From the NCBI GenBank assembly GCA_013153055.1, contig JAADFE010000043.1, forward strand, positions 1 to 37,468: a stretch of DNA of 37,468 nt, read 5' to 3'. This DNA comes from Campylobacterota bacterium. Its GTDB lineage: Bacteria; Campylobacterota; Campylobacteria; Campylobacterales; Sulfurovaceae. This document shows positions 1-37,468 of this stretch, one piece after another; within the stretch, counting starts at the first letter, position 1; every line of letters begins with the position of its first letter. The translations under genes were made by a program, and so were the position numbers. The notes under the pieces were generated by a model, which had not been told where the DNA came from, did no database searches, and saw only the letters and a program-made list of their open reading frames with translations.

Positions 1-464
1 TCTCCACCTGATAGATTTTTTACTACTGTATGCTGTTTGTCTAATATATTAAAATGTTTTAGAACACTATTTAGTTTATTTTTTGCATCTTTTTCATTAG
101 GATTAGTTGGTACTAGAGGTAATAAAATATTATCCTCTACAGATAAATTTGGAATTAGATTATATTTTTGAAATATAAATCCAATAGTAGATTGTCTATA
201 ATCAGATGCAAAATTATCAGGTAGTTTTGAGACTCTTTGCTTATCTACTATAACCTCACCAGTTGTTGGTTTGCTCAAACCTGCAATAAGTGATAAAATT
301 GTACTTTTACCACTTCCACTTACACCTTTTAAAATAACAAATTCACCTTTTTGAATAGTGAGATTAATATCTTTTAGTGCTGTAACTATATTATTTTTAT
401 TTATTTCATAGATTTTGGTAATATCTTTTAAGGTTATTATTGGATTATTCAACCAAAACTCCAT
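1..464 (-). CDS. ABC transporter ATP-binding protein, 3'-truncated by window edge
   Basis: Manual minus-strand translation from ATG at 464: MEFWLNNPIITLKDITKIYEINKNN...LKGVSGSGKSTILSLIAGLSKP (Walker A), FIFQKYNLIPNLSVEDNI (Q-loop), ending near the LSGGE signature at the window edge. Confidence 0.9.
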   Translation of the reverse strand, partial: MEFWLNNPIITLKDITKIYEINKNNIVTALKDINLTIQKGEFVILKGVSGSGKSTILSLIAGLSKPTTGEVIVDKQRVSKLPDNFASDYRQSTIGFIFQKYNLIPNLSVEDNILLPLVPTNPNEKDAKNKLNSVLKHFNILDKQHTVVKNLSGG

Positions 465-819
465 ACTCTCTAAGATATGCCAATATATCTTTTTTGTTCA
501 TATATCCTATATGCCTAGCTACTTCTTTGCCATCTCTATAAAATATTTGAACTGGTAGTTCTGATATATTATTATTTATAGTGCCCAATATATCTTTATC
601 TGTATTGATATAGTATATAAGCGTTTTTGGATACTTTTCTTTTATCTCTTTTATTTGAGGAGCCATACTTTCACACCATATACATTTGGTTTTTCCTATC
701 ATAATCATAGTAGGTTTACTTTTGTCTATTTGAGAAAATTTTATCTCTGGTACATTACCAAAGTTATAAGCAAATAGAGTTGCTGTTATCAAGATTATTG
801 TTATTACTGTTTTTTTCAT
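445..819 (-). CDS. Thioredoxin-like periplasmic protein (CIWC motif)
   Basis: ORF 124 aa with signal peptide and thioredoxin-like core MIGKTKCIWCESMAPQIKEI; overlaps the ABC ATPase start. Confidence 0.75.
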   Translation of the reverse strand: MKKTVITIILITATLFAYNFGNVPEIKFSQIDKSKPTMIMIGKTKCIWCESMAPQIKEIKEKYPKTLIYYINTDKDILGTINNNISELPVQIFYRDGKEVARHIGYMNKKDILAYLREYGVLVE

Positions 820-858
820 TATATACTCCTAGGTATTTTTGATTTATTATATTACAAT

Positions 859-2088
859 TTATCTAATAACTTCATCTACATCCAAAGTAGCTGTTCTCCA
901 AGAAGGAATAATGGTGGCTGCTAAGTATATTGGAACAGATAAGAAAAATACTAAAAATAGTAATTGTATATCAAATACAAATGGTAATTCAAAAGTTGTT
1001 TTTAGTTGAGAATAACCTACAAATATATCTCTAAGAATAGGTGCTTTTAGGATATATACATACCAAAATGCTATTAAAACGCCTATAAGATAAGCGAAAA
1101 ATGATATTATAAAAGCTTCATAAAACTTCTCTTTTAGTATATCATCTACTCTCCAACCAACTGCTTTTAGGATACCTATTTCTCTCTTTTCTTCTGAACT
1201 TAAACCACTAGTTTTATCATATATAATCATAAAAAATGTAAATATGGCTACCACAAATAGAGCCAAAAAAACACCACTTTTATAATCAAATATATTTTGA
1301 TAACTTACTTTTAAATCATTATTGGTGATTATTCTAGTATCTGGATAGAGTAGTTTTATTTTAGATGCTATAGTTGGTATCTCTTTTGGATTGGCTACTT
1401 TTACGACTATATCTGTAGCTTTATCTTTTGGCATGTCAAAAATTTCTCGGACATCCTCTTTTGACATTAATATAATATCATTTGATTCTAGTTGTGTATC
1501 TCCTTTAAATACTCCTGCTAGATATATTTTTTTTAGATTTCCATCAGGTTTTATAAAATTAAAATAGTCGTTATAATAGTTTTTTGTAAGTACTTTTTGA
1601 ACACCTTCTCCGACAATCATACTTTTTTCTTTGTGTAACTTTTCAAAATCAAACTTTTCTACTACTTGAGATAGTGCTTTTGTATATTGTTCTTCATATT
1701 GGTCTATACCTACTATTGAAAAATTGACTCCTGCATTTGCAAAATAGTAATATCCCCAAACTCTAGGAGTGGCTTGTTCTACTCCTGCTATAGTTAATAT
1801 TTCATCTGCAACTGAGTTATCTATATCATAATGTCTTCCTGCTTTTAATTTTTGTACTATTATCTGAGGTAAGGCATCAACTGTTGTTTGTAGCTCATAT
1901 TTTATAGAGTTTGTAATTAAAAAGATAGACATAAGTAATGTAGTCAATAGAGTAAAAAGCACAAATATAAATATATTTTTCCCTTTTGCTCTAAGTATTG
2001 AATTGATAGCAAATTCAATAAGATATCTGTTTATTCTATTTTTCAATAGATTGCTCCTGATTAATAATATGAGAGTGAGAATATACAA
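859..2088 (-). CDS. ABC transporter permease, FtsX/MacB-like
   Basis: ORF 409 aa; N-terminal TM helix, large extracytoplasmic domain, C-terminal FtsX-like region (SSEEKREIGILKAVGWRVDDILKEKFYEA...). The true start may be internal to the ORF. Confidence 0.85.
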   Translation of the reverse strand: MYILTLILLIRSNLLKNRINRYLIEFAINSILRAKGKNIFIFVLFTLLTTLLMSIFLITNSIKYELQTTVDALPQIIVQKLKAGRHYDIDNSVADEILTIAGVEQATPRVWGYYYFANAGVNFSIVGIDQYEEQYTKALSQVVEKFDFEKLHKEKSMIVGEGVQKVLTKNYYNDYFNFIKPDGNLKKIYLAGVFKGDTQLESNDIILMSKEDVREIFDMPKDKATDIVVKVANPKEIPTIASKIKLLYPDTRIITNNDLKVSYQNIFDYKSGVFLALFVVAIFTFFMIIYDKTSGLSSEEKREIGILKAVGWRVDDILKEKFYEAFIISFFAYLIGVLIAFWYVYILKAPILRDIFVGYSQLKTTFELPFVFDIQLLFLVFFLSVPIYLAATIIPSWRTATLDVDEVIR

Positions 2089-2347
2089 AAGTAGTAGGGA
2101 AATACTCTCTCAAAGATGGGTCATCACTATATATAGAAAATATATCACTCAAAGTTCTATGCCTGATATATAAAGATTCTGTAGAGATTGCCAAATCAGG
2201 TAATCCTACTATATGAGTGAACTGTTTTTTATATAATTTTTGTTGATTTGTTATAGATTTTGTCAAAGAGAGATATAATATCTCTCCTATAAACAAAATT
2301 ATAACAGATAAAAAAATATAAAAAAGTCTATGACTTTTTCTATTCAT
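2036..2347 (-). CDS. Small single-pass membrane protein of the NosL/ABC transporter locus
   Basis: 103 aa ORF, hydrophobic N-terminal anchor MNRKSHRLFYIFLSVIILFIGEILYLSL; overlaps permease ORF; AAGGG upstream of ATG. Confidence 0.6.
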   Translation of the reverse strand: MNRKSHRLFYIFLSVIILFIGEILYLSLTKSITNQQKLYKKQFTHIVGLPDLAISTESLYIRHRTLSDIFSIYSDDPSLREYFPTTFVYSHSHIINQEQSIEK

Positions 2348-2370
2348 ATATTGAACCCTTGTGTGGTTTA

Positions 2371-2418
2371 GGAAACGATGGCTTTAGCCTCGTATTCGGG
2401 TCTAAAGACTCCGTTTCC
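2371..2418. repeat. Dispersed palindromic element, copy R1
   Basis: ggaaacgatggctttagcctcgtattcgggtctaaagactccgtttcc; imperfect long hairpin. Confidence 0.85.
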
Positions 2419-2427
2419 AAAGAAATC

Positions 2428-2550
2428 TTATTCATCCAGTTTCAAAACTTCTTTTTGTGTTATTTTATCAAATGAAACTATATTCTTACCATTAAACAAA
2501 ATTATAACAGATAAAGAAATATAAAAAAGTCTATGACTTTTTCTATTCAT
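2428..2550 (-). CDS. Chimeric 40-aa ORF created by tandem duplication (anchor-like N-terminus fused to NosL C-terminal tail)
   Basis: Manual translation MNRKSHRLFYISLSVIILFNGKNIVSFDKITQKEVLKLDE*, in frame across the duplication junction; AAAGG about 8 nt upstream of ATG. Expression unknown. Confidence 0.4.
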   Translation of the reverse strand: MNRKSHRLFYISLSVIILFNGKNIVSFDKITQKEVLKLDE

Positions 2551-2573
2551 ATATTGAACCTTTGTATGGTTTA

Positions 2574-2621
2574 GGAAACGATGGCTTCAGCCTCGTATTC
2601 GGGTCTAAAGACTCTGTTTCC
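2574..2621. repeat. Dispersed palindromic element, copy R2
   Basis: ggaaacgatggcttcagcctcgtattcgggtctaaagactctgtttcc; duplicated with the 203-bp unit. Confidence 0.85.
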
Positions 2622-2630
2622 AAAGAAATC

Positions 2631-3737
2631 TTATTTATCCAGTTTCAAAACTTCTTTTTGTGTTATTTTATCAAATGAAACTATATTTTTACCATGATGG
2701 TCACTCATAAAAGTTTTGGCATCACTCTCTAGCTCAAAAGGTATCAGTTCATTGCCCATAGGACCTGTAACATCAGAACCAATAACATAATAAGCTTTTT
2801 TACCATCTATTGTTTTTTGAGAGTAATAATCTGTAACCAATATCTCTTTTATATTTTCAGGTGTTAATGTTTCAAATTTTCCATATTGAGTTCTATCAAA
2901 ATAGAATTTCATCATATCTTTTACACCATCAAAAGATAATCTATTTCCATCTTTATATACTATTTGTGAAGCCCATTTAGGATATTTATAAACAAACATA
3001 CCACATACTGGACATTTGTCTTTTTTGGTTAATTTTATATTTTCAGTAGTATTGCTTTTTGGTTTTTCTCTTTTGACATCCCAAAGATATAAAGCTACTG
3101 CTTGGAGTTGTTTTTCATTTATATCTGCACATATATTTTGATTTTTTATTTCTGATTTCAATTCATTAATAGCATGAAATTTATTTGGGTCTATTTTATC
3201 ACTTTGGCATTTTTTTGCCAATAGTTTTTTACCCATTGGATACATCATTTTTTTCTTTTTCATACTTACCATAGCACTATCTTGTTTTAGTGAAGATTTT
3301 GCTTCTTTGAGTACTGTATCAAAATCTGTTATTTTTCCACCATGTTTTTTAACAAAATTTTCTGCTTCATCTTTTGTTGCAAAAGCCAATTTGCTAACTT
3401 TGCTCATAGTCCCTTTTACATCTGAACCCATTACAAAAAAAGCATCTTTTGCAATAATTGGTTTTTGAGTTGAAGCATCTATTACTTTAATATCTTCTAA
3501 TTTAGTAGGGTTATTAGCCATATCAGCTACTAAACATCTAATAGAACAGTACTGCTTATCTCCTGATATATATGATGTTTTATAGAACATTTTGAGGTTC
3601 ATCCCACATACACTACACCACATCTTTTTAGCACCATCTTGAACCAATACAGGCTCAACAGTAGCTTTTTTACTAAATGGTTCTGCATTTAATATAGAAA
3701 TCATTAATAGCATTATTAATGAAAGTTTTTTCAACAT
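2631..3737 (-). CDS. NosL-family protein with two CxxCGM domains and a heme-less cytochrome-like linker
   Basis: 368 aa; MWCSVCGMNLKMFYKTSYISGDKQYCS and KCPVCGMFVYKYPKWASQIVYKDGN; both halves contain the NosL-type MGSDV/IGSDVTGPMG motif. Confidence 0.85.
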   Translation of the reverse strand: MLKKLSLIMLLMISILNAEPFSKKATVEPVLVQDGAKKMWCSVCGMNLKMFYKTSYISGDKQYCSIRCLVADMANNPTKLEDIKVIDASTQKPIIAKDAFFVMGSDVKGTMSKVSKLAFATKDEAENFVKKHGGKITDFDTVLKEAKSSLKQDSAMVSMKKKKMMYPMGKKLLAKKCQSDKIDPNKFHAINELKSEIKNQNICADINEKQLQAVALYLWDVKREKPKSNTTENIKLTKKDKCPVCGMFVYKYPKWASQIVYKDGNRLSFDGVKDMMKFYFDRTQYGKFETLTPENIKEILVTDYYSQKTIDGKKAYYVIGSDVTGPMGNELIPFELESDAKTFMSDHHGKNIVSFDKITQKEVLKLDK

Positions 3738-3861
3738 AACTTTTCCTTATCTTTTGGATTTGTTTGTATTATAACTATTGAGTGTTAAATTAGTGTTAAA
3801 TAGTATAGTATTTTTATCTTTCATATTAATATTAGGGGAATTATTAAGTTCCCCACTTTAA

Positions 3862-4101
3862 TTAATCTACTTTCTCTACAACCTCACACGCCACTTCAGA
3901 ACCACAAATACAAGCTGCACGGAGATATTTAATACCTTTTTTTCTATCACGCTCAACACCATCACCATCGTAATAGATAGCGCCTACTTTTAAACAAGCT
4001 TCTGCATTTTCTTTGGCACATGCTTCTTCTAAATCTTTAACACTCTCTGTAGCAAAAAGGAGTGTAGCTCCAAACAGAAAAAATAAAATCATTTTTTTCA
4101 T
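3862..4101 (-). CDS. Small secreted Sel1-repeat-like protein
   Basis: From MKKMILFFLFGATLLFA: signal peptide then ACLKVGAIYYDGDGVERDRKKGIKYLRAACICGSEVACE (Sel1-like with Cys pairs). The ORF track starts upstream at 4146. Confidence 0.7.
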   Translation of the reverse strand: MKKMILFFLFGATLLFATESVKDLEEACAKENAEACLKVGAIYYDGDGVERDRKKGIKYLRAACICGSEVACEVVEKVD

Positions 4102-4124
4102 AATAAAAATCCTTTCAAAATATA

Positions 4125-4712
4125 TTAATTTACATCTTTTACACATCGGGTTGTATGTTTTGCCGAAAGTGAACCATCAATATCACTCTCAATGGAGATT
4201 CTTCCATCTACCATATCAACAATATAGACTCCTGGTTTTGTTTTATTGAACTTTGTTTCTGTTGTAAAAGTATCACTCCAAATAATATTTGAACACCCTT
4301 TGTCATAACAAGTAACCAATAGGTTTTCAAAGTTATCACTTGGGTAAACATTGGCATAGTGTGTGTAATCCAATATGTTTATAATCTCTGTTAAAGTAGG
4401 CACTCGCCAATTAGAATATTTACCTATTGATAAATTTTTACATCCCTCTTTGGCATTTTTGTAACTTTTTTTAACTGTTACTCCAGAGTCATTTTCCCAC
4501 ATCAGTTGCTGTTTTTTATCTAAAATATATCCATTATGTTTAACATAATTTACATTGTCCCATCTTCGAGGTTTTTCTATTCCTGCTTTGGCTTTATTTT
4601 CATTGCTATCTTCGTACTCACTTTCTAAAGCATATGAGGTTAAACTGTCCATTATATCAGCACAACCACTAAAAAATAATCCAAGAGTTACTACAAAAAG
4701 ATACTTTTTCAT
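4125..4712 (-). CDS. DUF1566 (Lcl_C-like) lipoprotein
   Basis: 195 aa; lipobox LFFSGCAD; LMWENDSG...YSNWRVPTLTEIINILDYTHY...TRCVK typical of DUF1566. Confidence 0.8.
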   Translation of the reverse strand: MKKYLFVVTLGLFFSGCADIMDSLTSYALESEYEDSNENKAKAGIEKPRRWDNVNYVKHNGYILDKKQQLMWENDSGVTVKKSYKNAKEGCKNLSIGKYSNWRVPTLTEIINILDYTHYANVYPSDNFENLLVTCYDKGCSNIIWSDTFTTETKFNKTKPGVYIVDMVDGRISIESDIDGSLSAKHTTRCVKDVN

Positions 4713-5239
4713 TATTTAGTACCTCTTACACATAAAACATACTCTTTTGCTTCAGGAGAAAGCCTTTTCATTTGAAACTTATTTTTACTTAAAGACCAGT
4801 AGAGTGTCTCTCCATTTTTATAGAGTCCATATTCATAAAGAGAAGCACTCCAGTACCCATCAAGAAAAGATAAAGGTGAATTATCTTTTACAAAATGTAG
4901 CTCCTTTTTAGTTTTCCCATTATTAAGAAAATCCAAATTGAGAGATTTATCTAGTGTTGTTTCTGATACACTATAACCTTTTAAAATACCTTTTTTTACT
5001 TTCTTACTCTTTGGTAAGTTAAGTTTATGTGAAAAATCATAAATGGTTAAAAGTTCTTTTACCGTGGGAAGATGCCAATCTTTTTTACCCTCTAACGACA
5101 ACTCACTACAGTATTTCACTGCTTGTTCATGCTCCATTGCTTTTTGAGTATCATACCATTCAAAATTTGTCTTGCTATCTACTACGGTTGTAGCAAATAG
5201 ATTTAAATTTATAAATGCTATTAAAGCCAATTTTTTCAT
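4712..5239 (-). CDS. DUF1566 (Lcl_C-like) secreted protein
   Basis: Start MKKLALIAFINLNLFAT; FEWYDTQKAMEHEQAVKYCSELSLEGKKDWHLPTVKELLTIYDFSHK...YVLCVRG. Confidence 0.8.
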   Translation of the reverse strand: MKKLALIAFINLNLFATTVVDSKTNFEWYDTQKAMEHEQAVKYCSELSLEGKKDWHLPTVKELLTIYDFSHKLNLPKSKKVKKGILKGYSVSETTLDKSLNLDFLNNGKTKKELHFVKDNSPLSFLDGYWSASLYEYGLYKNGETLYWSLSKNKFQMKRLSPEAKEYVLCVRGTK

Positions 5240-5250
5240 TTTTTCTCCTT

Positions 5251-6612
5251 TTACTTTGTTTGTGCCAAGCACATTTGCCTATCTCTATCGCTTAAACCTG
5301 AACTAAAACAGTAACTCTCTTGTCCTGTTGCACTTGCCAAACACATATTACGGTCTCTATCACTTTTTATATATGAACTAAAACAGTAACTATCTTTTTT
5401 TGTTGCACTTGCTAAACACATCTGTCTATCTCTATCACTTTTTATATCTGAGCTAAAACAGTAATTCTCTTGTCCTGTAGCACTTGCTAAACACATCTGT
5501 CTATCTCTATCACTTAATCCTGAACCATAACAGTAGTTACTCTCTTTAGTAGCACTTGCCAAACAGATATTACGGTCTCTATCACTTTTTATATCTGAAC
5601 TAAAACAGTAATTTTTACCTTTTGAAGAGGTTGTCTTGTTGGCAACATATGTTTGACCAGTCTTAACTTTATAATCCCATGTAGCATTTTTCAGCTCATT
5701 ATAGGCACTCAATTGATTTGTACTGGCATAAAGTTTATAGATTTTACTCTTATCTTGAGATTGTAAAGCACTACACTCATTAACACTATAAGAGACATCT
5801 TTTTGCGTCGCTCCACCAGACCCCATTCCCTCAAAAAAACCTACATTTTCTCTGCGAGTTATATTTTTACTAAAATGACACTTTGCATTAAAAGTAAAAA
5901 CAATGGGTTTACCTCCTCCATTTGGAGAGAGAATAATATCATACTGTTGACCTGAACCTCTATATTTTAAAGTGTATCCAAGTTCTTTTAGTAGATATTT
6001 ATACTCAATGGAATTAAAAAAATTATCTATAGTTAAATTTTTTCCAAATTCAGAAAAATTTAATGCTTTTTCTCGAAAATGTTTTGTATCATACCCATTG
6101 AATTTTTCTAAAAAAGCAGGTAGTTGATTGAGGTTTTGTACTTTACGAATATAATACTCACGCATCAACTCATGCTTTCCTGTTTTTCCAGAATCTCCAA
6201 TTTTATTGGCTAATTTTTCAAGGTCGTCTAAATTACCATCTGCTTTATAGGCAACAAAAAGAGCATCCTTCGTTCCCATAGAGCGTAATCTCTCTATGAC
6301 TTTTTTAGTCATTTTAAAATTTCTTGCTCTTACGGGTAATTTTTTTTCTAAATGTAAATAACTTTCTAAAATATTTACATCATTTGATTTATCTACAATA
6401 GCTCGTATCTTATTTAAATAGATAGGTTTACCAAACTCATACATTAAATCTTTACAACTCTCAAAAGAGTCCTCTTCTAAACAAGCGTGTTCAGGAGATG
6501 AGTTATCTAGTTCTTGAAACTCTTTCAAATACTCCTCTTTTGACATAGCATGTAGAAAGACTTGTAGAAAAAATAAAAAAAAGAGTAAAAATATAGATTT
6601 TTTATTCATCAT
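5251..6612 (-). CDS. Secreted protein with five C-terminal Cys-containing tandem repeats
   Basis: 453 aa with N-terminal signal sequence; C-terminal (N/S)YCFSSDIKSDRDRxxCLASATxxx units. Confidence 0.8.
   Translation of the reverse strand: MMNKKSIFLLFFLFFLQVFLHAMSKEEYLKEFQELDNSSPEHACLEEDSFESCKDLMYEFGKPIYLNKIRAIVDKSNDVNILESYLHLEKKLPVRARNFKMTKKVIERLRSMGTKDALFVAYKADGNLDDLEKLANKIGDSGKTGKHELMREYYIRKVQNLNQLPAFLEKFNGYDTKHFREKALNFSEFGKNLTIDNFFNSIEYKYLLKELGYTLKYRGSGQQYDIILSPNGGGKPIVFTFNAKCHFSKNITRRENVGFFEGMGSGGATQKDVSYSVNECSALQSQDKSKIYKLYASTNQLSAYNELKNATWDYKVKTGQTYVANKTTSSKGKNYCFSSDIKSDRDRNICLASATKESNYCYGSGLSDRDRQMCLASATGQENYCFSSDIKSDRDRQMCLASATKKDSYCFSSYIKSDRDRNMCLASATGQESYCFSSGLSDRDRQMCLAQTK
5260..5622 (-). 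repeat. Coding tandem repeat (five 24/25-aa units, last one truncated)
   Basis: NYCFSSDIKSDRDRNICLASATKES / NYCYGSGLSDRDRQMCLASATGQE / NYCFSSDIKSDRDRQMCLASATKKD / SYCFSSYIKSDRDRNMCLASATGQE / SYCFSSGLSDRDRQMCLAQTK. Confidence 0.9.
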
Positions 6613-7081
6613 AGAACTTCTTTTCGGAGATACGATGTCTCATAAAAACTCTGTTAGCAAAATCACATTTAACATTACCATTTGCATCTACATTTTTAAC
6701 ATTACAATCAGCCGATACATTAAGATATAAATTATCATATCCATTGGGGTCATCTTCATGAAAAATTCTGAAACATGGAGCCATAGTAAACTGTTTGGTA
6801 CTAGTCTTTCCTATGGCTAAACAGAGCATATCATCTTTTCTATTGCCTTTGTAATCAACCAATGATGAACGCAAGTACCAAGTACCTCTATCTTTTTTAT
6901 TAGTCTGTCTATCTTTATAGATAAATGTTCCATTATCAAAAATAAGAAACTCTTCATCATTATTATAGAGTGAATGTCCTATTACTTTTGATTTGATTTC
7001 ACTTTTACTCAAAGGTACATCATTAGAAGCACACGCTGAAAATAAAATTCCTACTATGAATACAACAAAAATATTTTTCAT
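6602..7081 (-). CDS. Lipoprotein, unknown function
   Basis: 159 aa; lipobox ILFSACAS; overlaps the next gene by 11 nt. Confidence 0.75.
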   Translation of the reverse strand: MKNIFVVFIVGILFSACASNDVPLSKSEIKSKVIGHSLYNNDEEFLIFDNGTFIYKDRQTNKKDRGTWYLRSSLVDYKGNRKDDMLCLAIGKTSTKQFTMAPCFRIFHEDDPNGYDNLYLNVSADCNVKNVDANGNVKCDFANRVFMRHRISEKKFYDE

Positions 7082-7178
7082 CTACCTAACCTTATTATAT
7101 TTATATATTTATAATAACAAAAAATTTATTAATAATAACACAAAGAGAGGTACAAGTTACAAATAATAGATAGTTTAA

Positions 7179-7325
7179 TCTATACTTCTCAAAAAAGCTC
7201 AAAATCCAAGAAAGAGTAGAACTTTAGAATTTCAAATAGATAAATCTAAATTGCAAGTTGGGGATAGAATTGAAATTATTAATAGACGAAAAAAAATTGT
7301 GGGTAAAGTTTTGGTGGAGAGATAG
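7179..7325 (+). pseudogene. Possible 3' remnant of a lost gene
   Basis: Open 49-codon stretch with no ATG: SILLKKAQNPRKSRTLEFQIDKSKLQVGDRIEIINRRKKIVGKVLVER*. Reads like a C-terminal beta-rich tail; identity uncertain. Confidence 0.3.
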
Positions 7326-7389
7326 ATAAAAGTTTAATTAGCATTAAATAAAAAAGATATAATACCATAAAAAATATCAGGAGAAGAGC

Positions 7390-8505
7390 TTGAAAACCCC
7401 ATATTGGTTACTAGAAGAGAAGCTTTTAGAAAAAAATCTAAAAATATTATCATCAATAAAAGAGCAAACAGGTATCAAGATACTATTGGCACTAAAAGGT
7501 TATGCCCTATGGCAGAGTTTTGATTTGGTATCTAAATATTTAGATGGTTGTTGTGCTAGTGGATTGTATGAGGCTATGTTATCAGATGAGAAGTTTAAAA
7601 AAGAGACACATACATACTCTCCTGCCTTTAAAAAAGAGGAGATAAAAGATATAGCAACCATATCTGACCATATAGTGTTTAACTCTCCAAATCAGTTTAA
7701 GAGATTTGCAAATCTAGCAAAAGAGTATAACCCCAATATCTCTTTGGGGCTTAGAGTCAATCCAGAGTATTCAGAGTCTCCTGTAGAGATATATAACCCT
7801 TGTGGGCTATACTCTAGGCTTGGAACTACTATAGATAATTTTGATGAGTCCATAGTAAAACAGATTGATGGGTTACATTTTCATGCACTTTGTGAGCAAG
7901 ATTCTGTGGCATTGGAGAAAGTTTTGGAGATTTTTGAGGAGAAATTTGGGAAATATCTACACAAAATGAAGTGGGTAAATTTTGGTGGTGGTCATCATAT
8001 AACCAAAGATGGATACAATATCCAAAAGTTTGTATCGATAATAAACAGTTTTAAAAATAGACATCCACATCTGGATATCTATATAGAACCCGGTGAGGCT
8101 ATTGGTTGGCAAACAGGTACACTAGTAGCTACAGTACTAGATATAGTACACAATGGTATAGATATAGCTATCTTGGATACATCAACAGAGGCTCATATGT
8201 TAGATACTGTCATTATGCCATATCGTCCTGATGTTAGAGATAGTGCCAAAGTAGGGGAGAAGCCATTTAACTATAGACTAGCAGGTAATACATGTCTAGC
8301 AGGGGATATTATGGGGGATTATAGTTTTGATAGACCTCTACAGATAGGAGATGAGATTATATTTGAAGACCAGATGCACTATACTATGGTAAAGGCTACA
8401 ACTTTTAATGGGATTGCACTGCCTTCTATTGTTATTAAGAGATTAGATGGAACTATAGAGGTTGTTAGAGAGTTTGGGTATGAGGATTTTAGAGATAGAC
8501 TTTAA
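7390..8505 (+). CDS. nspC: Carboxynorspermidine decarboxylase
   Basis: 371 aa, TTG start; MKTPYWLLEEKLLEKNLKIL...ALKGYALWQSFDL...CCASGLYEA...WVNFGGGHHIT...YIEPGEAIGW...GNTCLAGDIMGDYSF, the fold-III PLP decarboxylase pattern of NspC. Confidence 0.93.
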   Translation: MKTPYWLLEEKLLEKNLKILSSIKEQTGIKILLALKGYALWQSFDLVSKYLDGCCASGLYEAMLSDEKFKKETHTYSPAFKKEEIKDIATISDHIVFNSPNQFKRFANLAKEYNPNISLGLRVNPEYSESPVEIYNPCGLYSRLGTTIDNFDESIVKQIDGLHFHALCEQDSVALEKVLEIFEEKFGKYLHKMKWVNFGGGHHITKDGYNIQKFVSIINSFKNRHPHLDIYIEPGEAIGWQTGTLVATVLDIVHNGIDIAILDTSTEAHMLDTVIMPYRPDVRDSAKVGEKPFNYRLAGNTCLAGDIMGDYSFDRPLQIGDEIIFEDQMHYTMVKATTFNGIALPSIVIKRLDGTIEVVREFGYEDFRDRL

Positions 8506-8514
8506 CATTAACTT

Positions 8515-8565
8515 GGAACCGATGGCTTCAGCCTCGTTTTTTTCGGGACTGAAGTCTCCGACTCC
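8515..8565. repeat. Dispersed palindromic element, copy R3 (between convergent genes)
   Basis: ggaaccgatggcttcagcctcgtttttttcgggactgaagtctccgactcc. Confidence 0.88.
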
Positions 8566-8574
8566 AAAGAGTAT

Positions 8575-9429
8575 CTATTTAAAGACACTCCCTAGCATAC
8601 CTTTGATAGCTCCTTGAATATCAGCAGGATAGACTATAAATTTAGAGTTTGGTGATTTTGACATACTCTCTAGGGTATTGATATATCTATCTCCTAGTAA
8701 AAACATAGCAGGAAGCTCTTTGTTTTGAACAGCATCTGCTATCATCTCAATAGCACTAGCAGAGGCATTTGCCAATGCTATCTGTGCTTCGGCTTCTAGT
8801 TTTGATGCCTCTAGTTTACCTTTTGCTTCAAGGATAGCTGCATTTTTATTTCCCTCTGCTGTGGTCTCTATCGCTCTTCGCTCTCTTTCAGCTGCTGCTT
8901 GTCTCTCCATAGACTCTTGCATAGAGCCACTTGGGTTTATATCTTGGATTTCTACAGATTTGACAGTTACACCCCAATCTGCTACATCATCTATGATATT
9001 ATCTTTGAGTTTTGCTTTTATCATCTCTCTATTTGATAGAGCCTCATCTAGTTTCATCTCACCTATAATTGACCGTAGAGTTGTCATAACTAGATTGGAT
9101 ATGGCTAGTTTGAAATTTTCTACTCCATATAGAGCATCTTTTGGATTTGTGACTCTTACAAATGCTATAGCATTGGTTCTAATGACAGCATTATCTTTAG
9201 TAATCACCTCTTGTTGAGGAATATCCATAATAATATCTCTAGTTGAGATTTTAGCTCTTACACTATCTATAAATGGGACTATAATATTTAATCCTGGTTC
9301 AAGTGTTGTTCTAAACTTCCCCAATCTCTCTATAACCCACTCTTCACCTTGTGGAACAATCTTTATCCCTTTGTATAGGGTAATAACTGTAGCTATAATA
9401 AAAAAAACTAATACATTAACAGTTGCCAT
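8575..9429 (-). CDS. SPFH/Band 7 (stomatin-like, QmcA-type) membrane protein
   Basis: 284 aa; KIVPQGEEWVIERLGKFRTTLEPGLNIIVPFID...QAAAERERRAIETTAEG. Confidence 0.95.
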   Translation of the reverse strand: MATVNVLVFFIIATVITLYKGIKIVPQGEEWVIERLGKFRTTLEPGLNIIVPFIDSVRAKISTRDIIMDIPQQEVITKDNAVIRTNAIAFVRVTNPKDALYGVENFKLAISNLVMTTLRSIIGEMKLDEALSNREMIKAKLKDNIIDDVADWGVTVKSVEIQDINPSGSMQESMERQAAAERERRAIETTAEGNKNAAILEAKGKLEASKLEAEAQIALANASASAIEMIADAVQNKELPAMFLLGDRYINTLESMSKSPNSKFIVYPADIQGAIKGMLGSVFK

Positions 9430-9441
9430 TTTATATCCTTT

Positions 9442-9897
9442 TTATATTTTTTCAACCTCTATGAGTTGACCTTTTATATCTACGACCTTTACAGGAGTCA
9501 ATATAGGTATATCCTCTTTTGCTGTAGCATACCATATAGTATTGCCTAGTATAGGTGTATTGAATTTTACTTTGCCTCTACCATTGGCTTCTATTGGCTC
9601 TTCTACTATGCCTTTGGTTCCTATTGCATAGTCAGATTGACCACTTTTGTCTTTTGGGGTATTGTCTTTGAAATATTTAAATAGTATAGTAATAGTCACA
9701 ATACTCACAATCACCCAAAGCAGTAACTCTTTATTTAGAGACAAGATGAGTATAAAATCACTAACTCCTACAATAGCAGCAGCAATCCCTAGACCCAACA
9801 TTATAAAAGTCCCTGTAAATATCTCAATAATCAGTAACAGTAGTCCAAAAGCAATCCAGTGCCACCATAGTAGTGTAGTTGCCAAAAATTCTAACAT
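9442..9897 (-). CDS. NfeD-like membrane protein
   Basis: 151 aa, N-terminal TM helices plus C-terminal OB-like domain (GTKGIVEEPIEANGRGKVKF...); paired with the SPFH gene. Confidence 0.88.
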   Translation of the reverse strand: MLEFLATTLLWWHWIAFGLLLLIIEIFTGTFIMLGLGIAAAIVGVSDFILILSLNKELLLWVIVSIVTITILFKYFKDNTPKDKSGQSDYAIGTKGIVEEPIEANGRGKVKFNTPILGNTIWYATAKEDIPILTPVKVVDIKGQLIEVEKI

Positions 9898-9975
9898 CTC
9901 TGCTCCTAAAACAAATAGAATTGGTTAAAATATATTATAGCATCTATTCTTTTAAGCCTATAAGCAATCTTTGGA

Positions 9976-9981
9976 TATAAT
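9976..9981 (+). promoter_or_regulatory. Putative -10 element of ilvC (TTGGATATAATCGCGAA)
   Basis: TATAAT with upstream TTGGA, 34 nt before ATG. Confidence 0.5.
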
Positions 9982-10005
9982 CGCGAACTTTTTTAAACCC
10001 TATAA

Positions 10006-11040
<1,035 letters not shown>

Positions 11041-11053
11041 TATTATTTGTTTT

Positions 11054-11090
11054 TAGGCTGTGGAATTTTTTTCGCAGTCTTTATATCTTC
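11054..11090 (+). terminator. Possible ilvC terminator
   Basis: ggctgtggaatttttttcgcagtctttata: 7-bp stem with two G-U pairs, then a T-rich tail; weak. Confidence 0.3.
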
Positions 11091-11329
11091 TAAAATATAT
11101 TCTTTTTTATGCTATTTAAAGCACTTTTAATTTATCAATACTTTGATTTTACTATTTATTTTTTACTTAACAAGAGTTCTAATAAATTAGATTTTAGATT
11201 TAAAATGTGTCATTATATTAAAAATATTAAAATTATTTGAGAATTTAATATATTAATTAATCTATTTGGAATATAATTAATTAGACTTTCAATTTAAATG
11301 TTAAAAATATTATTAAAAAAGGGTTTGTT

Positions 11330-14300
11330 ATGACTTCTCAAGGCTCTATTTATTCTATTTCTACATTAATCATATCATTGATTATATTAACAGGTTGTGG
11401 TGGTGGTTCTTCTAGTGACAAAAAGAGTATAACAAATCCTCAAGAACGAAATAGTAGTATTGTTATAGATAAAAATGAAACAGTTGTTCAATCTAAAATA
11501 AAAGCATATCTAATAGACTCTCCACTATCAGGAGTAAACTATAGTTGTGATGGTAATAATAAGGGATTGACAGATAATAATGGAATGTTTGAGTGTCAAA
11601 ATCCACCTATAGTTTTTAAAGTAGGTAATCTAACTATAGGAATGCTCAATTCATACTCTGCTGATAGTAATATCTCTCTCCAAGAGATTTTAGGGTTATC
11701 CAAAGATAATTTTAGTGATAGTACACTTAAACTTTTGGCTCGTTTTTTACAGTCACTTGATGATGATGGAGATATAAAAAATAGAATAACCATTACAAAA
11801 GATATTAGAAAGAAAATAACTAAAGTTCAAAATTTTAAAAGTATGAGTGAGAGTGAGGTAAAAGCACTTTTGCAGGGGCTTGGGAAAGAGTTTGTACCTG
11901 AATGTGGGGCTTTGAAGCATTTGGGGGATATGAGTGTTAATTGTAATAGTGATGGGAGTTATGTTGTGATTTCTCCACCTGAAGATAGTACATCAACATC
12001 AAATAATTCAAAAGTTTTAAAAGGAAAATTTGTAGATAGTAAAGTTAAGGGTTTAGAGTATTATACTAAAACGCAATCAGGAGTTACTAATAAAGATGGA
12101 GAATATAATTATATAGAGGGAGAAGAGATAACCTTTCATACAGGAGGAATTATATATGGAAGAACTAAGGCTAAACCAATAACTACACCAATTGATTTAG
12201 TAAAAGAGAGTAACTCAACTCAAAATCCTAAAGTTGTAAAGATATCACAGTTTTTGCAATCTTTAGATAAAGATGGTAGCCCTGATAATGGTATTGAGAT
12301 TATAAAAGATGCAAAAAATAAATTTACAGATAGAAGTTTAGATTTTAGTCTAAATCGTGAAGAGTTTCATAAAAAGGCAACTGGACTATTAAAGACATTA
12401 AGTAAGCCTGTTAGTTTGGTTTTGGCTGATAAAGCTTTAAGTCATTTGAGTGGTACAATTAATGATTTTATGGAATCTAATCAATATTGTGCTAAAGAGG
12501 ATATTTATCATGAATTTTATGGTAATTCAACAAATAGTTGTAAGTTAATAAATTTAAGAGATATTTATTATAAGTCTATAAGAAATTTGATTTATCAAGA
12601 AAAATTCTTTTTGGGTGATAAAAATTCTGAAGAAATAGATAATAGTTATGATGTTAAAAAAGATATTATTAATTCAATTTCTTCAATCTATTCGATTTAT
12701 GGTACAGTTACAGCAGATACAAAAGAAGAATTTTATATTGGAATTGGTAAACAAAAGGTCATTAAAGATTTTACAGAAGTAATAGTTAGGAGAAATTCTA
12801 TTGATAAGGATATTGCTGAAACATGGGTTAAGTTATTTGTAGCATATTTAGAATCTGCTGTAACAGGAAAATCTACAGCTGTTATATCAGAGGTTATTGA
12901 AACTAGTTCAAAAGCAATTATTGATTTTCGTACAGCTTTGATTTTAAAAGGAACGGTTCAAGAGATAAATGAATTGACTATTGTAGATGATGTTATAAGA
13001 TATATGCTATCAGAAAATATAGATATTGAAAATATTAGTGCTTTGGAAATAGAAAAAATAGCAAACACAATTATTAAAACTAAACGAAAAAATCTTTTTA
13101 CTCATGGGTATAATCTTGTAAGAATAAGGGATAATATATTTAATTATTTGAATTTTTTGATAGAAAAAAGTTACAATATAAATTTGACTATGGTAAAAGA
13201 GGGAAATGATATTGTTATTCAAAATAATAGTTCTATTCCTTTATATAATATGAAAATTATTAATAGTAAGCAAAAAACTCTATTAAAACAGATATATGAT
13301 GCAAATCAAAGTCAGATTATCACTTTTAAAGATATGATAGATGAATATAATAGTTATGGTGGATATGGGCTTAAGTTAGAATATACCTTAAGACCTCAAA
13401 AAAATGCTAATAAACATACTTTCATTTTAGCAGATGAAGTATTTGTTGACCTTACACCTCCAGCAAGTTCAAATTTCTATGGTATTGTTCCAAATAAAGA
13501 CGATATAGAAAAATTGAAACAAATACATGAAAAAAATATAGATACTTCTACAGCATCAATAGGTTATTTTATGGAAGATATTGATAAGTCAATTAATCAT
13601 GATAATGACCCATTTAGAGTATCTGAAAGTGAAGAAGTTCACAATTTGGTAGAATATCCTTCTCATTTTTTATACTCTTTAGAAGATTATAAGTGGGATA
13701 AAACATCTAAAAGACTTATAAAACGAATAGACTCTTTTTTTAGTAATAAAAAAACATCTGCGAGAGATAATGACAATAGAATACCTCTACTTATTATTCA
13801 TGGTTGGCAAGGTTCACCTGATGAAGATACACCAAGAGAATGGTTTGAAAATGCAGATTCAGGAGAGGAATATTTTGAAAATTTTATAAAATATATCTCT
13901 TCTGAAGAGCATGGTAAGTTTTTTAGTAAACATTATAAACCATATATATATCACTATCCAAGTTTTAAACACATTACATATAATGGACGAAGATTAAGCG
14001 AATTAATAGCAAAAACTCCTACTTTGGCAAATTATATTAAAAATGGTGGAAAGATAGCTATTGTGGCTCATAGTATGGGTGGATTGGTTTCTCGTTCTCT
14101 TATAGAAGAGTATGGTATTACTATTGATGGTAAATCTTTTAAAGGAGAACAGTTTTTAGATAGATTAATTACTTTAGCAACTCCTCATCATGGTTCTCCT
14201 GCAGGAATGAGAGACTGGGTAGACACTTCTAAAATTATGGAAAAAGTTGGTCAAAAAAGTTTATATACTCAAGGTGCAGAGGATTTAATGTGGGATAATT

Positions 14301-16858
14301 ATGATGATAGATTATCGGATAATGAAATTCAAAAGGATATTTTGCATGATGGTATATCATCTATTGATAATCAAATTAAATTTACCTATAATCAAAAAGA
14401 TAGTAACTTTTATAAATTTTATTTAGATAAGATTAAAGCCAAATCTAAATATTATTATTTAACATATGGAAATATACCTAAATATCCTAATCCTTGGTTA
14501 ACGCTACTTAATAAAAATAGAGATAGATTTAAAGGAAAATATTTTTATTATGGTAGTTATCCTGAGAAAGATAAAGTCTTATTGAGTGGAGATTGTATGC
14601 CTTTAATCAATAATGTTGATTTTATTGATTTAGTTAATAATACCCTTGGTTTTTGTCTTGCTGGACAATATGTAAATGAAAATAGTTATCTATATAATGA
14701 TTCAGTTGTGGCAATTCAAAGTGCTTTTAACTATGAATATGGAAAAATATTTACTCCTCAAGGGGTTGATTTATATCGTAAAGATGAAAATTATAGATTT
14801 ATACGAGATTTAGACCATGATTTATTTAGAGCAGGTATTCATAATAAATTTAGAACACATACTCCTAGCAATAAAATAAAAATGTTAAAACAGCTTTTAA
14901 AAGTTGAAATCTTACCAAATTGGGCAAAGACAACAATAATAAGCAAAGTAGAAAGTGACCCTCTATGGCTCATGGTTAAACAAGATTTGGGTTATGGTGG
15001 AGCTATTGAAAAGCCTACAATTACAGCAGAAGAGTACTATACCAATAAAGATAGTGTAAAAATTACTATAAATGGAGAACCATCTACACAAGCTATTATA
15101 AATGGTACTAAAGTAGGAGAACTAAGTAGTAGTGGAGAGTTAGTAGTAAATCTTGATACATCAGGTGAAGATGGAGATAAAGAGTTCTCTTTAATACTCA
15201 AAAATGCAATTGGTTTAACAAGTATTCCTTATGAGTTTGCTATATACAAAGATGCTACAGCTCCAGAAGTTCCTATAGGTAAAGATATACCAACAACAAC
15301 TTATGATAATAAAATAGAGATAAAAATTCAAGGAGAGGTTAATTCGGAGGTTATTATTAATGGAGAGAGCTATGGAAAAATTCCTGAAAGTGGTGAGCTT
15401 GTTATTGAATTGGATATAGATACTATTGGAGATAATAACTTTAAAGTTATATTGGTAGATAGAGTGGGAAATAGTAGTGATATATTAGAATTTTCTATTA
15501 AAAAAGAGAATAATATCAAATTGATTTTAAATGTAACAGCAAATGATGGAAATGCCACATTTAGCTGGAGAGTAGATGAGAATGTATCTAGTTATTATAT
15601 CTATTTAGCCCAAGAGAGTGGAGTAACAAAAGATAATATTCATACTATTAAAGGTGGTAAAACATATCGTGTAACAGATGATAAATCTCCATTTGATATT
15701 AAATTGGTTAATGATATAACTTATTATGCTATATTGGTTGCTTATAAAGATGGGCAGTATTATACTTCGGATGAGGTTAGTTTTAGTCCTACAAAAAAAG
15801 GAAAGCTATTTAATATTAGCAGAGGATTAAATGCTTATAATCCAATTTTTACTAAAAATGGAAAATATATTTTATTTGAACAATATGAAGATGGTGGAGC
15901 ATACAGAACAAATATCTATGCTTATATCTTTAATACAGAGAATAATAGTTTGAAAAGATTTAATGAGGTAATGGGTACAAGAGGCTATTATGGAGATTTT
16001 TCACTATTTTTACTCTCAGAAGATGGAAAAAGAATTTTCTATGAAAAAGGAAATGGCTCTTCTAGTAAGTTGTATCAATACATTATAGATATAAATAAAA
16101 CAGAAATTATAAGTGATGGAATAGGAGGCTCTAGCACTATTCAAAAGTTTAATAATAGTTTATTAATTGATTTGATAACTTCAAACTCTTTCCCATCAGG
16201 CTCTCATAATGAGTCTGCTAAAATTTTTAATTTGGATACAAAAGATAATAGAATCTTTTCTTTACATAATTATTACACTTATAACTATTTCAAACCAAAA
16301 ATTATTAATAATCAATTTTTATATTATTCTAATCCAAAAAATATTTATAAGATTGATACAACTGTAACAGATTATGAATCAACAAAAGAGACTATTGAAG
16401 TACCAATTGATAGTTTTATTAATGTAGAATATAGTTCTACTCGTAGTAATGGACATAGTGTCGGTTATGAAATGGATAATCAAGCAAATATTTATGTTTC
16501 TGTTATTTATACAGATTATAATCCAAAAACTTATGCTTCAAAACAACAAGTAGTATTATTTAATAAAAATGAAAATATTGTCGAATTTCTTTCTATGGAT
16601 TCAAGTGGAAATTTTGGAGATAAAGATTCCAATAGTCCAAAAGTTTCAGGTAATGGAAAATGGGTTGTATTTGTAAGTCGTGCTAATAATATTACTAAAA
16701 CAGATACTCAAAAATGTATTCTTTATAATGTAGAAACAAAGAAATCAATAGTTTTAGACAAAGATAGTAAAGAGAGTTGTTATAATCCACTAATTAGTGA
16801 TGATGGAAGTAAAATTGTAATGAAAATTGGTGGATATATTTATCTATATAAGCAATAG
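11330..16858 (+). CDS. Giant mosaic lipoprotein with alpha/beta-hydrolase (lipase-like) domain, Ig-like/FN3-like modules and TolB-like C-terminus
   Basis: 1842 aa; lipobox ILTGCGGG; LLIIHGWQGSPDE, IAIVAHSMGGLVSRSL (GxSxG), LITLATPHHGSP; duplicated N-terminal modules; C-terminal NPIFTKNGKYILFEQ / NSPKVSGNGKWVVFVSR / NPLISDDGSKIVMK. Confidence 0.85.
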   Translation: MTSQGSIYSISTLIISLIILTGCGGGSSSDKKSITNPQERNSSIVIDKNETVVQSKIKAYLIDSPLSGVNYSCDGNNKGLTDNNGMFECQNPPIVFKVGNLTIGMLNSYSADSNISLQEILGLSKDNFSDSTLKLLARFLQSLDDDGDIKNRITITKDIRKKITKVQNFKSMSESEVKALLQGLGKEFVPECGALKHLGDMSVNCNSDGSYVVISPPEDSTSTSNNSKVLKGKFVDSKVKGLEYYTKTQSGVTNKDGEYNYIEGEEITFHTGGIIYGRTKAKPITTPIDLVKESNSTQNPKVVKISQFLQSLDKDGSPDNGIEIIKDAKNKFTDRSLDFSLNREEFHKKATGLLKTLSKPVSLVLADKALSHLSGTINDFMESNQYCAKEDIYHEFYGNSTNSCKLINLRDIYYKSIRNLIYQEKFFLGDKNSEEIDNSYDVKKDIINSISSIYSIYGTVTADTKEEFYIGIGKQKVIKDFTEVIVRRNSIDKDIAETWVKLFVAYLESAVTGKSTAVISEVIETSSKAIIDFRTALILKGTVQEINELTIVDDVIRYMLSENIDIENISALEIEKIANTIIKTKRKNLFTHGYNLVRIRDNIFNYLNFLIEKSYNINLTMVKEGNDIVIQNNSSIPLYNMKIINSKQKTLLKQIYDANQSQIITFKDMIDEYNSYGGYGLKLEYTLRPQKNANKHTFILADEVFVDLTPPASSNFYGIVPNKDDIEKLKQIHEKNIDTSTASIGYFMEDIDKSINHDNDPFRVSESEEVHNLVEYPSHFLYSLEDYKWDKTSKRLIKRIDSFFSNKKTSARDNDNRIPLLIIHGWQGSPDEDTPREWFENADSGEEYFENFIKYISSEEHGKFFSKHYKPYIYHYPSFKHITYNGRRLSELIAKTPTLANYIKNGGKIAIVAHSMGGLVSRSLIEEYGITIDGKSFKGEQFLDRLITLATPHHGSPAGMRDWVDTSKIMEKVGQKSLYTQGAEDLMWDNYDDRLSDNEIQKDILHDGISSIDNQIKFTYNQKDSNFYKFYLDKIKAKSKYYYLTYGNIPKYPNPWLTLLNKNRDRFKGKYFYYGSYPEKDKVLLSGDCMPLINNVDFIDLVNNTLGFCLAGQYVNENSYLYNDSVVAIQSAFNYEYGKIFTPQGVDLYRKDENYRFIRDLDHDLFRAGIHNKFRTHTPSNKIKMLKQLLKVEILPNWAKTTIISKVESDPLWLMVKQDLGYGGAIEKPTITAEEYYTNKDSVKITINGEPSTQAIINGTKVGELSSSGELVVNLDTSGEDGDKEFSLILKNAIGLTSIPYEFAIYKDATAPEVPIGKDIPTTTYDNKIEIKIQGEVNSEVIINGESYGKIPESGELVIELDIDTIGDNNFKVILVDRVGNSSDILEFSIKKENNIKLILNVTANDGNATFSWRVDENVSSYYIYLAQESGVTKDNIHTIKGGKTYRVTDDKSPFDIKLVNDITYYAILVAYKDGQYYTSDEVSFSPTKKGKLFNISRGLNAYNPIFTKNGKYILFEQYEDGGAYRTNIYAYIFNTENNSLKRFNEVMGTRGYYGDFSLFLLSEDGKRIFYEKGNGSSSKLYQYIIDINKTEIISDGIGGSSTIQKFNNSLLIDLITSNSFPSGSHNESAKIFNLDTKDNRIFSLHNYYTYNYFKPKIINNQFLYYSNPKNIYKIDTTVTDYESTKETIEVPIDSFINVEYSSTRSNGHSVGYEMDNQANIYVSVIYTDYNPKTYASKQQVVLFNKNENIVEFLSMDSSGNFGDKDSNSPKVSGNGKWVVFVSRANNITKTDTQKCILYNVETKKSIVLDKDSKESCYNPLISDDGSKIVMKIGGYIYLYKQ

Positions 16859-16897
16859 ATAGAAAAAGATATTAGAGTGGAAAGTGCTAAAAATTGA

Positions 16898-17680
16898 CTA
16901 GTATAGTTGAATATGTATATGGTCATCATGTCGGACAGCATGGCAACCATGATTTTTTACTCTTTTGTTTCTTAACTTTAATCTTTTTTTGAGGTTTGGT
17001 TCTATAAATAGTTTGCCTATTTCTCTGTTTTTTAAAATAGCATCTATTAGTTTTTTTGTTCCTTTTTCTGAAAAGATTAGCTCACTGTTTATCTTGCCTA
17101 GTGTTAGATATTTGGGGTAATCATATTGAAAATATCCCTTTGCTTTACAATATTTTGTCTGATTGTATTCCCCTTTTTTTATAGGAACAAATACACCATA
17201 TCCACTTATAGATTTTTTTTGATTTGTGATAACTTCATTTTTATTTTGATAGATAAAACTAATATCTATTTTTTTGCCATCATTGTGACTTAGATGAGGA
17301 AGTAGAGGAAAACCATCTATAAAGGGAAAAGAGGCATCTAAATATTTGACTTTAATATTGGTATTGGATAGATATTTTTGAGTTTTGATTAGAACTCTAT
17401 TTAGTTTGAGATTAACATAGTTTCTATTTAAAAGGATTGTTAGGTAACTTGTAGGTTCTAATTTATCACTAACAGGAATTCTATTAAATATTGGTGCTAC
17501 AAAAGGAACTATAAAAAAAGTTGCTACTAGATATAGTGCTAAAAATATAAAAAGACTTTTAAATATAAACTCTTTTTTACATAATCTACTAATCCACAAA
17601 GAGAGTAAAAATATCACTCCTCCTATTTGTGTAAGTAGTGTTAAAATAGTAAAGATTAAAAAATTAAAAAGGAGTTTCAT
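16898..17680 (-). CDS. Membrane-anchored LAS-type (M15/M74-like) metallopeptidase candidate
   Basis: 260 aa; N-terminal TM helices; HNDGKKID (fits HxxGxxxD) and DDHIHIQLY (HxH), the paired zinc motifs of LAS peptidases. Confidence 0.55.
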   Translation of the reverse strand: MKLLFNFLIFTILTLLTQIGGVIFLLSLWISRLCKKEFIFKSLFIFLALYLVATFFIVPFVAPIFNRIPVSDKLEPTSYLTILLNRNYVNLKLNRVLIKTQKYLSNTNIKVKYLDASFPFIDGFPLLPHLSHNDGKKIDISFIYQNKNEVITNQKKSISGYGVFVPIKKGEYNQTKYCKAKGYFQYDYPKYLTLGKINSELIFSEKGTKKLIDAILKNREIGKLFIEPNLKKRLKLRNKRVKNHGCHAVRHDDHIHIQLY

Positions 17681-17783
17681 CTATTTATCCTAGTTTTGGA
17701 GTATTGTATTATATTGATTTTTTATTATTTTTTTATATAAAAATGATTACTCAATTCTTAAAAAAATTTAAATCCTATTGCGA

Positions 17784-17789
17784 TATAAT
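17784..17789 (+). promoter_or_regulatory. Putative -10 element of the SLC13/DASS transporter
   Basis: ttgcgatataatatattatg, about 28 nt before the likely ATG at 17817. Confidence 0.4.
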
Positions 17790-17816
17790 ATATTATGTGA
17801 ATTTGTGGAGAATATT

Positions 17817-19193
17817 ATGAATAGTAAGTTAGATATTTTTTTAGAAGCTTATAGACCTATAATTTTTGCTGTGGCTATTGGTTTAGCTCTTTATCTTTTG
17901 GTATCTAAGATATTTATCGCACCTCAGGCTATTTTAATCGGATTGGTTGCATTTTTGGTGACTCTTTGGACTAATGAGGGGTTGCCTCTTGGAGTTGTCT
18001 CTTTACTACCTATAATTTTGTTTCCTAGTTTTGGGATTTTGGATTTAAATCATACAGTACCGAACTACTCTAAGTCTATTATATTTCTCTTTTTGGGTGG
18101 ATTTATGTTGGCTATTGCTATAGAGAAAATCAAGCTTCATGAGTACTTTTCTGCAAAACTATTGAGTTTTTTTCCAAAGACTCCAACTGGGATTATTTAT
18201 GCTTTGGCTATAACTTCAGCTCTGCTTAGTTCTATACTGTCTAATACTACTATTACTCTTTTATTGATGCCTATTGCTATGTTTTTGAGCGAAAATCTCA
18301 AACTCAAAATTCGTTTTTTACTAGCTACAGCATATGGGGCTAGTGTGGGTGGGATATTAACTCCTATTGGAACACCACCTAATCTTATTTTGTTGGGTTT
18401 TTTGGAAGATAAAGGATTAGAGACTATAGAGTTTGGTCAATGGGTTTATATGATGTTACCTATTGTTGGTGTAATGTTATTGATTATCCCTTGGTTATTA
18501 TCAATTGGAGTCAAAGATGAATCGGTAGAGGGGATAGGGGCAGATAGTATTCCTCAATTAGATGCTCAACAAAAACGACTATATTTTATTATGGGGATTT
18601 TGGCTTTAGTTTTAGTTTTAAATACTTTTGCTAAACAGTTATGGGGATTTTCATTAAATGAGAAGATGATACTACTTGGTTTTGGGTTATTGATGTTTAT
18701 TCCAAAGATTGGGTTTTTGGAGTGGGAGGATACTCGAAATTTGCCTTATGAGATTATATTTCTATTTGGGGCTGGATTTAGTATCGCTAAAGCTTTTGGT
18801 AGTACAGGGTTAGCCTCTGAGATAGCACACAAGCTTAGTTTTATTAGTGATATGCCTCTCTTTTGGATGTTTCTGTTGGTGGCTTTTGTTGTGGCTTTTT
18901 CTACAGAAGTTACAAGCAATACAGCTTTGACATCTATTGCTATACCTATATTTTATGAGTTTACAAAAGCAAAAGATATGTCGCCTGAGACTGGTATGAT
19001 TTTATTGATAGTGGCTACTATATCAGCTAGTTATGCTTTTATGTTACCAATTGCAACTCCACCCAATGCTATTATTATGAGTTCGAGGGTAATTCCTATA
19101 AGTCAAATGGCAAAGGTTGGATTTAAGGCTAATATTATAGGTATAATACTTGTAGCAGTGGTGGCTTATTTGCTTTGGGATAAAATGTTGTAG
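17817..19193 (+). CDS. SLC13/DASS-family sodium:anion symporter
   Basis: Multi-TM protein with SILSNTTITLLLMPIA, ILTPIGTPPNLILLG and MLPIATPPNAIIMSS signatures. The ORF track begins at 17778; ATG at 17817 fits the promoter better. Confidence 0.92.
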   Translation: MNSKLDIFLEAYRPIIFAVAIGLALYLLVSKIFIAPQAILIGLVAFLVTLWTNEGLPLGVVSLLPIILFPSFGILDLNHTVPNYSKSIIFLFLGGFMLAIAIEKIKLHEYFSAKLLSFFPKTPTGIIYALAITSALLSSILSNTTITLLLMPIAMFLSENLKLKIRFLLATAYGASVGGILTPIGTPPNLILLGFLEDKGLETIEFGQWVYMMLPIVGVMLLIIPWLLSIGVKDESVEGIGADSIPQLDAQQKRLYFIMGILALVLVLNTFAKQLWGFSLNEKMILLGFGLLMFIPKIGFLEWEDTRNLPYEIIFLFGAGFSIAKAFGSTGLASEIAHKLSFISDMPLFWMFLLVAFVVAFSTEVTSNTALTSIAIPIFYEFTKAKDMSPETGMILLIVATISASYAFMLPIATPPNAIIMSSRVIPISQMAKVGFKANIIGIILVAVVAYLLWDKML

Positions 19194-19270
19194 AAGTGTG
19201 ATTTTTAAAACAGTTTTTAACATAATTTAGTTATAATTAACAAATATTATAATTAATAAAGGTATTTTGT

Positions 19271-19891
19271 ATGGCTATAGAGTCTTATGTTGATGATATT
19301 TTGCAAAACTCTGAACATATATTTAGGCAAACCATATCGTTGATTGTTGCTAGAAGCGACAAGAATGCAAAAATAGAGATTGTAAGACAATATACAAGGG
19401 TTGATACTATATTACTTGAGGCTATTAAATCAATTTTGAATGATTTGAAGTTAGAGGAGGGTATTCTTAGCAGATTTTTATATAGATATTTCAAGATAGA
19501 AATTTTTAAAAATAAAAAAAGAGAGCAGTTACTTATTTTGGGTTCTCAACTAAAAACGCAATATAATAATCTAAATAAAGAGATAAATAGAGTAAATATC
19601 CATATTCAAAATATATCAACTAGTTTATATAAATTAAAATTATTACACTCTGCACTTTATCAAAAGAGTAAAAAAATAGTAGAGAGAGAAAAGTTAAATA
19701 AATGTAATAGTTTTATAAAAAAACTTAATCTAAAAATAGATGAGATGGGGGGGTATGAAAAATCTTTAGAACAGAAGTTAAACATGTTGACTGATAATTT
19801 AAAAGTATATACTTCTGTATATGAACGAATTCCAAAATATTATGAATTACAGGATGAGAATAATCAAAATCTCTTATCCCATAAGGTATAA
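19271..19891 (+). CDS. Conserved-looking coiled-coil protein upstream of dprA
   Basis: 206 aa, Lys/Leu/Glu-rich heptad-like C-terminal half; ends 6 nt before the dprA ORF. Confidence 0.6.
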   Translation: MAIESYVDDILQNSEHIFRQTISLIVARSDKNAKIEIVRQYTRVDTILLEAIKSILNDLKLEEGILSRFLYRYFKIEIFKNKKREQLLILGSQLKTQYNNLNKEINRVNIHIQNISTSLYKLKLLHSALYQKSKKIVEREKLNKCNSFIKKLNLKIDEMGGYEKSLEQKLNMLTDNLKVYTSVYERIPKYYELQDENNQNLLSHKV

Positions 19892-19897
19892 TGAGTT

Positions 19898-20674
19898 ATG
19901 CAAAAAATCACAGAACAGATATCTCAATTAGAAGATATGAAAAAATATCCAAAAGAGTTATACTATATAGGAGATAAAAAGCTATTAGATAGACCAAAAG
20001 TCTCTATAGTAGGAACTAGAAGACCTCTAAACTATACCAAATGGTTTACAAATTCAATAGCAAAGGCTTTGGCTAATAGAGGAGTTTGTATTGTTAGTGG
20101 GGTAGCTATGGGAGTAGATGCTATAGCTCATAGTAGTGCAGGTGCTGAAAATACAATAGCAGTAGTGGCAAATAGTTTAGATATTAGATATCCATCAGTT
20201 AACCGTTTTTTGATAGAAGAGATAGAGAAAAAAGGTTTACTCCTCAGTCAATTTGCTCCAACTTTTAAAGCAACTCCATGGAGTTTTGTTGTTAGAAACG
20301 AGATTGTGGTAGCATTGGGTGAAGTTTTGATTGTTACAGAGGCTGATATTAATAGTGGTTCTATGCGTTCAGTTGAGTTTGCTCTAAAGATGGGTAAAAA
20401 GATATTTGTTCCAGTTCATCGTATAGGAGAGAGTATGGGAACTAATCAATTATTAGAGCAGGGATTAGCAGAGCCTATCTATAATATTGAGACATTTGCT
20501 AAAAGTTATGGAGTTATTCCAAAGGATAATGGAATAGAGAAAGATGAATTTTTTTATTTTTGTCAAACTTCACCAACTTTTGATGAAGCAATAAGTAAGT
20601 TTGGAACAAAAGTTTACGAAGCTGAATTAGATGGATTAATCCATATTGAAAATGGATTAATTCATTTAGTATAA
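19898..20674 (+). CDS. dprA: DNA-processing protein DprA (short form)
   Basis: 258 aa; VSIVGTRRPLNYTKW, GVCIVSGVAMGVDAIAHSSA, TPWSFVVRNEIVVALGEVLIVTEADINSGSM (DprA Rossmann core). Confidence 0.92.
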   Translation: MQKITEQISQLEDMKKYPKELYYIGDKKLLDRPKVSIVGTRRPLNYTKWFTNSIAKALANRGVCIVSGVAMGVDAIAHSSAGAENTIAVVANSLDIRYPSVNRFLIEEIEKKGLLLSQFAPTFKATPWSFVVRNEIVVALGEVLIVTEADINSGSMRSVEFALKMGKKIFVPVHRIGESMGTNQLLEQGLAEPIYNIETFAKSYGVIPKDNGIEKDEFFYFCQTSPTFDEAISKFGTKVYEAELDGLIHIENGLIHLV

Positions 20675-20677
20675 TAT

Positions 20678-21379
20678 TTATTGTTTGAATAGAGAATCAA
20701 TATCATGTTTGAGTTCACTATAATCAGTCTCTCCTGAATATGAAAACTCTGTAATTCCATCTTTAATAACTAGAGTATATGGTAATATCCCTCTCCATCC
20801 GTAAGTTTCTTGAATGAAATATTGTAGGTTAGTAGCGTCATCACCCTCTATTATTGGATATCTAATTCTATGTTTATTTATATAGTTTCTTGCTTCATTT
20901 CTACTCATTCTATCTTGAGCTTGAATAGCAATAATTTCTAATTTGCCTCTATATCTTTTTCTAATACTTTGTAAAACTGGTATCTCTCTGATGCAGTGAG
21001 GACAATCTTTTCCAAAAATTTCTAAGATAACAACTTTGTTTTTATATTCAGGAAAAGTAAAACCATTTGAACGCTCCCCAATATGAATAATCTTTCCTCG
21101 AATACTTTGCAATAGATGTTGTTCTCCTGTTTTAGGATTATGTTTTAGTTCCTCCCTTGATATGGTTCCTCTATCACAATCACTTTTTTTTGTAGTCAAA
21201 TCTTCACTACACTCTATATCAGTATTATTTAATTGCCTATTTGGTACTACTGCTTGTGATTCATATTTTATTGTTTTAGATGGTGGTTTCTCATCTACAA
21301 AAAATCTTTGAATACATCCAGTGTTTAGTACCATTGTCGTTGACAATAAAATAGCTGATATTAGCGTGTTTTTATTCAT
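20678..21379 (-). CDS. TlpA-like thioredoxin-fold lipoprotein (CPHC)
   Basis: 233 aa; lipobox VLNTGC; VVILEIFGKDCPHCIREIPVLQSIRKRYRGKLEIIAIQ. Confidence 0.85.
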   Translation of the reverse strand: MNKNTLISAILLSTTMVLNTGCIQRFFVDEKPPSKTIKYESQAVVPNRQLNNTDIECSEDLTTKKSDCDRGTISREELKHNPKTGEQHLLQSIRGKIIHIGERSNGFTFPEYKNKVVILEIFGKDCPHCIREIPVLQSIRKRYRGKLEIIAIQAQDRMSRNEARNYINKHRIRYPIIEGDDATNLQYFIQETYGWRGILPYTLVIKDGITEFSYSGETDYSELKHDIDSLFKQ

Positions 21380-21405
21380 CTCTCTCCTCCTTTTTTTATT
21401 TAGAA

Positions 21406-21915
21406 CTATTTATTAAAACTCTCAATTAGTCCTTCAAGTTTTTTTTGTGGAACAACACCTTGTTTGATAAATTGAACCTCTCCTTTGTTATCTAATACAA
21501 CTATAAATGGTATTTGACCTTTCCATCCAGCTCTTAATACTATATGTCCTACAAAGTCTTGATGTTCATCTCCTGAGACTAGATTATAGTTAATACCCTC
21601 TTGTTGTTTGAATTGTGCTAATTGAGTACTATTATATCCTTGAACTTCAACAGCTACAATCTCTAATTTATCTTTGTATTTTTCTGCAAGTTCAATTAGT
21701 TCAGGTATCTCTGCTCTACATGGAGGACATACATTTCCAAACATTACTAGGAATACGGTTTTACCCTTAAACTCTTGAAAAAGTAGTCCCTCTTTGATAT
21801 CTAATACATGTAAAGTCTTGTTGTCTGTCGTTTTTAGTGTAAAATTTGGTTGATTAGCATGTAAGTTTACTGCTGTTAGTAGTGTTAATAATAACATAAA
21901 TATAATTTTTTTCAT
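21406..21915 (-). CDS. TlpA/ResA-like thioredoxin-fold protein (CPPC)
   Basis: 169 aa; signal peptide, VFLVMFGNVCPPCRAEIPELIELAEKYKDKLEIVAVEVQ. Confidence 0.88.
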   Translation of the reverse strand: MKKIIFMLLLTLLTAVNLHANQPNFTLKTTDNKTLHVLDIKEGLLFQEFKGKTVFLVMFGNVCPPCRAEIPELIELAEKYKDKLEIVAVEVQGYNSTQLAQFKQQEGINYNLVSGDEHQDFVGHIVLRAGWKGQIPFIVVLDNKGEVQFIKQGVVPQKKLEGLIESFNK

Positions 21916-22011
21916 ATTTTTTCCTTTTTATAGTTTAATATTAATTATGAAGCAGTCATTATACCAAATAAATAATGTATTTATTGTGTATAATGGAAAA
22001 AAATTTATATA

Positions 22012-23466
22012 TTAGTTTCTATCTCTATTGCGATTATCTCTTCTGCCTCTTCTATCACCTCTTCGGCTATCTCTTCTACTACGATTATTTCTACCTCTGC
22101 CTCTATTGCGACTATTTCTTCTGCCATCACCCTTTTGGTTTTTTGCTCTTTCGATAAGTTTTTTTATTTCATCTTGATTTAGACCAATAGTATCCTTGCC
22201 TTTGACATCAATCTCTTGTTGAACAATAGAAGCCAATAGATGAGCAATAGTTACTATATCTAAATCGTGTTGGAGTGTCTTTACCATATCAACAGCTGAT
22301 GGTGTAATCTTGGCTTGAGCAATTTTATCTAATAAATCACTATCTTTTTTTGTTTGAACCTCTTGTCTAGTTGGGATGACTTTACTAATCATAGTTGTTC
22401 CCACATCCTTTTCTATTCTCTTGATAGTTCTAAGTTCATTTGGAGATACTAGAGTGATAGCTTCACCCTTGTTTCCTGCTCTTCCTGTTCTACCAATTCT
22501 ATGAACATAGCTCTCACTATCAAATGGTATATGGTAGTTAAATACATGAGATACATCATTGACATCAAGTCCTCTAGCTGCCACATCTGTAGCTATAAAT
22601 ATCTCTACAAGACCTTGTTTAAAGGCTCTAATTGTATGCTCTCTCTGTTTCTGTTCCATATCTCCATGCAGAGATGCCACTTTAAACCCTTGGGATGTCA
22701 TATATGATGATAGTCTATCTACCTCTTTTTTCATTCTACAAAAGATAATACATTTGCTAGGATTTTTATAATCGATTAATCTAAGTAGTGCATCATCTCT
22801 CTCATACTCTGATACTACATAGAACTTTTGAGTGATATCTGTATTGGTTCTTTCACTTTTTGTAATTGTTACAGATTTTGGATTATTTAAAATCTGCTCT
22901 GCTAAGGCTTTAATCTGTTTTGGCATAGTAGCAGAGAACATTAGAGTCTGTCTATCTTTTGGTAGATATGTAAATATATTTTTTATCTCATCCAAAAATC
23001 CCATATCAAGCATCTCATCTGCTTCATCTAGGACTACAAATTTTGGATTTAGTTTTATCTTTTTCGATTTGAGTAAATCTTGTAATCTTCCTGGTGTTGC
23101 TACAATAATATTGGCTTGGTTTATTCTCTCTATCTGTTTATTGTAAGCTGTTCCACCATAAACTGTAGCTGTCTTTAGCCCTGCTGTTTTTCCAAAACGA
23201 TAAAGCTCATCGCTAACTTGCATTGCTAACTCTCTAGTTGGGACAATTACTAGTGTCTCAACTCCACTCTCTCCATCCATCATATTGATTATAGGCAGAC
23301 CAAAGGCAGCTGTTTTACCTGTACCTGTTTGGGCTTGACCTATCATATCATGTCCTGCTAGGATAATAGGGATTGACTCTTTTTGAACAGGACTTGGTTC
23401 TGTAAAACCAGCATCACTAATAGCTTGGTTTAGGGTATCTTTGAAATTAAATTCTTTAAATGTCAT
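22012..23466 (-). CDS. DEAD-box RNA helicase with Arg/Asn/Gly-rich C-terminal tail
   Basis: 484 aa; QAQTGTGKTAAFGLP, PTRELAMQ, VLDEADEMLDMGF, SAT, HRIGRTGRAG; tail GDGRRNSRNRGRGRNNRSRRDSRRGDRRGRRDNRNRDRN. Confidence 0.97.
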   Translation of the reverse strand: MTFKEFNFKDTLNQAISDAGFTEPSPVQKESIPIILAGHDMIGQAQTGTGKTAAFGLPIINMMDGESGVETLVIVPTRELAMQVSDELYRFGKTAGLKTATVYGGTAYNKQIERINQANIIVATPGRLQDLLKSKKIKLNPKFVVLDEADEMLDMGFLDEIKNIFTYLPKDRQTLMFSATMPKQIKALAEQILNNPKSVTITKSERTNTDITQKFYVVSEYERDDALLRLIDYKNPSKCIIFCRMKKEVDRLSSYMTSQGFKVASLHGDMEQKQREHTIRAFKQGLVEIFIATDVAARGLDVNDVSHVFNYHIPFDSESYVHRIGRTGRAGNKGEAITLVSPNELRTIKRIEKDVGTTMISKVIPTRQEVQTKKDSDLLDKIAQAKITPSAVDMVKTLQHDLDIVTIAHLLASIVQQEIDVKGKDTIGLNQDEIKKLIERAKNQKGDGRRNSRNRGRGRNNRSRRDSRRGDRRGRRDNRNRDRN

Positions 23467-23537
23467 ATGGTTACTTCTTTGTAATTAAATTTGTAGGGTA
23501 AATTATCAACTTGCATATATAATGGTGTTTTATAACC

Positions 23538-23660
23538 CCAATTTTTGCAACTCATATCAAACGGTTACACACTTACGGTGATTTTTTGAAATGCTTAGGT
23601 GTAGAGTTTTGAAAAACTCTAAAAATAAGAGGTTTGATACACTCTTGCAGAAATTTTTGG
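23538..23660 (-). promoter_or_regulatory. Candidate structured leader (long imperfect hairpin) upstream of the DEAD-box helicase
   Basis: TATCAAAC (23555-23562) / GTTTGATA (23632-23639); TGCAA / TTGCA; CCAA / TTGG; inner perfect palindrome TAGAGTTTT-GA-AAAACTCTA (23602-23621). Confidence 0.4.
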
Positions 23661-23703
23661 CATTATAACAGAATAATCTAAATAAAGATAGTCATAATTT
23701 GGA

Positions 23704-23709
23704 TATAAT
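23704..23709 (+). promoter_or_regulatory. Putative -10 element of nagZ (TTTGGATATAATC)
   Basis: TATAAT with TTTGGA upstream, 44 nt before ATG; resembles the ilvC element. Confidence 0.45.
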
Positions 23710-23747
23710 CATTTTTTTAATTAATGTTATGAAAGAAGATATAAAGA

Positions 23748-24908
23748 ATGAATAGAAAAAATATAATATTGGCACTACTATTTATGTTTAATGGTTGTAG
23801 TGTTAATCAGGCATCAGCAAAAGAGAGCAATACAATCACCCCGACTCATCAAGAGGAGAGTGTGACCTATCAAAAGTCATTAGATGAGAAGGTAGGTACT
23901 ATGCTTATGGTAGGATTTATGGGAACTAGTGCAGATAAAAACTCTCAGATATGCAGAGATATATATAAATATAATTTAGGAGGTGTAATTCTATTTGATT
24001 ACAATCCAGTAAATCATAAACAAGCAAAAAATATAGAGTCCAAAAATCAATTAGCAAGACTTACAAAACAGTTACAGAGTTGTAGTCGAGATGGTAAATT
24101 GCTTATTGCTGTTGACCAAGAGGGTGGAAGAGTACAGAGACTCAAAAGTAAATATGGATTTTATGGTAAGTTTCCAAAAGCTAAATCTGTGAGATATATG
24201 GCAGATAGCAAAGTGGCAAATTTATATCAAAAGATGGCTGAAGAGCTTAGCTCTGTAGGTATTAACTATAATCTAGCACCAGTTGTTGATTTGGCTATCA
24301 ATAAAAAAAATAGAGTAATATATAAATTAGGTCGTTCTTTTGGCTCAAATCCAGCAGATGTTATTAAATATAGCAATATCTTTATAGATGCAATGAACCA
24401 AAATGGTGTACTTACATCTGTAAAGCATTTTCCCGGTCATGGCTCATCTCTAGGGGATACTCACAAAGGTTTCGTAGATGTTACTAGATTATGGCAAAAA
24501 AAGGAGCTAGAGCCATATAGAGTGCTCAATCAACAAGGCAAAATCGATACTGTAATGGTAGCTCATGTATTCAATAAAAAGTTAGATACAAAATATCCAG
24601 CAACACTATCATCCAAAACCATCAATGGACTTTTGCGTAATCAGATAGGTTTTGATGGAGTTGTAATTACAGATGATTTGCAAATGGGTGCGATATCTAA
24701 AAAATATGGTCTAAAAAATACTCTAAAATTAGCAATCAATGCAGGAGATGACATTTTGCTATTTGGAAATCAACTATCTGTAAATAGTATGGTTAGTACT
24801 AAAAAAATAGTTGATACTATCAAATATCTAATCCAAACAGGAGAGATAGATATCTCTGAAATAGAGAAATCAAATGAGAGAATAGATAGATTAAAAGATA
24901 GGTTATAA
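23748..24908 (+). CDS. nagZ: Beta-N-acetylhexosaminidase (GH3, NagZ-like) lipoprotein
   Basis: 386 aa; lipobox FNGC; AVDQEGGRVQRL, SVKHFPGHGSSLGDTHKG, GVVITDDLQMGAI. Confidence 0.92.
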   Translation: MNRKNIILALLFMFNGCSVNQASAKESNTITPTHQEESVTYQKSLDEKVGTMLMVGFMGTSADKNSQICRDIYKYNLGGVILFDYNPVNHKQAKNIESKNQLARLTKQLQSCSRDGKLLIAVDQEGGRVQRLKSKYGFYGKFPKAKSVRYMADSKVANLYQKMAEELSSVGINYNLAPVVDLAINKKNRVIYKLGRSFGSNPADVIKYSNIFIDAMNQNGVLTSVKHFPGHGSSLGDTHKGFVDVTRLWQKKELEPYRVLNQQGKIDTVMVAHVFNKKLDTKYPATLSSKTINGLLRNQIGFDGVVITDDLQMGAISKKYGLKNTLKLAINAGDDILLFGNQLSVNSMVSTKKIVDTIKYLIQTGEIDISEIEKSNERIDRLKDRL

Positions 24909-25019
24909 TTTGATATAGTGTTTAAAAAGAAAAACTTTACTTAAAATATAACTAAAAATTATAAAAAACATCTAAAAAATAAATTATATACAGTATAATA
25001 GAGCAAAAAAGGATTGATT

Positions 25020-25295
25020 TTGAGACCAATTTATACAAAAATAGTTATAAGCTCTATTATACTAAGCTCCATGCTTTTTGCGAATACCTAAGATAATAAT
25101 AAAACCAAACCAAAATCAAAACCAAAAGAGCCATATGAGACCGTATGGCAAAAGATATATGGTGGTAGTGACGATGATATAGCCCATGGAATTAGTCGTA
25201 CAAGTGACGGGGCTATCATTATAGTAGGGGAGAGTGATAGTTTTAAAAGAAGTACAGATTTTTATATGATAAAGGTAAAAAGGAGTAAAAAATAG
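25020..25295 (+). pseudogene. Degraded secreted beta-propeller-repeat protein with one nonsense codon
   Basis: 92-codon frame: (TTG)RPIYTKIVISSIILSSMLFANT*DNNKTKPKSKPKEPYETVWQKIYGGSDDDIAHGISRTSDGAIIIVGESDSFKRSTDFYMIKVKRSKK*; TAA at 25089-25091. Confidence 0.7.
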
Positions 25296-25299
25296 TCTA

Positions 25300-25342
25300 G
25301 GAAACGATGGCTTCAGCCTCGTTTTTTTCGGGACTGAAGTCT
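25300..25342. repeat. Dispersed palindromic element, copy R4 (right arm lost or degenerate)
   Basis: ggaaacgatggcttcagcctcgtttttttcgggactgaagtct followed by ttgatgattt. Confidence 0.8.
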
Positions 25343-25415
25343 TTGATGATTTAATATAAGAACTAGAAAAAAAATTGTTATCATGTTATAATACATCAAA
25401 AAAAGGATAAAACAG

Positions 25416-25658
25416 ATGCAACAGATAACTATAAATGTAAATCCAACTATCTATGAACACATTATGTTTTTCTTGCAAAATCTGCCTAAAAATTTAATAG
25501 ATATTCAATATCCAACTAAAACTGTATCAACTCCATCTAATTTATCCTCATCAAAAGCGTTTGGTATATTAAATGGAAAAATCAAAGACCCTGTAAATTG
25601 GCAAAGAGAGATACGAGAAGATAGTGATAGAGATGTTTATAAAGATTTTGAGAGATGA
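25416..25658 (+). CDS. VapB-like antitoxin candidate
   Basis: 80 aa ORF overlapping the PIN-domain gene by 4 nt; C-terminus AFGILNGKIKDPVNWQREIREDSDRDVYKDFER resembles a toxin-binding tail. Confidence 0.75.
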   Translation: MQQITINVNPTIYEHIMFFLQNLPKNLIDIQYPTKTVSTPSNLSSSKAFGILNGKIKDPVNWQREIREDSDRDVYKDFER

Positions 25659-26020
25659 AGTATCTTTTGGATTCTAATATTATTATCTATTATCTCAATG
25701 GAGATAAAGATATTTATAACTTTGTAGAAAAGCACAAAGTCATATCAGCTATCTCTTTGATTACCTATTATGAAGTTCTAAATTATAATTTTTCAAAAGA
25801 AGAAGAGCAAATAGTTAGAGATTTTTTAGATGGATTTGAGGTTTTATCTGTTTCAAGAAATATTATAAATAAGGCTCTTGAAAACAGAAAAATTAAGAAA
25901 ATAAAAATGGCTGATAATTTTATTTTGGCAACAGCACAGATATTTGGACTTGATATTGTTACTAGAAATATCAAAGATTTTTCATCTTTTACAGATAGAT
26001 TATTAAATCCATTTGAGTAA
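25655..26020 (+). CDS. PIN-domain toxin (VapC-like)
   Basis: 121 aa; MKYLLDSNIIIYYL, TYYEVL, KMADNFILATAQIFGLDIVTRNIKDF (PIN acidic residues). Confidence 0.88.
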   Translation: MKYLLDSNIIIYYLNGDKDIYNFVEKHKVISAISLITYYEVLNYNFSKEEEQIVRDFLDGFEVLSVSRNIINKALENRKIKKIKMADNFILATAQIFGLDIVTRNIKDFSSFTDRLLNPFE

Positions 26021-26033
26021 TTTGAAATATAGT

Positions 26034-26072
26034 TTCAGCCTCGTTTTTTTCGGGACTGAAGTCTCCATTTCC
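26034..26072. repeat. Dispersed palindromic element, copy R5 (left arm lost or degenerate)
   Basis: ttcagcctcgtttttttcgggactgaagtctccatttcc. Confidence 0.8.
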
Positions 26073-26080
26073 AAAAAGTA

Positions 26081-27430
26081 TTACATCCACTCAACAACTT
26101 TTGAGACCTCATTTGCTATATAGCATTTAATAGGGGTCTCCTCTAAAGGTTTATTGGGGATAACAGCTTTGCTAAATCCTTGAGTGGCTATCTCTTTTAG
26201 CCTTTGAGATAGTGATGAGACCTCTCTAATCTCTCCTGTGAGGCTAACTTCACCTAAAAATATAGTCTCACTACTTAGCTCTCTATCTCTATATGAACTA
26301 AGTATAGAGGCTATAATGGCTAAATCAACAGCTGGTTCATTTACTTTAATCCCTCCTGATATATTGACAAATACATCATATGTTCCTAGTGGTAAATCTA
26401 GCTTTTTTTCTAGTAGGGCTAGTAGCATATTTAGTCTATTGTTATCAAATCCTGTTGAGCTTCTTTTTGGATGTCCATAAGCCTCAGCCACTAGTGCTTG
26501 TATCTCTATAATAATTGGTCTGCTCCCCTCCATCATTACAGTTAGGGCTGAACCTGAGGCTAGTTTAGTTTTGTTAAAAAATTTTCCAGCCATACTTTTT
26601 GCATCTAGTAGCCCTTTTTTACTCATCTCAAATATTCCAACCTCGTTGGTACTTCCAAAACGGTTTTTAAATCCTCTGAGGAGTCTAAGCTCAGAGTTAA
26701 CATCACCTTCAAAATATAAAACAGTATCAACCATATGCTCTAGTACTCTAGGACCTGCTATAGAGCCATCTTTTGTGATGTGACCTATGATAAATATAGC
26801 TATATCAAGGCTTTTTGCTACTCTCATTAGCTCAAAGGTTATGGTTCTAACTTGTGTTACAGAACCAGGGGCTGATGGGGTATCCTCTGAGTATAGAGTC
26901 TGAATAGAGTCTATCACTATAAATCCATAGTTTTTACTATTTATCTCTTGGAGAATAGTCTGCATATTTATCTCTGGGAGTAAAAAAAGTTCAGGATAGT
27001 TAGCATCCAATCGATTGGCACGGAGTTTTATCTGTCCTGCTGATTCCTCTCCTGATACATATAGTACATTGGTGTTTTGTTTTGCTAGATTACCTGCTAT
27101 TTTGAGCAAAAGGGTGGATTTACCGATACCAGGGCTTCCACCAATGAGTGTAAGTGAACCAGGTACCACTCCTCCACCTAGAACCAAATCTAACTCTTTG
27201 CTACCTGAACTAAATCTTTTGATATTCTCTTGCTCTATTTCTGTTATAGGTGTTGCTTTTGGATTTGAGGTGGTTTTGCTCAGCCCCTTGGTCTCTTCTA
27301 CAAATTTTATCTGTTCGGCTGTAAGTTCAACCATTGTATCCCACTCTCCACATCCTGTACATTTACCTAACCATCTAGGAGATTGAAATCCACATGCTTG
27401 ACACTCAAATAGGGTCTTTTTCTTTGCCAT
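26081..27430 (-). CDS. radA: DNA repair protein RadA
   Basis: MAKKKTLFECQACGFQSPRWLGKCTGCGEWDTM zinc finger; GGSPGIGKSTLLLKIAG; KNRFGSTNEVGIFEM; C-terminal Lon-like domain. Start set at MAKKK rather than the ORF-track start 27523. Confidence 0.97.
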   Translation of the reverse strand: MAKKKTLFECQACGFQSPRWLGKCTGCGEWDTMVELTAEQIKFVEETKGLSKTTSNPKATPITEIEQENIKRFSSGSKELDLVLGGGVVPGSLTLIGGSPGIGKSTLLLKIAGNLAKQNTNVLYVSGEESAGQIKLRANRLDANYPELFLLPEINMQTILQEINSKNYGFIVIDSIQTLYSEDTPSAPGSVTQVRTITFELMRVAKSLDIAIFIIGHITKDGSIAGPRVLEHMVDTVLYFEGDVNSELRLLRGFKNRFGSTNEVGIFEMSKKGLLDAKSMAGKFFNKTKLASGSALTVMMEGSRPIIIEIQALVAEAYGHPKRSSTGFDNNRLNMLLALLEKKLDLPLGTYDVFVNISGGIKVNEPAVDLAIIASILSSYRDRELSSETIFLGEVSLTGEIREVSSLSQRLKEIATQGFSKAVIPNKPLEETPIKCYIANEVSKVVEWM

Positions 27431-27610
27431 TGATAACTCTTTTTTCTGTAATGATAATATAATTTTGGTGGGAAATAGTATAAATATGTCAAATTGACAT
27501 AAAAGAGTATCTAATTTGTGCATAATTAAAAATTAGGAGAATATTATTTACTATTAGATACTCACTCAGATGGATTAAGGAGGAGAGAAAAAAATCCACC
27601 TGAATGAACA

Positions 27611-28006
27611 TCAATCTAGTGGTATATTATCACTATCACTAGCATATTCATAAACAAATTGATATAAGTTGGCACTCCAACTATCCTTATAAATCTCTTT
27701 TAATTTAGGGCAAATCTTGAAAATCTCTTCTTTGAATTTACCTGCTTGTTCTATAGCTTCCCACTCATCTTGTGTATGAATTGGAGCAAACTCGTCATTG
27801 GATATACCACAATAAAATCTAATTTTATTAGTAAATATATTTTTACCTATTGTTGCATCCCCCATACTCATATCAAGTTGATTGATAGTTGTTTGATTAC
27901 TCTCTTGATTGAGTAAGGTATCGTTGGTGCTTTTTATAGTAAATAAATTTATATCATAAGCATTAGATAGTGATATTATTATAAAATATATTAAATTCTT
28001 TATCAA
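27611..28006 (-). CDS. Heme-less cytochrome-like secreted protein, unknown function
   Basis: TTG start with GAGGAG upstream; signal-like LIKNLIYFIIISLSNA; GKNIFTNKIRFYCGISNDEFAPIHTQDEWEAIEQAGKFKEEIFKICPKLKEIYKDSW, but no CxxCH. Confidence 0.6.
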   Translation of the reverse strand: MIKNLIYFIIISLSNAYDINLFTIKSTNDTLLNQESNQTTINQLDMSMGDATIGKNIFTNKIRFYCGISNDEFAPIHTQDEWEAIEQAGKFKEEIFKICPKLKEIYKDSWSANLYQFVYEYASDSDNIPLD

Positions 28007-28182
28007 ATGATACTCCTCTATTGGGGGTGACAAGAGAATTATATAGTATAAAAGTGAATGGGTCGTGTAGCTATAGTGTGGTTATTGTGGAGTTTATAAA
28101 ATTATCCAAAAATATACTATTTTCAGAAAAAATCTAGCTATAAAAGTGTATGCTAAGCAATAATTTTTAGATAGGAAAACAG

Positions 28183-28755
28183 ATGATAGAGATATCAAGA
28201 GAGACAAGAGAGACTCAGATTTCTGTAAAACTTGAGCTTTATGGAAAAGGGGAGTCAAATATCAATACAGGAGTAGGCTTTTTAGACCATATGCTAGAGG
28301 CACTCTCAAAACACTCATATATGAATATAACTGTAGATTGCAAAGGCGATACACATATAGATGACCACCACTCAGTTGAGGATATTGGTATAGTATTAGG
28401 TCAAGCATTTGCCAAAGCTGTATATCCAGTTGGTTCTATAGAGAGATATGGTAATGCTACAGTTGTAATGGATGAGGCTTCAGTTAGTTGTGATTTGGAT
28501 ATATCCAATCGTCCTTTTTTAGTATTTGATATGCCAATAGATGGCAAGATTGGCTCATTTGATGTTGAACTAGTAGAGGAGTTTTTTAGAGCATTTACTT
28601 TTAATGCACATCTAAGTGTTCATCTTATTTTCAATCGTGGTAAAAATAGACACCATATAGTAGAGGCATCTTTTAAAGCTTTAGCTGTAGCACTTAGAAG
28701 AGCTTTGAGAGTAAATGAAAATGCAGGAATACCAAGTACAAAAGGGGTTCTATGA
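28183..28755 (+). CDS. hisB: Imidazoleglycerol-phosphate dehydratase
   Basis: 190 aa; GVGFLDHMLEALSKHS, DTHIDDHHSVEDIGIVLGQA, NRGKNRHHIVEASFKALA. Confidence 0.98.
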   Translation: MIEISRETRETQISVKLELYGKGESNINTGVGFLDHMLEALSKHSYMNITVDCKGDTHIDDHHSVEDIGIVLGQAFAKAVYPVGSIERYGNATVVMDEASVSCDLDISNRPFLVFDMPIDGKIGSFDVELVEEFFRAFTFNAHLSVHLIFNRGKNRHHIVEASFKALAVALRRALRVNENAGIPSTKGVL

Positions 28756-29249
28756 GTATAGAGTTGATAGTTTTAGATGTGGATGGAACACTAACTAGTG
28801 GAGAGATAACATATACTCAAAATGGTGATGAGATAAAATCTTTTTGTGTCAAAGATGGTTTGGCAATCTCATCATGGATTAGACTTGGCAAAAAGGTAGC
28901 TATCATTACAGGTAGAGAGTCCAAAATAGTAGAAAGAAGAGCAAAAGAGTTAGGGATAGAGCATTTTTATCAGGGTATCAAAAACAAAAAAGAGGTTTTA
29001 CAAAATATTTTAGATGAGCTAGGACTTAGTATGGCAAATGTGGCATCTATTGGAGATGATTTGAATGACTATAGTATGTTAAAATCATCAAAAATAGCAT
29101 TTGTTCCAGCCAATGCTTCTGTTTATGTTAAAAATATTGCAGACGAGGTTCTCTCTAGCAATGGTGGGGATGGTGCAGTAAGAGAGATGATAGAACAGCT
29201 AATTATTTTAGAGGGCTTGGAAGAGAGCTATTTGAGATTATGGTATTAA
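28752..29249 (+). CDS. kdsC: 3-deoxy-D-manno-octulosonate 8-phosphate phosphatase (KdsC family HAD)
   Basis: 165 aa; LVLDVDGTLTSGEITYTQNGDEIKSFCVKDGLAISSW, IITGRES, IGDDLNDYSML. Confidence 0.92.
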   Translation: MSIELIVLDVDGTLTSGEITYTQNGDEIKSFCVKDGLAISSWIRLGKKVAIITGRESKIVERRAKELGIEHFYQGIKNKKEVLQNILDELGLSMANVASIGDDLNDYSMLKSSKIAFVPANASVYVKNIADEVLSSNGGDGAVREMIEQLIILEGLEESYLRLWY

Positions 29250-29752
29250 GAGTAGAGTATATTTTATTGATTTCTTTGGGAATTTTGTCATTTTTTATAT
29301 TTATAGAGAAGCCAAATAGTATAGATGCTAAAGAGGCAAACTCTTCAAAAGAGGCTCTATTTAGAGATTTTTCTTTAATTGAGATAAATGAAAATGGTAT
29401 AGAAAACGAACTAAAAGCTACAGAGGCTGTAAAATACAAAGAGTCATTAGAGGCAGAGAATATAGATATAACTCACCAAAAAATCTATCATATCATAGCC
29501 AAAAAAGCTGTTTACAAAAAAAATATAGTCTCTATAGAGAATAATATTACTCTCAAAAAGGACAATGAGATGGAGTTTAAAACAGATTCTCTTATTTATA
29601 ATATGAAAGAGAAAGTAGCCTATACAAAAGATGGTTTTGAGATGGATTTAAATGGTAGTAAAATCTATGGTAGCAATCTTCGATATGATTTAAAACAGAA
29701 AGATATATCAGCTGACGGGATTAATGCTACCATGTTAGTTGATAGCATTTAA
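29240..29752 (+). CDS. lptC: LPS export protein LptC-like
   Basis: 170 aa; N-terminal single TM plus beta-rich LptC-like domain; overlaps kdsC as in the usual kdsC-lptC order. Confidence 0.8.
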   Translation: MVLRVEYILLISLGILSFFIFIEKPNSIDAKEANSSKEALFRDFSLIEINENGIENELKATEAVKYKESLEAENIDITHQKIYHIIAKKAVYKKNIVSIENNITLKKDNEMEFKTDSLIYNMKEKVAYTKDGFEMDLNGSKIYGSNLRYDLKQKDISADGINATMLVDSI

Positions 29753-29759
29753 GATTAGA

Positions 29760-30356
29760 TTAAATATTACTCTGAATAAAATTATCCATATCCTCAACAA
29801 TAACCTCAAGAGTTCTTTCACCGTCGATTACATGTAGTAAGTTTTTGTCTGTATAGAATTTTTGAATATCTGCTAGTGGGTCGGTATATACTTTCATTCT
29901 ATCATAGAAAACCTCTACACTATCATCACTTCGTGCTTCACCCTCTTTTGCTTCAGCTGCACGACCTAATATTCTCTCTTTGGCTACTTGTTCGCTTACT
30001 CTAACTTCTATAACTGATACTAGTTCTATATCATCTTTCTCTTTTAGTAGCTCATCTAGTGCTTCCATCTGCTCTACACTTCTAGGATATCCATCTATGA
30101 GTACTACATCTACAGGTGCATTATCAATAGCTGATACAATAGTATCTACTATAATATCTAGTGGTACCAAAGCACCTCTTGAGATATAGCTCTCTATTGT
30201 TTGACCTAGTTCACTACCACTACTAACCTCAGCTCTTAGCATATCTCCTGTTGAGTAGTGTACTATTTTGTCGCTATGTTTTTGTGCTATCAAACTAGCA
30301 TCTGTTGTTTTCCCTGAACCTGGGGCCCCAATGATTAAAAATAATTTTTTTGACAT
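29760..30356 (-). CDS. adk: Adenylate kinase
   Basis: 198 aa; LFLIIGAPGSGKTTDASLIAQKH, YSTGDMLRAEVSSGSELG, LIDGYPRSVEQ. Confidence 0.95.
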   Translation of the reverse strand: MSKKLFLIIGAPGSGKTTDASLIAQKHSDKIVHYSTGDMLRAEVSSGSELGQTIESYISRGALVPLDIIVDTIVSAIDNAPVDVVLIDGYPRSVEQMEALDELLKEKDDIELVSVIEVRVSEQVAKERILGRAAEAKEGEARSDDSVEVFYDRMKVYTDPLADIQKFYTDKNLLHVIDGERTLEVIVEDMDNFIQSNI

Positions 30357-30366
30357 ATTTTTTCCT

Positions 30367-32133
30367 TTATTCTGCTAACTGTTTTCTAACTCTAATACTT
30401 AGTTCTCTTAGTTGTTCGCTATCAACAGGACTTGGAGCGTCAGTTAATAGACATTGTGCTTTTTGTGTTTTTGGGAATGCTATAACCTCACGGATACTAC
30501 TAGCACCAGTCATGAGCATAACCAATCTATCTAAACCAAATGCAATCCCACCGTGTGGAGGTGCTCCAAACTTTAGAGCATTTAACAAGAAGCCAAATTT
30601 AGCCTCTGCCTCTTCATCAGAGATACCTAAAAGTTTAAATACCTCTGCTTGGATATCCTCTTTGTGGATACGGATAGAACCACCACCTAGTTCAGTTCCA
30701 TTGAGAACTAAATCATAAGCGATTGACTCTATCTCCTCTATATCATCAAAAGAGATTTTGCCATTTTCATCTGTTTTTGGCATTGTAAATGGGTGGTGAA
30801 GTGCTTTGACTCTGCCATCTTCCTCTTCAAACATAGGAAAATCTGTAACCCATAAAAATTCAAACTTATCTTCTGGAATTATTCCCATAAGCTGTGCTAG
30901 ATGAATTCTAAATCTACCCATATAATCAAGTACTAGCTTTTTATTACCAGCACCAAAGAATACAGCATCTCCAACTTTTAGCTCACATCTCTCTATGATA
31001 GCTTTTATATCTTCTGGAGTAAAGAATTTAGTTAGAGGTCCTTTTAGTCCATCCTCTTTCATTTGGAAATATCCAAGACCAGATGCACCAAATTTTCTAA
31101 CAAACTCTTCAAATCTTTTCATCTCTCTTTTTGAGAAGATATTGTCTCCATTTGGAACTTTGAGAGCTTTTATTCTGTTCTTTTTAGTATCTTTTGCGAT
31201 ATTTGAAAATATCTCATTGTCACATCTAGCAAAGATATCAATAACATCAACCATAGCCAAATCATAACGCATATCTGGTTTATCACTTCCATACTTTTCC
31301 ATAGCTTCATTGTAGCTCATGCGATTGAATTTTGTAGGAATATCAAAACCACACTGTGTGAAGATTGAGTGCATAAGTTTCTCTGCAACCTCTATTACAT
31401 CCTCTTGGTTACAAAAACTCATCTCTATATCTATTTGAGTAAACTCTGGTTGTCTATCGGCTCTTAGGTCCTCATCTCTAAAACATTTTGCAATTTGAAA
31501 ATATCTATCAAATCCACCAACCATCAAAAGTTGCTTGAATAGTTGTGGAGATTGAGGTAGGGCATAAAATTCACCACCATGAACTCTACTTGGAACTAGA
31601 TAATCTCTAGCTCCTTCTGGTGTTGACTTTGTCAAAATAGGAGTCTCTACCTCTAAAAATCCAAGCTCATCAAGAGCATTTCTAGTAGCAATAGTTGCTT
31701 TTGAACGGAGTTTAAAAATATCATAAGATTTTTGGGTTCTAAGCTCTAAATATCTATGCTTTAGTTTTATCTCCTCATTTACCTTGTCATCTCCAAGGTC
31801 AAATGGCATAGGTAGAGATTTGTTTTCTATAGTCAAATCATCAACTACTATCTCAATCTTACCTGTTTTAAGTTTTAGGTTCTCTAGCCCTTCACCTCTA
31901 GCTCTTACTTTTCCTCTGGCAATTAGTACAAATTGGTCTCTAACATCTTCTGCTATTTTGTGAGCCTCAACGCTATCAGCTGGGTCACAAACAAGTTGAA
32001 CTACCTCGTCTTTGTCTCTTAAATCTATAAAAATTAGACCCCCATGGTCTCTTCGGCTAGATACCCAACCAGCTACCGTTACCTCTTGACCTATAAGTGT
32101 CTCATTTACATCTGCACAATAGTGTGTTCTCAC
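30367..32133 (-). CDS. aspS: Aspartyl-tRNA synthetase
   Basis: 588 aa; class II synthetase motifs [18 protein letters not shown] and [15 protein letters not shown]. Confidence 0.98.
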
Positions 32134-32189
32134 GATTATTCCTCTATCTAATGTTACATAATATATATGTATATTAAAAAATTTTCGCG

Positions 32190-32195
32190 ATTATA
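32190..32195 (-). promoter_or_regulatory. Putative -10 element of aspS (GATATAATCGCGAA on minus strand)
   Basis: Reverse complement reads ttgcgatataatcgcgaaaat; shares GATATAATCGCGAA with ilvC. Confidence 0.45.
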
Positions 32196-32252
32196 TCGCA
32201 AAGTTCCCTAGAAGTAAGAATATAGAGTAAAGAAAAATAACTATTAATTGGC

Positions 32253-32258
32253 TATAAT
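32253..32258 (+). promoter_or_regulatory. Putative -10 element of serB (ATTGGCTATAATC)
   Basis: TATAAT with TTGG upstream, 32 nt before ATG. Confidence 0.45.
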
Positions 32259-32289
32259 CTCATCAAAATTTGATAAAAAAAGGTAATAT

Positions 32290-32916
32290 ATGAAATTGGC
32301 TGTATTTGATTTTGACTCAACATTGATGGATGGTGAGACTATAGATTTTTTGGCAAAGCCATTAGGACTTGAAGAGAAAGTTGCCTCTATAACCGAAAGG
32401 GCAATGGCTGGAGAGTTGGATTTTTTTGACTCACTGAGTACTAGGGTAGCTCTTTTAGAAGGATTAGAGAAGTCTGTTGTGGAGGAGATTTGTCAAAATC
32501 TTCCTATGATGAATGGTGCCAAAGAGGTAGTAGAGGGTCTAAAGAGTAGGGGATATAAAGTTATATGCTTTTCTGGTGGATTTAGAACTGCTACAACTCC
32601 TGCTTGTAAGAGACTTGGAATTGATGCTGATTTTTCAAATATATTGCATGAAAAAGATGGCATCTTAACTGGTAAAGTTGGTGGAGATATGATGTTTGGT
32701 TTTTCCAAAGGTGATATGCTCAATAGACTTCAAAATCTGCTTGGAATTACTAAAGAGGATACATTAGTAGTTGGAGATGGTGCAAATGATTTGAGTATGT
32801 TTGAGTATGCTGATACTAGAGTAGCCTTTTGTGCCAAACCTATACTAAAAGAGAGTGCAACTCATATAGTTGATACAAAAGACCTTAGAGAGATTTTGAA
32901 GGTAGAGGCGATATAG
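32290..32916 (+). CDS. serB: Phosphoserine phosphatase
   Basis: 208 aa; FDFDSTLMDGETIDFLA, ICFSGGFRTAT, VVGDGANDLSMFEYA. Confidence 0.93.
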   Translation: MKLAVFDFDSTLMDGETIDFLAKPLGLEEKVASITERAMAGELDFFDSLSTRVALLEGLEKSVVEEICQNLPMMNGAKEVVEGLKSRGYKVICFSGGFRTATTPACKRLGIDADFSNILHEKDGILTGKVGGDMMFGFSKGDMLNRLQNLLGITKEDTLVVGDGANDLSMFEYADTRVAFCAKPILKESATHIVDTKDLREILKVEAI

Positions 32917-33447
32917 ATGGATAAGATAAAAATAGGTGTAGTAACCACAAGTGATAGAGCTAGTAGTGGAATATATGAGGATATATCTGGAGTTGCTATT
33001 ATGGATACAATGAGGGAGTATCTACTCAATGAGTGTGAGTATGAGTATAGATGTATCCCTGATGAGCAAAAACTTATAGAAGAGACCCTTTTGGAGTTGG
33101 CAAATATTGGGTGTGACTTGATAGTAACAACAGGTGGTACCGGACCAGCTCCTAGAGATGTAACTACAGAGGCAACTGAAGCAGTATGTCAAAAGTTACT
33201 ACCTGGATTTGGAGAGCAGATGAGAGCTGTAAGTTTGCAGTATGTACCAACAGCAATTCTATCAAGACAGACAGCAGGTATTTGTCAAAAATCTCTAATC
33301 ATAAATCTACCAGGTAAGCCAAAGTCTATTAGAGAGTGTCTGGATGCTGTTTTCCCTGCAGTGCCATACTGTATCGACCTAATAGGTGGAGCATATATGG
33401 AAGCCAATGAAGAGGTTATCAAGATTTTTAGACCAAAGGCAAAGTAG
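32917..33447 (+). CDS. mogA: Molybdopterin adenylyltransferase (MogA)
   Basis: 176 aa; IGVVTTSDRASSGIYEDISG, CDLIVTTGGTGPAPRDVTTEAT, LINLPGKPKSIRECL. Confidence 0.93.
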   Translation: MDKIKIGVVTTSDRASSGIYEDISGVAIMDTMREYLLNECEYEYRCIPDEQKLIEETLLELANIGCDLIVTTGGTGPAPRDVTTEATEAVCQKLLPGFGEQMRAVSLQYVPTAILSRQTAGICQKSLIINLPGKPKSIRECLDAVFPAVPYCIDLIGGAYMEANEEVIKIFRPKAK

Positions 33448-33656
33448 TGAATATAGAGTTTATAGAGTCCAAACTCCAAGAGATATACAAAGAGCTAGAA
33501 AAAGAGGTTATGGAGGTTTTGATGGATGAGAGTCTGGATAAAAAGCAGACAAATCTGAGAATGAAACCTCTAACCTCAAGCAAAAAGATACTCCAAAATG
33601 CACTAGAGAGTATCAAGATGGTAGATAAACTATCAAAAGAGGAGATGGAAAAATGA
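33447..33656 (+). CDS. Small conserved-looking protein downstream of mogA
   Basis: 69 aa, GTG start overlapping the mogA stop by 1 nt and 4-nt overlap with the next ORF. Confidence 0.6.
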   Translation: MNIEFIESKLQEIYKELEKEVMEVLMDESLDKKQTNLRMKPLTSSKKILQNALESIKMVDKLSKEEMEK

Positions 33657-33883
33657 GAAGATTTTTTATAGTTTCACTTTTAAGTAATCTATTTCTATTT
33701 GCAAACAATTTATCTGCAGATAAACAGCCAGAGTTTCCACCACTAATCTGGTTAGTAGTGGCATTGCTACTTATTGGTGTACTTTTTTGGTCTTTTTATA
33801 AAGCACTAAAGAGTAGAAATCCAAAGTATGGATATCTAATAACACTTATAGTACTACTATTGGGTGCGATGTTATTTGTATAG
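33653..33883 (+). CDS. Small membrane protein
   Basis: 76 aa; signal/TM, PPLIWLVVALLLIGVLFWSFYKAL and YLITLIVLLLGAMLFV; ATGA-type overlap with upstream ORF. Confidence 0.65.
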   Translation: MRRFFIVSLLSNLFLFANNLSADKQPEFPPLIWLVVALLLIGVLFWSFYKALKSRNPKYGYLITLIVLLLGAMLFV

Positions 33884-33903
33884 TTTATTTATTTTAGGGT
33901 CGA

Positions 33904-33937
33904 GACTAGTTTATCATCTTTCTATGTTAAACTGGTC
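33904..33937. terminator. Possible transcription terminator after the mogA cluster
   Basis: Inverted repeat GACTAGTTTA (33904-33913) / TAAACTGGTC (33928-33937), no strong U tract. Confidence 0.3.
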
Positions 33938-33961
33938 ATTACTAGACTTCTTGTAAAATTA

Positions 33962-34036
33962 GGAACCGACTGCTTTCTCAAAGAGAGTGCAAAGTACAAG
34001 AGCCTCGCTTTTTTCGGGATTAAAGTCTCCGATTCC
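33962..34036. repeat. Dispersed palindromic element, copy R6, with extra sequence inside the left arm
   Basis: ggaaccgactgctttctcaaagagagtgcaaagtacaagagcctcgcttttttcgggattaaagtctccgattcc. Confidence 0.75.
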
Positions 34037-34055
34037 GAAGAGTTTTGCAATAAGT

Positions 34056-35480
34056 CTACTTAAAATCATAACTCCTATTCAAAATTTTATAATAATCACT
34101 AAAATACTCCTCCATTTCAACTTTATTAGTAAAGATTTTATATACATCTTTGCTATCTCTAAGAGGGTCGGCTAATACAAAGTCGTTTTTATCTCCTCTA
34201 TTTATAAAAGCAAAATCTATACTATTTACTTGGTGTATGATTTTTGCTTTTTCTACTATTTTGACATTTATCCCTTTTTCTATCATAATTTTGATAGCTA
34301 ACTCTACCTCTTTATCTATATGAGACTCTATTACTACTATTAGATTTATATCTATACCATAATCTTTTAGATTATATAGTCTATTTTGAATTTTCATCTC
34401 TTGATAACCTGATTGAACCAAATAGTGGTTTGGGGTTAGCTCTTGGACTACATATAAGGGGATGTTTTTGATATTTTCCAAAGTTTTTATCATCTCATAA
34501 AAAGCTCTTTGATAGTTATAGACAAAATAGCTATTACCTTTTATTACTTTTTCAAAAAGGTTTTTAAATGAGTTAAACTCTTTTAATGCTAAACGATAGT
34601 AGAAACTTTTATTAAATCTGTTTTTGATAAGTTCTTGAAAAAATAGATAGTATCTCTTTAATCTTTGAGTATATTTAATAAGTAAATTATGGTCTAATTC
34701 ATCTATATTTTTATTAACTCTATTCTCTATAGCAGGTAAAATCTCTATACTATTTAGGATAAAATGTAAGTCCAATCTTTTAGTATCTAATATCTCTTTG
34801 GATAGTATAACCTTTTTTGCTCTTGGGACTTTATTGTCTTTTGGGCTAAATCCCATACATATTCCAACTGTATAGTTTGTATAGTTATCATTACTATCAT
34901 GAAATAGTAGATACTGTTTAGTTTGAGTTAAATTGATAGTGATAAACAACTCCCCATTATCTAAAAGAGATACACTCCCTTTTATGCTCTCTTGATTTAG
35001 AGATAGCTCTATCTTCATATCAAGCCCAACTCCTTTTTTCCATTCAACTATCTCATAATAGTATATATCTTTTTTATTATCACTATATAGATAGATATAT
35101 CTATAGTCAATTGGACTATGTACTCTTTTTTTCTCTATTAGATAATCATCTATTCTCTTTTCAAACTCCAAAAGGTTAGATGAATTTTTAAAATCATCTA
35201 ACTTAAATAGAGGCTCTCCTTTATACATATATTTTGAGATTTTATAATAGTTAAAACTCTTTTGAAAATCATTTGTACACTTTATACCATCTCTAAGCCA
35301 ACGACGCAATACTATTTTTCTATTGAAAAAAAACTGTTCATAGGCTTTTTGTTTATTGTTAGTATCAAACTTATCTATATTGAATTTATTATCATCTATA
35401 AAGGCTTTTGTAAATTTATCTAAATCGTTTTCAAAAAGTTTGTTATAAATTAATTGCAGTTTTTTTGTAAAAATCTTCAT
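34056..35480 (-). CDS. Orphan 474-aa protein of unknown function
   Basis: Long intact ORF on its own minus-strand unit; no motif recognised. Confidence 0.8.
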   Translation of the reverse strand: MKIFTKKLQLIYNKLFENDLDKFTKAFIDDNKFNIDKFDTNNKQKAYEQFFFNRKIVLRRWLRDGIKCTNDFQKSFNYYKISKYMYKGEPLFKLDDFKNSSNLLEFEKRIDDYLIEKKRVHSPIDYRYIYLYSDNKKDIYYYEIVEWKKGVGLDMKIELSLNQESIKGSVSLLDNGELFITINLTQTKQYLLFHDSNDNYTNYTVGICMGFSPKDNKVPRAKKVILSKEILDTKRLDLHFILNSIEILPAIENRVNKNIDELDHNLLIKYTQRLKRYYLFFQELIKNRFNKSFYYRLALKEFNSFKNLFEKVIKGNSYFVYNYQRAFYEMIKTLENIKNIPLYVVQELTPNHYLVQSGYQEMKIQNRLYNLKDYGIDINLIVVIESHIDKEVELAIKIMIEKGINVKIVEKAKIIHQVNSIDFAFINRGDKNDFVLADPLRDSKDVYKIFTNKVEMEEYFSDYYKILNRSYDFK

Positions 35481-35494
35481 ATTTCTCCCCAGTC

Positions 35495-35661
35495 AAAAGT
35501 TCCAAAAGTTATTTATACAATTATACATTATAAAAGTTAATTATTAATATGTTTATCCAATTATAAAAAGCCCATAATTTCGCTTTTTGCTCAATAGTTG
35601 TAAAAGTTTTAGAAAGTTTTGAAAAGTTCTATTGATAAACTTTTTGCATTGTTTTAAAGTT
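35495..35661. promoter_or_regulatory. AAAAGTT iteron cluster in divergent intergenic region
   Basis: AAAAGTT at 35495, 35504, 35532, 35602 and 35622; variants GAAAGTT (35612) and TAAAGTT (about 35655); 10-bp period taaaagtttt/agaaagtttt/gaaaagttct at 35601-35630. Confidence 0.45.
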
Positions 35662-35693
35662 CCAAATATCAAAAATAAAAAGGAGAAACAAAG

Positions 35694-36716
35694 ATGAGAT
35701 ATTTTAAAAGCTCATTTATGGTAACAGCGTTTGGTTTAGTATTGGCTTTATTAATAGGTGGATTGGAGGCTCTTTATATAGTTATTTTACTTGCACTATT
35801 AGAGGTCTCTTTATCATTTGATAATGCAGTGGTTAATGCTAAAATTTTAGAAGATATGGATAAAAAATGGCAAGATAGGTTTATAACCTTTGGTATGCCT
35901 ATTGCTGTTTTTGGAATGCGTTTTTTCTTTCCAATTTTAATTGTATCTATAGCGAGTGGATTAAGTGTTATGGATACTCTATTTTTGGCTATTGATTTTC
36001 CTGATGCTTATGAGATAGTATTAAGTTCAGTAGAGAAGCTTATATATGCTTTTGGTGGAGCTTTTTTGCTAATGGTATTTTTAAACTTTATATTTGAACA
36101 TGATAGAGAGGAGATGTGGATAAAGATTATTGAAGGGAGTAAAACCCTAAAGAAAATGGGTAAACTATCAAGTATTGAGATGATTATTTCACTATTTGTT
36201 GGAATTGCTTTGATATTTTTGACAAAAGAGTATGATATAGCATTAGCATATTTTAGTGGAATACTGCTATATGCACTTATTAGTTCACTAGATGAGATAT
36301 TTAGTCTAAATGGTGTTAGAAATGGATTAATGGGGTTGTTATATTTAGAAATTTTGGATGCTTCATTTAGTTTTGATGGGGTAATTGGTGCTTTTGCTTT
36401 GAGTAATAATATATTTGTTATTATGATAGGTTTAGGAGTTGGTGCTATGTTTGTAAGAAGTCTAACACTCTATATGTTGGAAAAAAAGACTCTAAGTGAA
36501 TATAGATATTTAGAACATGGAGCTCATTATGCTATTTTGATGTTGGCTATTATTATGTTGATTGAGATTTTTGTTCATATTGATGAGATAGTAGTTGGAA
36601 CTATTGGAGTTGCTTTTATTGCTCTATCTACTTATCACTCTATTTTAGAAAACCGTGTTCAAAAAGTTGAAAATTCCACTTTGGATTTTTCTTATCGAAC
36701 TAAACGAAAAGAGTAG
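35694..36716 (+). CDS. DUF475 (TerC-like) integral membrane protein
   Basis: 340 aa; LLALLEVSLSFDNAVVNAKIL and LEILDASFSFDGVIGAFALS, the paired acidic TM motifs of the TerC/DUF475 superfamily. Confidence 0.9.
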   Translation: MRYFKSSFMVTAFGLVLALLIGGLEALYIVILLALLEVSLSFDNAVVNAKILEDMDKKWQDRFITFGMPIAVFGMRFFFPILIVSIASGLSVMDTLFLAIDFPDAYEIVLSSVEKLIYAFGGAFLLMVFLNFIFEHDREEMWIKIIEGSKTLKKMGKLSSIEMIISLFVGIALIFLTKEYDIALAYFSGILLYALISSLDEIFSLNGVRNGLMGLLYLEILDASFSFDGVIGAFALSNNIFVIMIGLGVGAMFVRSLTLYMLEKKTLSEYRYLEHGAHYAILMLAIIMLIEIFVHIDEIVVGTIGVAFIALSTYHSILENRVQKVENSTLDFSYRTKRKE

Positions 36717-36742
36717 AAATTCAAAGTATAGTATTGATAGTT

Positions 36743-37468
36743 CTATTTATGGTGTTTAGTTTTAGTTGTTTTATTATTGTTGAAGTAACCTTCTTTATAT
36801 AACCATCTATAAATCTCTGCGGCTATTGGTCCAGAGGTACTTCCTCCATGCCCACCATGTTCTACTAGTACAGATACTACAAACTTGGGATTGTTGTATG
36901 GGGCATAGGATGTAAACCACGCATGAGAACGGCTATAATATTCCATTTGAGATTCTTTCATTCTTCTTTTTTCACTTTGAGGAATGGATACAACTTGAGA
37001 TGTACCTGTTTTACCAGCTACTAATATAGGTAAATGAGACATTGTTCTATGAGCTGTCCCTCTTCGTGTATTACATACATCATACATACCTTTTCTAATA
37101 GTATCCAAATAGTAATCATTTACCTCTATTTTTTTGTATTCTGGTTTTATAACCTCTCCTGCTACTTTATGTGCTAGGTGTGGAGTTGGTAGTTTTTTTG
37201 TAGCCAAAAATGCTGTATATCTAGCCAACTGCATAGGTGTTACAAGGTCATAACCTTGACCAATAGATGCAATGATGGTCTCTCCTAAATACCATGGCTG
37301 TTTATATGTTTTCATTTTCCAGTTTTTATTTGGAATTACACCTGAGCGTTCTCTTGGTAAATCTATTCCTGTTTTTACACCCAATCCAAACTCATTTAGA
37401 TATTTTGACATATCATTTATACCAACTTGTAAACTTTTGTTATAAAAATATACATCACAACTCTCTCT
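36743..37468 (-). CDS. mrdA: Penicillin-binding protein 2 (MrdA), N-terminus truncated by window edge
   Basis: Frame stays open to the window edge (ESCDVYFYNKSLQVGINDMSKYLNEFGLGVKTGIDLPRE...); VAGKTGTSQV (KTG box). Confidence 0.92.
   Translation of the reverse strand, partial: RESCDVYFYNKSLQVGINDMSKYLNEFGLGVKTGIDLPRERSGVIPNKNWKMKTYKQPWYLGETIIASIGQGYDLVTPMQLARYTAFLATKKLPTPHLAHKVAGEVIKPEYKKIEVNDYYLDTIRKGMYDVCNTRRGTAHRTMSHLPILVAGKTGTSQVVSIPQSEKRRMKESQMEYYSRSHAWFTSYAPYNNPKFVVSVLVEHGGHGGSTSGPIAAEIYRWLYKEGYFNNNKTTKTKHHK

Follow-up and report, generated by a model that had tools for sequence, protein, structure and literature searches.

The vapBC-type operon and its flanking repeat

The stretch of DNA analysed here (the window, 37,468 nucleotides of a Campylobacterota genome of the Sulfurovaceae) carries a vapBC-type gene pair between the remnant of a truncated gene and the 3' end of radA (Table 1). 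As an earlier note on this DNA had stated, the pair is flanked by an exact 31-bp direct repeat, TTCAGCCTCGTTTTTTTCGGGACTGAAGTCT; 100 shuffles gave 0 matches. When mismatches are allowed, the repeat grows to 36 bp at 94%. The earlier note counted these two copies correctly and missed a third exact one, at 8527-8557.

Table 1. Features of the cassette site and related elements. Positions refer to the window unless a locus handle is given; G, genome; C, contig; L, locus.
Feature	Position	Strand	Basis
Third element copy: same 31-bp core with both arms, between convergent genes	8513..8567	+	exact match, covariance model
Truncated gene remnant, left of the element; internal stop, no listed ORF	25021..25296	+	sequence reading
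Left palindromic-element remnant: outer arm TAGGAAACGATGGC, 28-bp hairpin core and TCT, without right half	25298..25342	+	covariance model, arm tests
31-bp direct repeat, left copy	25312..25342	+	exact match
Insert between repeat copies: 691 bp, 25.2% GC (window 31%)	25343..26033	+	
Promoter-like site in insert, TAGAAA-17-TATAAT, extended TG	25364..25392	+	consensus match only
vapB-like putative antitoxin gene, 80 aa	25416..25658	+	operon position, conserved pairing with vapC
vapC-like PIN-domain putative toxin gene, 121 aa	25655..26020	+	PF01850, E 3.8e-11; VapC structures
31-bp direct repeat, right copy	26034..26064	+	exact match
Right palindromic-element remnant: core and outer arm TCTCCATTTCCAA, without left half	26034..26074	+	covariance model, arm tests
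radA, right neighbour, convergent with vapC	26081..27523	-	
Palindrome copies in hypF	L164 (G000 C82) 86-140 and 980-1034		
903-bp IS5-family IS	L332 615-1517; L352 1-903		

The profile of the putative toxin matches solved VapC structures (best 7by2, E 1.1e-23), and the acidic residues D6, E40, D87 and D108 are invariant in six homologues. As in VapBC type II systems, this PIN-domain gene is the second of the pair and follows a small upstream gene with a 4-bp overlap; the antitoxin differs from theirs in matching no curated family (Pfam, NCBIfam), and neither protein of the pair was matched by PADLOC. The 80-aa protein is called an antitoxin because of its operon position and its conserved pairing with vapC, its gene being kept next to vapC in two relatives (G020 and G008). 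Compared with G020, dN and dS are 0.17 and 0.59 for vapB and 0.10 and 0.87 for vapC, and both genes are under purifying selection. The pair is probably a PIN RNase toxin, with a predicted toxin activity, and its antitoxin, maintained by selection. The insert as a whole is a complete vapBC-type operon with its own promoter-like site.

The palindrome family and its partner insertion sequence

The 31-bp repeat lies within a palindromic element that is dispersed in this and related genomes. A covariance model of the palindrome, from whose build both cassette copies were excluded, gave 65 matches at E<0.01 in this 1.9-Mb incomplete genome; since strongly palindromic copies match on both strands, this corresponds to ~50-60 elements. 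Palindrome matches were found in 23 of the 34 genomes of the genus, and the contigs that carry them are mostly from Sulfurovum or Campylobacteraceae/Epsilonproteobacteria. Rfam had no match in the window.

Many copies extend outward into AGACTTCTTGCAAAAC..GTTTTGCAAGAAGTCT. The loci examined contained 38 distinct stretches with both terminal repeats, 30 of them 90-91 bp long, and most of the 38 are flanked by a 3-bp direct target duplication (e.g. AAT/AAT, ATT/ATT, ACT/ACT). The terminal inverted repeats, AGAC(A/T)TCTTGCAAAACTA, are common to the 90-91 bp copies and a 903-bp IS that is present in two relatives (G045, with a second copy in G022). The G045 copy has a two-frame DDE_Tnp_4 transposase gene and an ACT/ACT duplication, and its ends are those of the short copies; the IS transposase matches PF13359 with E 1.2e-21 and 4e-23. 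This partner transposase was not found in the present, incomplete genome, and is present in relatives. Because the MITE-sized copies and the 903-bp IS have the same ends, the palindrome is, judged by sequence, the body of an IS5-family MITE: it forms the middle of a dispersed element that is non-autonomous and tied by its ends to an IS5-family IS. Like known IS5-family MITEs, the family is short, gene-less and present in many copies, with 15-17 bp terminal repeats common to an autonomous DDE_Tnp_4 IS of the genus and a 3-bp target duplication. The two cassette copies differ in having one arm each, without their inner halves and without an intact left terminal repeat; none could be recognised by inspection left of 25298. 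The left cassette copy shares with other copies of the palindrome the form of a ~53-bp core without recognisable terminal repeats.

An origin from REP elements of RAYT (Y1) transposases was also considered. Such elements are likewise dispersed imperfect palindromes of similar size, and there is a Y1 gene in this genome too; however, 0 palindromes were found at the 30 Y1_Tnp loci of the genus and the Y1 gene here adjoins another repeat, GTAGGTCGGAC, and this origin was rejected. A Y1 (RAYT-like) transposase gene at L042 (1140-1890 and 1880-3125) is apparently interrupted by a ~280-bp insert with inverted ends, and adjoins another repeat family (GTAGGTCGGACTGCCCTCTGTCCGAC).

The palindrome also occurs in-frame inside ORFs, at ~25 loci by a raw count that may include chance open frames, giving peptides such as LESETSVPNKTRLKPSVPN; a tally of 284 strand-sites for in-ORF palindromes counts most elements twice. 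Two palindrome copies within this genome's hypF add ~17 and ~14 residues that are absent from relatives. Rickettsia palindromic elements, which lie inside protein genes, are the comparison case (PMC10969869). The palindromes share with them the in-frame position within protein genes (hypF and others), but belong to another phylum, the likeness seen being one of in-gene position.

Several variants were seen. A 114-bp MITE at window 33944-34057 has a 24-bp internal insert and an ACT/ACT target duplication, and two tandem 203-bp units at window 2290-2695 carry one palindrome copy each. At L193, L219, L267 and other loci the hairpin arms of the palindrome contain a second small element (ends CAATGCCAATGAATTAA) with ~10-bp duplications (GGCTTTAGCC, GACTGAAGTC); the resulting compound elements are 181-234 bp long. 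Elsewhere in the window, a 75-bp tandem repeat of 4.7 copies occupies 5263-5613, inside the ORF 5251-6612.

Arms of the two cassette copies

With both left out of its build, the covariance model recovered the two cassette copies, at 25298-25354 (58.0 bits, E 5.5e-12) and 26021-26074 (52.3 bits, E 1.4e-10). In an anchored test, each arm was scored against a background of AT-rich positions in the window. The left outer arm TAGGAAACGATGGC and the right outer arm CCATTTCC match the family with P 0.0007 each, which is the resolution limit of the test. Of the inner arms, that of the left copy (its right arm) does not rise above background (P 0.35-0.72); that of the right copy (its left arm) is marginal (P 0.04-0.11) and faintly resembles the family arm next to the core (ATGGC/ATAGT). 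An unanchored alignment of the inner arms, superseded by the anchored test, had given P 0.56-0.59; with vapC coding sequence in the alignment the value was 0.014. The asymmetry described earlier, with each copy keeping its outer arm and having no clear inner one, is thus borne out. Since vapC has a conserved coding end and its stop codon lies 13 bp upstream of the right core, there is no space for the missing half of the right copy.

The two outer halves, when joined, form a canonical family element (fold -9.7 kcal/mol), whereas the reciprocal join of the inner sides gives a bare core hairpin only (-4.5 kcal/mol). Among 39 elements of this genome, arm loss is seen in the two cassette copies, in the variant with an internal insert and in one copy with an indel-shifted right arm; no other ordinary short-form element is without an arm. 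Single-armed copies in relatives are mostly due to the nested second element with ends CAATGCCAATGAATTAA, and single-arm loss that is unexplained by a nested insert affects a handful of ~137 elements in other genomes. Cores were identical between separate element copies in 8 of 741 pairs.

Relatives of the pair and the insertion site

Orthologues of vapC with 79-82% identity are found in G020, in G008 (frameshifted) and in G013 (broken by stops), and a truncated one in G045. These related vapBC pairs lie in unrelated surroundings, and homology with them is confined to the stretch that begins ~33 bp upstream of vapB and ends at the vapC stop. No palindromic element adjoins the related vapBC loci of the genus. 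The pair moves between genomes like others of its kind, though not visibly together with the palindrome.

The earlier note had proposed that the cassette might excise by recombination between the repeats, rebuilding one full palindrome, and that other cassettes flanked by this repeat be sought. The rebuilt palindrome is borne out by the joined outer halves; excision itself gains no support, since the left terminal repeat is gone, the related pairs have no flanking elements and an inspection of close element pairs in six genomes turned up no second half/half cassette. Recurrent mobility or excision of the cassette is not supported, and from its sequence context it looks like a one-off insertion rather than a cassette that keeps moving. 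The 19 radA loci of the genus include none with an element and none with the same neighbour. Because this neighbourhood is not conserved, the relatives searched offered no empty site for comparison, and we therefore infer the direction and the mechanism of the event.

A composite transposon of two complete MITEs was ruled out because both inner ends are missing. There is a partial likeness to mobile insertion cassettes (MICs; PMC3913671, PMC5444012), in which the ends of an IS or MITE enclose passenger genes, as in the qnrD and qnrS2 cassettes. Here too a passenger gene pair lies, without a transposase, between the outer ends of one element. MICs, however, have intact terminal repeats and a target duplication around the passenger, whereas at this site the left terminal repeat is unrecognisable, no target duplication of the whole unit was seen and the 31-bp core is repeated inside.

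How the pair may have come to lie between two half elements

The most economical account, and one that we consider somewhat favoured, is that one pre-existing element was split by the pair, leaving the 31-bp core on both sides. Entry into a pre-existing element, which the earlier note had envisaged, is supported because the outer halves make up a canonical element and the reciprocal join a bare hairpin, and also by the rarity of arm loss; the order of events and the route of entry are conjectural. A resident MITE, today without an intact left terminal repeat, would have lain to the right of the decayed gene, beside the 3' end of radA. A piece of 691 bp with the self-sufficient operon would then have inserted into it with the hairpin core ending up on both sides, either through repair or template switching at the hairpin or through a single crossover between the resident core and a small circle carrying a core copy. 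The two repeats would now be passive scars; deletion of the cassette by slippage or recombination between them could occur, but 31 bp is short for that. Against the splitting of one element stand the absence of an empty site from every genome searched, the marginal likeness of the right copy's inner left arm to the family arm, and the fact that no transposase identified here makes a 31-bp duplication.

Two adjacent elements that lost their facing halves by deletion or replacement when the pair came between them would yield the same sequence, with the repeat as their shared leftover. This is a real but lesser possibility. Elements do cluster and form tandem arrays (window 2369/2572; arrays in C16 and C70), and separate copies with identical cores exist, the 8527 copy included; but two elements with identical cores would have to be truncated independently, on their facing sides and up to the same core, and single-arm loss without a nested insert is rare. 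The alternative raised in the earlier note, two complete copies each decayed independently by point mutation, has fared worse and is unlikely. It can draw on a weak, AT-shifted likeness between family arms and the inner ones (ttgat/ccgat, gaaatatag/gaaacgatgg), which reaches P 0.04-0.11 for one inner arm and nothing for the other. What counts against it is the loss of the inner arms beside a core with 0/31 differences: gradual decay must spare the whole core, with outer arms near consensus, yet replace about half of the inner arms, and vapC coding sequence sits where the left half of the right copy belongs. A break at the core explains the sequence better. Cassette systems of the integron or Xer pdif kind typically carry toxin-antitoxin genes, and a single crossover that joins a circle to a resident core would produce exactly this arrangement. 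It is nevertheless highly improbable that the core is a recombination site for circulating small cassettes, like integron attC or Xer pdif, through which the pair arrived in circular form and could leave again. Such systems have several cassettes with the same site, and no other was seen among the close pairs examined in the six genomes; no core flanks the related vapBC pairs, and the 3-bp target duplications, like the copies within protein genes, suit a MITE and not an att site. The broader notion, that the hairpin core of Sulfurovum MITEs is a hot spot or recombination site that captures and loses small cassettes such as toxin-antitoxin pairs, is very doubtful too.

If a single element was indeed split, the site would be a sequence-level case of a toxin-antitoxin pair settling in a chromosome within an intergenic repeated hairpin, with little harm done, and excision of the cassette would be a claim open to testing, though an unlikely one. 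Of wider use is that a high-copy MITE family of Sulfurovum has been identified together with its IS5-family partner.
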